Shown: one piece after another, positions 1 to 64,000 of the stretch | Numbering within the stretch: the first letter of the stretch is position 1 | Layout of the letters: each line of letters starts with the position of its first letter | Source of the DNA: a virus | Direction: 5' to 3' (one strand) | DNA: 64,000 nucleotides | IMG/VR virus record: IMGVR_UViG_3300010885_044958 | Span: 1-64,000 of that record | Position numbers and translations under genes: made by a program | Notes under the pieces: generated by a model | The model's input: only the letters and a program-made list of their open reading frames with translations | What the model was told of the DNA's origin: nothing | Database searches by the model: none

Positions 1-1
1 A

Positions 2-3000
2 CAATTTTTACCTAATAATATTACGCATAGATATAAAGATCCACGTAATGCTCCTCCTGATAAAGTATTTGAAAGATTCATAGATCCTATTCGATATAGT
101 CAACCTTGGACAGTAGAAGGAGAGGCTGATCAATATGAGCATGAGAAACACAATGGCAACTATAACTCTATAGTAGACAGAGTGATGTCCAATAACAAAA
201 CCTATCAATCTGGTGGACCTGGACCTGCTCCATATATAACTCATGATCCTAATGATCCAAGGATACAGGCACATGCTGATAGTAGTGCTGTTTATAATTC
301 TTACATAGAAAATAAAAATGCTTTGGAAAAAAACGGATACACTCCAAAGAAAATAAAAAGTGGTTTATTTAGTGGAAAAGATTCTAAAGAAGGCCAAATT
401 AGAAATTTTGAATCAAATAATTATTTGGATTGGTTTTCCCACATGAAAAAAGATTCACCATATAAAAAAGATCTAGGTAATGGAAAATATTTATTACAAG
501 ATTTGGCAGATCAAATGGTAAATACAGACTTACCTTACCAGTTATTTGATTCAAATATAAAACCCAAAGGAGTAAATATATATGAAGACCCCAATATATA
601 TGCCTTTGCGCCAAAAAATATGGATATTCCCCGAACTCAAGATAAATTAATACCCTGGAAACAAGACATTAGACCAATATATAATTATGAAAATGCAAAA
701 CCAGTACAAGATGTAATATATCAACCACAACAACCACAACTATCTATACCACAACCTAAGCCTGAACCTAAGCCAAAACCTAGAACCAAACAACAACTAC
801 AACCAGTTCCTATAGAACCACACCACTTCCCTACAACCAGACAAGAACCACAACCAGAACAAATCAATATAAATGATTGGAACCCAAATGAGGAACATTG
901 GAGTTCACCAGTAACAAATCCGTTTACACCTGCAGGGTTTTATAAACAGAATATAATACCTGGACAACCTCCAGTACCAACTAGACAAGAAGGTGGTCAA
1001 ACACAACAAGATCCTAATTCAAACTTTAGTTGGCTTTCTGAAGATATACAACAACCTCAATTGCAAAACCCTAAAAGAAATTATAAAGGCAGAAATAGAA
1101 CTAAGCCTAATAGGAGTGAGTATATGCCGCATCCATCTGTAAATAAATTTCAAGGTGGTGGTCAACCAACACAACAAGATAGTCTAGATATTTATAATAA
1201 TGCATTGGCCGTAAAAAAATTTTATGACACAAATGATTATAAAAATACACAAACGATTCAAGTTAAAGATTCTCCCACTAAAATTTTTCAAAAACTCGAT
1301 CAATCACGAAAAGAATTTAAAGCAATGCCAAAAGTAGAAGTTGCATACGATCCTTCTCTAGAAAAATACGATACATGGAATGATAAAGAAACATCAGATA
1401 GAGAAAAATTAAAAGGGAGGTTGCATCCTATATTGCCGGAATCTTATTACAGTCAAACAATAGATAAAAACAAGAGGTTACAGCGAGAAGATGCAATGGG
1501 TATACTCAACCTTAAAGCCCCAATGACACTTTATGATAAACGAATTGCCCCACAACTGTATTATGAATACGGAAACAAAAATGAAAAAGACCCTTTATGG
1601 GGGGATGCAGTAGATATCTATGGTTATGATCCTGTTGCAGTGAAACCTTGGAATATGCAAACTCCACAGGAACAACAAGAACGAGTTAAAAAATATGGTT
1701 ATCCAAAACAAGTATTACCAAAAGATGATAATAAACCATACGATGATAACTATGGAATAACTACAATAGATCCATTTACAGGAAATACTAATTTTGAACA
1801 CTATAATAGTAGACAAGAACAGAAAAATGCAATGAAAGGTATTTATCCAAAACAAAAATACGGTGGTTGGTTAGATTCTTATCAAAGTGGTGGGCAGAAG
1901 ATAGGTTATACAGATATGGTCAAAAAACCTATAGAACCTACAGTAAACCATACAGCTATACCGGGTTCTGCACCAAGACCTTTAACTCCTGAAGAGCAGT
2001 CCTACAGAGACATCATGAACCAACCTGCTATAGGTGCTAAACCTGGACAGAGACAAGTTATGCAGAATGTCAGGAACACCATGTCAAGAGTTGCAGGAAA
2101 ACTACCTGAACCTTTTGGTATGGTAGCATCTCCAGTAGTAGACTTTATGAGTTATCCGGCACAGGCAGTAGTAAATGTTCCTACACTTGATCAGTATGAC
2201 TGGAGTAGTGCAGACAGAGGTTTATCCCAAATGGCAATAGATGTTATGTCAGCGTTACCACTTATACCTACTACAAGGTATGAAAAGGTACCTATAGTTT
2301 ATGGAGAATCTAATGTAGCTCCACATGATCCGTACTCATCCATAGAACATGGTTATGCTAAATGGGCACCAAGAAGTAAAGGTCCTGTACGATTAAGATC
2401 TGAAATGACACCCACTATCACTAATCCTAATCCTGCAGATTGGCCTGAGATTAATCCGGGGCAACATTTAGATGCACATGGTTATCCTATAAAACCTAAC
2501 GAGACTCATGTATCTATAAGTAATAATACAGGAGGATGGGATCCTACTACAAGTAACCCATGGTCAGATGCTAATATAGGTAAAGGATATAAACGTCCTG
2601 CAAAATTAGATATATTAGGAAATACTAAACTAACACCTTCTGAACAATTTAAAAGAATAGAGTTTGCAAATAAAACAGAAGGGAGTACAGCTACTGAACA
2701 ACTTCTTGAAAATGCAAATAATCATCAGAATGTAATGAATAATCCTAAATTACAGAATGATATAAAAAATGTCATACAAGAAAGAAGGATGCGAAATACA
2801 TTATTTCCAGGTAAGTCTGACAACGGCTTGATAAATTCTTTAAAGAATCACTTTGCAATGGAGGATGATGATGTGGTAAGAGCATTGGATCAATATAATC
2901 CCTCATCACCAGCTACTAAATATAAATCACAAGAACTGGATGAAGCTATTAAGCATCTCAATGAACAGAGTAATCATTATGACTTAATTGCACCTAAGAA

Positions 3001-3343
3001 TAAACCTAACACATTCCCTATAAATGAAAGAGTTGGATTTCAGGAAGGGCAAGCAAAGTATTTCTCTTCTCAACCACCCAATGAACAGTTAATAGAGAAT
3101 AACTCATGGGCAAGTAAAGCTAACTGGAAAGGGTTTGGTCAAGAAATGAGAGGTGCTATGAAACAAATGAATCTTGATCCTGCCAATGAACAAGAAGTTG
3201 AAATATTTAGAAAGTTGCATATGGAAAATATAAAAGATCGTGCACTTAATCAATATAAGCCTGCAGGGTTAAATGTATTCAATCATATGTCACAACAGAA
3301 ATACGGAGGCAAAATACAAAATAATTGGCTCGATAAACTTTAA
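2..3343 (+). CDS. Low-complexity GG-motif virion-type protein, 5' end outside the window
   Basis: The open frame runs from base 2 without a stop, so at least 1113 residues are visible and the true start lies left of the window. The internal ATG at 182 is not a convincing start because the sequence before it (for example NAPPDKVFERFIDP) reads as coding in the same frame. The protein is rich in Gln, Asn, Pro and Tyr. It has a Pro/Gln/Lys linker at about residues 255-295 and scattered Gly-Gly motifs (YQSGG, RQEGG, FQGGG, QKYGGW, YQSGGQ), and it ends in QQKYGGKIQNNWLDKL. I recognise no catalytic domain. The two GG-motif proteins downstream and the adjacent cargo operon suggest a virion or ejection-associated role; this is inference. 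Existence as a gene is certain. Confidence 0.85.
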   Translation, partial: QFLPNNITHRYKDPRNAPPDKVFERFIDPIRYSQPWTVEGEADQYEHEKHNGNYNSIVDRVMSNNKTYQSGGPGPAPYITHDPNDPRIQAHADSSAVYNSYIENKNALEKNGYTPKKIKSGLFSGKDSKEGQIRNFESNNYLDWFSHMKKDSPYKKDLGNGKYLLQDLADQMVNTDLPYQLFDSNIKPKGVNIYEDPNIYAFAPKNMDIPRTQDKLIPWKQDIRPIYNYENAKPVQDVIYQPQQPQLSIPQPKPEPKPKPRTKQQLQPVPIEPHHFPTTRQEPQPEQININDWNPNEEHWSSPVTNPFTPAGFYKQNIIPGQPPVPTRQEGGQTQQDPNSNFSWLSEDIQQPQLQNPKRNYKGRNRTKPNRSEYMPHPSVNKFQGGGQPTQQDSLDIYNNALAVKKFYDTNDYKNTQTIQVKDSPTKIFQKLDQSRKEFKAMPKVEVAYDPSLEKYDTWNDKETSDREKLKGRLHPILPESYYSQTIDKNKRLQREDAMGILNLKAPMTLYDKRIAPQLYYEYGNKNEKDPLWGDAVDIYGYDPVAVKPWNMQTPQEQQERVKKYGYPKQVLPKDDNKPYDDNYGITTIDPFTGNTNFEHYNSRQEQKNAMKGIYPKQKYGGWLDSYQSGGQKIGYTDMVKKPIEPTVNHTAIPGSAPRPLTPEEQSYRDIMNQPAIGAKPGQRQVMQNVRNTMSRVAGKLPEPFGMVASPVVDFMSYPAQAVVNVPTLDQYDWSSADRGLSQMAIDVMSALPLIPTTRYEKVPIVYGESNVAPHDPYSSIEHGYAKWAPRSKGPVRLRSEMTPTITNPNPADWPEINPGQHLDAHGYPIKPNETHVSISNNTGGWDPTTSNPWSDANIGKGYKRPAKLDILGNTKLTPSEQFKRIEFANKTEGSTATEQLLENANNHQNVMNNPKLQNDIKNVIQERRMRNTLFPGKSDNGLINSLKNHFAMEDDDVVRALDQYNPSSPATKYKSQELDEAIKHLNEQSNHYDLIAPKNKPNTFPINERVGFQEGQAKYFSSQPPNEQLIENNSWASKANWKGFGQEMRGAMKQMNLDPANEQEVEIFRKLHMENIKDRALNQYKPAGLNVFNHMSQQKYGGKIQNNWLDKL

Positions 3344-3375
3344 ATGTTTAAATAGTTAATCTTAAATAAATATTG

Positions 3376-3383
3376 TATATTTT
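3376..3383 (+). promoter_or_regulatory. Candidate -7 element (TATATTTT) upstream of the 3414 gene
   Basis: TATATTTT sits about 30 bases before ATG 3414 in the gap after the first gene. With flanks it reads TAAATAAATATTGTATATTTTAT, of which the parts TAAATAAAT and GTAT.TTTTAT recur upstream of 8924. No TTTG -33 box is present at the right distance, so this is weaker than the promoters at 34280 or 35919. Confidence 0.4.
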
Positions 3384-3413
3384 ATTACAGATGCGTTATA
3401 ATTAAAAAATTTT

Positions 3414-5273
3414 ATGAAAAATACAAAATTGCACCCAATAGCAAAAAATTTAGGCTACTCTAGTAATGAGGACTTTTATAAGGACTTTGATACAAAAGAG
3501 AAGTATGATGCCTATATGCAACGTGGTGGACAAATAAATGTTCAGCAAAATCAGGCAATGCCGATAGACCGGACTGTGCAAAACAATTTCAGAAATACAA
3601 CTGAAACTAGATCTGATGGCTATAAAAGACCTAATCAAATACCTTTTGTAATGCAACAAGGACCAAATGTCTTGAAAAAAACAGGTGGCCCAGGTAGTCC
3701 TAATAACAATTATACTAACGCAGGTGGTATTTATAGTTATCAGCAGGGCGGTATTGCATCTAATTATACTTATAATCACATGCCCCAACCACCACAAAAT
3801 CCTGCAGGTTATAATCAAGGTGAGTGGAATAATGAAATGGGAAAAACTTGGAGGCAACAAAATCTACCACAACAAACAGTAGATCAAGAATATGCTGGAT
3901 TTGGCAACCCAATGTCTGATGTAAATTATAAAGCACCTGGAGATGTTTCTGGATTTGGGGCACCCCAGCAAGGTGTTCCTGCAAATACTCCTAGAGGAAT
4001 GGCTGCAACCGGATTTCCTACTTTAGAAGAAGCTAAGGCAAAAGCTAGGAATAGACAAAATCCAATAGGACCATCTGCACCAGAATCTGATTACTCAATG
4101 GCTGCGGTTAGATCTGGAAATCCAGCACCACAACAAAATCTTAGAGATAATAGTAACTATGGTTGCGAGGCAGATTTAAATAATTATAAGTCTGGTGGAA
4201 TACATATTAAACCAGAAAATAGAGGTAAATTTACTGAATATAAAAAAAGAACTGGTAAAACTACTGAAGAAGCATTGCATTCTAAAGATCCCCATGTGCG
4301 ACAGATGGCAAATTTTGCAAGAAATGCAGCCAAATGGCATCATCAAGATGGTGGACCAGTAAATCCACAACAATACATGTATAATCCAGGAGGCAATTAC
4401 CAAGTTGGAGGATTGTACCACAATCAAACAAATCCAAATTATGGCACCTTTACTCCAGAAGGAATTAGAGTAGCACAAATGGGTTGGAATGGAGCACCTA
4501 TTCCTACAGCAAATAATCTAAGAGGTCAAGAATACGGATGCCCACAAGATTTAAATTATCAGGTTGGTGGTCTTTATGCAAATCAAACACAACCTAATTA
4601 TGGTACTTATACTCCTTTTGGTATAAGAGTTGCACAACAAGGAGATAATAATACAGCACAACCAGGAAATGTTCCAGGTAGTGGTCCTGGTGGTATGGAT
4701 AATAGTTTTGACCAAGATAATACTAGTTCACAACCAATTCTAAATCAACCTGGAAACAGACCTGGTTCTGGTCCTGGACAAATGGATACAGATATGGATC
4801 CAAATGACCAAAGTGATTTTGAAAAACAGAATCTACAAGATATGTCAAATGATATGTCAAATAGTAGATCTTCTTCTAAACCCAGATCTAACTGGCCTGC
4901 TTATGTGGGTGCTGGAATAGGTGCTGTTACTGGTGCATTAGCAGGAATCGGCGCAGTTGCAGGTAGAAATCAAAAAGCAAGAAATCAAGCAGGTGCAAGA
5001 ATGAATCAAGGAATGACTAGTTCTAAATATCCTCATAGTAATCCATTAGGATCTAAAGGAGATCAAGGAATAGTTGGTCAAGGGTATGGGCAGAATCTTT
5101 CTCATTTTGGTGCTGGTAATGTAGGTGCGTTTTATCAACCTATTGCACAACAGGGTATGATGGTTACTCCATATCAAAATGGGGGAATGTATCAAGCTGG
5201 CAGCGAACACGAATTGCCAGATCACGAAATCCAGAGATTGCAAAAACTAGGTTACAAATTACAGATTCTATAA
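3414..5273 (+). CDS. Asn/Gln/Gly-rich GG-motif virion-type protein with internal repeats
   Basis: A 619 aa protein dominated by Asn, Gln, Gly and Pro, with no recognisable enzyme motif. Clear internal duplications are visible. NYQVGGLY-x-NQT-x-PNYGT-[FY]-TP-x-GIRVAQ occurs twice (about residues 327-358 and 382-412). YGC-x(2)-DLN-x(1-2)-Y-x(2)-GG occurs twice, and the PGSGPG stretch occurs twice near residues 420-460. GG motifs such as MQRGG, KTGGP, YQQGG, YKSGG, HQDGG and YQNGG run through it. A glycine-zipper-like hydrophobic stretch (YVGAGIGAVTGALAGIG) lies near residue 500. The C-terminus is charged and helical. It follows the first gene by 70 bases and precedes the lysozyme. A structural or fibre-like virion role is possible, but function is unknown. 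Confidence 0.8.
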   Translation: MKNTKLHPIAKNLGYSSNEDFYKDFDTKEKYDAYMQRGGQINVQQNQAMPIDRTVQNNFRNTTETRSDGYKRPNQIPFVMQQGPNVLKKTGGPGSPNNNYTNAGGIYSYQQGGIASNYTYNHMPQPPQNPAGYNQGEWNNEMGKTWRQQNLPQQTVDQEYAGFGNPMSDVNYKAPGDVSGFGAPQQGVPANTPRGMAATGFPTLEEAKAKARNRQNPIGPSAPESDYSMAAVRSGNPAPQQNLRDNSNYGCEADLNNYKSGGIHIKPENRGKFTEYKKRTGKTTEEALHSKDPHVRQMANFARNAAKWHHQDGGPVNPQQYMYNPGGNYQVGGLYHNQTNPNYGTFTPEGIRVAQMGWNGAPIPTANNLRGQEYGCPQDLNYQVGGLYANQTQPNYGTYTPFGIRVAQQGDNNTAQPGNVPGSGPGGMDNSFDQDNTSSQPILNQPGNRPGSGPGQMDTDMDPNDQSDFEKQNLQDMSNDMSNSRSSSKPRSNWPAYVGAGIGAVTGALAGIGAVAGRNQKARNQAGARMNQGMTSSKYPHSNPLGSKGDQGIVGQGYGQNLSHFGAGNVGAFYQPIAQQGMMVTPYQNGGMYQAGSEHELPDHEIQRLQKLGYKLQIL

Positions 5274-5299
5274 CATGTTAATACCTAAAACTCAATAAA

Positions 5300-5704
5300 A
5301 TGGCTAATTTCAAACTCGCATGGGCTAAGACTAGGATTCACGAAGGAGGTTATGTCTTAGATAAGGATGATGCCGGGAAAATGACATATAGAGGAATCTC
5401 ATATAGGAGTTTTCCAAATTGGCCTGGTTGGGCAGAAGTTATTAAATCTAAAAGACTTCGTGGAGATATAATACTTACTCTAGAACCTCTGGTAGAAAAA
5501 TTCTATATAGACAATTTCTGGAATCCAATAAAAGGCGATGAAATTATAAATCAAGAAGTTGCCGATGAATTATTTGATTCTTCAGTTCTTCTAGGCATAC
5601 ATCAATCAGTAATACTTACTCAAAGATCTTTAAACATACCTGAATCTGGTAAAATGGATTCTTCTACTTTAAATATTTTAAATCAAAACAATCCTTATGC
5701 TTAA
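5300..5704 (+). CDS. GH108-type lysozyme (N-acetylmuramidase endolysin)
   Basis: A 134 aa protein whose N-terminus carries HEGGYVLDKDDAG followed by TYRGISYRSFP. This is the signature of glycoside hydrolase family 108 (usually EGGYxxDPxDxGGxTxxGI), where the Glu of EGGY (residue 15) is the catalytic acid. Family members cleave the glycan backbone of peptidoglycan. The length is shorter than typical GH108 proteins (about 170-180 aa), with a compact C-terminal helical region. No signal peptide is present, so it would need a holin or similar. It overlaps the next gene by 8 bases, and that gene encodes a secreted or anchored small protein, so the pair makes a likely lysis cassette. Confidence 0.8.
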   Translation: MANFKLAWAKTRIHEGGYVLDKDDAGKMTYRGISYRSFPNWPGWAEVIKSKRLRGDIILTLEPLVEKFYIDNFWNPIKGDEIINQEVADELFDSSVLLGIHQSVILTQRSLNIPESGKMDSSTLNILNQNNPYA

Positions 5705-5948
5705 ATACTTATTTGCATTTTTACTAATTTTTTCAGTGCAAAATGCATCCGCACAACCAATAGACTCAGTAGCTTACTACAGACATAAATGGTTGCAATA
5801 CAGTCTAAAAAATGACACATTAATGCACAAGAACTATATACTTAACAAAAGACTAAACAAATTAGTATTTTACGAAAATCTAGTTATAAAGAAACCAGAA
5901 TATATAAAATTCTTGAAAGGTTGGCAATGCAGGACGCTTAGTAACTAA
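5697..5948 (+). CDS. Small signal-peptide protein, candidate lysis accessory (spanin-like)
   Basis: An 83 aa protein that starts inside the lysozyme gene. It begins MLKYLFAFLLIFSVQNASA followed by QPIDS, a textbook signal peptide with an AxA-like cleavage site. The remaining ~64 residues are charged, helical and Tyr/Lys/Asn-rich (YYRHKWLQYSLKND). Its size, export signal and overlap with the lysozyme gene fit an Rz/Rz1-type or other lysis accessory protein. There is no lipobox Cys and no second membrane segment, so the spanin label is only positional inference. Confidence 0.65.
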   Translation: MLKYLFAFLLIFSVQNASAQPIDSVAYYRHKWLQYSLKNDTLMHKNYILNKRLNKLVFYENLVIKKPEYIKFLKGWQCRTLSN

Positions 5949-6226
5949 CTGTCTGATCTAACCGATTTGGTAAATAGATTGGTGATAAAAACAAGTCAGG
6001 GCAAAGCCCTAGCCCTAACAAACTTTACCCTGACTACTTCTAACCGATCAGTATAAATGAGTTGGCGAATAGCAGGAAACAAGTCATGAAGACCTTACTA
6101 CTCTTTAAGATAAAAAAACTTAAAAGAAACAATCATTCCCGGTTCCTATGGTTGAGGTTCGGTATGCCATCCTGATTATATTGGCAAAGATTTCTATCAG
6201 TTCGGGACAATAAAAAAGCCCATTTA
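5949..6226 (+). ncRNA. Structured intergenic region, candidate non-coding RNA
   Basis: This 278-base gap has no convincing gene and is much richer in paired segments and in G+C than its surroundings. AGTCAGGG (5994-6001) pairs perfectly with CCCTGACT (6028-6035), enclosing an alternative hairpin AGGGC-aaa-GCCCT. An outer pair, CTGATC (5953-5958) with GATCAG (6046-6051), could close the domain. TCTAACCGAT is repeated directly at 5957 and 6039. A second domain at about 6136-6210 can close with TCCCG/CGGGA and contains ATGG/CCAT and CTGAT/ATCAG hairpins. No promoter was found immediately upstream. A function as a phage RNA, a leader of the 6227/6516 genes or a processing signal is untested. Confidence 0.35.
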
Positions 6227-6511
6227 ATGATTTCGAGAGAATCACCAAATGAGCTAGATATATTAAAAATTGATATATCCCAAACTGATCTTAGCATAGA
6301 ATCTCTCGAATCCTATAATAAAATATACAACAATATTTTCAAAAAACCAAATGCAACTAATAAACTGGTTCAAACAGTTCTCACACCAAGACAGGTTGCT
6401 ATGTTCAGAGCCTGTGTAAGCTATAGAAGGTCCAAGAAGTTGCACTTGGTAAGCAAAAATACGTTATCTTTGTTGAATAACAAAATTAATCTTAAATATT
6501 TTAAATTCTAA
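6227..6511 (+). CDS. Small hypothetical protein, uncertain
   Basis: A 94 aa ORF from ATG 6227 to TAA just before the next gene (ATG 6516). The sequence is mixed charged and helical (LSIESLESYNKIYNNIF, then RQVAMFRACVSYRRSKKLHL) and looks like protein up to about residue 75. The last ~20 residues overlap the candidate promoter at 6439-6472 and may be incidental. No family is recognised. It may be a real small phage gene or a chance ORF in the structured region. Confidence 0.4.
   Translation: MISRESPNELDILKIDISQTDLSIESLESYNKIYNNIFKKPNATNKLVQTVLTPRQVAMFRACVSYRRSKKLHLVSKNTLSLLNNKINLKYFKF
6439..6472 (+). promoter_or_regulatory. Bacteroidota-type promoter for the 6516 gene
   Basis: TATCTTTG at 6465-6472 matches the TAnnTTTG -7 element. 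GTTG at 6439-6442 is a three-of-four match to the -33 TTTG, with a 22-base spacer that is slightly long. ATG 6516 lies about 43 bases downstream. It overlaps the 3' end of the 6227 ORF. Confidence 0.5.
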
Positions 6512-6515
6512 TACA

Positions 6516-8855
6516 ATGCCTAAAATAAAAATTCTCGCCGCACCCCAAGAAAAAATGGCAATGGGCGGTACTCAAAGACCTCCTAAACAAGGTCCATATG
6601 CTGGTCAATCAGGCTGGGCATTAAACACCGGACAAAGGTTTTTTGATCCTACATTTAGCACTAAAGACCCATTTAAAGCCACTAATACTATAGAGGAAGC
6701 AGAACCAGGTCAAGAAACCTTGGAAGCTGAGAAGGGTGAATTTATGACTAGACAAGATCCAGATGGTAGTTTGTCTGCGTTTGATATTGGTGGAAAAAAA
6801 CACTACGCCGGGGGTACAAAAATTGCCGGGCAATCTGGAGATTTCATTTTCTCAGACTTCAAAAAACTTGCACTTGGTGGTCCAATTACTGAATTATTTG
6901 GCAAACCTAAAGATTCTACAAAGAAATATACTCCTGCAGATTTAGCAAGACAATATGATATAAATAAATATAAAGCAATAATAGATAATCCAGATTCAGA
7001 TAACTTGGCTAAAGATACAGCAAAAAGACAAATTAAAGGTTTTGAAAAAAAATTACAGACTTTGGCACTTTTACAAGAAGCGAAAAAAGGATTTCCTCAA
7101 GGTATGCCAGAATTAACAGGTAATAATGAAAAAGGTATTCCACAAGCAAGATATGGTGGAAAATTTCAACAGGGTGGTGGTAATATTTTTCAACCAAAAT
7201 ATGATCAGTTAGTAAATAAAAGTAAAGAATATTTACAAAAAATGTATCCAGACAGTGATGTTGATATATATCAATCATCAGGAGATAGAAATATTCAGTC
7301 ACAAGCAGCTTTACAAAAGAGTGGGGCATCCCACACACCTGTTTCATTACATAATGTTGGTGCAGCAAGAGATTATCATATTTATATAGATGGAAAACTT
7401 ATAGATAATAAAAATGTAGATGTGTATAAAAACAGTTTGTGGAAGGCTGCAGATGAATTAGGAATGAATCATTTAAACGGAAATCCCCCTTCGCAAGATG
7501 ATCCACATCCATTCGGCAATACAGATCCATATCACATAGCTGTTGTAAAAGAAACTAACAATCATGATGCTTATGGTAGATTGCTTCAACAATATCCTCA
7601 AGTAGCAAACACGCCTATATTTAAAAATACTGAAAGTTATTTATCAAAACAAACTGATCCAAAATTGAAAGACTATTATAATCAAATACAACAATATAAA
7701 CCTACACCAAAGAAACAAGAAGGTGGAGTTGATCCGGAATTAAACACACAGGATGCTGGATATAAATATGTTCCTAGAAAAAGGATAGTAGCTAATAATA
7801 CAAATATTGACGGAATTGAATCTTTACCTCTGTATACTACTACTGCGCGTAGAAAAGTAAAAATTGTAGACGTTCCACAATCAGAATTACAACCATTTTC
7901 AAATGAGCCAAGAACCCAAGAAGATCCAACTCCAATAGATATTTCTCAATTAGCCGCAACTTCTACTCAAAATAACTCAGGAATAAATTCAGCAGCAGGT
8001 CAAATAGATACAACTAGCTATAACGCTCCATATGGTATATCAAATGCAGATCGCAGAAATATTTTTGCAAATCTAGCAGTCCCACCAAGACAAGGAGTAC
8101 CTATTAGAAGCACCCCTAGAGTCTCAATTCCTGGTGTTGTGCTACCTGATGAGCGTGCTGCAATAGCTGCCCAACAATCGGCTGGAAATGCTGCTATGAT
8201 GGCAAATGCAATGACCGGTACAGGAGCTAGAGTAAGATCTTCTAATACAGGTATAACAGGAAGACTTTTAGAAGGTTTGCAGCAAATAGAAGGTCAAACT
8301 GCAGGGGAAAAAGCAAAAATTTTGAATGAGGCAAATAGATATGCTGCAGAAGCAATGTCAAAACAATCATTTGCTACTCAAGAAGCCAATCAACAATACA
8401 ACCAACAATCAGATACTGCTAAATTTAACTATGACCAATCTTTTAGAAACTATCTAAAAATAAATGCACAAGATTTTGGACAAGCAGAAAAAAATGCAGC
8501 AAAAAGGCAAAATCTTAATATGATTAATGCCAAAGACCCCTTCTATGCAGACAATAATTCAATACTTCGTTGGAGACAGGGTTATACAGCACCAGATGGT
8601 CCTGGAAGTGGTTCAGGTGCAGCAAGTTATGGTGAAGAAGTTAGTAGGGCTTATGCTGATTTAAAAGCACACAACCCAAGTTGGTCAGAAGATGATCTAA
8701 GAAAAGCTGCGTTTACAATAGTACATTCACAAAAAACCAGAACTAGATCAATGCCTTATCAGCCAGGAAAACAGCAGGTTACAACTAGTGGTTCTCAATA
8801 TGGATTTGATTATCCTACAGGTGCTGAAAATAACTGGCAAGGAATGTGGCAATAA
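6516..8855 (+). CDS. GG-motif virion protein with embedded M15-type peptidase domain
   Basis: A 779 aa protein. Residues 65-122 (ETLEAEKGEFM ... GGKKHYAGGTK ... FIFSDFKKL) form a module that I recognise from crAss-like virion proteins. Residues ~225-345 look like an M15/VanY-type zinc peptidase. SLHNVGAARD (277-286) fits the S-x-H-x2-G-x-A-x-D zinc motif, giving ligands His279 and Asp286, and DPYH (337-340) supplies the second His. Such enzymes cleave peptide cross-links or stem peptides of peptidoglycan. The C-terminal half is Ala/Gln-rich and helical with a GERAAIAAQQSAGNAAMM-like region. GG motifs (ARYGG, FQQGGG, KQEGG) link it to the two upstream proteins. It is likely a virion-associated wall-degrading protein used at entry; the role is inferred from motif and context. 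Confidence 0.75.
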   Translation: MPKIKILAAPQEKMAMGGTQRPPKQGPYAGQSGWALNTGQRFFDPTFSTKDPFKATNTIEEAEPGQETLEAEKGEFMTRQDPDGSLSAFDIGGKKHYAGGTKIAGQSGDFIFSDFKKLALGGPITELFGKPKDSTKKYTPADLARQYDINKYKAIIDNPDSDNLAKDTAKRQIKGFEKKLQTLALLQEAKKGFPQGMPELTGNNEKGIPQARYGGKFQQGGGNIFQPKYDQLVNKSKEYLQKMYPDSDVDIYQSSGDRNIQSQAALQKSGASHTPVSLHNVGAARDYHIYIDGKLIDNKNVDVYKNSLWKAADELGMNHLNGNPPSQDDPHPFGNTDPYHIAVVKETNNHDAYGRLLQQYPQVANTPIFKNTESYLSKQTDPKLKDYYNQIQQYKPTPKKQEGGVDPELNTQDAGYKYVPRKRIVANNTNIDGIESLPLYTTTARRKVKIVDVPQSELQPFSNEPRTQEDPTPIDISQLAATSTQNNSGINSAAGQIDTTSYNAPYGISNADRRNIFANLAVPPRQGVPIRSTPRVSIPGVVLPDERAAIAAQQSAGNAAMMANAMTGTGARVRSSNTGITGRLLEGLQQIEGQTAGEKAKILNEANRYAAEAMSKQSFATQEANQQYNQQSDTAKFNYDQSFRNYLKINAQDFGQAEKNAAKRQNLNMINAKDPFYADNNSILRWRQGYTAPDGPGSGSGAASYGEEVSRAYADLKAHNPSWSEDDLRKAAFTIVHSQKTRTRSMPYQPGKQQVTTSGSQYGFDYPTGAENNWQGMWQ

Positions 8856-8865
8856 ATCTTTTAAG

Positions 8866-8884
8866 TTTAGTTTTTTAAACTAAA
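8866..8884 (+). other. AT-rich hairpin after the 6516 gene
   Basis: TTTAGTTT (8866-8873) and AAACTAAA (8877-8884) form a perfect 8-bp stem with a TTT loop, 10 bases after the stop codon. It overlaps the presumed -33 position of the next promoter. It may be a weak terminator or an operator; there is no clear U-tract. Confidence 0.4.
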
Positions 8885-8902
8885 TAAATTTACGTATCTT
8901 TT
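8871..8902 (+). promoter_or_regulatory. Candidate promoter for the giant-gene operon
   Basis: TATCTTTT (8895-8902) lies 20 bases after TTTT (8871-8874), the spacing of TTTG-N20-TAnnTTTG but with T in place of the final G in both boxes. It precedes ATG 8924 and resembles the element before 3414. It probably starts transcription through the four cargo genes to 34279. Confidence 0.45.
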
Positions 8903-8923
8903 ATATAACAACAATTAATTATT

Positions 8924-11900
8924 ATGGCAGGTTACAGTCCAAATCAAATAGATCAATATCAAGCAGGGGTAGCCCCCGAAGATATGAGCTTTTTGCAATA
9001 TGCGTTGACAACTAAGAATCAACAATATGAAACTGGACTTAACCAGGTAAAAAGTGTGTATTCTGGAGTGCTTAATGCGCAATTAACTAATCCTTTAAAT
9101 CAAGAAGCAAGAGATAAATATGTAGCAGAAGCGCAAAATAATATCAAAATTTTGTCAAAGGCAGACCTATCTTTACCCCAGAACGTATCTCAAGCAGGTA
9201 AAATATTTGCACCATTTTATCAAGACAATGATATTGTATCTGATATTTATACTACAAAAGGGCTTAATTCAGAAATCCAAAAAGGAGAAGCTGCAAGTAC
9301 AAGTACTGACAAAGATATAAGAGCTTCATTTAATCCAGAATCTGTAAAATATCTTCGAGGAAAATTGCAAGATTTATCAGAAGCTAAAAGAGGCAATGGT
9401 TCAATTCAAGCAATAAAAACAGAATCGTGGGTTCCTTTTAAAGATGTTACAGAATATCTTAATACAAATGCAAAAGGTTCTGGGTTAAAATATGAACAAA
9501 CTATAGATGGTACTTGGCAACTTACTAAAACAGAAGGTGGTCAAAAAGCTATTATTCCGTTTTCTCGTTGGGCAGATTCTCAAATAGGCCCACAATTTAA
9601 TGAACAATTCAGAATTTTAGGGGCAAATGCAAATAGGGATAAAATAAATCAATTAAGAAATCAAGGTATAGATAAAGAATCTGCTCAAAAACAAGTTGGT
9701 GTAGAAAATTTACAAACCTTTGTTCAAGATAAACAAACTTATCTTACTGGACTCAAAGCAGACCATGCAAGAGCAGAACAAGTATTGTCTGCATATGACC
9801 AAGGATTAACCAAAAGAGGTGGCGCAACACCACAAGAAGCTGCTATTAGAGATCAAATGAAATCTGATGTAGATTTGTATGCCGGTCAAATAGATAGACA
9901 CACTTCAGATATTGCATCTTATTTAGGACAAGACGGGCAATTAAATTTAAATAATCACGAATCCCAAGCAGTAATTGCTAATCCAGATTTTGTTAGTGCA
10001 GATAAGATTAAAACAGGAATGCTTAATAACTGGGCAACTGGTTATGCAATGGGTCATTATTCTCAAGATATAACTGCAAATCAAGGTTTTGCAAATCAAA
10101 TGAATTATGCAATATCTAAAGGAACCCTTAGTTTAGCTGTTGCAGCACAACAAGAAAAACAAAAACAAGATGCAATATTAAATCAATTTAAATTACAAGA
10201 ATTAGCTAATTCAACTGCAGAAACAGATCTTAAATATTATCAAGCAGGACTTACAAGAGGTGTGGGTGGAATATCAGCAACAGACCCTTTAACAGGTGCA
10301 ATAACTTTAACTAAATCTACTAAAGATTTTGCTCACGTAGATGAACAAACGTTATATGAAAGAAAAGTTGCATTTCAAAAATCTCAAATTGGCAATGCAT
10401 TATACAGTACAGATTCTAGAGCACCTGGAGTAACTAAGCTATTGGAATTTGCAGGTGTGCTAAGTCCAGATGAATCTGCAGTATTTAATACATATATGAA
10501 TCAGTCTTGGTCTGGAGAAAAACCTTCTACAAGTCCAACAGTTCAACGAGTAATAGATAAATTACATGCGCAAGGAATTTTAAAAGCAGATTGGCATGAT
10601 TCACACGAAGATATGAATAAATCTATAAATGCAGATTTACTTGCCTATGCAACTAATAATATAGCAAATATATCTAGAACCCTCACACCTTTACAAAGAC
10701 AATATTATCTTGAAAGTGTAGATAGACTTGAAAAAACAACTGCAAATTATAATTCAGAACAAGCAAATATCCAAAAAAATGTTATAAATGAATTAGCAAA
10801 AGATGTTACCCACAGATATTCAAAAGTAACTGTTATTGATGAAAACAGTGGTAAACCAAGAATTGCTAATACAAAAGATATTTCTAATAAATTTACAGAT
10901 TTAAATCTAGAAGATCTTTATGGTAATGAGGTATCATTAACAAAAACAGATATAGGTAAAGCCTATGCTGGAGATCAGTTAAAAATGCACCAACCATATT
11001 TTGACGCAAGTGGTAATTTAATGCATCCATTTGATTTTAAAATTGGAGATAAAGTTTATAAAACAAATAATCCTTACCAAGCAGCAGATTTGTGGAATAG
11101 ATATCAAAATACACAAACTAAATTTGGAACATCTGAAGAATTTATAAAAACACAAAAGGAGTTATATACACACGCAAATCCCTATGCACATGCATTTAAA
11201 GATGAAACAGGTAAATATGCTAACGATATAATTCTTCCAGAACAAACACCAACTACACATAAGGTTATAAACGCAATAGTAAATGAAGGTAATTATACAG
11301 ATATATTTGATAACAATGGAAAATCTTTAAAACCACACGATGACTTGATGGTTGCCTTAAGAAATGTTGGACTTAGTGATGAAAAGAAATTGGACGAAAT
11401 TATAGGCAATGTAACTATGAACCCTGTTGGATATGGTCAAACACCTACAATTACTTTACATTTAAATACAGAACGCGTTAAAGATGAAGCAGGTAAGAAT
11501 GCTTATGCGGATGTAGCAAAATTAGTAAAGGCTGGTGCATCTGAAGTTACTTTAGAAATAGATCCAACAACTACAAATCCATTTCTTAAGAAAATTTTAC
11601 AACATGCAGTACAACCACAAAATGATTATTTTCCAGAACTAAAAGAAGGTAAGAAAGTAGTTAGTACACCATTACGTAATCAAATGGGTTCAGGTTATAT
11701 AATATCTCCAAATAGTACAGACCCAAGAAGAATTTCTGAATATAATGTTAAAGTAGATAATTATCAATTTGATACAAAAACGGGAGAATTTATAAATAAA
11801 CCTTTTGTTCAAAACTATCCAAATACTTATTCTGGAACAGATTTACTTAATGAAATAAATAAAATTCAAGCACAGACTGCGCAAGCAAATGAAATTTACT

Positions 11901-11989
11901 TTCAAACTTACAGTAAAAATCATCCAAAAATATCAGTACAAGAATTAGAAAAAAGATATCAAGCAACAGTCGATGCTCAAAATAGATAA
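8924..11989 (+). CDS. Large virion cargo-type protein, first gene of the giant-gene operon
   Basis: A 1021 aa, Gln/Asn/Ala-rich, mostly helical protein with no membrane segment and no recognised catalytic motif. The N-terminus (MAGYSPNQIDQYQAGVAPEDM) followed by a region like DNDIVSDIYTTKGLNSEI is typical of the uncharacterised large proteins next to the RNAP in crAss-like phages. The next giant gene starts only 3 bases after its stop, so the two are almost certainly co-transcribed and perhaps translationally coupled. By position it is probably part of the protein set packaged with and ejected with the RNAP. That role is inference; the gene itself is certain. Confidence 0.8.
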   Translation: MAGYSPNQIDQYQAGVAPEDMSFLQYALTTKNQQYETGLNQVKSVYSGVLNAQLTNPLNQEARDKYVAEAQNNIKILSKADLSLPQNVSQAGKIFAPFYQDNDIVSDIYTTKGLNSEIQKGEAASTSTDKDIRASFNPESVKYLRGKLQDLSEAKRGNGSIQAIKTESWVPFKDVTEYLNTNAKGSGLKYEQTIDGTWQLTKTEGGQKAIIPFSRWADSQIGPQFNEQFRILGANANRDKINQLRNQGIDKESAQKQVGVENLQTFVQDKQTYLTGLKADHARAEQVLSAYDQGLTKRGGATPQEAAIRDQMKSDVDLYAGQIDRHTSDIASYLGQDGQLNLNNHESQAVIANPDFVSADKIKTGMLNNWATGYAMGHYSQDITANQGFANQMNYAISKGTLSLAVAAQQEKQKQDAILNQFKLQELANSTAETDLKYYQAGLTRGVGGISATDPLTGAITLTKSTKDFAHVDEQTLYERKVAFQKSQIGNALYSTDSRAPGVTKLLEFAGVLSPDESAVFNTYMNQSWSGEKPSTSPTVQRVIDKLHAQGILKADWHDSHEDMNKSINADLLAYATNNIANISRTLTPLQRQYYLESVDRLEKTTANYNSEQANIQKNVINELAKDVTHRYSKVTVIDENSGKPRIANTKDISNKFTDLNLEDLYGNEVSLTKTDIGKAYAGDQLKMHQPYFDASGNLMHPFDFKIGDKVYKTNNPYQAADLWNRYQNTQTKFGTSEEFIKTQKELYTHANPYAHAFKDETGKYANDIILPEQTPTTHKVINAIVNEGNYTDIFDNNGKSLKPHDDLMVALRNVGLSDEKKLDEIIGNVTMNPVGYGQTPTITLHLNTERVKDEAGKNAYADVAKLVKAGASEVTLEIDPTTTNPFLKKILQHAVQPQNDYFPELKEGKKVVSTPLRNQMGSGYIISPNSTDPRRISEYNVKVDNYQFDTKTGEFINKPFVQNYPNTYSGTDLLNEINKIQAQTAQANEIYFQTYSKNHPKISVQELEKRYQATVDAQNR

Positions 11990-11992
11990 TAA

Positions 11993-14900
11993 ATGCCACA
12001 AAGCCTTAATGATGTTTTAAATCCGCAGATAGACGCTCTTCCAGATCACATTAATCTGCCTCATCCAGATCCTGTTTTACCTAGTGTACAGACAGGATCT
12101 TCTGGTATGGCTAGTCCTGATCTATTTGATAATATCTATAGTCAGGCTGCAGGTCGTGCGCAACAAAACCCAGAAGATTATGATCTTAGGGCAATGAATT
12201 TTGATTGGGACGCAACCAGAGCAGATAGATATACAAATAGTCAATATCTAAATTCAGTAGGTTTTAAACCAGATGCAGGACAACTTAACGAGTATAACTA
12301 TGGTCAAGCGCAACCTTGGTATAAAGCTTTATGGAATACAGTTGCAGGTACAGTTGCAAATGTAGGTCATGGATTTTACGATCAATTATCTACTTGGCCT
12401 GATACTTTTTCGGCTTTAGGTCATGTAGCACAAGGAGATTTTTCTCTTGGTTCGGCATTTCAATCTGATGAATTAGATCAAATAAACAAAAAATCTGTAG
12501 CGTTTCAAAATGCTTATCCAGTATATCAAACAGCAGCCCCAGATGGGTTTAATTGGAGATCATTTGGGCAAGAAGTTCAAGGTTTAGGTGCATTGCCAGG
12601 AGCTATTTTAGAAATGGGGGCTGAACAAGTAGGGCTTGGATTATTAACAGCAGGAACTCTTGGAGCAGATGCTCCTGTACAAGCAGCTAGAGCTTTAAAA
12701 AGTGCACAAAATCTAGGAAGAATTCTTGACGCAACAGGAAATATGCGTAAATCTTGGGAAGCCTTTAATCAATCCAAAACACTTAAAAACTCTTGGGATG
12801 TTTTAAAAAATTCTGCTGCAATAGTAGGTTCTGGGTTAGAAAAGGGTGGAATAGGTCATTTACCAGGAATAGGTAATACACTTGCTTTTGGTGCTGACGC
12901 GTTAAATCCTGGAAGATCTTTAGGGCTAGCTAAAACATCTATAAATGGATTTCATGCTTTATATTCAGATCTTAGAGACATGAATCTTGCTATTAACATG
13001 GGTCAAATGAGTGCTTCAGGTACTTATCAAACTCAGTTACAAAAAAATCAAGATGACTTTAAAAAACTTCATGGAACTAACGCACAAGGCCAAGATTGGT
13101 TAGATATACAAGATAATGCACAAGCAGCAGCAAAAAAAGATGGGGCATTAAATGCTGTAGCTGCAATGATGCTTAACAAATTAAGTTTTCACAATATACT
13201 AACACCTTCAAGATCTATTCAAGAAGCTATTGCAGCTAATGGATTAGATTATGGTAATAAAATAGGTATTAATAGTGCATCTGTAGCAGAAAAAACTGGT
13301 GAAAAACTATTTGTAAAAGCAGATGGATGGGAAGGATTTAAACAGTCATTCCTTTCGGCTGATTTAGGAAATATTTTTGCACACGGTCTTACATTTGGTA
13401 CTCAGATGACCACTATGTCTGCTATAGATAAAGCCACAGAAGCTTACTATAGTGCTGTTTATAACAAGAAAAATCTTTCTTGGACAGATGCAGTAAAACA
13501 AGGAATAGATGCTCAATTTACAAAAGAAGGTGCAAAAACATTTATTTCAGGATTTCTTACTGGTGCAATCGGTATTGGAGTTGTAGGAGAAAAATTTACA
13601 CAGGGTGCAAAATACGGAGTAGAAAGAATTAGAGATAGATTTGATGAAGTAGGTAAACAGGAAAGACAAGAAAGATCTGCACAAAATGCTGCAGATGCAA
13701 AAATATTTGTAGACCAATTTAACGAATTACGAAAAAATCCAGTAAATGATCAATTAAAATATGTAATTCTTCAAAAAGAATTTGCAGAAAAAATTGCTTC
13801 TAATTTAGCTAATTCAGATAAAAAAGGAGCACAGGATGCAAAATCAGATGCGACTTTAGTATTTTTAGCCAATGCTGCAAAAAATGGATTTATGGATGTA
13901 TACCTAGACCATTTAAAGGATTACACTAAAAATCTAACATCCGAAGAATTATTTGCAAAATTTTATGGAAAAGATGTTGAATTTAATCCAGATCAACACG
14001 CAGATCTTACTAAAAGACTTGATACTTTTTTTAAACAAGCTAATGACGTTAGGAAAATCCACAATGAATTAATTAGAAAATTTCCAAATCCTTACAATCC
14101 TTACAGATTTAAACAAGGCACTCCTGAAAGAGAAGCTGCAATGTCTGATTGGAATAACTTTAAAGAATCTATAGCACTTGCAACTTATCATAAAGCCCTT
14201 ACTCAAGATTATGTTGAAAGACTTAACAACATAATGAATGACAACGGATTATCTAAAGGTATTAATAATTTAGGTGGTTTTAAAAGTCTCCCATTTACAA
14301 CTGTTCAGGCATTAACCGATTCTTCTAATTTAGCTAGAGAAATTACTTCATTACAGGAACAATTAAAAACATCAATGTCTTTAATTGCGGATACAACCGG
14401 GACAGAAGCAAGACAAGACGCAGAATATCAAAAATCTAAATTAAACGCATTAACAGATTATAATCAACATTTATCAGCTTTTCAAAATGCATACAGAGAA
14501 GCAACAACAATAAAAGATCCACAACAAAGACAAAATGCAATAGACAAAGCCAGAGAAGATCATCAAGACAATTTACAATCTACTTTACAAACTATTGCTA
14601 ATATTGAATTAAAACATAATAATTTAGATGCGATAACTACAGACGATCTCGAAAGAGGTATGTCTAAATTTATGGATTACTATCAATTAACTGTAGATCA
14701 CGGATTTGCAACAACATATACCAATACTATTCTAGATCCAGTTGGATGGGGGCATTATGTTGGTTCAATGCGGCTTGCTCGTGAAAAAGCTAAAAATCCT
14801 CCAGATACAACGCAAGATAAAACAACTCCACCAAAAGCAGGAGAACCTACACAAAAAGAATTTGATGGAAATTTACATGGTTGGAATCCAAAAACTAAAT

Positions 14901-17900
14901 CTTGGGAACCAATTGTAAAAGGTGATATATATGATTCAAAAACGGGTAAATGGGGACCAGCACCAGAACCACCAGAAGACAAGACTAAAGCAGAAAGAGA
15001 AAAGCAAGAAACTATTCTTAAGACTCACATAGATGCAACTAACGAAGCAAAAATTAAATATGAAGAGAATAGTCAAGCATTAACAAAAGCTGTAGATGGT
15101 CATCAACAAAAAGTAACTGATTTAGATGAACACACTAAATCTCTTAAAACTGATTTGGATAATTTAAAAACAAATATTAATTTAACTCCTTCAGAAAAAG
15201 CAACTTTAGTAGCAACTATTCAAAAAAATATAGACAAGGCAAATACACTTAAAACAGGTCTTGCTCAAAACCTTACACTCTTAAAAGAGCAACAATCTAT
15301 TTTACAAAGTTTTTCTAATGTAGTAAATGAGTATAATAAATATTTACAGCAATGGCAAGAAGGTAGAGATCTAATTGATACTAATAAGAAGCCAATAGTT
15401 TATGCAGAAATCCAAGGTGAAATGAAACATCTTGGAGATGAAAAAACAAAATTAGAACAGTTCTTAACAGATGTTAAATCTAAATTAAAAGATATAAACG
15501 AACAAGTAAAAACTGTACAAGAAGATTTTGATTTTTTAAGCAAAGAGATAGATAAGTCTGATGTAATTAGGGGTACGTTTGATGCTTTAAAAAATTTAAC
15601 AACTAAAGAACAATATCAAAAAGCTTTGACTGATTTATTTGCGCAAGAAAATAAAAAATCTGCAGAAATACAGGATAAAGAATTATTAAGTTTTTACAAA
15701 AATCTTTTAGGAAAAATAAATAAATCTACAGCAGAACCAGAAGATATTAATAATATATTATTACAAGATCTTGACGATTCCGTTTCTACACATTTAGATT
15801 TAATTAATAATCAAAAAGAATTAATTGAAAGCCAAAAAGAAAAAGAAGACGCTTTATACAAATTAGAAGATAGACTTGCTTATCTAAATACTATAGGTAA
15901 AACTCTGTTTGCAGGCGGAATTGCGCCACCAAAATTTCCAGAACCAATTTATCCAGAAGATATTAAAGACCATGATGAAGATGAACCAGACACAACAGAT
16001 GTAGAAAGAGCTAGAAACTCATTTGGGCATTATAACCTAGATGAATTTACAAAACCTTTTAACAAGACTCAATTGCGTTCTCATCAACCAGAACATTTTG
16101 AGGTAGAATCTATTAAAGATAGAGATGGTAAAAATGCACGTATTAAGGTATCTACAGGTGAAAATAAAAATAATGAAGTTTGGGTTACATTAGATATACT
16201 TGATCAGTCACGATTTTCTTCAGAAGACTTAAACAGACTTGACACACTTGCTAATAAAATATTAGATGCTCTAAGTGATCATTTAGCTGATAATCAAGAT
16301 ATTAAAGATTTTAAAACTGTACGAATTGGTAATCTAGAATACGATTTAAAACACTTTGCAAATGATGAATTGGTAACAGAAACGGAAGGAACTCCAAGAA
16401 TGGCAAACACCATAGTAGAAATTCCTTTAGACATGCAAGGTGAAAACAAAGCATTTCTGATGCCGTTTAATAAAGATTATGATCCCCACGGAATAGTAAC
16501 CGAAGATCCTAATAATATTAAAATAGCAATAGTAAATGTTAAAGGTGAACCTATAGATAAAAACGGCAATGTAGTAGAATCTAAAGATATAAATTACGCT
16601 TCTATTCCTTTTGATGAATCATTTATTAATTCGCCAATAGAAGAACAACGTGAATTACTTGAAAGACTTTATGACGGAACTATAACAGATGAGGATAAGA
16701 AAACCTATTTGTTGTCTCAATGGGGACATCCAGAAGGTTTCAAGGATGAACAAGACATGCAAAACTATATTGAAGACACAATACAAAAAATCCAAAACTA
16801 TCGGCAATTACATAAATATATTCAAGGTGAATTAGCTGCAAAAAGACCTGTTTTATTACAAATAGAAACTAAAACTGTGGGTATTCCCGTATTTGAAAAA
16901 GCTCAAGAAAAAGATGGTAAAAAAGTTGTACCTAAAAACAATTTAATAAATAGAATAGTAAAACCTTCTAAAACATTTGAAGAATTATATCATCCTAACG
17001 GGCAACCAGTAGAAGTAAAATTTGGTGATAAAGGCAATCTGTGGTTTGAAACCAAAGATGGACAACAATACCCTGCAGAATCTAGTAAATTTACTCCAGA
17101 ACAAATTAATAATGTTGCTAATGCAATAGATGAGTATTTTCAATTAAATACTATTTTAAAAAGTCTGCGTTCAGAAGATGAACAAGTCAAAAGAGATTTT
17201 ATCCGAAATAAATTTCTTAAATCAACACTTAATTTTAATGAACCGACATTTGAAAAAGATAAAGATAATGAAGAAATTCATAATGAAAATAATCAAAAAG
17301 ATTGGCTTAAAAACGGTGATCCAAAATTAGGTAAAAATAGTATATGGATCTCTGGAACAAAATTATATTTTCCTGTTGCACATTCAAACAAAACAATAAC
17401 AGATAAATTAGAAGTTTTAGTTATTGATTGGAATGATGCCGATTTTATGGATAACCTAAAAGGATTTTTAGAAGAATTGCCTTTTAATATTTCTAAAAAA
17501 GCTTGGAATAATTTAGACCCTTATCGAGTTCCAGATTTTAGTAAAGACGATTATATGACTAATGGTGAAAAATTTGCAAATTATCGGCAATACACCATTA
17601 GCAAAGACATTATCCAAACTAAAATGATTGAATATGGAACAAAAGATGCAAATGGAAACACTTTACCTCAACAAAAAAGTGTATCTTTGCTTTTTGATTT
17701 GCCTCAACGTGATATAATTCTAGGAAAAATAGAAAAAGAAGTTGCAGAAATAAAACCAAAAACACCCATTACAGATATAGAAGCTAAGAAAGCTGAGATA
17801 GTTAACAATGCTGAAGCTAACAAAGATTATGAAATACTCAATATATTAGACGATCTAAAAAAGGGAGCAAATAAACATCTTGATGATAGATTAACAGCTA

Positions 17901-18796
17901 TTGTAAAAGATAGAATGGGATTACCCTTAACGGTCAGAGAATATTTATTAAAAGGTTTTCCAGGAATTAAACTAGATGGAATAAATGAATGTTTGTCATT
18001 AACCTTTCCGCAATTATTACGACAAATAGACTCATACAAACAATCAAATGGTATTAATTATGCGGAAATAGATAGTCTTCCTATAATATATAGAGCAAGA
18101 ATTATATCAGAATTAGCAATTAAGGGAATTGATGTAGATGGGCAAACAAAATTAAGTGATATTGTTGAACATTTTACAGAACTAGCAGCACTTGAACAAC
18201 AACCAGAAATAAAACCAGCAACACATAATATAATTGCTTCAGATTATTTGTTAACTGGCGGTATAGATGTTATTCTTAGTTCAGATTATTTTTTACAAGC
18301 TCTTTCTGGTGCATTTATAACTGCAGGGGATAAAATTAATATTATTAGAAATAAATATGCTAAAGAAATAATTAAAAATGGTTTTGAAGATCTTAAAAGT
18401 TTTATTAATACTCCTTTATATAATAGTTTGATAACAGAAATTAAAAATGCTATTAAAGAAGTATATAACAATGAAGATGCAGACAAACTATTTGAAGATA
18501 TTTTAAAATACCCAACTGGGTTACCTTTTAAAGAAGGTAATAGAATAAGTATTGTTTTAGATAAGTTAAATGATTTAACAAAACCAGAAGAAGCAGAACT
18601 TCAAAGATTAAAAGATCTTTATGAATCTATGACTAATCCAGATGCGCAAACAAAAGAAACAGTAGAAAACAAAGATAATCTAACTACTAAAGACGTTTTA
18701 GATAAATTAGATCAAGACGAAACCAAACCACATATTCCAGAATCTAAAATAAATGATTTAAAGAAAGATTGTGATGATTTTTTAGGAATGTTTTAA
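11993..18796 (+). CDS. Giant virion cargo-type protein (2267 aa)
   Basis: This 2267 aa protein lies between the 1021 aa protein and the RNAP. Residues ~1-90 are Pro/Asp-rich and ~100-300 carry Gly/Ala-rich amphipathic stretches. A glycine-rich hydrophobic patch (FISGFLTGAIGIGVVG) lies near 520. Two WxP-like segments (GWNPKTKSWEP and DSKTGKWGPAPEPP) near 960-1000 precede a long coiled-coil region at about 1000-1330. The C-terminal third is a globular Lys/Asp/Asn-rich region. I see no polymerase, nuclease or protease motif. It lies in the same operon as the RNAP (9-base gap downstream), consistent with a co-packaged partner or structural part of the polymerase cargo. Function is unknown. Confidence 0.8.
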   Translation: MPQSLNDVLNPQIDALPDHINLPHPDPVLPSVQTGSSGMASPDLFDNIYSQAAGRAQQNPEDYDLRAMNFDWDATRADRYTNSQYLNSVGFKPDAGQLNEYNYGQAQPWYKALWNTVAGTVANVGHGFYDQLSTWPDTFSALGHVAQGDFSLGSAFQSDELDQINKKSVAFQNAYPVYQTAAPDGFNWRSFGQEVQGLGALPGAILEMGAEQVGLGLLTAGTLGADAPVQAARALKSAQNLGRILDATGNMRKSWEAFNQSKTLKNSWDVLKNSAAIVGSGLEKGGIGHLPGIGNTLAFGADALNPGRSLGLAKTSINGFHALYSDLRDMNLAINMGQMSASGTYQTQLQKNQDDFKKLHGTNAQGQDWLDIQDNAQAAAKKDGALNAVAAMMLNKLSFHNILTPSRSIQEAIAANGLDYGNKIGINSASVAEKTGEKLFVKADGWEGFKQSFLSADLGNIFAHGLTFGTQMTTMSAIDKATEAYYSAVYNKKNLSWTDAVKQGIDAQFTKEGAKTFISGFLTGAIGIGVVGEKFTQGAKYGVERIRDRFDEVGKQERQERSAQNAADAKIFVDQFNELRKNPVNDQLKYVILQKEFAEKIASNLANSDKKGAQDAKSDATLVFLANAAKNGFMDVYLDHLKDYTKNLTSEELFAKFYGKDVEFNPDQHADLTKRLDTFFKQANDVRKIHNELIRKFPNPYNPYRFKQGTPEREAAMSDWNNFKESIALATYHKALTQDYVERLNNIMNDNGLSKGINNLGGFKSLPFTTVQALTDSSNLAREITSLQEQLKTSMSLIADTTGTEARQDAEYQKSKLNALTDYNQHLSAFQNAYREATTIKDPQQRQNAIDKAREDHQDNLQSTLQTIANIELKHNNLDAITTDDLERGMSKFMDYYQLTVDHGFATTYTNTILDPVGWGHYVGSMRLAREKAKNPPDTTQDKTTPPKAGEPTQKEFDGNLHGWNPKTKSWEPIVKGDIYDSKTGKWGPAPEPPEDKTKAEREKQETILKTHIDATNEAKIKYEENSQALTKAVDGHQQKVTDLDEHTKSLKTDLDNLKTNINLTPSEKATLVATIQKNIDKANTLKTGLAQNLTLLKEQQSILQSFSNVVNEYNKYLQQWQEGRDLIDTNKKPIVYAEIQGEMKHLGDEKTKLEQFLTDVKSKLKDINEQVKTVQEDFDFLSKEIDKSDVIRGTFDALKNLTTKEQYQKALTDLFAQENKKSAEIQDKELLSFYKNLLGKINKSTAEPEDINNILLQDLDDSVSTHLDLINNQKELIESQKEKEDALYKLEDRLAYLNTIGKTLFAGGIAPPKFPEPIYPEDIKDHDEDEPDTTDVERARNSFGHYNLDEFTKPFNKTQLRSHQPEHFEVESIKDRDGKNARIKVSTGENKNNEVWVTLDILDQSRFSSEDLNRLDTLANKILDALSDHLADNQDIKDFKTVRIGNLEYDLKHFANDELVTETEGTPRMANTIVEIPLDMQGENKAFLMPFNKDYDPHGIVTEDPNNIKIAIVNVKGEPIDKNGNVVESKDINYASIPFDESFINSPIEEQRELLERLYDGTITDEDKKTYLLSQWGHPEGFKDEQDMQNYIEDTIQKIQNYRQLHKYIQGELAAKRPVLLQIETKTVGIPVFEKAQEKDGKKVVPKNNLINRIVKPSKTFEELYHPNGQPVEVKFGDKGNLWFETKDGQQYPAESSKFTPEQINNVANAIDEYFQLNTILKSLRSEDEQVKRDFIRNKFLKSTLNFNEPTFEKDKDNEEIHNENNQKDWLKNGDPKLGKNSIWISGTKLYFPVAHSNKTITDKLEVLVIDWNDADFMDNLKGFLEELPFNISKKAWNNLDPYRVPDFSKDDYMTNGEKFANYRQYTISKDIIQTKMIEYGTKDANGNTLPQQKSVSLLFDLPQRDIILGKIEKEVAEIKPKTPITDIEAKKAEIVNNAEANKDYEILNILDDLKKGANKHLDDRLTAIVKDRMGLPLTVREYLLKGFPGIKLDGINECLSLTFPQLLRQIDSYKQSNGINYAEIDSLPIIYRARIISELAIKGIDVDGQTKLSDIVEHFTELAALEQQPEIKPATHNIIASDYLLTGGIDVILSSDYFLQALSGAFITAGDKINIIRNKYAKEIIKNGFEDLKSFINTPLYNSLITEIKNAIKEVYNNEDADKLFEDILKYPTGLPFKEGNRISIVLDKLNDLTKPEEAELQRLKDLYESMTNPDAQTKETVENKDNLTTKDVLDKLDQDETKPHIPESKINDLKKDCDDFLGMF

Positions 18797-18805
18797 TAAA
18801 GATAA

Positions 18806-21800
18806 ATGAGTTATTGTAACCCACAAGGCGTAAAAGATATACATCCAACATTATTAAAGGATGCAATAGATAATTTTAAGTATCTGGTTTTTTCTAATAT
18901 TAGAAAGAATGGTAATAATATAGATCATCTTGCTGATATGTCTCCAAAAGATAGGACAGATTTATTTAATAATACTTGGAATGCATTTGAAACTAAGGTT
19001 TTAGAAAAACCAAGGGAAGCCTATGCCTATTTAAAACAACAAAACCCGGATTTTACCAAAGACCAATTGCAAGAAAAGTTTTTGCAAGAGTTTAATCCTT
19101 TAAAAAACAATATCGAATTAATCAAGCAAAAAGAAGCGTTTATAACAGAATTTTCTAATTCATTAAAAGATCTTAAATTAAATCTTACCTTTAAAGCAAA
19201 AACGCACGAACCACTTTCTTACGAAGATCTTTTAGATAAAGAATTTGGCGAAGAAGGTAGAGAAGGTATTGTAGTAGATAAATTTGGTATAGATAATGCT
19301 GATTTAGCTAGTCTTAATTTGCGTTTATTTTTTGCAAGTTTTGCAGATGAAAAATATCACGAAGGCGCAATTGTACCTAACAATAGTTGGTTTGGAATAC
19401 CTAAAACAGTAGACTATGATTTTGTAAATAGAACTATGAATTCAATAGCTCTAGATGCAGAAAATACTTTTCAGATATTAACAGAATTTGATAAAAGATT
19501 CAGATTACCTTCTGGTAGATATAAAGAAGGTTATTTATGGGGTAAAGAACTCAGAGAAGGTCTTAACTCAGGCGATTTAAGAAAACCACTTTCTCCAGAA
19601 GATGTTAGACTTATAACTGCTTTTGAAACTTATCTAAAAGGGACTAACTACGCACCTAAGCAGCTTATAATGAATAAAGGTGGTGAGAATACCATAATGG
19701 ACACCATTAACCACCGTAATGAATTAGATGCCGTAGATGCTTGGGAAAATAATGTTTTGGCAAACATCATGTCTGAAGAAAATACTTCAATGTTTTCTCA
19801 AGAAGGCGCAGAACTTGCTATAGACAGAGAATCAAAAGCTTATAAAGATTTCATAGAACCAACTACTGAATTACCTATAACTTTAGAAAAGCTAAAAACT
19901 CTTGGTGTAGAGATGCCTGTAGCAGACATTTTAGATTCACAAGATACACAAGTAAAATTAAATGATGGCACTACTAAGTCAATAAAAAATATAGTAGAAG
20001 ATTCTTATAAAGGTATTGTAGCTGCGTTGACTTCAAAAAAAGTTTCACCACAAACATTCGATGCTTTATTTTCAGAATCTGCAACAGGTAGGTTTAGAAA
20101 TCTAGCTAGAGTTTATAATGAAATATTTCCTGCAAACAAGAGATTTACTATTTTAAATGCAGACAATAAAGCACAATACATGAGACAATCTCAAAGTGTT
20201 GCAGCTCAACAATCTTTAAAAATTAATAATTTAAAATCAATAGCCGATTTAGAAACGGCAATACCATACTATAAAGCACAAGGATATCTTACACCACAAA
20301 GAAATATTGACGGACAAATAGTAATGAGTCCAACAATGAATGTTTTATTTAATGAATCAGGTCAAAGACGTACAGGTTCTAAATATGAAATAGTTTTACA
20401 ACAAGGTATTAGATCTAGAGAAACAGATGAAGGTACTAAAGAATCTAATCTAGTACAAGATGACCAACTTTTATATGCAACTAATTTAATTTTAAATAAC
20501 ACCTATCCTTTAGCAATGAATGGTGATAAAACCATGTCTTATGCAATACAACTTTCTAGACCTTATATGTTCTGGCGAGATGTAAATGGAGAAAATGGCA
20601 AACAAAATATAACAGAAACATTTTTATATTTACTTAGAGATGAAATGGATTGTGCTTGGATGGAACGAGTAAATCCTAAAAATATTAAAACTTTTTCTAA
20701 TGAGATTTATAAATTAGGTATATTTGGTAATATCTTACCCAAAGACTTATTAAAACAATTTATAGAAGAAGGTTATAATTGCAAAATAGAAAATCCTACA
20801 AAACCAGTTACTGCTTGGAAAATTACAAAAAATACAACGCAACTAGGTACTACACCAGATTTTACTACTTGGCGTGAAAAATTTATTCAGAAAAACTACA
20901 AATCTCTGCAAAACGCAATTGTATCAGAATATATAAATAATAATCAAGTAACAGCATTTATAGATAAACTAGAAGAATTAAATATAATAAAACTTGCAAA
21001 AGATGGCGCATACAAATTACAAGGCATCTCTAAGAATACAATAGAAAAGTTCTTAGGACAAGATATTTTCGGAGAAGATTCTACTAATGCTAAAAGAATG
21101 ACTTATTCTCAATTAGAAGATTTAGCTAGATATGTTTTAACTAATTATGCTATAGCTAGAGTTGAGCAAGATAAATTACATTTTGGAAATGCATCTTATT
21201 ACAAAGATCCATTTAAGAGGTGGAATATGTTTACTGCAATAAAAACTCAAATGACTTCTGATGAAGCAGTAGTAAAAGCACTTTCTCCAACAGCATTAGG
21301 CACAGATGGGTTTTTAACTAGAGTAGACAAAAGACAAGATACAATAAGTGCAACTAATCCTGATAAATTTATTCGAGTAATTTGCCATGCAGATCATATT
21401 TTTCAGCAAGAAGGTTATGAAAATATGGCTGAAGAATGGTTTAAACAACAATCTGCTTCTGGTTTAGATAAAAAGCAAATAGAAACTATTATAGGCGCAG
21501 AATTTAATTCAGACGAAACATTTAAAAAACTTATATTAATAGATAGCAAACCCGTTGGATTAGTTTCTAATTATATAGGTACAAAAGGCGCAGACTCATA
21601 TTCACATATGATACATGATTTTTATTGGAACTATCGCCAAAGACTTGGTGATATGGAAAATGATGAATATAAAATCATGAAATATGACTGGGCATATAAT
21701 ATTGAAGGTCTTTCTAATTTAAACTCAAAAGAATACCCAGGACGTAAATTTGATTTCTCGTCTGAAGTAAAACAACGAGCCAAAGAAATACTTAAAGAAT

Positions 21801-24800
21801 TTAATAATATTTGCCCGGATGTACCAATAAATTCTATAAAACCACAAGCATCTACATTTACAGATTCTGGTGTACCTGTTGCTGCAAAAACAGCTCCATC
21901 ATATTTGACTTGGAGAATTGCAGAAGGTACTGAAATGGAAAATGTTTATCTAGATGCAATAGAAAAAGGTATAGATTGGATAATGCCTGAATCTGCGCAA
22001 AAATTTGGCAATCCACAATCAATTCCACATATAGCTAATCTAGATGGATCAATGTCTTTAAAAGACAAAGATTTTCCTGTGCAAAACTGGTATCCAGAAG
22101 GTATGGGAAAACAGTCTGAAATAACTGAGCATGATTCTGTAAAGGGTTCTCAAGAGGCAAAACTTATTTATTCTAATGCAATTGCTAATCCAGAATTGGA
22201 ACAGCATATGCGAGATTCTATTGCAGCTAAAAATGAATTAACTAAGAAACTAACTAAAAAAGTATTGGCAGAATGTGCAATAGATGGGGTGCATACAGAT
22301 CCGGCTAAATTCTATTCTCAGATTAAAGATGCATTAAGAAGATCTGGTATATCAGAAGATAAACTAGAATCTTTTAATGACACAGACATGCCTTTTGATG
22401 CAAGTTCTATTAAGTCTCAGATAGAAAACATGTGCTGGTCTAAATTTAATGATGACATAGTTAATCCACATCATCCAGGTATTCAGGCAACACAGATACA
22501 TTCTATAGGCATAGAACCTATTAAATGGTCTTGGATAAACCCAGAAACAGGTCGGCATGAGCAATTGAATGCAAAACAAATAGTAGAAAAAGGTCTTTCA
22601 CAAAAAGATCTACATATAATTTCTCCAAGAACAGATATACCTAGAATAGAGAACGGTAAGATTCAACCAGTAAAAGTTATTATGGGTTGGCCTTTTAAAG
22701 GTGTAACTCCAAAACAATTAGGTTTAGATAGAGCAAAAGATTTTTCTAAAGGAACCTGGGATTTGTCTAAAGCAAAAATAGATCCAGATTTGCTTCGTGC
22801 AACAATGATTCGTATCCCTACACCTTCTATTAACTCAATTCACTATGTACAATTCCCTAGAGTATTTGATGCTTCTAGAGGTAATATAGTAGGTATAGGT
22901 TCTGGCATAGTAGTAATAGGTGGATCTGACTTTGATGGTGATAAAATGCAAGTATTTTTTAGATCTTTTAATGTATTAAAACATGATTTAGAGTCTAAAG
23001 AATTTAAAGAACTTTTATCCAAAAGAATTCTAGAATCTGATTTATCAAAACTTGGAGTAGAAACTGAAGAACAAAAGAAAGATTTAATTGCGTCCACTAC
23101 TTCAGATTTAATTTATAGAATAAATAATGCGGCAGAAACAGATGCTGGAAGAGATTTACATATTCAAGCAGGAACTAGGGATAATGACCACGAGTCTATT
23201 CAAGATATTGCTGCAGGAAATGATGCAAGTTTAGAATATTATAAACTAGTAAAAGATGTTTTACAACATTATAAAACACCTTTTGGAGATAATAAAAAAC
23301 GTATTATAAAAGTAAATCCAGAAGAAGATTCTGTAAAAGGAATCCGTAATAAACTCATGGATTATCGTGAAAAATTTCTGGAACACCCTGCAAATTATTC
23401 TGCGGTAACAACGCCACTACTTATTGGAGATCTTGAAGCACAAGCTAAAAGAATAGATGATTTAAAAGGAATTAAAGATGATGATTCAAATATTACAAAA
23501 AATCATGAACTAATAACTACTTTAGATGCTCGTAGGCAATTTATAGATGCTAAGAAAGGTCTTGGTCCAGCAGCTAGAGCATTTTCACAACATATTTGGA
23601 ATCAAGTAGCTCAATTTAGGCTTACAGGCCATTATAAAGTTCCAGGGCAATATACGTTTCTTGGATTAAATGAACCAGGTAAACCTAAAACAATTTATAA
23701 TCCGTTTACAACTGAACGAGTTCCTCTATTAGGTCAAGTATATAATGAAGGCCATCAATTAATTTCTGAGGCACTTGCAAATCTTACACAAGCCATACTC
23801 GAAGCAGCTAAAAATCCAACTGCATTTAAATTAGGAATTAATACAGATAATATAGGAGCAATATTTAATCAACTGTTACAAGGAGCCGAAGGTTATAAAA
23901 TAGCTCTTCTTGCAACACAACCTATTGTTCAAGATTTTTTACAAGCACGCAAATTAGGCGGATCACTTAATTATCAAACTAACATAGCACAAAAAGATGT
24001 AGAAACAGGTATAACTGAATCTTCTCTTAGTATGGATAAAATAGTAACTAAACTCCTATCTAAGTACGGAACTACTGTTAAAGATGCTGTTAAATCTGCA
24101 AATCTTTTAAATAAATTTACTCAAGAACAACTTGAAAGTGGTTTAGCTAAAAAAACTGATCAAGGTGCATTTTTAATAAAATATTTAGAAATGGAAATGC
24201 AAGGTAGTCCTGCATTTACCTTTAACCAAAGAATTAACTCAGATACAGTAGCTATAAAAACATTTATGGAACTTAAGAGACATAAAGCATTGTCTCAAAA
24301 AGTTGCTTCAGATGACTATATAGATAACCCAGAAGCTTTAGATAAAACATTTATTACTGAAATAGATAATGCTACCTCTCAAATAATGCAGGGTTTTGAT
24401 AAATATTTCATGACTTTGCATCCAGCATTTTCAGATTTGAATGATACAATGCTTAATTTTGTAGGTTCTCATCCTATGGATGGAGATGCACGAGACAGAA
24501 TTCTTAACAAATTTACTAACCATACAATAGACTTTTTACTTCAAACTTTACCAAATCCCCAAGGAGAATTCCTTTCTACTAAATCAAAAGATTTAATGAT
24601 TGGTGAGAATTCTATGGGCATGTTACTTGCAGACATAAAAAAATCTAAAGCAGGTGCTGCAAATCTGTGGAAAAATTTGCAACCAATAATAAATCAAGAA
24701 GGTAATGCAAATACAATGAAGATTCTGAAAATGAACCCTACTCCACACGAAATCAAACTTTTAATAGATGAAGTAAATACTAATTCTGCTCTGTCAAAAA

Positions 24801-27763
24801 ATCCTAAAATACAAGAATTTGTAAGAAATCTTGCAGGTTATAATATATTACAAGCAGGATTAAATTCTTCTAGAAACTCTATAAATAAGATTGTTCCTTA
24901 TAAACTACACAAAGATGTAGTAGAATTTGTATTTAGTCTTTATAAAGAGCATTTAGCAGCAGATACAATGCACGATTGGATTTCTCCAGACCTGCAAAAC
25001 TCTCTGCAAGAATCTTTCTTTAGAACTAACTGGTCTGATGAAAATCTTATAAAATCTGTAAAAAAACTAGAAGTAAAAGATGGTGATGAGGTGGGTGATT
25101 ATTCTATTGTGCCAGGCAAACCAGGAATAATTTTTTTACCAAACGCACATGCAGCAACTAAATATGATTATATAAAAAATGTAAAATATCTAGGTAAAGG
25201 TGAAAAGAAAACTGCAACACCAACTTTATTCAGAAAACTTGCACAAGACAAAAATAAAACTTATTATTCCAGAATAAATCCTTGGGGTAGACCCGGCATT
25301 CACGTAGAAATAAATCCTACAAATCAGCAATCTATTCATCCAGAAAATAAACCTTTTGATGAAAACGCAGAAGAATTTGTAAATAATCAAAGGACTTTGT
25401 TAGACAAGATAAATGTTGTACCTTTACCAGAAGATAAAGATTTGGAACAAGGAGATTTATTTAATCAAACCACGGCAGAATCAAAAACTGGAGAAATAGA
25501 AAAAATTAAACCAGGTATAGAAAAAGTTAAAAATACTGGATTAACTCCAGAACAAGGTAATTCATTTATAGATTTATTGCAACCGTTTATTTTACAACAA
25601 TCATATAAAGAAAATAAGGGTAAAAATGCAAACGACATGTTTCACATAGGATTAATGTGGAGCCGTAGAAATGATTCAAGATATCCTAATAAATCACAAC
25701 CAATATCTATAAAAAGTAGAGATTCTGCTTATGGATACACTATAAAAGATCAGCAAGGACGAGATTTGCCAAAATTAACTCAAGTGCAACCTATTTTAGA
25801 TTTTATTCAGTCTAAATTAGGTATTGATATGAGTAATTATGATTCAATGATTGGTAATATTTATGAAGAAAATACATTCATATCTCAACACAGAGATATA
25901 ACCGAATCTTCTGATGCGAGTAAATACCCCGTTATCGTTATAAATCTTGGCGCAGATGGTAAAATTTTATTTGGAGAAAATGCAGATACAAAACTAGGCT
26001 TAACTAATGGTTCTATTTATGCATTTGGGATTAATGGAGAAAACAGATATGAATCACATAGAACAGTTGATAAACTAGATTCTAATACTCCTTTGAAGCC
26101 ATTAGAAATGCCAAATGGTAAATCTATAAAAGATTATAGAATTACTCTTACATTTAGACGTGCTCAAGATTTAACTCCTGAAATGCCTAAATCACCAAAA
26201 CGTATTGGAGAACCAGTAGCAACTAAACCTGGACAAATTACTAAAATGTCTGATTTAACAGATCATTCTGGAGGAGCTTATGGTGCAGATACAGATTGGG
26301 ATATAATAGGTCGGAAAGAGTTTGGTTTAACTGATTTTAGACACTATAGAGAAGAAGGAAATGCAAGTTTAAGTAAAAGGCTACGTGACCTTGGTGTTAA
26401 GGCTACAATCGTCTCTAAAGAGGATTTAGCTACTGGATATGCAGAGTTAGAAAAAGTTTTTGGTAAGAAATTTTCAAAAAGTCTTGAAAATGATTTAAAA
26501 GCTAGAAACTATTTGCAAGTTAAAAATTCCGATGCCGTTTTTGCAATTGGAACTTTTAAAGCACCGGAAGTAGATAAATCTGTACCAGATAATACAATTG
26601 ATTCAACTAAATCTGTAAAATCTTATAAATTTACTCAAATTGAAGGTGGTACAAATGCAGCAGTACAAATGGCAATTGCAGTAGGAAAACCAGTGCATGT
26701 TTTTGATTTAACTTCAAAAACTTGGAATGTTTGGAATGGAACTAAATTTGTACAAGAAGAAACTCCTATTTTAACTAAAAATTTTGCAGGAATCGGCACT
26801 AGAGATATAGAAAACTATTCTGTAATGAAAGATGGTCAATGGGTTTCTAGACCTAGTTATAAAGGAATGGCTGCTGAAAAATCTGCACAAAATGCAATTC
26901 GTGATGTTTATAAAAAGACCCAAGAAAGCATTGGGCAGCCCACAACTCCTTCAGAACCAATACCAGAAGAAAAAAATACTGATATTGTACAACATAGCAA
27001 TTTTGCTAATATGATAGATAATGCAAATAAAGTTGTTAATTCAGGCAATCTTATACAAGATGTTGATGGGTCTTATTCACGCAGTAAAGAGCCACAACCA
27101 AATCTATCTTATCACATTGATAAAATATCTGGTAAAAAAATATATTTTGATGAAAATGGAGATTATTATTGGTCAGATGATAACAGTTTTAAAGTGTATA
27201 TAAAATCTAAAGGTGGCAATCCATTTGGTGAACCTATATATGACATAACCCCTGTAGAACCAATTAATTGGCAAGATAAAATATCTGAAATATATCAACA
27301 GAAATATGGTAATGCGCCAGAAATAGTACAAAAACCTAGTGCAAAAATAACTGAACCTGGTAGATATATAACATTTAAAGGTGAAACATATATTGTAACT
27401 AAATTTAATAAAAATGATACAATACAAATATATAATCCTTTAAAAGAGGGTGTCGAAGCAAAAAAATCTATTGCTGGACGCAATTTAGAATTATTGGAAT
27501 ATAAAGCAAATATAGTAACTTATAAAGATATTGATTATATAGTAACACCTAAAAACACTATAATTTCTTTAAAGACTAATAAAGTAATGAATTGGGGTGA
27601 AGAAAATGGTGATAGAAAAAATATTTTAGATTTGGCAAACCCACAAGAAAAACCAACAAAATCTAAAGAAGAATTTGTTAGTAAGTCCCGTGAAATATAT
27701 AAAATAATGAAACAAGCAAATGCAACAGAAGAAAGTATTCTGGATGCAATAAAATGCCTTTAA
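18806..27763 (+). CDS. Giant single-chain RNA polymerase fused to AlkB-like and SLOG-like domains
   Basis: A 2985 aa protein. GGSDFDGDKM puts Asp1375, Asp1377 and Asp1379 in the DxDxD magnesium-binding loop of the beta'-type double-psi beta-barrel. It is preceded by IRIPTPSINSIHYVQFP, which parallels the RxPT...F region before NADFDGDQM in cellular RNAP. This is the arrangement of the crAss-like virion RNAP (phi14:2 gp66 type), which transcribes early phage genes after ejection. C-terminally, residues ~2270-2455 look like an AlkB-type 2-oxoglutarate/Fe(II) dioxygenase, with HRD at 2362-2364, SHRT with His2418, and RITLTFR at 2445-2451. Residues ~2480-2640 look like a SLOG (DprA/YspA-like) fold, with SGGAYGAD, NSDAVFAIG and GGTNAAVQMA. 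The remaining C-terminal ~340 aa are unassigned. RNAP assignment is strong; the added domains are motif-based. Confidence 0.85.
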   Translation: MSYCNPQGVKDIHPTLLKDAIDNFKYLVFSNIRKNGNNIDHLADMSPKDRTDLFNNTWNAFETKVLEKPREAYAYLKQQNPDFTKDQLQEKFLQEFNPLKNNIELIKQKEAFITEFSNSLKDLKLNLTFKAKTHEPLSYEDLLDKEFGEEGREGIVVDKFGIDNADLASLNLRLFFASFADEKYHEGAIVPNNSWFGIPKTVDYDFVNRTMNSIALDAENTFQILTEFDKRFRLPSGRYKEGYLWGKELREGLNSGDLRKPLSPEDVRLITAFETYLKGTNYAPKQLIMNKGGENTIMDTINHRNELDAVDAWENNVLANIMSEENTSMFSQEGAELAIDRESKAYKDFIEPTTELPITLEKLKTLGVEMPVADILDSQDTQVKLNDGTTKSIKNIVEDSYKGIVAALTSKKVSPQTFDALFSESATGRFRNLARVYNEIFPANKRFTILNADNKAQYMRQSQSVAAQQSLKINNLKSIADLETAIPYYKAQGYLTPQRNIDGQIVMSPTMNVLFNESGQRRTGSKYEIVLQQGIRSRETDEGTKESNLVQDDQLLYATNLILNNTYPLAMNGDKTMSYAIQLSRPYMFWRDVNGENGKQNITETFLYLLRDEMDCAWMERVNPKNIKTFSNEIYKLGIFGNILPKDLLKQFIEEGYNCKIENPTKPVTAWKITKNTTQLGTTPDFTTWREKFIQKNYKSLQNAIVSEYINNNQVTAFIDKLEELNIIKLAKDGAYKLQGISKNTIEKFLGQDIFGEDSTNAKRMTYSQLEDLARYVLTNYAIARVEQDKLHFGNASYYKDPFKRWNMFTAIKTQMTSDEAVVKALSPTALGTDGFLTRVDKRQDTISATNPDKFIRVICHADHIFQQEGYENMAEEWFKQQSASGLDKKQIETIIGAEFNSDETFKKLILIDSKPVGLVSNYIGTKGADSYSHMIHDFYWNYRQRLGDMENDEYKIMKYDWAYNIEGLSNLNSKEYPGRKFDFSSEVKQRAKEILKEFNNICPDVPINSIKPQASTFTDSGVPVAAKTAPSYLTWRIAEGTEMENVYLDAIEKGIDWIMPESAQKFGNPQSIPHIANLDGSMSLKDKDFPVQNWYPEGMGKQSEITEHDSVKGSQEAKLIYSNAIANPELEQHMRDSIAAKNELTKKLTKKVLAECAIDGVHTDPAKFYSQIKDALRRSGISEDKLESFNDTDMPFDASSIKSQIENMCWSKFNDDIVNPHHPGIQATQIHSIGIEPIKWSWINPETGRHEQLNAKQIVEKGLSQKDLHIISPRTDIPRIENGKIQPVKVIMGWPFKGVTPKQLGLDRAKDFSKGTWDLSKAKIDPDLLRATMIRIPTPSINSIHYVQFPRVFDASRGNIVGIGSGIVVIGGSDFDGDKMQVFFRSFNVLKHDLESKEFKELLSKRILESDLSKLGVETEEQKKDLIASTTSDLIYRINNAAETDAGRDLHIQAGTRDNDHESIQDIAAGNDASLEYYKLVKDVLQHYKTPFGDNKKRIIKVNPEEDSVKGIRNKLMDYREKFLEHPANYSAVTTPLLIGDLEAQAKRIDDLKGIKDDDSNITKNHELITTLDARRQFIDAKKGLGPAARAFSQHIWNQVAQFRLTGHYKVPGQYTFLGLNEPGKPKTIYNPFTTERVPLLGQVYNEGHQLISEALANLTQAILEAAKNPTAFKLGINTDNIGAIFNQLLQGAEGYKIALLATQPIVQDFLQARKLGGSLNYQTNIAQKDVETGITESSLSMDKIVTKLLSKYGTTVKDAVKSANLLNKFTQEQLESGLAKKTDQGAFLIKYLEMEMQGSPAFTFNQRINSDTVAIKTFMELKRHKALSQKVASDDYIDNPEALDKTFITEIDNATSQIMQGFDKYFMTLHPAFSDLNDTMLNFVGSHPMDGDARDRILNKFTNHTIDFLLQTLPNPQGEFLSTKSKDLMIGENSMGMLLADIKKSKAGAANLWKNLQPIINQEGNANTMKILKMNPTPHEIKLLIDEVNTNSALSKNPKIQEFVRNLAGYNILQAGLNSSRNSINKIVPYKLHKDVVEFVFSLYKEHLAADTMHDWISPDLQNSLQESFFRTNWSDENLIKSVKKLEVKDGDEVGDYSIVPGKPGIIFLPNAHAATKYDYIKNVKYLGKGEKKTATPTLFRKLAQDKNKTYYSRINPWGRPGIHVEINPTNQQSIHPENKPFDENAEEFVNNQRTLLDKINVVPLPEDKDLEQGDLFNQTTAESKTGEIEKIKPGIEKVKNTGLTPEQGNSFIDLLQPFILQQSYKENKGKNANDMFHIGLMWSRRNDSRYPNKSQPISIKSRDSAYGYTIKDQQGRDLPKLTQVQPILDFIQSKLGIDMSNYDSMIGNIYEENTFISQHRDITESSDASKYPVIVINLGADGKILFGENADTKLGLTNGSIYAFGINGENRYESHRTVDKLDSNTPLKPLEMPNGKSIKDYRITLTFRRAQDLTPEMPKSPKRIGEPVATKPGQITKMSDLTDHSGGAYGADTDWDIIGRKEFGLTDFRHYREEGNASLSKRLRDLGVKATIVSKEDLATGYAELEKVFGKKFSKSLENDLKARNYLQVKNSDAVFAIGTFKAPEVDKSVPDNTIDSTKSVKSYKFTQIEGGTNAAVQMAIAVGKPVHVFDLTSKTWNVWNGTKFVQEETPILTKNFAGIGTRDIENYSVMKDGQWVSRPSYKGMAAEKSAQNAIRDVYKKTQESIGQPTTPSEPIPEEKNTDIVQHSNFANMIDNANKVVNSGNLIQDVDGSYSRSKEPQPNLSYHIDKISGKKIYFDENGDYYWSDDNSFKVYIKSKGGNPFGEPIYDITPVEPINWQDKISEIYQQKYGNAPEIVQKPSAKITEPGRYITFKGETYIVTKFNKNDTIQIYNPLKEGVEAKKSIAGRNLELLEYKANIVTYKDIDYIVTPKNTIISLKTNKVMNWGEENGDRKNILDLANPQEKPTKSKEEFVSKSREIYKIMKQANATEESILDAIKCL

Positions 27764-27781
27764 GAAAAAATAAAATTAGAT

Positions 27782-30700
27782 ATGCAAGCCTGTCCAGATA
27801 AAAACAATCCATTATACCAAGACTTAGAAAAAGAATTAGGTGAGATAAACGCACTAGCAAGTTTTCACATGCTTGGTACTGGAGAAATTCCTAGTATTGA
27901 AAAAGCTCGTGAATTATTAGAACCAAAACAAAATATTGAAAATAAAGGTTTTGGTGTTGGTATATTGAATCCTAAATATAATCAACTATCTTTTGCAGCA
28001 CAAAAGCATCTTGGTGCTTATTTGGAAAAATCTCGCGGGTTATTGCCCCCTCAATTTTTTGACGAAGGCACTAGAAAATTATGGGTTAAGTCTAGTACTA
28101 AAAAAAGTAGTAAACAATATAATATTATAGATCCGGAATCTGGAGAAATAATTGCAGAAAAGCAAAGGCTTGATATAAATCAAAAACAATCTTGGCAAGA
28201 TAAACAAACAAAAGTTGCTAATGAAATTAATGATTTAAAAACTAAATCAGAAGAACAAAAAAAATATGGAATAGGTGAAATTGTTCTAGGAAAAAGATCT
28301 GGAGTAGAAAAAGATGTATCTGTAGCAAGAAAAGTTGCATTTTTAGCGTATCTAAATAAACCTTCTAAGGAAAGATATGTGAGAACTGCTGCAAACTATT
28401 TATATGAAGGAGCAAAGTTTAGTGGGGTAAATATTCCAGTAACTATTATCGAAAAGATGCTAGAAAGATTTCCAAAAGAAATTTGGGATTATATTATAGC
28501 TAAAAAAACTGTTGAAGAACCTACATTAGGTGCATTAACTCGTGGCCATATTCCAGAAATTACTAGTATAAGTAAAATATCTAAAATTAAAGCAATTGAA
28601 AAAGCGTTAGGTGTGGAGCTTTTAGGTAAAGAATTTAAAACAAGAAGAAGCTATAATAATTTTGATGATAGACAATGGGGTGAAAATATAAAAATAGATC
28701 CTAAAAACAGAGGTAAATATTTATCTGCTGATATACGTGAATATCTTGAACAAAAAGGTCTTGCAAAACCCCCTATTTCTGATGATGAAGGTATGCGTAA
28801 TTATGCAGAAATTCATAATATGACTTTAGAACAAGTAAAAGAACTTGTAACACCAAAAGAACAAGCAAATGAAGATGGTTTATATATAGGTACTGAAAAT
28901 TATGACATGGAAATGTCTAAATTTCGGCAAAACGTATTTAATACTTCTAAAACAGATGTTGCAATGCATAATGCAACTACACAACTTAAAAAAGATATTT
29001 CTGCTAAATTACAAGAAAAAATTAAATCAGGTGCAATTAAATCAGGATGGTTAGAAACAGGATTTCATTTATTTGATATATTATTTAATAAAGTTGGATG
29101 GCAAGAATTAGACCAAGCAGGTGATCCTAGTTTTCACACCGCATTTAATAGATTAGCTGCAATTGTTCATGAACCATTTCATGTAATGCACGCATTAACT
29201 TATGGTACTGAAGAAGAACGTGCAATGAAAAATGCCTGGGATCAATTATATTCTACTAAAATAGGCAGAGAAATAGTTGATTCTATGGAGTTACAAAATA
29301 GTTCTGAACATGTTAAATATGCAGAAACAGTTGCACATTTATTTCAAGCAATAATTCTACCGCCAGAATATTTAAAAAATCTTTCCCCAAAATACAAAAT
29401 TCTTTCAGACGCATACGCATATATACAGTTTAAATTAAATAACCCGGAATCTAAAGAAGAACCTTTAGGGGAAGAAACAAACAGTTCTTATACTGAAATT
29501 GAAAAGAAAGATGCTTTGAGCTTTTTTCAAAAATTTTTAAATTGGTTAATAAAAGCGTTTAATAAAGTTGCTGAATTTTTTGGAAAAGAACTACCATATT
29601 TAGAAAGAAATGTAGACATAGAAAAGGAACATGTTGGTGAAGATGAAAAACCTTCAAAACTAACTCCCTCTAAAGATTTGCAAACTCATGAAAAAGATTT
29701 TGTTGCTGCAATGGATAATTTATCTGCATCAATAGAACAATTATTAGATATAGATAAAAATAAAATAACTACAAATAAATCTGGAGAATTTTTTGCAGGT
29801 GCGGCAGACTTTAATATGGGTGAATCAAATATTGAACCTACTTCAGAGCAACCAACTCTATTTGACAATTCATTACCGTTTAATGAAGTAAAAGATAAAA
29901 TCTTAACAGGCTTTACAAAATACACCCTATATCCAAAAAGAATAGGTGATATAAAACTAAAAGATTCTTATACTACTAAAGAAGGTAAAATGAATAAAGA
30001 GGTTGCAAAATCTATGCAAAATTGGGTAGACGGTATTCCTGAATTTAAATCTGCTCAAATAGAATATAGTGCTGTAGAAAATGCAATTCGTATAATGCCG
30101 AGCCAGAAATTTTTTCCACAAACTGGCAGTATCACAGGAAATCAATATGTAAATCCAACATTTGAAACTAGTTCAGGATTAACTCCAAATCAAAATGTCA
30201 CACCTACTTCAGAACCTAATTACAAAAATACTAACAATCTTACACCAGAATCTTTTGAGAAATCAATAGATAAGATGAAAGATATGCAAAACAAAATAGA
30301 ACTGCATGACTTAATAACAGATCCAATAACAGGACAAGTAAGAGAACATAAATATACAGAAGAACTACCAGATGGTACAAGATTTATTGCAGACGGTTCT
30401 GTAACTAGTGTGGTAGTAGAAAAGAAACTTAAAAACTTTGGTTCTGGGCTACCACAAGATGATGTAGATAAAAAAATAGCAATCATTGCCTCTGAATCAG
30501 GAACTTTAGTGCATGGTTATGCCGAAAATGTTTGGAAAAATATTCTAGACAAAGATGGCAAACTATTACCAGATTCTGAATTTAAAGAAGATAATGAACC
30601 AAAACCTTCAGAAGGAGTAAATTATAGAATATATAATAAAATTCAACCATTTATAGAGAATTTTGCAAAGACTTTTCCAGAAGGCACTAGATTTTTCACA

Positions 30701-33700
30701 GAAATCAAGGCAATAGATAAAGATTACAAATGGAAAGAAAGAGTTTATGATGAACAAACTAAATCTTATCATTACGAAGATAGAGTAGGTATGGGTATGT
30801 CTGCGGATTTACTAGTATTTACTCCAGATGATGTTTGTCATATATTTGATTATAAATCAACTAGTGAATTAGAAAAGAAGAAAGAAATACCTCAATGGAA
30901 AATTGTAGCAATAAATGCGCAATTACCAGAATATGCTAGAATTCTTAAGAAAGAATACGGTATACAGAAATTTGGTATGATGCGCGCAATTCCTATAAAT
31001 CTTTATTATGCTATAAAACCAACTGGAAAAGTTGTAGAAGGCAAAAAAGAATGGACTAAAACACTTATAAACGCAGCAGTAGGAAATGCAACTGGAGTAA
31101 ATAAACCAAAAACAGATTATTTAGATTTTATCCCAGTAGACCAAGAAGCTGCAAAAGACAAAAGAATAGATGAACTAGATAAAAAACTAAAGGCATTAGA
31201 AGAATCATTAGGCTCTACTAGAACTTCAGATATAAACAAACAAGAAGAACTACATCAGCAAGTATTAAAACTTAGAAAAGCTAGATACAACCTAAAACTT
31301 TTACAAGACAGCAACAATTTTAAAGCTCAGGTAGAAAAAACTATTGCTTTTGCACAAGAATATTTTGCACAAGCTCAAAATAATCTTTTAAATCTCACAC
31401 CAATAGATAGACACAATCTTAAATCTAAATTACAGATTTTTGGTAATCTCACTACATCTTTTGCAGATGGTATGAAAAATTTAAAAGAAATCATTTCTGA
31501 TAAAGATTCAACAGAACAGCAAAAGAAAGAAGCTAAAGATTTACGTGATTCTTTGTTAGAATTCTCTAGTGATGCAATAGATCTTTTAAAAACTTTTGAT
31601 GAAACAGCTATAGAAACTACAGATAATTTGATAGTTAAGAATATTGGTATGCGTCCAGACATAATAGAAAAAGAAATAACTGGAATGCAACATACAGTAG
31701 TAACTCAATCAAGATTACCGTTTCAAACACAACAATTACTTTGGAAAGTCATTACTCAAAATAACTCTGAAGTACAAGATGTAATGAAGGGTATAAAAAA
31801 GCAAGTAGAAGACTTAGTAGAAAAATTCCAAAAAATCACTGGCACAAAAGACGGTAAAGCTCTTTATGCAGCAATAGATAAATATTTTTCACCTAAAACA
31901 ACAGTTTATACTAAAGATTTTTGGGATAAAGTAAAAGAGGGTAGAAATCACCAGAATAAAAAAGGTGTTGAACAGCTTAAAAAATTATTTGATTTTGATC
32001 AAGTTGCTTACGATGCTGCTTACGATAAGTTTAAACAAAATATAGAAAATAGTGTATTATCTGCGGCAGAAAAGAAAAAACGCATTGAAAACTATAAAAA
32101 AAGATTTAATGTAAAATCTGGTGGCACTAACAGATACGCTTGGCAAAATAAAAGAAACTTTTTTTTAAAACCAAAAGCAGAATTTAAAAGCAAAGAGTAT
32201 AATATAATTAATGATAATCCAGAAATAAAAGAAATATTTGAAGGCACCTTTAAATTAGTCCATGATAAAGCAGTAGAACTTGGGTTAGTAAAGCCAGGTG
32301 CAAGTATGTTTAAAATATTTGAAGGATTAGAAGCAACAGATGAAGAACTAATAGCTAGAGGAATTCCTAATAAAAAGTCTTTATTAGATAGATTGCGTGT
32401 GCAAGATGAAGAATTAAATCGTATACATGATATAGATCCAATTACTAGTCAGTTAGTTAGACGATTACTTCAACCTAAATTAACTAATGCGGAAGTTTCA
32501 ACTGTAAATCCATTTGAAGGCACATTAAGATTATATGAACAACTACTTCAATATGAAAAGAAAAATCAATCTGAAGGTATGTTGTTGGATTTTATAACTA
32601 AAGAAGAAGCTCGTAAATTATTACATACTAATAAATTTGGCAGGTCTTCTAATAAATTAGGTAAAGAAAATCCTCCAATAGAAAATGTAAAAAACCTTGC
32701 GCTTTTAAAACAAAATATTGATTATTATCTTTACGGATTAGAACCTAATGTAAAAGATAAAGAAATAAACATTCCTTTCTTAGGTACATTTAGTGCTACA
32801 AAATTTGGTGGTGCAATTGTAGATATGTTTACTCTAAGCAAACTTGGTTGGAATCCTAAATCAGGTTTATCAAACGCTGTGGGTGGTTTAATACAGGCAC
32901 ATTCTAGATATGGGAAATTGCTTTTAAAAGCATGTGAGTTACTACTCAGACGAGATATAAAGTTACTTGATTTGATGGATTACTTTAATTATAAATTAGG
33001 GGAACATGCTGCTTTAGAACAATTAGATTTAACGGGTATTCCTTTTTATAGAAAAGTCAATATAGATAATATTAAAGATCTATTAATGATTCAAATGCAC
33101 ATAACAGAAAATTTTGTGCAAGCTGCTATTTTTACAGCAGAAGCAATGCGGAATATGTTGAATGAAAAAGGACAAATTGTTACTATTGAAGCCTATGTAA
33201 AAACTAAACCAGAATTTCAAAAACTATTTGACTTAAATACCCCACAAGTTGAAAAAGATAAATTAGAGGCAAAGGCAGACGAAGAAATAGCCGCTTTAAG
33301 AAAAACACACAATATTGCAGCAATTAGTGAAAAAAGCGAAGATGGTTCAATACACTTTACAAATCCTCTAACTGGTAAAGAAGAAGATTTAAATAAAACT
33401 GAAGAGGGCGATCTTAACTCGGAAAAAGTCAAATTTGAAAATAGAGTAAAAGATGAAAGTAAAAATGCACTTGGTACAGCAGATAGTGCAGACAGAACTG
33501 GCTCACACGGTTCGTTCTTAGTAAAACTTATTTCTAATTTTAGAAGGTGGATTACTGATATAATTAAAGCTAAATTTGGGCATATAGAACATAGCGCAAT
33601 TCACGATAAAATGATTGAGGGCTATTGGAGACATTTTGCACATCAGTTTACTAAAGAAGAATTTCTTCCAATGCTAAAACATTTGTTAAATAATTTAACA

Positions 33701-34279
33701 GGTGGTGGATTTACTACTAGCATGAATGAATCTGCAAAAAGACAATATGAAAAATTAAAAGAAAAAGCAACTCAAGAAGGCAATATTTTTGATATTCATG
33801 GCAATCCGTTTGGTGTAACTTACGAGCAATTCGCAATGCACCACAGAGACATGTTAGGTAGAACATTTAGAGATATAGGCGCAATATTAATCACTTTAGC
33901 TCTTTTAACAGCAATAAATGCTATTGCTGCAAATGAAGATGATGCCGATGCAAAATACAGAGATATTTATGTGTCTAGATATTTTCAAAAATTCTACAAC
34001 GAGACAAGCTTTTGGTTTGACCCGCGTGAATTTAAACAATTAATGGGTAATTCTGTACCTGCAATAGGATTGTTTTCAGATTTATATCGTGCAATAGCAA
34101 GTGCTATTAGTTATTCTCATAACTTTTTAACAGGAGATGAAGAAGCTATGGAAAAGAAGCATCCTCTAAAAAATACCTTGAGACTATTCCCTTTTGGTAG
34201 CACTGCAATGGATTTATTATCAATAGACCCAGATATTCGTGAAGCATTGGGTACTAAACCAGGAATAATTAGATTTTAA
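27782..34279 (+). CDS. Giant cargo protein with zincin motif, PD-(D/E)XK nuclease domain and C-terminal membrane segment
   Basis: A 2165 aa protein and the last of the giant-gene operon. VHEPFHVMHAL gives an HExxH zinc-protease motif at residues 463-467, with AETVAHLF about 55 residues later as a plausible third-ligand helix. Residues ~890-1075 resemble a RecB/Cas4-type PD-(D/E)XK nuclease. GTLVHGYAENVW carries the upstream His and Glu, GMSADLL has Asp1009, and FDYKST has Asp1023 and Lys1025. Coiled coil follows at ~1120-1300. Near residues 2032-2050 a hydrophobic segment (ILITLALLTAINAIAA) could insert in the inner membrane. A tail-delivered protein that processes protein, DNA and membrane during entry would fit, but no activity is shown. 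The domain calls rest on motif residues only. Confidence 0.75.
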   Translation: MQACPDKNNPLYQDLEKELGEINALASFHMLGTGEIPSIEKARELLEPKQNIENKGFGVGILNPKYNQLSFAAQKHLGAYLEKSRGLLPPQFFDEGTRKLWVKSSTKKSSKQYNIIDPESGEIIAEKQRLDINQKQSWQDKQTKVANEINDLKTKSEEQKKYGIGEIVLGKRSGVEKDVSVARKVAFLAYLNKPSKERYVRTAANYLYEGAKFSGVNIPVTIIEKMLERFPKEIWDYIIAKKTVEEPTLGALTRGHIPEITSISKISKIKAIEKALGVELLGKEFKTRRSYNNFDDRQWGENIKIDPKNRGKYLSADIREYLEQKGLAKPPISDDEGMRNYAEIHNMTLEQVKELVTPKEQANEDGLYIGTENYDMEMSKFRQNVFNTSKTDVAMHNATTQLKKDISAKLQEKIKSGAIKSGWLETGFHLFDILFNKVGWQELDQAGDPSFHTAFNRLAAIVHEPFHVMHALTYGTEEERAMKNAWDQLYSTKIGREIVDSMELQNSSEHVKYAETVAHLFQAIILPPEYLKNLSPKYKILSDAYAYIQFKLNNPESKEEPLGEETNSSYTEIEKKDALSFFQKFLNWLIKAFNKVAEFFGKELPYLERNVDIEKEHVGEDEKPSKLTPSKDLQTHEKDFVAAMDNLSASIEQLLDIDKNKITTNKSGEFFAGAADFNMGESNIEPTSEQPTLFDNSLPFNEVKDKILTGFTKYTLYPKRIGDIKLKDSYTTKEGKMNKEVAKSMQNWVDGIPEFKSAQIEYSAVENAIRIMPSQKFFPQTGSITGNQYVNPTFETSSGLTPNQNVTPTSEPNYKNTNNLTPESFEKSIDKMKDMQNKIELHDLITDPITGQVREHKYTEELPDGTRFIADGSVTSVVVEKKLKNFGSGLPQDDVDKKIAIIASESGTLVHGYAENVWKNILDKDGKLLPDSEFKEDNEPKPSEGVNYRIYNKIQPFIENFAKTFPEGTRFFTEIKAIDKDYKWKERVYDEQTKSYHYEDRVGMGMSADLLVFTPDDVCHIFDYKSTSELEKKKEIPQWKIVAINAQLPEYARILKKEYGIQKFGMMRAIPINLYYAIKPTGKVVEGKKEWTKTLINAAVGNATGVNKPKTDYLDFIPVDQEAAKDKRIDELDKKLKALEESLGSTRTSDINKQEELHQQVLKLRKARYNLKLLQDSNNFKAQVEKTIAFAQEYFAQAQNNLLNLTPIDRHNLKSKLQIFGNLTTSFADGMKNLKEIISDKDSTEQQKKEAKDLRDSLLEFSSDAIDLLKTFDETAIETTDNLIVKNIGMRPDIIEKEITGMQHTVVTQSRLPFQTQQLLWKVITQNNSEVQDVMKGIKKQVEDLVEKFQKITGTKDGKALYAAIDKYFSPKTTVYTKDFWDKVKEGRNHQNKKGVEQLKKLFDFDQVAYDAAYDKFKQNIENSVLSAAEKKKRIENYKKRFNVKSGGTNRYAWQNKRNFFLKPKAEFKSKEYNIINDNPEIKEIFEGTFKLVHDKAVELGLVKPGASMFKIFEGLEATDEELIARGIPNKKSLLDRLRVQDEELNRIHDIDPITSQLVRRLLQPKLTNAEVSTVNPFEGTLRLYEQLLQYEKKNQSEGMLLDFITKEEARKLLHTNKFGRSSNKLGKENPPIENVKNLALLKQNIDYYLYGLEPNVKDKEINIPFLGTFSATKFGGAIVDMFTLSKLGWNPKSGLSNAVGGLIQAHSRYGKLLLKACELLLRRDIKLLDLMDYFNYKLGEHAALEQLDLTGIPFYRKVNIDNIKDLLMIQMHITENFVQAAIFTAEAMRNMLNEKGQIVTIEAYVKTKPEFQKLFDLNTPQVEKDKLEAKADEEIAALRKTHNIAAISEKSEDGSIHFTNPLTGKEEDLNKTEEGDLNSEKVKFENRVKDESKNALGTADSADRTGSHGSFLVKLISNFRRWITDIIKAKFGHIEHSAIHDKMIEGYWRHFAHQFTKEEFLPMLKHLLNNLTGGGFTTSMNESAKRQYEKLKEKATQEGNIFDIHGNPFGVTYEQFAMHHRDMLGRTFRDIGAILITLALLTAINAIAANEDDADAKYRDIYVSRYFQKFYNETSFWFDPREFKQLMGNSVPAIGLFSDLYRAIASAISYSHNFLTGDEEAMEKKHPLKNTLRLFPFGSTAMDLLSIDPDIREALGTKPGIIRF

Positions 34280-34311
34280 TTTGTTTATTTCAGAATAATT
34301 CTTTATCTTTG
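34280..34311 (+). promoter_or_regulatory. Perfect Bacteroidota-type promoter
   Basis: TTTG (34280-34283), a 20-base spacer and TATCTTTG (34304-34311) match TTTG-N19-21-TAnnTTTG exactly. It starts in the first base after the stop of the giant operon, and ATG 34333 is 22 bases downstream, giving a leader of about 15 bases. Confidence 0.8.
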
Positions 34312-34332
34312 TGTCTTAAAACCAATAATAAT

Positions 34333-34761
34333 ATGACTGATTACAAGACAATGTTTCTTACTAAGGCAACACAACGACTTAGAGATGGTGGATCAATGGC
34401 AACATTTCGACTTATTCCACTAACTGCCGATGCCCCGTTTTTGGCAGGAGAATTTGATACTACTCGAAATGTTCTAGTACTTTTATCTAAAGAAAAAAAG
34501 GGTGAATTGCAATCTATCCCTGCAATAACCGAAGCAGGAGATTATAAAGTGACAAAGACAAACAAACCTGTAATTGAAAGGCGAACTATCGACGAGTGGT
34601 TTGAAATTCACGTGGATAATATAGAGTCAATAGTTTCTTTTATTAAAACTATAGCTGTAAATGGAGATGATTCGAGCATCTATATGCCGTATCTCAGCCA
34701 GATCATACCGACTGTAAAAGGTGAAATGGAAAAGCCCAAGTCTTTAATCCTCGAAGCCTAA
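34333..34761 (+). CDS. Hypothetical protein behind its own strong promoter
   Basis: A 142 aa protein starting MTDYKTMFLTKATQRLRDGG. An upstream in-frame TTG at 34309 lies inside the promoter and is rejected, so ATG 34333 is the start. The protein is a mixed alpha/beta polypeptide with no signal peptide or known motif (LIPLTADAPFLAGEFDTTRNVLVLLSKE). It is a single-gene transcription unit, with a consensus promoter before it and a hairpin terminator after it, which suggests substantial expression independent of the cargo operon. Function is unknown. Confidence 0.8.
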   Translation: MTDYKTMFLTKATQRLRDGGSMATFRLIPLTADAPFLAGEFDTTRNVLVLLSKEKKGELQSIPAITEAGDYKVTKTNKPVIERRTIDEWFEIHVDNIESIVSFIKTIAVNGDDSSIYMPYLSQIIPTVKGEMEKPKSLILEA

Positions 34762-34784
34762 ATAATTACCCCTTCCTCTAGATT

Positions 34785-34817
34785 AGTACCATTAGAGCAA
34801 TCTTTTGGTACTTTTTT
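34785..34817 (+). terminator. Rho-independent terminator
   Basis: AGTACCA (34785-34791) pairs with TGGTACT (34806-34812) across a 14-base loop and is followed by TTTTT. It closes the 34333 transcription unit. Confidence 0.75.
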
Positions 34818-34842
34818 ATGTCCTTAAAAATGCTTATATTTT
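34812..34842 (+). promoter_or_regulatory. Possible -7 element directly before the 34846 gene
   Basis: TATATTTT (34835-34842) is followed after only three bases by ATG 34846. TTTT at 34812-34815, in the terminator U-tract, is the only -33 candidate (19-base spacer). If used, the transcript would be leaderless or nearly so. Confidence 0.35.
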
Positions 34843-34845
34843 AGT

Positions 34846-35508
34846 ATGAAATACTTAGTAATAGTTCTTGGGATAATTATATTATTGCTTTGTGGAGTAA
34901 TTATATATAAAAATCATCAATATAATAAATTGCAAGTGCAAACTACTGAAAAGCCAATTTTTGCGCCAGTTTTGCAAAAATCTGATAAAAATGGCAATAA
35001 TTATGTAGAAATTAAGCAAACACTTTATACTCAAGACCAAATGAATAAAGTCACGGATAGCCTTAGACGTGTTTATAAATCTGGAAAAATCGTTGGGCAA
35101 GTACAAATAGTTACAAAACTAGATACAATTTCCCAGATTATACCAATTTATATCCATGATACTTTAATTACTGTTGTAGACAGCAACAGGTATATAAAAC
35201 AATCATTTCAAGGCAATCTAAACACTAATTCAGGGCAATTTCACTTAGATCTTACTAACGATACAATGACCTATATAGATGCCGTTAAGTACCGTATATT
35301 TAAGGCAAATGAGCATAATATTATCATAAATCATAGCAACCCGTATTTATCTACGATTTCTGGCAATGCAATAAAACTAAAAGAAAAAAAAGTTCAAGCG
35401 GTTTTTGGTCCATATTTTGGATTTGGCTACTCACCTATGAGTAACAGATTAGAACCAACTTTAGGGTTATCATTAACATATAATTTAATTTCAATTTATA
35501 AAAAATAA
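34846..35508 (+). CDS. Membrane-anchored periplasmic protein, spanin-like candidate
   Basis: A 220 aa protein with an N-terminal membrane anchor (residues ~3-22, YLVIVLGIIILLLCGVIIY) followed by a hydrophilic extracytoplasmic region. The C-terminal ~30 residues (GPYFGFGYSPMSNRLEPTLGLSLTYNL) look like paired beta-strands of an outer-membrane or beta-barrel type protein. This organisation is frequent in uncharacterised Bacteroidota phage proteins. An anchor at one end and an outer-membrane-like end at the other would suit a spanin or an envelope-exclusion protein; this is inference. It runs straight into the next gene (3-base gap). Confidence 0.75.
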   Translation: MKYLVIVLGIIILLLCGVIIYKNHQYNKLQVQTTEKPIFAPVLQKSDKNGNNYVEIKQTLYTQDQMNKVTDSLRRVYKSGKIVGQVQIVTKLDTISQIIPIYIHDTLITVVDSNRYIKQSFQGNLNTNSGQFHLDLTNDTMTYIDAVKYRIFKANEHNIIINHSNPYLSTISGNAIKLKEKKVQAVFGPYFGFGYSPMSNRLEPTLGLSLTYNLISIYKK

Positions 35509-35511
35509 ATC

Positions 35512-35916
35512 ATGGCGTATCAAATACCAAAATCAACAATCTCTACCCCAGACCTAGACTATTATGCGTCTATGCTCTTTCAGTTACCTACTAAAGTACA
35601 GTTTTGTCATCATTCTACAACATCTTACGCAAGTCATAAAGCCTTGGATAAAACTTATGATGCATTAAATGACCTAAAAGATTCAATTATAGAAAAACTA
35701 ATAGGTTGCATGGGACATAGATATAAAAATCTTAATATGATTTCGTTATCAAGTTATTATGAAGGAATGAATATGCAAGTAGCTGAGGAAATTTGCCAAT
35801 TTGCCAAAAAATTAATGGATTGGTCAGATAAAAACGGTTATTCTGATATAAATAATCTAAGTCAAGAGTATCTCGGAGTGGGATCACAATTGAAATATTT
35901 ACTTACTTTATCCTAG
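35512..35916 (+). CDS. Helical protein, possibly Dps/ferritin-like bundle
   Basis: A 134 aa, mostly helical protein. FCHHSTTSYASHKALDKTYDALNDLKDSIIEKLIG resembles the first helices of Dps/ferritin-like proteins (a His, then an HKAL-type His, then a D/E-rich helix), and similar small proteins recur in crAss-like phages. The usual iron-ligand set is not clearly complete, so iron storage or oxidation should not be assumed. It is probably co-transcribed with the upstream membrane-anchored protein, and a consensus promoter begins just after its stop. Confidence 0.7.
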   Translation: MAYQIPKSTISTPDLDYYASMLFQLPTKVQFCHHSTTSYASHKALDKTYDALNDLKDSIIEKLIGCMGHRYKNLNMISLSSYYEGMNMQVAEEICQFAKKLMDWSDKNGYSDINNLSQEYLGVGSQLKYLLTLS

Positions 35917-35918
35917 CA

Positions 35919-35950
35919 TTTGGAAATACCAAATTAATTCGTTATATTTT
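35919..35950 (+). promoter_or_regulatory. TTTG-N20-TATATTTT promoter, variant 1
   Basis: TTTG (35919-35922), a 20-base spacer and TATATTTT (35943-35950) lie before ATG 35973. The element shares TTTGGAAATACCA and the ATATTTTATTAT block with the promoter at 36423. These are two copies of one promoter design within 500 bases. Confidence 0.7.
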
Positions 35951-35972
35951 ATTATCTAAATAAATACTAACA

Positions 35973-36296
35973 ATGGCTAATCATGAATGTTTAAGGTACT
36001 TCACTCCTAAAGATCCGTCAGGCTGGCCTACATGCGGCCAGATGCAAGGTTTTACAAATAACGTGGCTTTACCTTGTTTAAACAAGGGTTGTGACTTTAT
36101 TGAGTTACCTGCAAAACAAATGACTATTCCAACTGGAAATAAACGCTGTTTTCACCCTCTAGGGTTGCGCTATTTCTACAGAGTTTTAAGAACTACACCA
36201 GTAACTATACAGCCAAATTCATTGGTTTGCGCCTATGATTTTCCAAAAACTCCAAATGACTGCCAATGGTTGGAGTGGTATAAAATATGTATGTAA
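35973..36296 (+). CDS. Cys-rich hypothetical protein
   Basis: A 107 aa protein with seven cysteines (C6, C21, C35, C40 and others) in a compact Pro/Thr-rich sequence. The spacing (C...C then C-x4-C) suggests metal binding or disulfides but matches no zinc ribbon I recognise. It has no signal peptide. Its own promoter (35919) and terminator (36348) make it a monocistronic unit. Function is unknown. Confidence 0.75.
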   Translation: MANHECLRYFTPKDPSGWPTCGQMQGFTNNVALPCLNKGCDFIELPAKQMTIPTGNKRCFHPLGLRYFYRVLRTTPVTIQPNSLVCAYDFPKTPNDCQWLEWYKICM

Positions 36297-36347
36297 ATAA
36301 TTCCCACCACAAATTCTAAGTCTTACTCAAGATTTAAGAATTTAAAA

Positions 36348-36396
36348 AAGATCCAAGCTATCCTTTTAAGGAAATCTGCCTGGATCTTATTTTTTT
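36348..36396 (+). terminator. Rho-independent terminator
   Basis: AAGATCCA (36348-36355) pairs with TGGATCTT (36381-36388). The stem is extended by GC/GC after a single mismatch, encloses a small TCCTT/AAGGA hairpin and is followed by a seven-T run. It ends the 35973 unit. Confidence 0.8.
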
Positions 36397-36422
36397 ATTC
36401 AAATAAAATGCACTACATTTGA

Positions 36423-36454
36423 TTTGGAAATACCAGAACTTTTACGTATATTTT
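36423..36454 (+). promoter_or_regulatory. TTTG-N20-TATATTTT promoter, variant 2
   Basis: TTTG (36423-36426), a 20-base spacer and TATATTTT (36447-36454). It is nearly a repeat of the promoter at 35919. Transcription would start near 36460, giving a leader of about 95 bases before ATG 36554. Confidence 0.7.
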
Positions 36455-36466
36455 ATTATACAGGTT

Positions 36467-36551
36467 CTGATACAACCAACAAAGACATTGCCTTATTTAG
36501 ACTTGATTGGTATCAGCTTTCATTTACTATTTAAGGCTTTTTTATTTTATA
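36467..36551 (+). promoter_or_regulatory. Possible attenuator leader of the endonuclease gene
   Basis: Two interleaved stems are visible. CTGATAC (36467-36473) can pair with GTATCAG (36510-36516). GCCTTA..TAG (36490-36500) can pair with CTA..TAAGGC (36527-36537), which is followed by TTTTTTATTTT. The order a-b-a'-b' makes them mutually exclusive or pseudoknotted, as in an antiterminator/terminator pair. It ends just before ATG 36554. Confidence 0.45.
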
Positions 36552-36553
36552 CC

Positions 36554-37090
36554 ATGCCTAAAAAAATTGAAATTGTTGAAGGTAAAAAATTATGTAGTAA
36601 ATGTAAAGAATGGAAAGAATTGGATAAATTCGGTTTAGATAAAGTTAATTTATCTGGTTATGCTTCTAGATGCAAAAAATGTAGGAGTGAGGATGCAAAT
36701 AAAAAATATATTCCTAAAAAACCCAGAGATAGAATAAGGGTTGATCGTGCTACGCAAAATAAAAAATATAAATATTCTAAAGAAAAACTTCAACAATATA
36801 ATTTATATAAAAAATATAAAATTATTCCTGAACAATATCAAGAAATGCTCAATCAACAAAATCATTGTTGTGCAATATGCAAAAAACCTGAAAATTCTAC
36901 TAACTCTACAAATGAATGTAAAGCATTAGCAGTTGATCATGATCATGATACAGGAGAAAATAGAGGACTGCTGTGTCAAAAATGTAATACTGCTTTAGGT
37001 TCTTTCAAAGATTCTATAGAAAATTTAAAAGAAGCCATAAAATATTTGGAATATTGGCAAAACAATAGTAATTTTACAAACAATATATAA
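36554..37090 (+). CDS. Endonuclease VII-like HNH (homing-type) endonuclease
   Basis: A 178 aa protein from ATG 36554. The longer frame to 36419 overlaps the promoter and leader and is rejected. The N-terminus has a CxxC...CxxC zinc ribbon (CSKCKEWKELDKF ... CKKCRS). The C-terminal half carries CAICKK ... LAVDHDHDTGENRGLLCQKCNTALG, the recombination endonuclease VII/HNH beta-beta-alpha-metal motif with four zinc cysteines and the DHDH catalytic region. Such free-standing genes in phages are usually mobile homing endonucleases. It sits between two small unrelated genes, with its own promoter and structured leader, which supports a late insertion. Confidence 0.85.
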   Translation: MPKKIEIVEGKKLCSKCKEWKELDKFGLDKVNLSGYASRCKKCRSEDANKKYIPKKPRDRIRVDRATQNKKYKYSKEKLQQYNLYKKYKIIPEQYQEMLNQQNHCCAICKKPENSTNSTNECKALAVDHDHDTGENRGLLCQKCNTALGSFKDSIENLKEAIKYLEYWQNNSNFTNNI

Positions 37091-37109
37091 AAACTAAATC
37101 AATAAAAAT

Positions 37110-37415
37110 ATGCCAGAACAATTACAAACAATTCCCAAGATTAATGCTGATGCCCAAATTAAGATGACTTTAGATTACAACGATTCAGGTAGTGTAGCTA
37201 CGGCAGTGTATGTGATCAGTAAATTTTGGAAAGACAATAATCCTGAAAAACTTGAAGAACTCAAGAGATTACTTGAAAACAAAGAGCCTATAACCGAGAT
37301 AGAGCATCATACTTTGCTTTGCCTAGACTTGCTCTACAAAAAAATAGTAAAAGCAGCCAAAGATCAAGGCATGACTACAGAAATCGAGTTAAAAGATGCA
37401 TTTTCTACTTTTTAA
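37110..37415 (+). CDS. Hypothetical small helical protein
   Basis: A 101 aa protein (MPEQLQTIPKINADAQIKM). It is mostly helical and charged, with no recognised motif. It follows the endonuclease gene by 19 bases. It is the last plus-strand gene of this block, and its stop codon overlaps the stop of the convergent gene at 37412 by four bases. There is no hairpin between them, so transcripts from both sides may run into each other. Confidence 0.7.
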   Translation: MPEQLQTIPKINADAQIKMTLDYNDSGSVATAVYVISKFWKDNNPEKLEELKRLLENKEPITEIEHHTLLCLDLLYKKIVKAAKDQGMTTEIELKDAFSTF

Positions 37416-37669
37416 TCTTCTTCAAAGAAAGATACAATATCTAAAAAATCATTGTCAATTACATCATCTAAAGCTATAGGATCAATTCTTGTAGCTTTTT
37501 TTTGTTCCCCATCCATAAGGACTGAATCACTAAAAGCTTCATTATCAAAATAGCCCATATCCATTGCGATTAAATTTTCTATTTCTTCTGCAAATTGGTC
37601 ATCGGGCATTTCAAAAAAGAAACTGCTAGGAAAATTTACGACCTTGCCTGTAGGTAAACTGAATTTCAA
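37412..37669 (-). CDS. Acidic hypothetical protein
   Basis: An 85 aa acidic protein (MKFSLPTGKVVNFPSSFFFEMPDDQFAEEIENL ... DFLDIVSFFEED) with no recognised domain. Its high negative charge would suit a DNA mimic or a protein-binding partner, but this is speculative. A consensus promoter (37692-37722) directly upstream gives it a separate transcript. It is the most downstream gene of the minus-strand block. Confidence 0.7.
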   Translation of the reverse strand: MKFSLPTGKVVNFPSSFFFEMPDDQFAEEIENLIAMDMGYFDNEAFSDSVLMDGEQKKATRIDPIALDDVIDNDFLDIVSFFEED

Positions 37670-37691
37670 TTTGTGTATTGTTTAGTTACTA

Positions 37692-37722
37692 CAAATATAC
37701 GAATTTCTGAATACTAACCAAA
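37692..37722 (-). promoter_or_regulatory. Perfect Bacteroidota-type promoter
   Basis: Read on the minus strand: TTTG (37722-37719), a 19-base spacer and TATATTTG (37699-37692). The start codon of the acidic gene follows 23 bases later. The -33 box overlaps the 3' end of the upstream gene. Confidence 0.75.
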
Positions 37723-38007
37723 TGCCTCGGTTTCTTGAAATTTTAAAGCTTTTACTGCATTTATAGATTCTCGTCCTGCTTTGTTGTGGTAGAGTATCTT
37801 TATAATAAGATCTAATTGAGAATTTCCCATTTTCTCAATTTTAGATGCATCCTTCTCACAAAATTTTCTGTATTCTCCTAATTGATGCTTAAACTGTTTA
37901 TTTTCAGATTTAATTCTAGTATTTTCAGCCTTTAACTGAACAAACTTGTCCAACAAATCATAATAGAGATCTTCTCTTAATTCTTTTACTTTAGATTCTG
38001 TATACAT
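37714..38007 (-). CDS. Coiled-coil hypothetical protein
   Basis: A 97 aa protein whose residues ~5-50 form a clear heptad-rich coiled coil (LREDLYYDLLDKFVQLKAEN ...). The C-terminus contains NKAGRESINAVKALKF. It is likely a dimerising small regulator or scaffold. No DNA-binding motif is seen. It lies one base downstream of the 38392 gene. Confidence 0.65.
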   Translation of the reverse strand: MYTESKVKELREDLYYDLLDKFVQLKAENTRIKSENKQFKHQLGEYRKFCEKDASKIEKMGNSQLDLIIKILYHNKAGRESINAVKALKFQETEAFG

Positions 38008-38008
38008 A

Positions 38009-38392
38009 TTAAGTATCTTTTATATTCCATAACATTTCATTCTGTTTTTCTTGCATTTTATCTCCAAGATCTGCCCACAATCCAATTTCTTTTACTGTTG
38101 TAAATCCAGGTTGATAACCCACATCTCCATGTCTTACCATGCAACAACCTTCTTCTTTACCTATAAATTCACCTCTTCGCCATGCATTACATAACTCAGA
38201 CATTGTAGGATATTTAAGAATTGGCTTTTCTTCTATTACATAGTAACAAAATTTAATACATTCTTCTAGAGTTGGTTTATTTACATGTTGCGTTGCCACT
38301 GTAAAAATTTGCCAACTACCATCTCTTTGTTTTTCAAATTTTGGTTCATGTTCTTTTATGAATTCTAATAATTTATTTTTTCTGGTTGCCAT
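38009..38392 (-). CDS. Hypothetical protein
   Basis: A 127 aa protein starting MATRKNKLLEFIKEHEPKFE. An upstream in-frame codon at 38431 is rejected because it would overlap the previous gene by 59 bases. Composition is mixed alpha/beta, with Trp-rich segments and an IKFCYYVIEE stretch. No family is recognised. The ATG sits in a TTATTTATATGG context and overlaps the end of the 38373 gene by 20 bases. Confidence 0.65.
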   Translation of the reverse strand: MATRKNKLLEFIKEHEPKFEKQRDGSWQIFTVATQHVNKPTLEECIKFCYYVIEEKPILKYPTMSELCNAWRRGEFIGKEEGCCMVRHGDVGYQPGFTTVKEIGLWADLGDKMQEKQNEMLWNIKDT

Positions 38393-38834
38393 ATAAATAA
38401 TCTGTAGCTTCTTTTCTTCCTTCTGGGTCACTAACCCATTCTGTCATACCAACTAACCTACATTCTTTAGGTATTCTTTGTACAGGGGTACCTCTTTCAG
38501 TAGTTCTACCAAATGCAACTACCGGACTGCAAACTAGATATTTTAGAATTTGTATTACTGTCCAAGGTTTTTTCATTACATAATTTGTACTATTTGGTGG
38601 AATTCCAATACCCCAGTAATATAATTTTTCTTTATTATTATTTACATTTTCTCGTTCTTCAAATTTTACCCAAAGATAATCCTCACTACCAAATATTCCA
38701 GTTGGTGCTTCGTGATAAAACGGATCATTAAATTCTACTTTACCTATTAAAATCCAATTTTCTGTAAATCTGTCGCGCATCATTTGAAGATATTCTTCTT
38801 CATTTTCTGGTCTTTTATATTTCTTATCTTCCAT
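38373..38834 (-). CDS. Hypothetical protein
   Basis: A 153 aa protein. The middle (YLWVKFEERENVNNNKEKLYYWGIG, then VMKKPWTVIQILKYLV) alternates strands and helices. The C-terminus has RTTERGTPVQRIPKECRLVGMTEWV. There are no known motifs, signal peptide or membrane segment. It is cotranscribed with neighbours on both sides. Confidence 0.65.
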   Translation of the reverse strand: MEDKKYKRPENEEEYLQMMRDRFTENWILIGKVEFNDPFYHEAPTGIFGSEDYLWVKFEERENVNNNKEKLYYWGIGIPPNSTNYVMKKPWTVIQILKYLVCSPVVAFGRTTERGTPVQRIPKECRLVGMTEWVSDPEGRKEATDYLYGNQKK

Positions 38835-38843
38835 ATAAACATT

Positions 38844-39278
38844 TTACTTTTCATACTCCCAATTTTGCTGGTACGCAGATAACTCCTGCCCACATAACTT
38901 GTAATAATCATTAACCATTTGAATTATAGAATTATTCCCTTGCATATTTAAGCCATGTACTACTACTTGATTTAGAAAAATCTTATTAGCAATTGCAAAC
39001 TCAATGAGAGCTTTGGACACATGGAGGCCGGTATCAGCCTTAAACATTTCATATTCTATCTTTCTTCCGGCAGGTCTACGAAGTTCTAAAGAAATGTGTT
39101 CATCCGTTAAATCGTGATTTATTGATACTAGCTTGGGCATCTCACCATGCGTTTTATAAAAGTCTACCAAACCCATTTTAAAATTTTCTAGGTTCGGCAA
39201 ATATAACCACGTACTCAGATTCTTCGGTAAAATAGGAAGCTTTTTACTTCCATCAATATAGAAACCAATTGTGTTCAT
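38844..39278 (-). CDS. cREC-like (cyclic-phosphate processing receiver domain) protein
   Basis: A 144 aa protein with the pattern of the cREC family, a receiver-like alpha/beta domain that Burroughs and Aravind predicted to act on cyclic phosphates. The visible motifs are VSINHDLTDE (residues ~51-60), TGLHVSKALIEFA (~83-95) and VVVHGLNMQGNNSI (~106-119), matching the family's SLDHDL, TGxxV and VHSxNPxG signatures. The first acidic element is weaker (IDGSKKLP). It overlaps the upstream gene by four bases (ATGA) within a nucleotide-metabolism cluster. A role in breaking down a host cyclic signalling molecule is possible but unproved. Confidence 0.6.
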   Translation of the reverse strand: MNTIGFYIDGSKKLPILPKNLSTWLYLPNLENFKMGLVDFYKTHGEMPKLVSINHDLTDEHISLELRRPAGRKIEYEMFKADTGLHVSKALIEFAIANKIFLNQVVVHGLNMQGNNSIIQMVNDYYKLCGQELSAYQQNWEYEK

Positions 39279-39523
39279 ATTTTCTTAGATTTTAATTTCT
39301 CTTGTGCCCACGGCTCATTAACGTCTGACGAATGCACTGTGAATTGATAAGGCTCTTTATTTCTTTCATCTATTATATCTTGCATTTCATCTTCTACTTT
39401 AGACTTCAAATCACGATTTAAAAATGCTTGAAATTCTGGCGTATAAGTCGCACTTCCAGTCATACTAGTAGCTATTTTAACAAGATGTTTTGTATATTCG
39501 TCTCCTTCTTGTGTTATATTCAT
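39275..39523 (-). CDS. Hypothetical protein
   Basis: An 82 aa charged protein (MNITQEGDEYTKHLVKIATSM ... VEDEMQDIIDERNKEP). It overlaps by four bases with the genes on each side, so it belongs to a translationally coupled string from 40972 to 38844. No domain is recognised. Confidence 0.65.
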   Translation of the reverse strand: MNITQEGDEYTKHLVKIATSMTGSATYTPEFQAFLNRDLKSKVEDEMQDIIDERNKEPYQFTVHSSDVNEPWAQEKLKSKKI

Positions 39524-40374
39524 AAAAATCTTTGTTTAAAATCTTGGAAATTTAAAATGCGTTTGTATCCAACATCATATCTACGATTATGTAATGCATC
39601 CATCAAAAATGTGCAAATACCATTTTTATTAAGATCTACATAATTCTCCCATCTATCGTCAATAAACCAAGTAAGACCAGATGCCTTTGCAATTTCTACT
39701 TTAGATTCTCCTACACCAACTGTATAAACAGGAACACTGGGAAATCCATTCATTTGCAACCATTCTTTGGTCCATTCATTAGGTATTGATCGGCTGGTAA
39801 TATAGCAGTGGGGTTCAAATCCTAATTCTTTAGGTTCAATTTTCTTAGGTATTGTTAACCAAAATTCTTTATTATCTTTTAATAATTCAAATTTTGCGCC
39901 AATATCTTTATCAAAATTCCAAAATTCTGGAATATCTTGAGAATGATATCTAGTCCAATGTCCAAGCCAATCTGCAATTACTTCATCTATATCAAGACCT
40001 ATTTTGGGTTTCGGTAAAAATGTGTGTAGCCTATCATCTCCTTGCGGATAATATTTGTAGTAAGATATTATACCAAGACAATTCCATGCTGCATGTGCCA
40101 TGTGTAGAAGATTCGTATGATTTTTACATGTTCCCTCTTGACATTCTTTACAATTAGGATCAAAATCATAGTCTTCTCCTTTTTCAAATGCCGCAATATG
40201 CCTTTTTAAAGATGCAAGCATTTTAGACCATTCCATACCTTTAAGCCAGTTGAATGGCGCATATTTCTCAGCTCCTTTACTAAAAACTTTAACAACTTGT
40301 TCTATTGCATATGGTTCAAGTAAATCATACTTTATTTTTTCAGAATTAAATCGCAATGCCTTTTCTTCGCTCAT
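39520..40374 (-). CDS. dATP/dGTP pyrophosphohydrolase domain fused to a HAD deoxyribonucleotidase
   Basis: A 284 aa protein with two modules. Residues ~5-115 (RFNSEKIKYDLLEP ... GAEKYAPFNWLKG ... LKRHIAAFEKGEDYD ... NLLHMAHAAWNCLGII) match the phage dATP/dGTP diphosphohydrolase N-terminal family, which resembles MazG-type all-alpha NTP pyrophosphatases. Residues ~122-284 are a HAD phosphatase of the 5'(3')-deoxyribonucleotidase type: IGLDIDEV with Asp128 and Asp130, a CYITSRS motif II, and FIDDRWEN as the late acidic pair. The fusion could convert a dNTP to dNMP and then to the nucleoside. It lies next to a MazG-like protein and overlaps both neighbours by four bases. Confidence 0.75.
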   Translation of the reverse strand: MSEEKALRFNSEKIKYDLLEPYAIEQVVKVFSKGAEKYAPFNWLKGMEWSKMLASLKRHIAAFEKGEDYDFDPNCKECQEGTCKNHTNLLHMAHAAWNCLGIISYYKYYPQGDDRLHTFLPKPKIGLDIDEVIADWLGHWTRYHSQDIPEFWNFDKDIGAKFELLKDNKEFWLTIPKKIEPKELGFEPHCYITSRSIPNEWTKEWLQMNGFPSVPVYTVGVGESKVEIAKASGLTWFIDDRWENYVDLNKNGICTFLMDALHNRRYDVGYKRILNFQDFKQRFL

Positions 40375-40688
40375 ATCTTTCCAACATATTTATCTTCTGC
40401 TAAATATTCAGTAAACTTACCTAATTTATATTTAATTCTATCTTCAACTGCACCTTCGCCAAACATTTTTGATAAAATCCAAATTCTTATCTGTACGTCT
40501 CCAAGTTCCTCAATTATTGCAGAAACATTTGGTTCTTTTGGTCCGCCTTCCTTCAAAACTTTTTTCATCAAGACCTCGGCAAGTTCTAAACATTCCTCCA
40601 CACATTTTTCAAGATTATATCTTTTAGAATTAGTAGTTAAAATTGTTTCTAATAATACAGTGTTATTTTCATATTCTTTTGTTCTCAT
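40371..40688 (-). CDS. MazG-like nucleotide pyrophosphohydrolase
   Basis: A 105 aa all-alpha protein. LEKCVEECLELAEVLMKK followed by IIEELGDVQIRIWIL carries the ExxE...ExxD metal-binding pattern of MazG/dUTPase-like NTP pyrophosphatases (cleavage of NTP to NMP and PPi). The size matches single-domain phage MazG proteins. Possible roles are dNTP-pool cleaning or lowering of alarmone signals; the substrate cannot be told from sequence. It overlaps both neighbours by four bases. Confidence 0.75.
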   Translation of the reverse strand: MRTKEYENNTVLLETILTTNSKRYNLEKCVEECLELAEVLMKKVLKEGGPKEPNVSAIIEELGDVQIRIWILSKMFGEGAVEDRIKYKLGKFTEYLAEDKYVGKI

Positions 40689-40972
40689 ATATTGATTTTA
40701 TTTAATTCATTCTCTAAAATTTCTAGCCCTTCGGCAATTCCCAACGATTCTGCTTCAACTCGTGTCGAACATATATCAATAACTATCCCACATATCTCTA
40801 CTAACCAATCAGTTCCCTCTATAGATGTTATTCCTACATAAATCTCTTTAGAATCTAAGAAATAAATGATTGCAGAATTGCTATATATTTCGGCGCATTC
40901 GTTTTTAATAAAATCCAGTAGTAATAAATAGGATTTTGGGTAATTTTCATGTATTTTGTGTGCATTTACCAT
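40685..40972 (-). CDS. Hypothetical protein
   Basis: A 95 aa protein (MVNAHKIHENYPKSYLLLLDFI), an alpha/beta polypeptide with a hydrophobic core strand (YVGITSIEGTDWLVEICGIVIDIC) and a C-terminal acidic helix. No family is recognised. It is the first gene of the coupled nucleotide-metabolism string and lies 11 bases after recA. Confidence 0.65.
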   Translation of the reverse strand: MVNAHKIHENYPKSYLLLLDFIKNECAEIYSNSAIIYFLDSKEIYVGITSIEGTDWLVEICGIVIDICSTRVEAESLGIAEGLEILENELNKINI

Positions 40973-40983
40973 TCATTTTTAAT

Positions 40984-41985
40984 TTAACTCATTTTCACTA
41001 ATTCTAATACACGATCTCTTATTTCTTGAGTTAATTCTGGGTTATCTTGCATCATTTGTATAAAAACTGGATATTCAAATTTCTCGTCTTTATACGTAAT
41101 AGTTTTGCCCCACTTTTTTAAAATTTCTAAATCGTTTCCAATTCTTATTATCTCGCCTATTTTATCTATGCCTATGCCATATAAAATATCAAATTCACAA
41201 TTTTTAAATGGCGGCGCAACTTTATTTTTAATAACTTTTACTTTAGTAAGATTTCCAAGTATTTCATCACCATTTTTAACTGAATTATCTGATGTAGTAC
41301 TACGTCTAACATCTAATCTAACAGATGCATAGAATTTCAAGGCATTGCCTCCAGGTGTCGTTTCTGGCGAGCCGAACATTACTCCAATTTTCTCGCGTAA
41401 TTGATTAATAAATATTAGTAATGTATTAGTCTTTTTAACAGTTCCTGCAAGTTTTCTACAAGCTTGCCCCATCATTCTTGCCTGCAATCCCATTTTTTGA
41501 GTGCCCATCTCATCTTCTAGTTCAGCTTTTGGAACTAGAGCTGCAACAGAATCTATTAAAACTACATCATAAATACCCGTACTTATTAATTTTTCAGCTA
41601 CTTCAAGACCCTGCTCACCAAATTCTGGCTGATTAATATCTAATCTAGATAAATCTACGCCTAATTTTGCAGCATATTCCATATCAAATGCGTGTTCTGC
41701 ATCTACAATAGCACATAATACATCTGGATCTTTTTGAGCTTCTGCAATTGTATGTATTGCAAGTGTTGTCTTTCCTGATGATTCTGGACCATATATTTCA
41801 ATAATTCTACCTCGTGGTAACCCACCTATACCTAATGCTATATCAAGCCCAAGAGAGCCTGTAGAAATTGATTCTATGTCCATATCACCTCTATCTGACA
41901 GAGACATTACTGTACCTTTACCAAAATCTTTATCCAAAGATGTCTTCACTGCAATACGTGCCTTTGTCTTTTCCTCTAAATTCAT
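40984..41985 (-). CDS. recA: RecA recombinase
   Basis: A 333 aa protein with the complete bacterial RecA core. GPESSGKT is the Walker A motif (residues 66-73). The [16 protein letters not shown] Walker B region, [25 protein letters not shown] (L2/DNA-binding region) and [14 protein letters not shown] follow. RecA coats ssDNA and drives strand exchange. It lacks the long acidic C-terminal tail of E. coli RecA (353 aa), as phage and some bacterial versions do. A -7 promoter element lies at 42002-42009. It heads the 42-38 kb operon and probably works with the SSB-like protein, the exonuclease at 45726 and the Sak4-like ATPase. Confidence 0.9.
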
Positions 41986-42001
41986 AATTAAATATTTTAG
42001 A

Positions 42002-42009
42002 CAAAATTA
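42002..42009 (-). promoter_or_regulatory. Candidate -7 element for the recA operon
   Basis: The minus strand reads TAATTTTG (42009-42002), a match to TAnnTTTG, 17 bases before ATG 41985. No TTTG occurs at the expected -33 distance, so it may need an activator or be weak. Confidence 0.5.
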
Positions 42010-42046
42010 CGAAATTATTTACGCAATTCCATCTAAAATATCATAT

Positions 42047-42190
42047 TTATGTTTGTATTATAGACCTAATTCGTCTAGCCAGCATCTCAGAGTACTTGTC
42101 CAATGCATTTTTTAGATGTACTAATTCTGTTATATTTAATTCTTTTATTTCTTGCATTTCTGGTAAAATTATATTTGGCAATTCATCCAT
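42047..42190 (-). CDS. Small helical hypothetical protein
   Basis: A 47 aa protein (MDELPNIILPEMQEIKELN ... ARRIRSIIQT). The longer frame to 42247 reads through the divergent promoter region and is rejected. It has an amphipathic helical composition with a basic C-terminus. It lies between recA and a divergent plus-strand gene. Function is unknown. Confidence 0.5.
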   Translation of the reverse strand: MDELPNIILPEMQEIKELNITELVHLKNALDKYSEMLARRIRSIIQT

Positions 42191-42205
42191 ATTGTTGTAT
42201 TTTTG
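42174..42205 (+). promoter_or_regulatory. Perfect Bacteroidota-type promoter
   Basis: TTTG (42174-42177), a 20-base spacer and TATTTTTG (42198-42205). ATG 42223 lies 17 bases downstream, so the leader is about 10 bases. Confidence 0.75.
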
Positions 42206-42222
42206 TAATAAATAATTATTGT

Positions 42223-42495
42223 ATGAAAAAAATAAAGCAAGTACCATTTTTTCAGGCAGACCAAATCTTTGAAATCACGGCAGATGAAATGGAAACTATA
42301 TTGACAGTTCTAAATAAACTACCTAAGCAGATCTATTTCATGGAACACCTCATAAGTCGTTTCATTGATTTAGGTCAGATAGAAATCGCTTATCAAGATC
42401 AATATGGAAATCCAGCTACTCAAAAAGATCTAATAGATTATTTAAAATCTTCTTTAGATTCTATTAGTGAAGAAAGTATTGAGCCTGAGATATAA
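42223..42495 (+). CDS. Hypothetical protein, lone plus-strand gene in the minus-strand block
   Basis: A 90 aa protein (MKKIKQVPFFQADQIFEITADEMETILTVLNKLPKQ). The longer frame from 42103 includes the promoter and is rejected. It is helical and acidic at the C-terminus, with no recognised motif. It is a complete monocistronic unit with a consensus promoter before it and a strong hairpin terminator after it. Its opposite orientation inside the minus-strand block suggests a separately regulated gene or a recent insertion. Confidence 0.75.
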   Translation: MKKIKQVPFFQADQIFEITADEMETILTVLNKLPKQIYFMEHLISRFIDLGQIEIAYQDQYGNPATQKDLIDYLKSSLDSISEESIEPEI

Positions 42496-42543
42496 AAAAA
42501 AAGGGATGCACTTGTTATAAATGCATCCCGATTTTTATTTTTT
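42494..42543. terminator. Bidirectional Rho-independent terminator
   Basis: GGGATGCA (42503-42510) pairs with TGCATCCC (42522-42529) across an 11-base loop. An A-run lies on the left and a T-run on the right, so it works for both converging genes (ends at 42495 and 42544). Confidence 0.85.
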
Positions 42544-43299
42544 TTACAGAGGCAAATCTCCATCTGATATATCTATTTCATTTTCAATTATTTCCTGTTC
42601 AGCCAAGTCTCTTTCTAGCTCTACTTGATCTGCATTATCTAAAGTTATATTTGGAACCATTGTAATACTTGGTTGTGGTGGAATAGTCCAGGTATAGAGA
42701 TCATTTAATTCCTGTCGTAAACTATTAGCAGTAAAACCACCTGTGCTATATGTCAATGGTCTACTTGGTTCATCAAAACCAGAAACTTCTCTACCTCTAG
42801 CATCTAAAACAACTCTACGACCACCACCACCTCTTGTATTTCTCCTAGGCATTTCTGTTTCTACTTTAAATTTTGCAAGTTTTGCACGATATTGCAATTT
42901 AAATTTTGAAAATTCCTTTTCCATATTTGCTCTAAGAAACCAATTACCTTCTTCAAATTCAAATAAATCTGGATTTTCTTCTATATTTAAAATGCCAAAC
43001 TTTTTTTCAAAATCTGTCTGTGCAAATGTACTTACTATTTCTTCAAGGTCTACCTTATTAGATTTTTCTTCGGAACTGCGCAATTTCCAACCTTTATCTT
43101 CTTTTACTTCAGTTTCAAAGAATGTGTTAACTTGTATATCTTCAAATTTATTATTGGTTATTTCATTAATAGTTTTGTAGATATCATTATGTGCTTTATT
43201 TCGTGCATCTTCTTGTTCATATCCTTTTTCTAACATAGATTTAGGATATTTAAACTCTTTTGTTAGTCTTACTTTATAAAATATTTTTCCTTTTTCCAT
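42544..43299 (-). CDS. Hypothetical protein
   Basis: A 251 aa protein. The N-terminal half is charged and helical (KFKLQYRAKLAKFKVE). The middle has a Gly/Arg patch (RRNTRGGGGRRVVLDARGRE) resembling a flexible nucleic-acid-binding linker, and the C-terminus is acidic (ELERDLAEQEIIENEIDISDGDLPL). An acidic tail with a basic linker could mark a DNA- or RNA-binding partner. No family is recognised. It ends at the bidirectional terminator. Confidence 0.7.
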   Translation of the reverse strand: MEKGKIFYKVRLTKEFKYPKSMLEKGYEQEDARNKAHNDIYKTINEITNNKFEDIQVNTFFETEVKEDKGWKLRSSEEKSNKVDLEEIVSTFAQTDFEKKFGILNIEENPDLFEFEEGNWFLRANMEKEFSKFKLQYRAKLAKFKVETEMPRRNTRGGGGRRVVLDARGREVSGFDEPSRPLTYSTGGFTANSLRQELNDLYTWTIPPQPSITMVPNITLDNADQVELERDLAEQEIIENEIDISDGDLPL

Positions 43300-43301
43300 A
43301 A

Positions 43302-44000
43302 TTATTCTGATCTAAATTTAATAATGTTTTTATAATGTTTTTTATATAAGTCGTCATACCTCAATTTATCTGCCTTTGCATCAAATTTTACAAAAATCCG
43401 CGCAATTTCTTCCATACATAAGAAATCAGCTAGTTCTCTTATATTTATTACATCTTGTTCTTTTCTATCTATTTTACCTATTGCAAGAAGACCATATTTT
43501 TTTAGTTCGTCTTCACCTTGAATAATTTCACCTGTTTCATCTAGTACTTTTACTCTGATTTCAGTAATTTTTATTTTTGGTTCAGCATCAGAAAAATCAG
43601 TTCGCAATTCATACTTTATATCCCCACCATTGTAATCAAAGCTTAAATTTGGGTCCATTATATCACTTTCGTTATACCTGATCCCTATAAATTTTGATAA
43701 TGCATCCTTTAAATTAGCATAAGAATATCCTGAAGTGCCATTTACAAGAAAAATTTGACCGTTCAATAAAAACTGTCTATCTTTACCATACATAGATATT
43801 TCTACAGCTCCCATATCTAATACTTTCTGAGCTTCATCTATTGGTTTATCTTCTTTTGGTATTGGTACTGCCTTTTTATTAGATTTTTTTGTAGCTGGGG
43901 CAAATTGTCCACCGTATGCTTCACCATACGTTAATGGTGTTTGCCTTAAATATTCCCAACTCATCCCCCCGTCACTCCTTCTTATATTTTCTCCTGGCAT
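43302..44000 (-). CDS. Hypothetical protein
   Basis: A 232 aa protein (MPGENIRRSDGGMSWEYLRQTPL). It has a Lys/Pro-rich linker near residues 35-55, then an alpha/beta region (DRQFLLNGQIFLVNGTSGYSY ... KITEIRVKVLDETGEII) and a basic helical C-terminus. No motif is recognised. It overlaps the upstream gene by 19 bases and is followed two bases later by the 42544 gene. Confidence 0.7.
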   Translation of the reverse strand: MPGENIRRSDGGMSWEYLRQTPLTYGEAYGGQFAPATKKSNKKAVPIPKEDKPIDEAQKVLDMGAVEISMYGKDRQFLLNGQIFLVNGTSGYSYANLKDALSKFIGIRYNESDIMDPNLSFDYNGGDIKYELRTDFSDAEPKIKITEIRVKVLDETGEIIQGEDELKKYGLLAIGKIDRKEQDVINIRELADFLCMEEIARIFVKFDAKADKLRYDDLYKKHYKNIIKFRSE

Positions 44001-44419
44001 AATATATTATTTTTAAATCTATAATTTAATTCTTCTAAAAATATTAGATGTTTTATTTTCCAAGCATCTGAAATTTTTTGGTCTTTTTGCATTTTCTCTG
44101 TAAAATATTTAAGAATTGCAATAATGTGATCTGTAGATAAGTCTTTAAGTAAAATCCATTCTGTTGTAGGTAATCTATTGTTATCCGCATCATAATTTTT
44201 CCCCCATTTAAAGTCCAAACGTATATCTCCTATTATTTCACTTATTTCTGATTCTTTTGGTTTACTGCCACTGTATCTACAATATTCTTCTGGTAGTGAC
44301 GATCCGCCCCCATCAAACATGAAGAACTCTCCAGACGCAGTTGTATGTGTTTTATAGTCATGACCAAACCAGCTAAATAGCTTTATACCATCAGATGTCT
44401 CAACATATTGTATTTTCAT
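43982..44419 (-). CDS. Hypothetical protein with SD-preceded start
   Basis: A 145 aa protein starting MKIQYVETSDGIKLF. An ATG four codons earlier (44431) is possible, but ATG 44419 forms an ATGA overlap with the preceding gene's stop and has GGGAGG four bases upstream, a good Shine-Dalgarno site that is unusual in this window. The protein has Trp/Asp-rich segments (DIRLDFKWGKNYDADNNRLPTTEW) and a helical C-terminus. Function is unknown. Confidence 0.65.
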   Translation of the reverse strand: MKIQYVETSDGIKLFSWFGHDYKTHTTASGEFFMFDGGGSSLPEEYCRYSGSKPKESEISEIIGDIRLDFKWGKNYDADNNRLPTTEWILLKDLSTDHIIAILKYFTEKMQKDQKISDAWKIKHLIFLEELNYRFKNNILCQEKI

Positions 44420-44664
44420 AGAACCTCCCATTTATATGTACTATTCAAGGTCTTAAACGTATTTGTTTCTGGAAATACTTCTGTTACTTCTGATGTAATT
44501 AACCAGTTTTCTACAGTTTGTCCTCTTACTATAAAACTTTGACCTACGACAGGTTCACTTTTTACATCCCCGGTTACATTATAACCTTTATAAATTCCCT
44601 TCGGATGATTACCTTCAAATTTATCATCACTTATTTTTGTTAATTGAACTTTCATATATTTCAT
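44416..44664 (-). CDS. Small beta-rich hypothetical protein
   Basis: An 82 aa protein (MKYMKVQLTKISDDKFEGNHPKGIYKGYNV). It is beta-rich with an SFIVRGQTVENWLITSEVTEV segment, suggesting an OB- or SH3-like barrel. A start three codons in (MKVQ, 44655) is also possible; both overlap the previous gene. It is coupled by ATGA to the next gene. No family name can be given. Confidence 0.6.
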   Translation of the reverse strand: MKYMKVQLTKISDDKFEGNHPKGIYKGYNVTGDVKSEPVVGQSFIVRGQTVENWLITSEVTEVFPETNTFKTLNSTYKWEVL

Positions 44665-44914
44665 TTATTTTAGATTCTATTCCACCTTCAATAATTCTAT
44701 TTAATTTTTCAAAACCAAGCGCATATAAATTAGTATAAAATCTTGTCGAACCAAATTTTAATTTTATTTGCATATACTTAAAACCTTCAATTTTAATTAA
44801 TTCAGGAAAAATAGAATCTAGATATTTCGTGACTTTTTCTTCTCTTATATCTAATCCATAATGCCCTTCTTCTAGATATTCCTTGTATTTTTCATTAAAT
44901 TGTGCAGTTGTCAT
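44627..44914 (-). CDS. Small phage protein with QIKxKFGxxRFY motif
   Basis: A 95 aa protein containing FKYMQIKLKFGSTRFYTN (residues ~45-62). The FxxxQIKxKFGxLRFY pattern recurs in many small uncharacterised phage proteins. The rest is helical with a charged C-terminus. Function is unknown. It lies 10 bases after the 44925 gene. Confidence 0.65.
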   Translation of the reverse strand: MTTAQFNEKYKEYLEEGHYGLDIREEKVTKYLDSIFPELIKIEGFKYMQIKLKFGSTRFYTNLYALGFEKLNRIIEGGIESKINEIYESSINKNK

Positions 44915-44924
44915 ATACTAATTT

Positions 44925-45722
44925 TTAATCACGGTAGTTAAATAGCTCGTGTTTTTTATGTGCGCGATCGTAGATCTCTTCCCAAGTATCCATTTCTTTT
45001 CTAAATTCATCTAATTCTTTTAGATTTATTATCTCACCCTTATCATTTTTTGGCGCAAAATGCTTTGCAATTAAATCTTTTCTATACGCAGATTTATGTA
45101 TTACTCCCCACATAAGACTTTCTGTTTCTGGTTTTCCTGGGCCATTTGCAGTTTTTTGTGGAAATAATATCTTATACTCTTTAGAAAATTTAAAATACCT
45201 CCCTGCTTTAAAATGATAATAATCTTCTTTCCATTTTTCAGCAGTTTCAAATACTAGCATTACTAGATTCTTATCGTCTTGTCTACCTAAGTCATAATCC
45301 ATTTTAAATCCAGGAATTGCCCAAAGAAATTTTATAACTTCTTTATAATCTTTATCAGAGAAATCCTTTACTGATAAAAGCACAAATATTGGTCTAGTAT
45401 AATCATGATCATAATCTACATCATCTAAATATGCATTTTTAAAAAATTTTTTAAACTGCGCATTTCTTAAATTCAACCCTAACATTGGTAAAAGAAAAAG
45501 AGCCGTCTTAGTGAACGGCCCATTATATATGGATTCTTCTGCGCGAAATTCTTCCTGTATTACTTTATCTGCTTCTGGTGTTTTAATCATTTTTACATTT
45601 GGTTTAACTATAGCACTAAGATCACTTTTAACCTTTAATACTATACTATGTTTTTTAAAATCATTTGTCCATCTTTGTTGTACTCTGCCATCTCGTACAA
45701 AATGCTCTAATAGCCATTCCAT
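44925..45722 (-). CDS. Hypothetical protein
   Basis: A 265 aa protein (MEWLLEHFVRDGRVQQRWTNDF). It is mixed alpha/beta, with an ALFLLPMLGLNLRNAQF segment and a Lys/Trp-rich C-terminal half (WEEIYDRAHKKHELFNYRD). No known motif or membrane helix is seen. It lies three bases downstream of the exonuclease gene, so a role in the same recombination or DNA-processing step is possible but unsupported by motifs. Confidence 0.7.
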   Translation of the reverse strand: MEWLLEHFVRDGRVQQRWTNDFKKHSIVLKVKSDLSAIVKPNVKMIKTPEADKVIQEEFRAEESIYNGPFTKTALFLLPMLGLNLRNAQFKKFFKNAYLDDVDYDHDYTRPIFVLLSVKDFSDKDYKEVIKFLWAIPGFKMDYDLGRQDDKNLVMLVFETAEKWKEDYYHFKAGRYFKFSKEYKILFPQKTANGPGKPETESLMWGVIHKSAYRKDLIAKHFAPKNDKGEIINLKELDEFRKEMDTWEEIYDRAHKKHELFNYRD

Positions 45723-45725
45723 TTA

Positions 45726-46901
45726 TTAATTATTTATTAAGTTTAATTGTATAATCCCGTTTTCTAACATTTCTCTGCATTCTGAAAAATCGTTTTTGCA
45801 AATATGCCACGCAATTTCGTCTAGCAACTGATTCCAACCCTTTTTAATTCTAAACTGATGATGTTTACCAAATGCGCCTTCTAGAAATTTTTCATTACCA
45901 TATCGTGCATTATATAAATCTCTTTCTGAATAAGAATATATGCAGGGTGTTTTATCAACTATGTCGATTGCAATATTAATTGGTGGTAATTGTTTATAGT
46001 CTTTTAGATAATAAAAATTTGCATCCTGCTCAATTAATTTTGAAATAAGGTATTGGTAAAAACTCAATTGCATATCATAATTGAACTTATATATATTGTT
46101 TTTGAATTCATGTGTTGAGAACGTTTTCTTAAAATCTACTATTTGATATGTTTTATTCTTGTGGTCAACTCTAAATATATCTAATGCACCTTTAATTGGG
46201 ATTTTTCTGATTTCTGGTTCACGAATTTCATGCCAAGCTATTGGGTCTTCAAATTCTACCTCATAATCATACTCAGCAAAAATTTCTAATTGAAAATGCA
46301 ATTCATTATCAGGAGATTCTACTAGATAATCACGAGTATGCTTGTTTGCCTTAAGGATTTCTATCAGTTCTATTGCTTGCATATTTAAACTAGACGAGAT
46401 TATCTTACGATGATTTGCCTCAGCTAAAATTGAGAAATACGCATTTCCACGTTCTATTATTTTATTTACTCTAGTATCATCTTTCCATCCAGATTGCCAT
46501 TTTTCAGTATTACAGCAAGATAATAAAATATCCCAGTTTTCTGCCAAATCAATTTTTAAAAATTCTGGCTCTTCTGGCAATACTTCATTTAATTCTTTTA
46601 AGGAATTGTTATATTCAATAATCTGATTATAGGTACATTCAATGATTTTGCACTCAGTCTCGCTAGGAATTTTTTCCATATTAGCTATATAGAATCTCTC
46701 TTCTAACTTATCTGGGCATGTTATCAATGTATCCAAAATTTCTCCAAGCAAAAACGCCGGGTTCTCATTTTCATCATCTTCAATATTTTCTACATATTTT
46801 CTGTACCACTTTTTGGGGGAAAAATTGCGCCATGCCTTTATAGAACTTTGACTTATACAAAACCCTCTACCACCACCATTCTTATAATCCGCTGTTTGCA
46901 T
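45726..46901 (-). CDS. PD-(D/E)XK exonuclease (Cas4/lambda-exo-like)
   Basis: A 391 aa protein with the layout of phage PD-(D/E)XK exonucleases. An N-terminal SQSSIKAW...SPKKWYRKY segment and FLLGEILDTLI (the GxxxD/H helix) lead to IKGALDIFRVDHKNKTYQIVDFKKT near residues 232-257, with the catalytic Asp, then DFK as the D-x-K pair, and FNYDMQLSFYQYLI as the QxxxY motif. Such enzymes resect DNA ends for annealing or strand invasion. Together with RecA and the SSB-like protein this gives a full recombination set. It overlaps the next upstream gene by 20 bases. Confidence 0.8.
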   Translation of the reverse strand: MQTADYKNGGGRGFCISQSSIKAWRNFSPKKWYRKYVENIEDDENENPAFLLGEILDTLITCPDKLEERFYIANMEKIPSETECKIIECTYNQIIEYNNSLKELNEVLPEEPEFLKIDLAENWDILLSCCNTEKWQSGWKDDTRVNKIIERGNAYFSILAEANHRKIISSSLNMQAIELIEILKANKHTRDYLVESPDNELHFQLEIFAEYDYEVEFEDPIAWHEIREPEIRKIPIKGALDIFRVDHKNKTYQIVDFKKTFSTHEFKNNIYKFNYDMQLSFYQYLISKLIEQDANFYYLKDYKQLPPINIAIDIVDKTPCIYSYSERDLYNARYGNEKFLEGAFGKHHQFRIKKGWNQLLDEIAWHICKNDFSECREMLENGIIQLNLINN

Positions 46902-47127
46902 ACTTTCTTATTAATTTAAATATTTCTCCTATGTCTGTAAATTGCATTTCTTGCCCAAATTTTATTGGTAAAAACGCTATAGTAAATCCATGTTCTCCAT
47001 GAAATTTTTCTGCGACTTTTTTGCCATTTATTGTATCTAGATATAACCAGGGAAAATTGCCAAAATATTCGGTTTCAATTCCTAATTTCTTTAGTCTATT
47101 TCTAAATATTGTTAATTTGTCATACAT
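46882..47127 (-). CDS. Hypothetical small protein
   Basis: An 81 aa protein (MYDKLTIFRNRLKKLGIETEYFGNFPWLYLDTINGKKVAEKFHGEHGFTIAF), a compact alpha/beta sequence of the type often seen in phage early regions next to nucleases. No family is recognised. It overlaps the exonuclease start by 20 bases and lies one base downstream of the 51 aa gene, so it belongs to the same transcript. Confidence 0.65.
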   Translation of the reverse strand: MYDKLTIFRNRLKKLGIETEYFGNFPWLYLDTINGKKVAEKFHGEHGFTIAFLPIKFGQEMQFTDIGEIFKLIRKYANSGL

Positions 47128-47128
47128 A

Positions 47129-47284
47129 TTAATAGTCTTCTTCTAATTTATACAAAACATCTTCTAAAAATCCTAAAAATGCATTATCAGCTTTCCACCA
47201 ATATTCATCATTATATCTAATATCTTTTGTATTTTCTTTTAAATAAAATATTTGATCTTTAATCATTTGTATTGCTTCATCCAT
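47129..47284 (-). CDS. Very small hypothetical protein (51 aa)
   Basis: ATG 47284 to TAA 47129 encodes MDEAIQMIKDQIFYLKEN and so on to KLEEDY, 51 residues, acidic and helical with a YNDEYWWKAD centre. It fills the gap between the GIY-YIG gene and the 46882 gene with one-base junctions on both sides and a good ATG context, so it is likely real. Function is unknown. Confidence 0.65.
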   Translation of the reverse strand: MDEAIQMIKDQIFYLKENTKDIRYNDEYWWKADNAFLGFLEDVLYKLEEDY

Positions 47285-47285
47285 A

Positions 47286-47714
47286 TTATTTCATTTTTGA
47301 TCTATAGTAATGGGCACGTATATTATCGTTATATGAATCTTCTCTTAATATTGCATCTTCACAAAATAAGATTTTTTCTTCAGTATAATTTAATTGCATT
47401 TTTGAAGTGCAAAAAACTAAAATTTCTTTTTTAATATTTGCTCCATTTTTAATATCTTCATTGAGTGTAGCATTGCTGCCAGTGTAATCTAACCAATTAG
47501 ACTCTTTAACAACAATTTTATTTTTTTTGCGTCTATTGTTAGTGGCTTCTTGCTCTTTAAGAGAAATTTTAGTCTTTCTATGTGTATGTAATATCTTACG
47601 CCCCCAATATTTCTTATCATTGTCTAAATTAATTATTAAGTACACGAATCCCACAGAATTTTCTGGGCATTTTGCAATATCATCCACTATCTGACCTCTA
47701 TAAATCCAACTCAT
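47286..47714 (-). CDS. GIY-YIG (SegE-like) homing-type endonuclease
   Basis: A 142 aa protein starting MSWIYRGQIV. The ORF opens further upstream (to 47750), but a terminator and a consensus promoter occupy that stretch, so ATG 47714 is the start. The family pattern is complete: W-x-YRG, GFVYLIIN (GIY-like strand), KKYWGRKIL (YIG-like strand with Arg), SNWLDYTGSNATLNEDIKN, then ILVFCTSKMQLNYTEEKIL with the catalytic Glu, and YNDNI. SegE-type proteins are free-standing nicking or cleaving homing endonucleases of phages. Transcription would begin at or within a few bases of the ATG. Confidence 0.8.
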   Translation of the reverse strand: MSWIYRGQIVDDIAKCPENSVGFVYLIINLDNDKKYWGRKILHTHRKTKISLKEQEATNNRRKKNKIVVKESNWLDYTGSNATLNEDIKNGANIKKEILVFCTSKMQLNYTEEKILFCEDAILREDSYNDNIRAHYYRSKMK

Positions 47715-47719
47715 AGGTG

Positions 47720-47751
47720 CAAAGATATAAAAAAAGAAAGTCTTAAACAAA
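47720..47751 (-). promoter_or_regulatory. Perfect Bacteroidota-type promoter embedded in a terminator
   Basis: On the minus strand: TTTG (47751-47748) in the hairpin loop, a 20-base spacer that covers the 3' arm and U-tract of the terminator, and TATCTTTG (47727-47720). ATG 47714 begins six bases after the -7 box, so the mRNA may be leaderless. Confidence 0.75.
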
Positions 47752-47770
47752 TATTACTTTATCTAAGACT
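47729..47770 (-). terminator. Rho-independent terminator of the amidoligase-side operon
   Basis: On the minus strand AGTCTTA (47770-47764) pairs with TAAGACT (47745-47739). Imperfect flanking pairs extend the stem, and a T-rich run to 47729 follows. It separates the 47807 gene from the GIY-YIG gene and overlaps the latter's promoter. Confidence 0.7.
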
Positions 47771-47806
47771 CTCTTATCAAACAACACACTCAATCACAAA
47801 CGACTT

Positions 47807-48040
47807 TTAAGATATTTCATTTTTATTTTTAGCTAGCCATTTATCTAATCTTTGACCATCTCCTTCCCATATTTCTTCTTCTTCATCATATCCCCAAGCA
47901 TAAATCCATAATTTATCTGGATTTTCAAGAGCCATTAATTTTCTGGTGTCTCTTTTGCACATAACATTTTGTCTATGCCGTGCAATAATTTTTCCAGACT
48001 TATCTTTTATATCATATTCTACTACATTTGCACTTGTCAT
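47807..48040 (-). CDS. Hypothetical small protein
   Basis: A 77 aa protein (MTSANVVEYDIKDKSGKIIARHRQNVMCK). A beta-hairpin-like start, a Trp-rich middle (LWIYAWGYDEEEEIWEGDG) and a basic end are visible. It is the last gene before the terminator, 11 bases after the amidoligase gene. Whether it serves the amidoligase pathway is unknown. Confidence 0.65.
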   Translation of the reverse strand: MTSANVVEYDIKDKSGKIIARHRQNVMCKRDTRKLMALENPDKLWIYAWGYDEEEEIWEGDGQRLDKWLAKNKNEIS

Positions 48041-48051
48041 ATTTTAATTTT

Positions 48052-49596
48052 TTAATCTCTAAACAATGCCTTTCCGTCAAATTGGAATTTATACGTGAGG
48101 TCATCTTTAAGACACCATTCAGATACTTTATCTCCATTTTCAATATCCTTAGCAAATCTATTTTTACGCTCTGTATAATACGCGATCAAATAATCTGAAA
48201 GAAACATTGCGTCTTTACTACTCTTATAATGCGTTTTATAAAAATTTAACACATCAATAAAACTAATTGTGTCTCCACATATAATCTTTTTTATGTTGTT
48301 TTCAGCAAACGCAATTACAGCACGATTCATAAACAACCAATTAACTGCTCTCTGACTATTCAAAGTTGCATCATGCAGTCTGGATTCGCAAGTACCGCTT
48401 GGAGAAAATAACATGTTGATAAAATTCCAATCATAATATCTACAACTTCTTTGCCATTTCTCCCTAATTGGATGCCTCATTTGTGTTCTATTTACTTCTT
48501 GATCCGCATGATGTCCCTCACTTAAAAACTCAAATATTCTATTATAAACCACATCTACAAATTGATCATACCCTTCTTTAGACTGATCTTTAAGTGAGTA
48601 AATAGACATTTTTTTGAGCTTTTGACAATAGTTTTTGCGTTTGATTCCACGATGATCTAGCTTATAATATGGAAACATCTTGAATATATCATCTTGAATT
48701 TGATAACATAACATATACAACGCAACCAGATAAACTCTTTCTTTAGGTAGATTTCCAAGATGAATGTGATAAGAACACCTTATATCTATTTGATTCCTCT
48801 TTTGCAATTCCTTACAAGTGTTTATTATATTCTGAATACCTTTTGCGCCTTCCATTGGAACAGTTACGTACTCAGGTCCACCTTCAAGACTACCATCTCT
48901 ACAAATTACTAGTCCAAGACGATTTTGTAAATAATCAGGCATACTGCCAACAGAAGCTTCAAACTCACACCCAAAACTTGTATTGCCTAAAAACTTTGCA
49001 TACTTTTTTGCATCATCCCCTATTTTCAGTCCATAATTCTTATACAATTCTTTCTTTTGTTCAAATTCCTTTGCATTATCTTCTATGTTATATCCTTTGT
49101 TAGTATAAGATTTGCTTGGACGAATTTTTTCCATTTGATTCTTATCGCCCTTACCAACTTCTCCTGTTTTATAAAATACATTTGCAGAAACGTCTTCAAA
49201 GAAATGCATTTTCAAAATTTCTGGATTCAGTGCAGTATAATTAGAATTTTTCCAGACAACTGGGCAATTATTGTATTCATTTTTAGTGAACCTACCTGTT
49301 ATAACATTGCCAGAAAAATCTACATCAACAATACCATTAATCATTTTCTTAGTATCCTTAATAAACCATTCTCCAGTTTCCCAATCTTTTTCTATTTTAC
49401 CAGAAGTAGTTCTATACCATTTTTGTTCAGATTCAATATAGAATATATCTGTAAAAACACTGTAATACTTGCCTTTAACAAATTTTGTATTCTTTCTATA
49501 TTCTGTTTTTCCATCGTGCGTCTCTACAACAGGAAAACCCAATGAAGGGTTCTCCGTGTAGGACTGTATTGTTGTTATTAATTTTTTTTGTATCAT
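48052..49596 (-). CDS. Amidoligase_2-family enzyme
   Basis: A 514 aa protein. Residues ~205-460 match the Amidoligase_2 family (COOH-NH2 ligase fold, glutamine-synthetase-like). FGCEFEASVG carries Glu211 and Glu213 at the first strand, RDGSLEGGPEYVT carries Asp234 and Glu242, IRCSYHIHLGNL supplies the HxH element, and CESRLHDATLNSQRAVNW the E-x-R strand. These enzymes are predicted to use ATP to join a carboxylate to an amine. Residues 1-200 form an extra N-terminal region with no known domain. It overlaps the class II amidotransferase gene by four bases, so the two are translationally coupled. Substrate unknown. Confidence 0.8.
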   Translation of the reverse strand: MIQKKLITTIQSYTENPSLGFPVVETHDGKTEYRKNTKFVKGKYYSVFTDIFYIESEQKWYRTTSGKIEKDWETGEWFIKDTKKMINGIVDVDFSGNVITGRFTKNEYNNCPVVWKNSNYTALNPEILKMHFFEDVSANVFYKTGEVGKGDKNQMEKIRPSKSYTNKGYNIEDNAKEFEQKKELYKNYGLKIGDDAKKYAKFLGNTSFGCEFEASVGSMPDYLQNRLGLVICRDGSLEGGPEYVTVPMEGAKGIQNIINTCKELQKRNQIDIRCSYHIHLGNLPKERVYLVALYMLCYQIQDDIFKMFPYYKLDHRGIKRKNYCQKLKKMSIYSLKDQSKEGYDQFVDVVYNRIFEFLSEGHHADQEVNRTQMRHPIREKWQRSCRYYDWNFINMLFSPSGTCESRLHDATLNSQRAVNWLFMNRAVIAFAENNIKKIICGDTISFIDVLNFYKTHYKSSKDAMFLSDYLIAYYTERKNRFAKDIENGDKVSEWCLKDDLTYKFQFDGKALFRD

Positions 49597-51890
49597 ACAA
49601 CTGCTGTGTTTAATGTGCGATTGATTAATCCTGCAACCTCTTCGTCATCATTTTCTGTGGCGATATCTGCAATTTTATGCTTTATGTTATCTAAAATTTT
49701 GTACATTGCATCAGTTACTTCTTGAGCATACTTATTTGAAAGCATCCCAGACAATTCATCTACAGAATTATTTAATTCACCAAGAACTACAATCATTTCA
49801 CCAATTTTATCTCTGGCTATTGCCTCATCTATTTCTTCGTGATTTGGTTCATCTAGTTCTGGTTCATCCACTATTTCTGCATTTTCATAAACAATGATAT
49901 CTAATGGTTCTTTCTCCTCTGTTTGCAAAAGTTTTTCTTCTATTGTTGTTGTACTCGAACCTGGAGTATCTATTCCAAGCATTGATTTAATAGATTTTTT
50001 ATTCCAGTATTTATAAGGAATATCTGCAATTCTAAATCGCTTTTCCTCGTATCTTTCTAGAACATTCATTGCATCTTCTATTTCAGTTCTGATACTAGTT
50101 TGTCTTTTTACAGCATCTTCAATAGTCTTAGCAACTTCCCTATCCAGTTCTTCATTATCTGGGTCTAAAGTAGTATTTGGATCTTTAACCATACAATCAA
50201 AAACAAAATACTTTATTGCGTAGTACTGTTGCTCTTTTATTGCATTCATTGCTTCTGCTGCTGTAGTAAACACCTTATCATAAACAGAATCTCCGCCTGT
50301 TTGCAAAGTAAATTCTTCGTAAAACATTTTAGATTCATGCTTCTTATCGGATGTTTTTATGTCTTCCAAATAACCATTCTTTCCTATTGAATAATTTCTT
50401 GAAGAAAACAACGGTGTAAAGCTCTTAGACTTATATCTGTTATCGTCTAAATAAAATCCAAAACGCACATGCGCAGTCTGTCCTGTAGATTCTCCATGTA
50501 TATTTGTTACTGGATACATTGAATATTTACTAATCTGATGAGCAAAATTATGACTCATTAGATCTGGCAAAATCTTTTTATTTTTAATATCATCTTGAAG
50601 ATTATTCCATGCTTGCCCCCCTTTTAACATCACACCTCTATAAAAATAGTAAGCCTGTACATTTTGACCTTCTATATCATACCTTACACCCTTCTTATCT
50701 AACCAGAGTTTACCCATGCACAAAGCCGCGCTAGCATTCGGCATACGAAATCGCCCTTGCCAGAAATAGACCCTCCCACTTCCATCTAATGATTGATAAG
50801 GTCTTGTTTCATTCCAAATCTTTGAGCTTGAAGGTGTTACTCCCGGAATATCAAAAGGAATCATACCCTGTCCTTGTTGACCTCTTGTTATCAAATTTCT
50901 ATTTTGGCAACCTCTATTGTAATTAGGATAACACCCATCTCCATCCCAATTATAAGTATTATTATGCCCTTGATAAGTACTTACATGTACTACTTTTTCT
51001 TTACAATTAGGCCCATATAACCTCTTTACTTCGTGTTTAAATGTAGTAAATTTGCCATTTTTAATTTGCAAAACTACATTATAAGGAAAAACACAAATTT
51101 TATCATCTTTACTTGCTATTGCTCTTAAATATTCTGGAAGAGATGCAAAATACATACCTTCAGTAGTTTTCATATACCACATTGGTCTTTCTTCCCAGAC
51201 TGTATCCCCTTTATCTTCTGATTCATCTGGATGAGCATAATAACTACCGTGATAAACAAATAAACTATTTGGATCTCCTGCAAAATTCCATGCAAGTGCG
51301 GCATCTCCTTCATACTCATCCAATACTTTAAGACCTGCTTTATCTATACACATAGCAAGTCCTTCAGAATCTACTTGGTAACTACTATAAGGTATATTTG
51401 CCTCATTAGTAAGTTTTTGAATGTTACGGATGACTCCATTGTGAACGAGCCGTAAACATTTCTTAGGATCTTCATTTTCAATTGTAAATGGATGATTTGT
51501 ATCTTTTCCAGGAATTCCACCACCAGCAGCTTTACGATTATGAATCATTATTACACCACCATTATAAGTGATATTTTGCACATTATCTAAGTCTGAAATA
51601 AAGTTTTTCCAAGCCTTAGTATCTTTTTTAGTTGCGTTTGGTCCTTTCCAATCATCCCATCCTTTATATACTTCTCCGTTAATAAGCATTCCACAGCCAT
51701 CTCCACCACGATCTTGCAAATATAATCCTAAAATTTTCATTTTTTGGTAGGCAAGCATTTTTTGTGCTTCAGTAATTGCAGCTATCGGGGAAAAACAAGC
51801 CACTCCACATGGCAGTATCCCCGGAGTTCGTTTAAAGCAATTTATCAGTATAATCTGAATTATGATATAATAAAATATTATTGTTGACAT
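49593..51890 (-). CDS. Class II glutamine amidotransferase domain protein
   Basis: A 765 aa ORF. CGVACFSPI followed by KILGLYLQDRGGDGCG, VIMIHNRKAAGGG, NHPFTIENED and LVHNGVIRN reproduces the Ntn-type class II glutaminase domain (catalytic N-terminal Cys, RGxDxxG, HxRxAxxG, HPF, HNGxIxN). These domains release ammonia from glutamine. The catalytic Cys is residue 28 here (codon 51809-51807), with no ATG directly before it. Either a 27-residue propeptide is removed, as in GltB or Bacillus PurF, or the start is unusual. The region ~310-500 is unassigned and the C-terminus (~570-765) is acidic and coiled-coil-like. It would feed ammonia to the neighbouring ligases. Confidence 0.8.
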   Translation of the reverse strand: MSTIIFYYIIIQIILINCFKRTPGILPCGVACFSPIAAITEAQKMLAYQKMKILGLYLQDRGGDGCGMLINGEVYKGWDDWKGPNATKKDTKAWKNFISDLDNVQNITYNGGVIMIHNRKAAGGGIPGKDTNHPFTIENEDPKKCLRLVHNGVIRNIQKLTNEANIPYSSYQVDSEGLAMCIDKAGLKVLDEYEGDAALAWNFAGDPNSLFVYHGSYYAHPDESEDKGDTVWEERPMWYMKTTEGMYFASLPEYLRAIASKDDKICVFPYNVVLQIKNGKFTTFKHEVKRLYGPNCKEKVVHVSTYQGHNNTYNWDGDGCYPNYNRGCQNRNLITRGQQGQGMIPFDIPGVTPSSSKIWNETRPYQSLDGSGRVYFWQGRFRMPNASAALCMGKLWLDKKGVRYDIEGQNVQAYYFYRGVMLKGGQAWNNLQDDIKNKKILPDLMSHNFAHQISKYSMYPVTNIHGESTGQTAHVRFGFYLDDNRYKSKSFTPLFSSRNYSIGKNGYLEDIKTSDKKHESKMFYEEFTLQTGGDSVYDKVFTTAAEAMNAIKEQQYYAIKYFVFDCMVKDPNTTLDPDNEELDREVAKTIEDAVKRQTSIRTEIEDAMNVLERYEEKRFRIADIPYKYWNKKSIKSMLGIDTPGSSTTTIEEKLLQTEEKEPLDIIVYENAEIVDEPELDEPNHEEIDEAIARDKIGEMIVVLGELNNSVDELSGMLSNKYAQEVTDAMYKILDNIKHKIADIATENDDEEVAGLINRTLNTAVV

Positions 51891-51911
51891 GTGTTTGTTT
51901 GTTGTTTTGTT

Positions 51912-51945
51912 TAAAAATCGGGCTAGAATTATTAGTTCTAGCCCG
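51912..51945 (-). terminator. Rho-independent terminator after the ATP-grasp gene
   Basis: CGGGCTAGAA (51919-51928) and TTCTAGCCCG (51936-51945) form a perfect 10-bp stem with a 7-base loop. On the minus strand it is followed by ATTTTTAAAC. It splits the island into two transcription units. Confidence 0.85.
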
Positions 51946-51956
51946 TTGTTAATAAA

Positions 51957-52865
51957 TTATTGTTTTACTTGTTCTTTATAGATACCGAGTTGCCTAGCTT
52001 TTTGTCGAGCTATTATTGGTAACTGATCTATATACCTCTGTGCTGTTATAGATCCGTAGCTTGGAGCACTACAAGATTCTATTACGATAAAATCTGGTGC
52101 CTCTCTTTGCTTACCTTTACCGTTTAATTCAGACTGTACTCGCAAATCTATTGCACCTACATCAAGACCTACAGATTTGATTGCTTTTACACATTCTTCT
52201 ACTATAGAATTCCAATTAGATGGTTTTTCAAATGTCTCATTATTTTCCAAAATCCAAACGCAATTATCATCATGCTTTTGAAATTTTTCATTTTCAGGCG
52301 TTCCATTTTTCAACATCTTACGACAAGTATAAAAACATGTACCGTTTACAGCATCAATATGTAACCTATATTCCCTTGAATAAGACATATAGTGTTCTAT
52401 AATATAATTACTCATATCATGTCCGGCTATAAATCTGTTTAATTCTTCTGATGTTTTTATAAATGAATTACCTTCGCCTCTAGACCCAAACAAACTTTTT
52501 ACAATAAGTGGGAATTTTAAATCCTCTATTTTTGCCGTTTTATCTGAACCAGAAACATGAAATAATGAATCTTTATATGTATACCAAGGTGCGGTTTTTA
52601 TTCCTGTCTGTGCAAAACATTTTTTCATCAATAATTTGCTAGAACTATTTTGCACACCTTTTATTTCATTTATTTCAATCATCTTTCCACCACGACTTAC
52701 AGCTTCTTCTGCGATTGTGGTACTACCTAACCTAACCACACATTTAAATGGCATACGAGGCAATTCTGTACGTAATACAGCATGTGAGGGATGACGTGAG
52801 AATACATGAAACTTATGACTTGTAGTTATTACCTTAGGCTGCAACTTCTTCTTTAGAGTATTCAT
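51957..52865 (-). CDS. ATP-grasp (RimK-like) carboxylate-amine ligase
   Basis: A 302 aa protein with the ATP-grasp signature. FPLIVKSLFGSRGEGNSFI holds the nucleotide-binding Lys and Gly-rich loop (residues ~118-136). YIIEHYMSYSREYRLHI is the strand with the acidic adenine-side residues. DVGAIDLRV (~235-243) and FIVIESCSAPSYGS (~257-270) provide the Asp and the Glu/polar metal ligands, with Ser-Cys where Asn is usual. ATP-grasp ligases form an acyl-phosphate and attach an amine, often an amino acid. The N-terminal pre-ATP-grasp domain is present. It overlaps the upstream gene by 32 bases. Confidence 0.8.
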   Translation of the reverse strand: MNTLKKKLQPKVITTSHKFHVFSRHPSHAVLRTELPRMPFKCVVRLGSTTIAEEAVSRGGKMIEINEIKGVQNSSSKLLMKKCFAQTGIKTAPWYTYKDSLFHVSGSDKTAKIEDLKFPLIVKSLFGSRGEGNSFIKTSEELNRFIAGHDMSNYIIEHYMSYSREYRLHIDAVNGTCFYTCRKMLKNGTPENEKFQKHDDNCVWILENNETFEKPSNWNSIVEECVKAIKSVGLDVGAIDLRVQSELNGKGKQREAPDFIVIESCSAPSYGSITAQRYIDQLPIIARQKARQLGIYKEQVKQ

Positions 52866-53397
52866 ATATTTGTTTTAGATGTAAATAATTTAATCCGTCT
52901 GTTAATACTTCTAGTCTTGGTGTACCATTTTGTGTTCCATTATCATCATAATGTGATATTGCCGAACTAAAATATTTATTTTCTTTATCGTAGTCTTTTC
53001 TATTATCATAGTACCAAACCCTAGCTTCAATTTGTGGGCATTGCAAACTATAAATTTCTAAATTTTCATTCAATTCTACTAAAATACAAATACATTCTAA
53101 CAGAGTAAGACTTGGATAATAGTAATTAGCTAACAAAAACAAATCATGTGTTGATCTATTTTTATGCCCACGACATTGCATTATATTTTTTTCTTTTTCT
53201 TCGGCAGTTTCATCTACCCAAATACAATTATGTTCATATTCTTTATTCCATTTATTCAAAAACCAATTTAAAAATGATTTTGCATCCGGCAATTCATTAT
53301 AATCTAGTTCTTCATTCATTTTAAATCTGCGTTCTTGCAAATAATTTTTTTCGTTAGATGCAATTATTTCTAATATTTCTTGATCTTTTAGTTCCAT
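52834..53397 (-). CDS. Hypothetical protein inside the amidoligase island
   Basis: A 187 aa acidic protein (MELKDQEILEIIASNEKNYL). It contains a helical stretch (DLFLLANYYYPSLTLLECICILVELNEN) and an aromatic segment (ARVWYYDNRKDYDKENKYFSSAI), and no enzyme motif that I recognise. Its position between the ATP-grasp ligase (32-base overlap) and the class I amidotransferase makes it a candidate carrier, adaptor or substrate protein for the pathway; this is inference. Confidence 0.65.
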   Translation of the reverse strand: MELKDQEILEIIASNEKNYLQERRFKMNEELDYNELPDAKSFLNWFLNKWNKEYEHNCIWVDETAEEKEKNIMQCRGHKNRSTHDLFLLANYYYPSLTLLECICILVELNENLEIYSLQCPQIEARVWYYDNRKDYDKENKYFSSAISHYDDNGTQNGTPRLEVLTDGLNYLHLKQIYEYSKEEVAA

Positions 53398-53400
53398 ATA

Positions 53401-54033
53401 TTATAGTTTATCTTCCATTAATTTTTTTAACAAATCTTGGCAATACTTTACTGGTTCTGATTCTACTTGCATAGCCTCTGGGTGCCATTGCGTTCCTAAA
53501 AACTGAGTCTTAGAGAAAAATAGAATTTCTGGTTCAATTGGCACATTCATTTGCTTACCTTCACCATCATCATGATGATTTGATAAATTATCTGCTGCAC
53601 CTATGATTCGATATTCATCTTCTGGCAAATTAAACGGATAACACATTTGGTGATGCATTGAGTTCACAGAAAATACTTTACCATCTTCTGTTTTAATTGT
53701 ATGCCTCCCTGGATGAGAAATATCTTGTATTAATTTTCCACCAGAAACTGCGCAACCATACTGAATTCCTTTGCATGTACCCCACAACTTTTTTCCAAGA
53801 CCTATCGCAGTTCTAATATCAGCAAGTTCTTCATCATGTTCCATTCTAGTAAATCCCCAACTAGCAGAATGCCTCTTTTCTTCGCCATAAATTCTTGTGT
53901 CGATATCGCTACCTCCATTTACAAAGACCAAATCAGCTTCTTCTACAGAATGTACTATTTCTCTATTTGGAACCCAGTTAGAATAACCAGAACCTCTTTT
54001 ACCTGCGTGATATACTTTTATCTTTTTTTGCAT
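53401..54033 (-). CDS. Class I glutamine amidotransferase / gamma-glutamyl hydrolase-like (C26)
   Basis: A 210 aa protein with the class I glutaminase triad: GTCKGIQ with nucleophile Cys87, and QWHPEAM with His184 and Glu186. VFVNGGSDIDTRIYGE near the N-terminus is the oxyanion-side loop. It aligns better with peptidase C26 (gamma-glutamyl hydrolases such as PuuD) than with biosynthetic GATases, because it keeps the SMHHQM segment seen in that group. It could release a gamma-glutamyl group or supply ammonia. It lies within the amidoligase island, five bases after the COOH-NH2 ligase gene. Confidence 0.8.
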   Translation of the reverse strand: MQKKIKVYHAGKRGSGYSNWVPNREIVHSVEEADLVFVNGGSDIDTRIYGEEKRHSASWGFTRMEHDEELADIRTAIGLGKKLWGTCKGIQYGCAVSGGKLIQDISHPGRHTIKTEDGKVFSVNSMHHQMCYPFNLPEDEYRIIGAADNLSNHHDDGEGKQMNVPIEPEILFFSKTQFLGTQWHPEAMQVESEPVKYCQDLLKKLMEDKL

Positions 54034-54038
54034 AATTT

Positions 54039-54863
54039 TTATTTTGGCATTTTAATTTTAAATTTTTCTATCCAATTCTTTGCAGATTCCAAGTCATTAT
54101 TATTTATTATTGCTTGAATATCATCTCCAAAGTTTTCTATTTCATATATGCGTCCTGCATTTACAAATTTTATTGCTTCTTCTGTTTGTTTAAAACACCA
54201 TTCTATTAGAGTCTTGGAGGATGCAAAATAGCCTGACAATACGCGATATTCTGCACCCCAAGGCTGTTGCCTCCAGTTACCAGCACAACCATATCCAGAT
54301 GTTCTCCTTTCATTTTCAGGCTCTAGAAACAGGCTAGGAATGCCTACAAATACATCCATAGCTTTCATTAATTCTATGTTTGTTTCTTTATTTGGAGATT
54401 CATAGCCAATATGCAAATGTGTCCCATTAACACGAAGACTATCACCATTTGGTACAGGATGTATTTCATCCATTGTCCAACAATTTAAGCTACTTTCGCA
54501 ACCGAAAGTATTTGCTGTTTCTGATTGTAATTGATCTTCATCTAATCTTGCACAGGCTGCAATTTCTATTTGTAAATTTTCTGGTAAAATACTATCTATA
54601 TATCTAAGAGCTTTCTGTACATTTAGATAAAATTGCCCGGCAGTTTTTGCAGGTTCAAGACCGAATTCTGCGCTGACACAATCTAAACTAGTAGCAAAGA
54701 ATTTACTACTCTCATCAAATTTGTGCGGATTTTTCTTTGTGCCCTTTATAATTCCTTCAGCAGTAACAACCTTATCTGAGATCTTATCTTTTAAAAAAAC
54801 CTCAATGTCTGAGCCTACTAACCAGTCAACAACCTTCTGTTTTTTTGCTTTTGCTATTGTCAT
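54039..54863 (-). CDS. COOH-NH2 ligase (phiKZ-type, PF14395-like)
   Basis: A 274 aa protein that matches the phage COOH-NH2 ligase family of Iyer and colleagues throughout. LVGSDIEVFL carries the first acidic strand (Glu21). GTKKNPHKF, DCVSAEFGLEP, TFGCESSLNCW, LRVNGTHLHIGY (HxH), ERRTSGYGCAGNWR and GAEYRVLSGYF are all in the family order. It belongs to the glutamine-synthetase-like ligase fold, with predicted ATP-dependent amide bond formation. It is the second ligase of this fold in the island besides the amidoligase at 48052. It overlaps the upstream gene by four bases. Confidence 0.8.
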   Translation of the reverse strand: MTIAKAKKQKVVDWLVGSDIEVFLKDKISDKVVTAEGIIKGTKKNPHKFDESSKFFATSLDCVSAEFGLEPAKTAGQFYLNVQKALRYIDSILPENLQIEIAACARLDEDQLQSETANTFGCESSLNCWTMDEIHPVPNGDSLRVNGTHLHIGYESPNKETNIELMKAMDVFVGIPSLFLEPENERRTSGYGCAGNWRQQPWGAEYRVLSGYFASSKTLIEWCFKQTEEAIKFVNAGRIYEIENFGDDIQAIINNNDLESAKNWIEKFKIKMPK

Positions 54864-56032
54864 TTTGCATTTTTTAAAAAATTATACAACCCTTCATAAT
54901 CTTTATTTGTTATAAATGTTTTGCATTTTGGTATATCATTAATTCTATCTGGTAGATATTCAAATGATTCCCACATCTTATGCTTTGTTCTTATGTTGTT
55001 TACTATTACTTTTGGATCTGCAAAACAATTTAAAAGTCCTTTTGTTTGATAACCCATATGTACCAAACCTCTTTCTGTTAGATAATTCGGACCTAAATGT
55101 GCCATCATTAATGCTTCCCAATTAGATACTTTATCTTCTAAAGCATCTTTTATTTGCATTGCTAAAGCTGGAATATACCAGTGATTATTATGGTGCAAAT
55201 ATCTGAGTAACATCAAATGCAAATGACAATGCCATTCGTCTGCGTGATTTTTTACTTTAATTTCGACAAATGTTGATTTGCCTCCTGGAAAAATAGTGTA
55301 ATTGCTTGAATTTAAAACAAAATCTCTATCTTTTTCTGCAGGTGTTAATAATTTCTCGTAACATTTTGGAATTGCGCATTCACCTTCTAAAATATACTTA
55401 AATTCTATTTGGCAATTCTCTAAAAACTGCAACCACTTATGCACATCATAAATAGAATAGCCATAATAATTTAAATAGTAAGTAGGTAAATAATAAACAA
55501 AATCCATTTTTGTCTTGATATAATCACAACAATCTGCTTTAAAGCCAATTTGACCTCTACAAGCTTCACTTGCTAAATCTTCTTTAATTTGTCCAGTTTT
55601 AAAATCTATTGTGCATTTAGCTGTATAAACATACAATGTAATTGCCGATAAATTATTTTTTAGAATTCGTATATTCTTATTACAATCTATCTGAGAATAA
55701 TTTCCAGTAGAAGGTTTTCTAAATAGTTCTTCTGTGTCTAAAATATGTTTAAATGCTTCTTTTTCATATGCTGCTGCAATTTCTTCATATTTTTTAAAAT
55801 CTTTTTCTGCAATTTCTTCTAGATCTGCTTGTTGAAAAATATATCTTTTTGTATTTCCTGCACTAAAATAATTTACATAAAGTTGCCAAGCATCAGGTCT
55901 TGTATAGCCTTTGCTTGCAGTTTCTGAAGAAATGACTCCATACACACTATGTTTTTGTAAATTTTGCATTTCATTATTCAAACTGGTATACTTGTGGGGA
56001 TTCTTTATTAATACTCTGCTTCCAATTTGCAT
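54860..56032 (-). CDS. Hypothetical protein inside the amidoligase island
   Basis: A 390 aa protein (MQIGSRVLIKNPHKYTSLNNEM). The N-terminal ~75 residues have a KOW/SH3-like strand pattern (GSRVLIKNPHKY ... VYGVISSETAS). The middle is Tyr/Cys-rich, and residues ~270-290 hold DEWHCHLHLMLLRYLHHNNHWYIP, a His cluster that could bind metal. No family is recognised. It is coupled by four-base overlap to the COOH-NH2 ligase and overlaps the GGCT-like gene by 25 bases, so it is likely a pathway component. Confidence 0.65.
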   Translation of the reverse strand: MQIGSRVLIKNPHKYTSLNNEMQNLQKHSVYGVISSETASKGYTRPDAWQLYVNYFSAGNTKRYIFQQADLEEIAEKDFKKYEEIAAAYEKEAFKHILDTEELFRKPSTGNYSQIDCNKNIRILKNNLSAITLYVYTAKCTIDFKTGQIKEDLASEACRGQIGFKADCCDYIKTKMDFVYYLPTYYLNYYGYSIYDVHKWLQFLENCQIEFKYILEGECAIPKCYEKLLTPAEKDRDFVLNSSNYTIFPGGKSTFVEIKVKNHADEWHCHLHLMLLRYLHHNNHWYIPALAMQIKDALEDKVSNWEALMMAHLGPNYLTERGLVHMGYQTKGLLNCFADPKVIVNNIRTKHKMWESFEYLPDRINDIPKCKTFITNKDYEGLYNFLKNAK

Positions 56033-56457
56033 TTTGTGTCCAGTTTATGTGATTTTCTAATAAATTTTCTTTTACGATAATCGCCTGATTCAATTAGTTG
56101 TTCTTTAGCCCCAACAAAATCTGGTTGCCAAAATATAAATGCATTTCCAAATTCAGTTTCTATTAATTTTGCTTGGCCTCCACAAATATATTTTAAGAGA
56201 TTTTGCAAAACTGCATTTTGAGTAATTTTATATACTTCACAATGAATTGCAGAACTTCCCTTACCTAGTATACATGTATACCCTAAATTATACATTGTAA
56301 ATATAGGTTCTGTTAATATATTTCCTAGATATTCCGATTTATACTCAAGTAAAATTTTATTTTTAACTGATCCTTTTAATAAAGATCCCGAAACCAATAT
56401 TGTGATTTCGGGAGTAGTTTTATCTATCTTTAAATTTTTATTTAAATTTGTCTCCAT
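56008..56457 (-). CDS. Gamma-glutamylcyclotransferase-like (GGCT/AIG2 fold) protein
   Basis: A 149 aa protein. ITILVSGSLLKGSVKN (residues ~18-33) corresponds to the substrate-binding YGSLxxG loop of the GGCT/AIG2/BtrG family. SEYLGNILTEPIFTMYNLGYTCIL and AIHCEVYKI (~41-78) follow the usual strand order (LGxxxT, FxMxxxG, GExY). The Glu that normally acts as general acid/base in the LDxxEG segment is not obvious here (LLKYICGGQ), so activity is doubtful or altered. Family members release 5-oxoproline from gamma-glutamyl amines, as BtrG does to remove a protecting group. It overlaps the HNH gene end by 20 bases. Confidence 0.6.
   Translation of the reverse strand: METNLNKNLKIDKTTPEITILVSGSLLKGSVKNKILLEYKSEYLGNILTEPIFTMYNLGYTCILGKGSSAIHCEVYKITQNAVLQNLLKYICGGQAKLIETEFGNAFIFWQPDFVGAKEQLIESGDYRKRKFIRKSHKLDTKCKLEAEY
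56387..56412 (-). other. Strong hairpin inside the start of the GGCT-like gene
   Basis: CCCGAAA (56387-56393) and TTTCGGG (56406-56412) form a perfect 7-bp stem with a 12-base loop at codons ~16-24 of the gene. On the minus strand it is followed by ATCTTTATT. It may weaken or attenuate expression between the HNH gene and the island. Confidence 0.45.
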
Positions 56458-57166
56458 TTATATATTGTTTTATTAAATTTATAATTAATTCTTCTGGCCA
56501 ATCAAGCTTTAAACTATTCCACCACCAGCAAACTATTCTACAATTATCTTGAGTATATCCTTTGCTATTATCAATTCTATCTATTGATGGAAGTAACGGA
56601 TTTGATTTGTATGCTTCTTTAGATGGAGATATTATTAAATCAAATCCTGTAGCTTCACATTTTAGTAAGGAAATTTGTGTAAGAAACCATTCTTTTGTTA
56701 AATTAAATTCAAGATTTCTTTTTTTAGCTGAATTTTTAGTAGAGCAAAATAGTTTATTTGCAAATCCGGTAAATGTTAAAAAATGCTCTTTTCTAGATCT
56801 TCTTTCGTGCATTTTTTCTGGATTGTTATGATAGTATTCTTTTGATTTATTTCGATGTGTTTCCATTACATCAGGCCTCTGACGGTATATTTGCATATAC
56901 TTATCTTCGCATTCAATGCATTTTGATCTATAGCCTATCTTAACTTTTGGATTTTTATAAAAACAATCTGTTGTTTTTGTTTCTTTACATAAATCACAAA
57001 CTTTATATCCGGTTTCAATTAATTTCATAGCTCTTCTGTACTTTCCAACAGCAGCATTTCTACACTTCTTACACTGGTTTATATAACCATCTTTAATACA
57101 TTTTGAACGAAAAAAGTGTGAGATATCTTTTTCTTCTTTACATACATGGCATATCTTTTTTTCCAT
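56438..57166 (-). CDS. HNH homing-type endonuclease with double zinc ribbon
   Basis: A 242 aa protein. Two tandem zinc ribbons come first: CHVCKEEKDISHFF...CKKCRN, and CDLCKETKTTDCFY...CIECED (residues ~5-75). A basic linker and a C-terminal HNH-type motif follow (LPSIDRIDNSKGYTQDN, then CRIVCWWWNSLKLDW, ~190-220), the DRIDNxKGYTxDN form common in phage homing endonucleases. It is a free-standing mobile gene placed at the upstream border of the amidoligase island. The leader contains a small GGGC/GCCC hairpin (57178-57197) and a candidate -7 box at 57230. Confidence 0.85.
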   Translation of the reverse strand: MEKKICHVCKEEKDISHFFRSKCIKDGYINQCKKCRNAAVGKYRRAMKLIETGYKVCDLCKETKTTDCFYKNPKVKIGYRSKCIECEDKYMQIYRQRPDVMETHRNKSKEYYHNNPEKMHERRSRKEHFLTFTGFANKLFCSTKNSAKKRNLEFNLTKEWFLTQISLLKCEATGFDLIISPSKEAYKSNPLLPSIDRIDNSKGYTQDNCRIVCWWWNSLKLDWPEELIINLIKQYINGDKFK

Positions 57167-57229
57167 AACATTCTATCGGGCATTCACTTTTAAGCCCTAA
57201 TAAAATATACAAAATTTATTTTAATATAC

Positions 57230-57237
57230 CAAACATA
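57230..57237 (-). promoter_or_regulatory. Candidate -7 element for the HNH gene
   Basis: The minus strand reads TATGTTTG (57237-57230), a TAnnTTTG match, 64 bases before ATG 57166. The expected -33 box is not recognisable. The 233-base gap 57167-57399 otherwise holds no convincing gene. Confidence 0.4.
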
Positions 57238-57399
57238 ATATTACCTAGCATTGTGATAGGCATATTAAAATTTTGTTTTTGTGTTTGCATGTGTTTGTTT
57301 TATTAGTTATTTTTCATTTTCTAGAGTAATTGTTCCTTCAAATAATTCTAAATCTAACAGATTTATTGTGTTTAAATTTGCGCATTTTCTAAAATTTTT

Positions 57400-57618
57400 T
57401 TAATCTTTGGCAATATTACCATCTACTAATTCACTAAAACTAGGAGTTCCAATTTGTATTCTATTTTGCTTGTACCACAAGTTGTCGATATCCAAATGCT
57501 TTATTCTGAAGTTTTGGCGTGAAATAATTTTTAACTGCTCGGCAATTATTATATTTTTATCTTCTATTAATTGTTTCAGATCATTTATTGTTTGTTCTAA
57601 TATTTCTATATCTGTCAT
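57400..57618 (-). CDS. Small coiled-coil protein
   Basis: A 72 aa protein. Residues 1-45 are a heptad-rich coiled coil (ILEQTINDLKQLIEDKNIIIAEQ), and the C-terminus reads GTPSFSELVDGNIAKD. It overlaps the primase gene end by four bases (ATGA). It could be a small oligomeric partner of the primase; there is no direct evidence. Confidence 0.65.
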   Translation of the reverse strand: MTDIEILEQTINDLKQLIEDKNIIIAEQLKIISRQNFRIKHLDIDNLWYKQNRIQIGTPSFSELVDGNIAKD

Positions 57619-58643
57619 AAAAATCCTTTATTATGTAATTGATTTTCTAATTCTTCTCTACCAAAATGTGACGTAATATCATAGCTATCTTCCAAACTAT
57701 ATTTTTCATAGTCTGATTTTGCTGTATTAAAATATTCTAATCCATAAGTTTTAGTTAATTCAGTACAAACACCAACAGCATGTGGGTCAGATCCAAGGCA
57801 AACTATAATTCTCTTATATTTTGATTGCAAATCTTTTATAATTTTTTCTGGCAAAGCCGCAACTGATTCGTTTTGAAGCCAAATTTGATCTGAAAAGTAG
57901 CGCATACAAGTAAGCCAGTCTTTCTTAGATTTTTGTACAAACAATCTATCATCTTTTTGTGGTAATGTATCCAAATTTCCTGGGCAATTCAATGGTACAC
58001 TACTTAAGAATTTCATTTTCTTATCTTGTGGGCAATAAATTTTTACACGTTTTTGCCATTTACCATTTATTTCACAATTAACTACATATGCGTATCTATG
58101 AAAATTATTTGGATTAAATATTTGTTGATTGTTAATATATAATTCTTTTACATAAAATACATCTCCTGCATTATTTAATTCATCTATTGTTATTTCACCA
58201 CGCCTAAAAAACAATGAGTTTTTCTTAGACCATTGTTCTGCAGAAAATTGTATCACAGTCTGCTTAGAGATTTCTTTATCTAAACTTTCTAATTCTTTAT
58301 AAAAACTTGCTGGTATTTTAGATTGCCTTCCAATAATTCCAAAATCTTCTGCAACAATGCGCAAACAATTTGCAAAATCACATCCGCATTTCTTTTTTAC
58401 TACTTGCCAACAATTTAGAATTTCAGAAGTCCTAAAGTCTTTATATAGAAGAGTTCCATTAGTATGTATAAATACTCCTGCACTTGCTAATTCATCTTTT
58501 CTAAACGGACTATTAAATGCCTTACCTATTTTAAATCGACCTAAGTAGAACAACATTATCTGAGTTTGATCTATCTTAGATAGGATATACTCCGGAGTCA
58601 ATCTAATCGGACTTCGTACTTTTGAAAAATCTAATTCTTGCAT
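57615..58643 (-). CDS. Divergent TOPRIM-type DNA primase
   Basis: A 342 aa protein. Residues ~40-115 (FNSPFRKDELASAGVFIHTNGTLLYKDF ... CGCDFANCLRIVAEDFGI) follow the order of a CHC2-like primase zinc region, but without the usual cysteine/histidine ligands. Residues ~235-325 resemble a TOPRIM domain: VQKSKKDWLTCMRYF, QNESVAALPEKII, and KRIIVCLGSDPHAVG in place of the usual DxDxAG. Primases make RNA primers for replication. The position next to the SSB-like protein, helicase and ATPase fits. Loss of some canonical residues makes activity uncertain. Confidence 0.7.
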   Translation of the reverse strand: MQELDFSKVRSPIRLTPEYILSKIDQTQIMLFYLGRFKIGKAFNSPFRKDELASAGVFIHTNGTLLYKDFRTSEILNCWQVVKKKCGCDFANCLRIVAEDFGIIGRQSKIPASFYKELESLDKEISKQTVIQFSAEQWSKKNSLFFRRGEITIDELNNAGDVFYVKELYINNQQIFNPNNFHRYAYVVNCEINGKWQKRVKIYCPQDKKMKFLSSVPLNCPGNLDTLPQKDDRLFVQKSKKDWLTCMRYFSDQIWLQNESVAALPEKIIKDLQSKYKRIIVCLGSDPHAVGVCTELTKTYGLEYFNTAKSDYEKYSLEDSYDITSHFGREELENQLHNKGFL

Positions 58644-58751
58644 AGATTCTAATTTTTATTTTTTATTGCTCTACATATATCCCATAAAGCCATTACAATT
58701 AAGAATAGCCAAAAATTTGTTCAATACATCTTTGAATTTTTAAATATTTTA

Positions 58752-58785
58752 CAAAAAATGGGCTGCAAAACTTAATCTGCAGCCC
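58752..58785 (-). terminator. Rho-independent terminator
   Basis: GGGCTGCA (58760-58767) pairs with TGCAGCCC (58778-58785) with a 10-base loop. On the minus strand it is followed by ATTTTTTG. It ends the 58813/58965 small-gene unit upstream of the primase gene. Confidence 0.85.
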
Positions 58786-58812
58786 TTACATTATTTTAAC
58801 TTGAGATTAAAC

Positions 58813-58944
58813 TCAACACATCTTCCCACCTTTCTTAGCTGTAGGCATTACTTTTCCTTTCGGATTCAGATTTTTTGTAACACTTGGAGTTGGACTCTTT
58901 GAAGCTGTTACTTTTGGATTTGCAGTCTTTGTTGACTTTGCCAT
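58813..58944 (-). CDS. 43-residue basic Lys/Thr/Ser/Pro protein
   Basis: ATG 58944 to TGA 58813. The sequence MAKSTKTANPKVTASK and so on to AKKGGKMC is strongly basic and disordered, like a histone H1 or KPTS-type DNA-binding tail, and ends in Cys. A good hairpin terminator follows 28 bases downstream, which supports expression. It may condense or coat DNA or act as a virion peptide. Function unknown. Confidence 0.65.
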   Translation of the reverse strand: MAKSTKTANPKVTASKSPTPSVTKNLNPKGKVMPTAKKGGKMC

Positions 58945-58964
58945 AGTATTTAAATTTAAATTGG

Positions 58965-59075
58965 TTACTTGATTAAAAAAGCTTGCCGAGTTACCATAGT
59001 GCAGTACGGTTCTTCCTTAGTTTCTACAGATAATTTCTGGCTAGTATAATAGTCTACTACGCAGGACTGGCACAT
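58965..59075 (-). CDS. 36-residue Cys-containing micro-protein, uncertain
   Basis: ATG 59075 to TAA 58965 encodes 36 residues beginning MCQSCVVDYYTSQK. It has a CxxC pair and one further Cys (PYCTM), like a half zinc ribbon. It sits 20 bases before the 43 aa gene. The codons read well, but no homolog is known to me. Confidence 0.45.
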   Translation of the reverse strand: MCQSCVVDYYTSQKLSVETKEEPYCTMVTRQAFLIK

Positions 59076-59124
59076 AGAAATAGCAAGGGTAATTTTACAT
59101 AACTTATTGATTATCAACGAGTTA

Positions 59125-59742
59125 TCAGAAAGGAAGATCATCGCTTGTATCTGGAACCTGTGATGCTGAAGCTGGCAACATTACATCATCTGTTTTATGA
59201 CTAGCATTAGGAGCGTTCTTTTGTATATTATTAATATAATTTGTAGAACCTACTTCAAATACTTGTTCTTCAAAACCTGATTTTTTTGCAAGGTCGGCAT
59301 CTATAATAAAATACAGATAAGGTAAGCAAGCCCACAATCTATTTTTATTATCTTCTTTTGCACCTACTACCATTGCCAATTTCTTAGAAGTTACACGAGA
59401 ATCATTTAGTAAAGTCTCATAATATTTTCCACATTCGGCAATTGACTTAAATGGCTTAGAACAATCCTTACCAGTTAATCCATGATGCAAAAACTGCAAC
59501 CTTTTCATTAGACCTTCTTTAGGGCTAACATAAAACTTCTCTATTACTCGACCTTTTTCACCTGCAAATGTTACTTCTAGATATGCAGTCTTTAGTGTTC
59601 CTGCTTGATTATTATCTGTTGGTTGTACAAATTTAGCTTCACTTACACTAAGCCAATAATGCCCAGGTGCCAAAAATTCCTGACGTTCTGGCACTACTAC
59701 CGATCCAAAATCCATTACTTCACTGTTCGTATTCACACTCAT
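59125..59742 (-). CDS. Single-stranded DNA-binding protein-like
   Basis: A 205 aa protein. The N-terminal ~130 residues are beta-rich (PGHYWLSVSEAKFV ... LKTAYLEVTFAGEKGRVIEKFYV), compatible with an OB-type fold of phage SSB or DUF669-like proteins. The C-terminal ~30 residues are disordered and end in the acidic tip DTSDDLPF, the hallmark by which SSBs recruit replication and repair partners. A role in coating ssDNA for the helicase, primase and RecA follows by context. The OB fold is inferred; the tip motif is seen. Confidence 0.75.
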   Translation of the reverse strand: MSVNTNSEVMDFGSVVVPERQEFLAPGHYWLSVSEAKFVQPTDNNQAGTLKTAYLEVTFAGEKGRVIEKFYVSPKEGLMKRLQFLHHGLTGKDCSKPFKSIAECGKYYETLLNDSRVTSKKLAMVVGAKEDNKNRLWACLPYLYFIIDADLAKKSGFEEQVFEVGSTNYINNIQKNAPNASHKTDDVMLPASASQVPDTSDDLPF

Positions 59743-59761
59743 ATTATTTAGTTTTAATTGT

Positions 59762-59941
59762 TTATATTTTAAAATTAGTCCAACATACTACATTATCTAT
59801 CTTATTTTCAAAATTTGCAACACCACGCATTGCAGAAATAGACGAAAATCTTAAATTTGTTTTAGTCTGAAACTCTGTCAATAAATCAGACAATTTTTTA
59901 TCCAATTTATCTTTCTCTACTTTTAAATCCTTACTATCCAT
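59762..59941 (-). CDS. 59-residue hypothetical protein
   Basis: ATG 59941 to TAA 59762 encodes MDSKDLKVEKDKLDKKLSD and so on, ending VVCWTNFKI. The first half is a charged coiled coil, and the rest (RFSSISAMRGVANFENK) is globular. It follows the ATPase gene by one base and fills the whole gap to the SSB-like gene, so it is likely real. Function unknown. Confidence 0.65.
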   Translation of the reverse strand: MDSKDLKVEKDKLDKKLSDLLTEFQTKTNLRFSSISAMRGVANFENKIDNVVCWTNFKI

Positions 59942-59942
59942 A

Positions 59943-60698
59943 CTACACAGCTTCTTTTTTAGCTTTTACTTTAATTGGTTCTTCTGATTTGCCTTCACAG
60001 TCTCCTGAATAGTAGCAAGCAATTGCTTTATTTACTAATTCAAGATCATTATCAATGTATTCATCTGGGAATAAATCAATTGGTGATTTCGCTGTTGATG
60101 ACATATCTCTAGTTTTAAACTTATAGACGATATTGTTATCTCCATCTTGCATTTTACAAGCTAAAAGTACAATTTCAAATTGTGCCTCAACAGAAGCTAA
60201 TTTTTCTTGTATCATTTTGCCAGAACTCATTGCTCTCTTTACTTTTTCCTCGATCACACCATCCCCGACACTATCGGCATGAAAAAGAAAATACACATTT
60301 AGGTCTTCTCTTAAAGTATTTGCAACTTCTGCTAAATGTAAAAAATCATGGGCAATGTCACTGTACTTATTGTAACCAGGTTCTTCCCTGCGCCGATCCA
60401 GCTCCTTTATTGAAAAAAATGTCGAATCGTCCAGGCATATAGTCCTAACATGTGGCATTTTATCACTAATATGTCTCAACCACTGACTCACAGCTTTGGC
60501 TGACGAGCTTATTATTAAATTACCTGTTGGATTTGATTCACGATTCCAGACAGTATAATTTATACGACTTTTTGGGAATGGAAGACCTTTCCCTAAACTT
60601 GAGAAAATCATAGTCGTCTTAGGATCTAGATTTCTCATACTTGTGCTTTTACCAACACCACTTTCTCCAATAATTAATATTCCTTTAGATGTATTCAT
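59943..60698 (-). CDS. Sak4-like phage recombination/replication ATPase
   Basis: A 251 aa RecA-fold NTPase. GESGVGKS (residues 11-18) is the Walker A motif, and TICLDDSTFF (~86-95) the Walker B strand with two Asp. VYFLFHADSVGDG provides a sensor-like strand, and a basic tail follows. The size and the start ILIIGESGVGKSTSMRNLDPKTTMI match Sak4-type single-strand annealing ATPases found beside phage SSBs. It lies in one operon with the SSB-like gene and has a consensus promoter immediately upstream. Confidence 0.75.
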   Translation of the reverse strand: MNTSKGILIIGESGVGKSTSMRNLDPKTTMIFSSLGKGLPFPKSRINYTVWNRESNPTGNLIISSSAKAVSQWLRHISDKMPHVRTICLDDSTFFSIKELDRRREEPGYNKYSDIAHDFLHLAEVANTLREDLNVYFLFHADSVGDGVIEEKVKRAMSSGKMIQEKLASVEAQFEIVLLACKMQDGDNNIVYKFKTRDMSSTAKSPIDLFPDEYIDNDLELVNKAIACYYSGDCEGKSEEPIKVKAKKEAV

Positions 60699-60718
60699 AT
60701 CTCTCTATTTCCTTTACA

Positions 60719-60749
60719 CAAAGTTACAATCATTTCTATTCTCTACAAA
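60719..60749 (-). promoter_or_regulatory. Perfect Bacteroidota-type promoter
   Basis: On the minus strand: TTTG (60749-60746), a 19-base spacer and TAACTTTG (60726-60719). ATG 60698 follows 20 bases later. It drives the ATPase, 59 aa and SSB-like genes. Confidence 0.8.
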
Positions 60750-60824
60750 ATATTTTCTTCTATTTTCCTATATATTTCTTTAATTAATTTGGTCCTCTAA
60801 TTTGTATTTGCATAAATTTCTATT

Positions 60825-60983
60825 TTAATCATAAATATCATCATCTATTTCTCTGTCTCGTAATTCTGACCAACATGCGTCTTGTAAAAAATTTTCAGGA
60901 ATCGGCAATTTATCATCACGCATTGCATCTTCTTCTAGATCTTCCCAATCTAAATCTTCTGGTTCTGGATAGTTGTTTTTCAT
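60825..60983 (-). CDS. 52-residue very acidic protein
   Basis: ATG 60983 to TAA 60825 encodes MKNNYPEPEDLDWEDLEED and so on to DDDIYD. About a third of the residues are Asp or Glu, with two Trp. Such short acidic phage proteins can mimic DNA or inhibit host enzymes, but no family can be named. It lies 19 bases after the 61003 gene and is likely cotranscribed with it. Confidence 0.65.
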   Translation of the reverse strand: MKNNYPEPEDLDWEDLEEDAMRDDKLPIPENFLQDACWSELRDREIDDDIYD

Positions 60984-61002
60984 ATTATTTGCGTTTTAAT
61001 TT

Positions 61003-61209
61003 TTACAAATTATCGTTTACATGACTTCCAAAACTTGTATTTTTTTTAGAAATTTTTAATGGTTTTGCAACAATACTAAACGTATCTGATAGATATTGTT
61101 CTTCTAATAAATCTCTAACAGTATTAAACATATTTTCTTCAGCTTCTTCTTTAGAATTTGCTTTAATAATATATTCTGTACTCATTTTTACTAACCAGTC
61201 TTTTTCCAT
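61003..61209 (-). CDS. Hypothetical small protein
   Basis: A 68 aa protein (MEKDWLVKMSTEYIIKANSKEEAEENMFNTV). It has the compact beta-alpha pattern of small DpnD/PcfM-like phage proteins (strand, SKEEAEE helix, strand). It lies three bases after the helicase gene in the replication module. Function unknown. Confidence 0.65.
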   Translation of the reverse strand: MEKDWLVKMSTEYIIKANSKEEAEENMFNTVRDLLEEQYLSDTFSIVAKPLKISKKNTSFGSHVNDNL

Positions 61210-61212
61210 ATT

Positions 61213-62280
61213 CTAAAATATTGATTTTTGTGCTCCATACTTAGCTATCTTGTTTTTCTCTTCGGTTATAATCTGTAAATAAATCTTTTCTAAAGCTTCT
61301 TTATCATCTGCTTTTGGTAATTCCTGAAAAATTTCATGTCTACCATCAAAAAGCATTCCTAATCTAGGCGCAATTTCCTCTTCATTTGTTTTTAGATTTA
61401 TTAAAGATTTAAACCTACCTCTAAGAATATCTATATTATAGTCTCCTGAATGAGGATATTCTTTTATCTCGAACCTGTTAGGGTCAAAAAGTCCAAATAC
61501 ATGGTGCATTGATCTAGCTACAACTTTTGCATCTGCCACAGAACTAAGATTAGGTTCAATATTTATAAGACTTCCTTTACCTGCGTTTCTAAAAGTATTT
61601 TTTTCAGAATCTGCGTCTACTTGTAAAACAGTTATTGTTGTAATACCTACTTTACAAAATTTAAGTCGTATAATATCTCTACTTAATCTTTTTATTGCAG
61701 CCCATTCAGTTGCATCCTGCTCGTTCTGAGTGACGTTTGACTGATTATCAATTAGGACCACGATGTGGAAATCTTTGCCCAGCTCTTTATAAGTTTCTGC
61801 TACTTTTTTATAAATCTGGTCTGGGGAAGATAAATCGTTAGTTATTTCTACTATAGACTCTAAATGTTCGTAGAATTTTTCATCTTTCTTTAATGCGTCC
61901 AAAAATTTTTCAGGTAAAGGCAACTCCCTACTATTTAATACTTTAGGACTAATAGATAATTTATGACGTGTAAAAAGATAGTGGCTCATTATTTTTTTCA
62001 TAACTGGGATCTCTGGGTCTTCTAGGGCAAAATACAAAATTTTACAAGGATAATCATTCTCCATTATAAAATCTAACATATTATACATCCAATATCGCAT
62101 TAATCTTGACTTGCCCGAACCTGTCATACCCAAGAGTCCTATGTATTCTCCAGGATTAAAGCCATCAAAATAATTTGAATATCTAGGAAATCCACTTAGG
62201 GGTATTCCGTTAAACCCACCACTTTCTCGTATTGCCTTTTTCTTTAATAAATCTTCTAAGGTTTTATCATACCACCCCAA
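61213..62280 (-). CDS. DnaB-type (SF4) replicative helicase, TTG start
   Basis: A 355 aa protein with the RecA-like motor of replicative helicases. GMTGSGKS (51-58) is Walker A, and DFHIVVLIDNQSNV the Walker B strand. TTITVLQVDADSEK occupies the place of the polar QxxR motif, and ILRGRFKSLINLK carries the late Arg residues. The N-terminal primase-interaction domain of DnaB is absent, as in several phage helicases. The start is TTG (62280), with AGGAGG six bases upstream. This decides the start, since no ATG fits. It unwinds DNA at the phage fork with the primase and SSB-like protein. Confidence 0.8.
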   Translation of the reverse strand: MGWYDKTLEDLLKKKAIRESGGFNGIPLSGFPRYSNYFDGFNPGEYIGLLGMTGSGKSRLMRYWMYNMLDFIMENDYPCKILYFALEDPEIPVMKKIMSHYLFTRHKLSISPKVLNSRELPLPEKFLDALKKDEKFYEHLESIVEITNDLSSPDQIYKKVAETYKELGKDFHIVVLIDNQSNVTQNEQDATEWAAIKRLSRDIIRLKFCKVGITTITVLQVDADSEKNTFRNAGKGSLINIEPNLSSVADAKVVARSMHHVFGLFDPNRFEIKEYPHSGDYNIDILRGRFKSLINLKTNEEEIAPRLGMLFDGRHEIFQELPKADDKEALEKIYLQIITEEKNKIAKYGAQKSIF

Positions 62281-62292
62281 CTCACACCTCCT
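62281..62292 (-). promoter_or_regulatory. Strong Shine-Dalgarno site before a TTG start
   Basis: The minus strand reads AGGAGGTGTGAG directly before TTG 62280. It is nearly perfect and unusual here, where most genes have A/T-rich leaders without SD. Confidence 0.7.
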
Positions 62293-62294
62293 TT

Positions 62295-62384
62295 TTAATC
62301 TTTTTTGTTAAATATTTTTTCTATTTCTAAAACACACATGGCTATAAAAAGTGCCAAAGATGCAATTATTATAATTACTATCAT
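62295..62384 (-). CDS. 29-residue single-span membrane micro-protein
   Basis: ATG 62384 to TAA 62295 encodes MIVIIIIASLALFIAMCVLE followed by IEKIFNKKD. This is a hydrophobic helix of about 18 residues with a charged C-terminal tail. It overlaps the preceding gene's stop as ATGA and ends 14 bases before the helicase start, so the spacing supports translation. It may anchor a complex to the membrane or act as a toxin-like lysis peptide. Confidence 0.6.
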   Translation of the reverse strand: MIVIIIIASLALFIAMCVLEIEKIFNKKD

Positions 62385-62584
62385 GCTTTCATTCGTTTTA
62401 ATATTTCTGTATCTGAATCATTGTAGATGTCTCTCAGATTATAATTTGCATTTTCTGAAAAATTTTTGTCTACAAATTCATTTATACCAAGATTTGTTAG
62501 AGCTTGTCCAAATTGGATGTTTTTGTTATTATGTAAATAATGTGCAATTGTAGCAATTATTTTTGTAGCTTCTTCTGTTATCAT
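62381..62584 (-). CDS. Hypothetical small protein
   Basis: A 67 aa helical protein (MITEEATKIIATIAHYLHNNKNIQFGQALTNLGI). No motif is recognised. It lies one base downstream of the putative helicase-loader gene and is coupled by ATGA to the micro-protein. Confidence 0.65.
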   Translation of the reverse strand: MITEEATKIIATIAHYLHNNKNIQFGQALTNLGINEFVDKNFSENANYNLRDIYNDSDTEILKRMKA

Positions 62585-62585
62585 C

Positions 62586-63281
62586 TCAGGCAGTATTTAA
62601 AAAGCTTAAATCATAAGTTGTTTCTTCATTATTTTTACTTGATTCTATCCTAGCACACCAATTAGCTAATTCATATATTACTTCTTTGCCTTCTGCTTTA
62701 AAAATAAAATATTGGCAATGACGCATAAATTTAAGACTTTCATCTTTTTCAAGATTTTCCTTCACATATAATTTAGCTGCAGAAATTAAAATTTTCTGAT
62801 TTTTATATTCTGGAAAAACTTTGAAGAATCGTTCTAATCTTATTAAAGCTACCTTTGAATTGGCTCTATGGCTCTTAGGGAACACATTTACAAATTCTTC
62901 AGAAAACTGCTCCCACGATTTTTCTGTCTCTACTATTGGTACTACTAATTTTTCTAGACTAGGTTGCAAATCTTCTGCATGAATCTCGTCATCAAATGCA
63001 TTATATAAATCTTTGACAAATATTGCGCCCTGTTTAGAAATTTTATATAGATACTTTGAATCTCCATCTGGTTCCAAAAGATTTCTACGATACATTAAAC
63101 GATACAATATAAGCATCCTTTTGGCTCGGCTAGAATCGTCTGCATAATCCAGCAATTCTAACTTTTGCTCGGCTAATGCCAACATCACAAACATGACTGT
63201 ACCGCCAATATCCATATATATTTCATTCTTCCTCAGTAAGTCTATTATCTTCTGGTTATATTGAATATTTATAAACTTCAT
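62586..63281 (-). CDS. Possible replication/helicase-loader-like protein
   Basis: A 231 aa protein. The N-terminal ~100 residues look like a winged-helix pair (LLEPDGDSKYLYKISKQGAIFV). The C-terminal part (FFKVFPEYKNQKILISAAKLYVKENL ... CQYFIFKAEGKEVIYELANWCARIE) resembles a helical segment often encoded next to phage replicative helicases. A helicase-loading or initiation role is inferred mainly from position. It overlaps the upstream gene by four bases. Confidence 0.6.
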   Translation of the reverse strand: MKFINIQYNQKIIDLLRKNEIYMDIGGTVMFVMLALAEQKLELLDYADDSSRAKRMLILYRLMYRRNLLEPDGDSKYLYKISKQGAIFVKDLYNAFDDEIHAEDLQPSLEKLVVPIVETEKSWEQFSEEFVNVFPKSHRANSKVALIRLERFFKVFPEYKNQKILISAAKLYVKENLEKDESLKFMRHCQYFIFKAEGKEVIYELANWCARIESSKNNEETTYDLSFLNTA

Positions 63282-63610
63282 TCTTTATTTGGTTTAAATT
63301 CTTTAAAATATAATTTTTCTTCTTCTATCGACCTATCTTTAGAAAAATCAATACCTAATAAGATATAAGGAATCCAATAAAAGCTAATCTGATCTTTTTC
63401 TTGTGTTTCTACTTTTAGATAGTGATTGTCTTTATCTAGTGGCAAATCTTCTTTTGCAATTTCTACAAAATTTTCTCGGCAAGATTCTCCAACATGATAC
63501 CAATGATCATTTAATTGATGATAGGGCATCCATCTATCTTTTGTATTAAACAATAAAAGAATTATACCAGATTTGTATTTTTCTATAAAATAACTTTCTA
63601 TGTGTTGCAT
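63278..63610 (-). CDS. Hypothetical protein
   Basis: A 110 aa alpha/beta protein (MQHIESYFIEKYKSGIILLLFNTKDRWMPYHQLNDHWYHVGESC). No known motif is seen. It overlaps the genes on both sides (four bases downstream, one base upstream), which ties it to the replication operon. Confidence 0.65.
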   Translation of the reverse strand: MQHIESYFIEKYKSGIILLLFNTKDRWMPYHQLNDHWYHVGESCRENFVEIAKEDLPLDKDNHYLKVETQEKDQISFYWIPYILLGIDFSKDRSIEEEKLYFKEFKPNKE

Positions 63611-63834
63611 TATTCTATAGATTGTTTTAGTTCTTCAATATATTCTTTACCTTTTTCATAAGTTACTTCGTTTAAATCTAAATCAAATGCGGCAGAAATG
63701 CATTTTGTTCCATAAATTTTCATAAGATAGCGCACATCTTCCAAGCTCAGGTCGAAATCTTCCAAACTAGTATTTTCTTCGTCTTCATAAAATATTTCCA
63801 CGTATTCCTGTATTACTTCTAGTGTATTTTGCAT
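63610..63834 (-). CDS. Acidic hypothetical protein
   Basis: A 74 aa acidic protein (MQNTLEVIQEYVEIFYEDEENTSLEDFDLSLEDVRYLM). It is helical with a C-terminal EYIEELKQSIE. It joins the next gene through a TAATG-type one-base overlap. Function unknown. Confidence 0.65.
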   Translation of the reverse strand: MQNTLEVIQEYVEIFYEDEENTSLEDFDLSLEDVRYLMKIYGTKCISAAFDLDLNEVTYEKGKEYIEELKQSIE

Positions 63835-63842
63835 ATTCTATT

Positions 63843-64000
63843 TTATTTTAGATTGTTTTTAAATTCTTCAAATGCATCATAATCATATAATGCAGATTCA
63901 TGTTCTGGACCTTCACCTATTGCATAAATCATACTAGGATCATCTAATATCTGATCTATTTGATACTTACAATATTCTATCATTGCTTTATGTACTTCTT
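63843..64000 (-). CDS. Partial gene running off the right edge
   Basis: The last 51 codons and the stop of a minus-strand gene are visible, ending YDYDAFEEFKNNLK. The start lies beyond 64000. The visible part is acidic (AIGEGPEHESALYDYD) and matches nothing that I recognise. It lies eight bases upstream of the 63834 start, so it belongs to the same operon. Confidence 0.6.
   Translation of the reverse strand, partial: EVHKAMIEYCKYQIDQILDDPSMIYAIGEGPEHESALYDYDAFEEFKNNLK

Follow-up and report, generated by a model that had tools for sequence, protein, structure and literature searches.

Podoviruses related to RIO-1 carry a seven-gene 'peptidoglycan modification cassette', for which a block to superinfection has been hypothesised, and this cassette is conserved in phiEco32, 7-11, PA11, tf, MR299-2, LUZ24, PaP3, and CW02 (PMC5498523). 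Its genes are also listed for UFV-P2 (PMC3890496), and a paper on an OM43 phage repeats the cell-wall idea for phiEco32 (PMC10580990). In Phage-ZRK32, the families were read as nitrogen-metabolism genes (PMC10945688). Among the openly licensed papers searched, we found no experimental test of the cassette product. Predictions made by Iyer et al. in 2009 on these enzyme families reportedly underlie the peptidoglycan idea. The enzymes have been under discussion since then, and phages of many groups, crAss-like ones among them, carry the cassette.

The cassette in a crAss-like phage genome

The window, by which we mean the whole stretch of DNA analysed here, is the first 64 kb of an IMG/VR record of 134,236 bases. 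This record encodes terminase, portal, and major capsid proteins of crAss type (phrog_6681, 6.6e-68; phrog_6547, 2.2e-63; phrog_11589, 2.1e-20), the three proteins by which we judged membership of Crassvirales. The best matches of the terminase are 23–25% identical, mostly in crAss-like and other Bacteroidota phages, including Flavobacterium phages. As judged from its genes, the source is a deep-branching crAss-like phage, because the structural genes match crAss families and the terminase does so at only 23–25% identity.

Eight minus-strand ORFs, which a first-pass annotation had read as an island of amide-bond chemistry, are all present at the positions given there and form one tight block in which no overlap or gap exceeds 66 bases (Table 1). 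The block sits amid replication genes, between the primase and the exonuclease. Two nuclease genes, of GIY-YIG (SegE-type) and HNH/endonuclease-VII-like families, lie at 47286-47750 and 56438-57166, one on each side of it. Profile searches bore out five of the six enzyme families named in the first-pass annotation. The sixth, the GGCT-like protein, gives only matches below the cut-off in Pfam (AH_C, 5.3e-04; GGACT, 2.4e-03), but scores 6.7e-11 with a phage GGCT profile built without the window protein. The COOH-NH2 ligase had been called phiKZ-type; Pfam describes this family as phiEco32-like type 2. Searches of solved structures with both glutamine-synthetase-like (GS-like) ligases gave no relative, and an Rfam search of the region gave no RNA element. 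A terminator-like hairpin divides the block into a stretch from the GGCT-like gene to the ATP-grasp gene and a glutaminase–amidoligase pair, which may be two transcription units.

Table 1. Features of the amidoligase block and neighbouring replication genes (positions in the window)
Feature	Positions	Strand	Support
Exonuclease	45726-46901		
Amidoligase_2 (glutamine-synthetase-like ligase), 514 aa	48052..49596	-	Pfam PF12224 6.8e-08, above cut-off
Class II glutamine amidotransferase (Ntn glutaminase), 765 aa, with ~480-aa C-terminal extension	49593..51890	-	GATase_6 3.3e-09, above cut-off; phrog_4736 1.5e-10
Hydrophobic N-terminal leader of the glutaminase, 27 codons, up to catalytic Cys28 (TGT 51807-51809)	51810..51890	-	homolog counts in the text
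Intrinsic-terminator-like hairpin between ATP-grasp and glutaminase genes	51919..51945	-	perfect stem, then ATTTTTAAAC; -16.4 kcal/mol, z -8.84
RimK-like ATP-grasp ligase, 302 aa	51957..52865	-	phrog_2599 4.5e-25; TIGR00768 4.6e-10
Orphan, 187 aa, 28-member phage family	52834..53397	-	iterated HMM family; winged-helix-like predicted model
Class I glutaminase / gamma-glutamyl hydrolase (Peptidase_C26), 210 aa	53401..54033	-	PF07722 4.8e-12; phrog_7218 4.6e-21
COOH-NH2 ligase, phiEco32-type, 274 aa	54039..54863	-	PF14395 4.8e-09; phrog_3815 1.1e-50
Orphan, 390 aa	54860..56032	-	homologs in L089, L090, L091
GGCT-like protein, 149 aa, without catalytic glutamate	56008..56457	-	GGCT profile 6.7e-11
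Primase	57615-58643		
Sak4-like annealing protein	59943-60698		

The podovirus cassette of RIO-1-, LUZ24-, and phiEco32-like phages shares with the window an amidoligase, a COOH-NH2 ligase, a class II glutaminase, a RimK-like ATP-grasp ligase, and a GGCT protein near replication genes, and the clustering of the first four of these families marks the window locus as a member. The window differs in having a leader on its glutaminase, a much longer glutaminase and amidoligase, and a C26 gene within the block; its GGCT-like protein lacks the catalytic Glu, its ATP-grasp enzyme carries N265C, and its two accessory proteins have no match in the named phages. The set had been described as unusually complete, a view that the survey contradicts: of the 116 viral contigs fetched, 54 encode all six families, which span 7.7 kb at the median. 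LUZ24 has five of the families, with an uncharacterised protein taking the place of C26. Such survey counts, here and for the core genes below, depend on which gene served as the query (47 of 73 contigs for the amidoligase, 7 of 43 for the COOH-NH2 ligase), and contig ends lower them. The expectation that the genes are conserved together in other phages was upheld: about 95% of 127 loci have a core made up of both GS-like ligases and the class II glutaminase. Clustering is conserved in more than 100 loci, and the accessory genes vary widely between phages. Annotated carriers include LUZ24, RIO-1, phi14:2, cr108_1, Leptolyngbya phage Lbo-JY46, and CVT22, among others. Bacterial genomes scanned with the amidoligase profile yielded no confirmed relative, a result of little weight because the patterns were narrow.

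Among crAss-like phages, Cellulophaga phage phi14:2 (g037-g041) and cr108_1 place the block in the same primase–exonuclease slot as the window and keep the same core order of COOH-NH2 ligase, glutaminase, and amidoligase, at about 23–39% identity to the window depending on the protein. The phi14:2 glutaminase has the same kind of leader but the phage has no C26 gene, and cr108_1 lacks both a nearby GGCT gene and a leader. The closest relatives are Lbo-JY46 and the IMG/VR contigs L016 and L089-L091, with amidoligases 40–47% and COOH-NH2 ligases 40–47% identical to those of the window; Lbo-JY46 and L016 also have a crAss-like terminase. Unlike in the window, the glutaminases of Lbo-JY46 and L089 begin with MCG, and L016 has an extra winged-helix-like domain on its ATP-grasp protein and an amidoligase gene in two pieces with an endonuclease-family gene between them. 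Almost certainly, the locus is the form that a widespread phage amidoligase cassette takes in crAss-like phages.

Active sites and accessory proteins

We compared the catalytic residues of each enzyme with those of 84–114 homologs per family. Motifs had been claimed for every enzyme, which holds fully for four of them, with one deviation for the ATP-grasp ligase and not at all for the GGCT-like protein. The amidoligase keeps all positions invariant in 84 homologs (e.g., G209, E211, E213, D234, E242, H277, H279, R386, E404, and R406), and the COOH-NH2 ligase all those invariant in 114. The class II glutaminase retains C28, which is conserved in 94 of 94 homologs, along with R119, the oxyanion pair N151-G152, and D174 of the glutamine site, and the C26 protein retains its Cys-His-Glu triad as C87, H184, and E186. 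The first-pass annotation rightly linked these amidoligase-type enzymes to those covered by Iyer et al. 2009, and in most of them the catalytic residues are intact.

In the ATP-grasp ligase, the metal-binding Asn found in 85 of 96 homologs is C265; 10 of the 95 other homologs, among them the closest relative L016, share this Cys. E263 and all other near-invariant positions are kept, and the Glu-x-Asn motif is not intact. On this alignment, C265 weakens the claim of a canonical metal site but not the fold assignment. In the GGCT-like protein, SGSL replaces the YG(S/T)L loop with loss of the tyrosine, and the aligned stretch contains no Glu, so neither the YGSL-type loop nor the catalytic glutamate of an active gamma-glutamyl cyclotransferase is present. 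This Glu is present in 68 of 86 homologs and missing from 18; some of the Glu-less loci have a second copy nearby, and the only copy in the window is the defective one. The GGCT-like protein here is probably non-catalytic, to judge from these substitutions. C26 and GGCT enzymes normally remove rather than supply gamma-glutamyl groups, which, with the missing Glu, counts against reading them as suppliers of such groups. Recurrent active-site losses in GGCT-like and ATP-grasp members suggest that the published enzyme-by-enzyme story partly fails for some carriers.

The two proteins that had been left as unknown match no Pfam, PHROG, or NCBIfam family, and tblastn of both against the named phages gives no match even at E 1. 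By iterated HMM search, the 187-aa orphan groups with small proteins that number about 28 in all and share conserved Cys and Arg-Ser-x-x-Asp positions; some loci have several copies. In L016, one homolog lies upstream of the ATP-grasp gene and another is fused to the ATP-grasp protein as its N-terminal domain. The predicted model (pLDDT 71.6) has the order of elements of a winged helix and its best Foldseek matches are winged helices at E >= 0.14, which is suggestive of a winged-helix-like fold. Homologs of the 390-aa orphan occupy the same slot between the GGCT and COOH-NH2 ligase genes in L089 (1.8e-19), L091 (5e-07), and L090 (1.8e-04); its model is poor (pLDDT 44.9) and fold matches to it are meaningless. 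Pattern searches of viral contigs that started from one protein alone, the COOH-NH2 ligase or the 390-aa orphan, returned nothing.

Two other accessory families were seen in the survey. A family of about 260 aa adjoins the C26 gene in about 30 loci (e.g., L016 4511-5212, L002 9466-11385); the members tried matched no curated Pfam family and had no significant hit in PHROG, and comparison of the family with the 390-aa protein gave hhalign probabilities of 27–43%. Podovirus-type cassettes encode a protein of about 200 aa (phrog_4877) between the COOH-NH2 ligase and the amidoligase (L004 7776-8345, which is LUZ24 gp17; L111 10745-11350).

A hydrophobic leader on the glutaminase

The glutaminase of the window begins with MSTIIFYYIIIQIILINCFKRTPGILP, followed directly by the catalytic Cys-Gly. 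The Cys is residue 28 as translated, and the solved mature PurF chain 1gph begins at the matching position. Class II glutaminases need the Cys to be free at the N-terminus, and both PurF and glutamate synthase are known to have pro-segments that can be removed. Among the 118 homologs whose N-terminus could be read, 34, about a quarter, have comparable leaders of 22–48 residues, defined by a 15-residue hydropathy of at least 2.0. These leaders end in a pattern close to KPKxNxL(S/N) immediately before the Cys-Gly; most leaderless homologs begin Met-Cys-Gly. Not one of the roughly 590 N-termini from the five remaining cassette families reaches this hydropathy. No start codon adjoins the Cys in any of the 34 leader genes, so the Cys could become N-terminal only through cleavage. 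The net charge summed over the 34 leaders is +63 after the hydrophobic stretch and +4 before it, the pattern expected if the catalytic part stays cytoplasmic. We infer that the glutaminase is a membrane-targeted pro-enzyme, for which hydropathy predicts insertion and cleavage of the leader.

Two simpler readings were rejected. A gene-calling or frameshift artefact does not fit the deposited phi14:2 annotation, which has the leader, nor the lack of start codons before the Cys, nor the leaderless sister genes, which have a clean ATG-TGT/TGC start and upstream frames without a hidden leader. A lipoprotein signal does not fit the charged residues between the hydrophobic stretch and the Cys or the lipobox positions.

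In a quick tree of the catalytic domain, leaders are confined to the branch holding crAss-like phages, and their presence or absence changes at least eight times on well-supported branches. No podovirus-type copy has the leader, most crAss-like copies lack it too, and it comes and goes among close relatives. This patchy distribution argues that membrane targeting is not essential to the cassette. The cassette itself is already described, and what is new here is the leader; we found no earlier report of it in the openly licensed papers searched, and it may be noted elsewhere. The variant gives a concrete handle on where the enzymes act and predicts a checkable cleavage event.

Possible functions of the cassette

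Our best overall explanation joins the cassette, a membrane pro-enzyme, and an envelope target, and we give it a probability of roughly 0.4. The envelope target, modified as a precursor at the inner membrane, is tentatively favoured at a little under even odds because the ammonia source has a membrane leader in the window and 33 homologs, and because a cell-wall hypothesis already stands for the podoviruses. The glutaminase would be made as a membrane-targeted pro-enzyme, and removal of the leader would free Cys28. The freed enzyme would hydrolyse glutamine and pass the ammonia to one of the two glutamine-synthetase-like ligases, which would use it to amidate a carboxylate. Amino-acid or gamma-glutamyl groups would come from the ATP-grasp enzyme and the other of the two ligases, with the C26 hydrolase trimming gamma-glutamyl groups. 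The most likely substrate would be a precursor of the envelope on the inner face of the cytoplasmic membrane, and as an outcome infected cells might resist a second phage, or the envelope might stay usable during infection. Since the GGCT-like protein is probably non-catalytic and the ATP-grasp metal site is altered, at least one of the named steps may be missing. A bolder proposal from the same sequences is that the pro-enzyme stays tethered to the membrane, that the cassette forms an inner-membrane ligase complex amidating or peptidylating a lipid-linked envelope precursor, and that phages repeatedly toggle between soluble and membrane forms through gain or loss of the leader before the nucleophile; we consider it doubtful.

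The leading rival, itself unlikely, is protein tagging, in which a virion or host protein, such as one of the ribosome or RNA polymerase, would receive amino acids or short gamma-linked peptides from the ligases, much as RimK modifies ribosomal protein S6. The ATP-grasp enzyme is nearest to RimK/S6-type ligases (phrog_2599, TIGR00768), the winged-helix-like domain predicted on the ATP-grasp protein of L016 could recognise a protein or nucleic-acid target, and the title of Iyer et al. 2009 speaks of peptide modifications of proteins. However, simple glutamylation needs neither a glutaminase nor a C26 hydrolase, and the cassette adjoins replication genes rather than virion genes.

Ranking next, and a less likely reading, is a soluble amide or gamma-glutamyl metabolite, such as a modified polyamine or nucleotide, serving counter-defence or host control. 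The logic of the Puu putrescine pathway is gamma-glutamylation followed by hydrolysis, to which the C26 hydrolase and GS-like ligases could be a parallel by analogy. Accessory genes that differ widely from phage to phage would suit such a product, but the survey revealed no recurrent enzyme for a dedicated precursor, and there is no experimental hint of one.

An auxiliary metabolic role in ammonia use or amino-acid synthesis by the host, of the kind proposed for Phage-ZRK32, is improbable. That phage has the families and promotes growth with ammonia or nitrate, although the part of the report available does not tie the growth promotion to these genes (PMC10945688). The cassette is found in L006, but the set includes no standard assimilation enzyme, and a cluster of ligases would be an odd route for nitrogen assimilation. 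Least likely of all is a cassette that builds a peptide-like group on phage DNA bases, which would suit the crAss-like location amid primase, exonuclease, and recombination genes, but the 134-kb record has no thymidylate-synthase-family (PF00303) or PurZ-like (PF00709) match, and DNA of the cassette carrier phage tf is cut by RsaI, HpaI, EcoRV, SmaI, and HaeIII (PMC3517423).

Elsewhere in the window, a protein with a dATP/dGTP diphosphohydrolase N-terminal domain (7.9e-26) is encoded near a RecA gene (1.5e-118), at 39520-40374 and 40984-41985. A Z-DNA reading prompted by the diphosphohydrolase-like gene was dropped, as no PurZ is present in the 134-kb record. Beyond the window, the record encodes an RNA ligase with a PHA02142 OB-fold domain (L012 3474-4568, record 67474-68568). 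A sugar locus (L013 7645-18705, record 91645-102705) contains a GDP-mannose 4,6-dehydratase (7.7e-140), a second GDP-sugar epimerase/dehydratase resembling GDP-fucose synthase, glycosyltransferases, and a PhoH-like gene.
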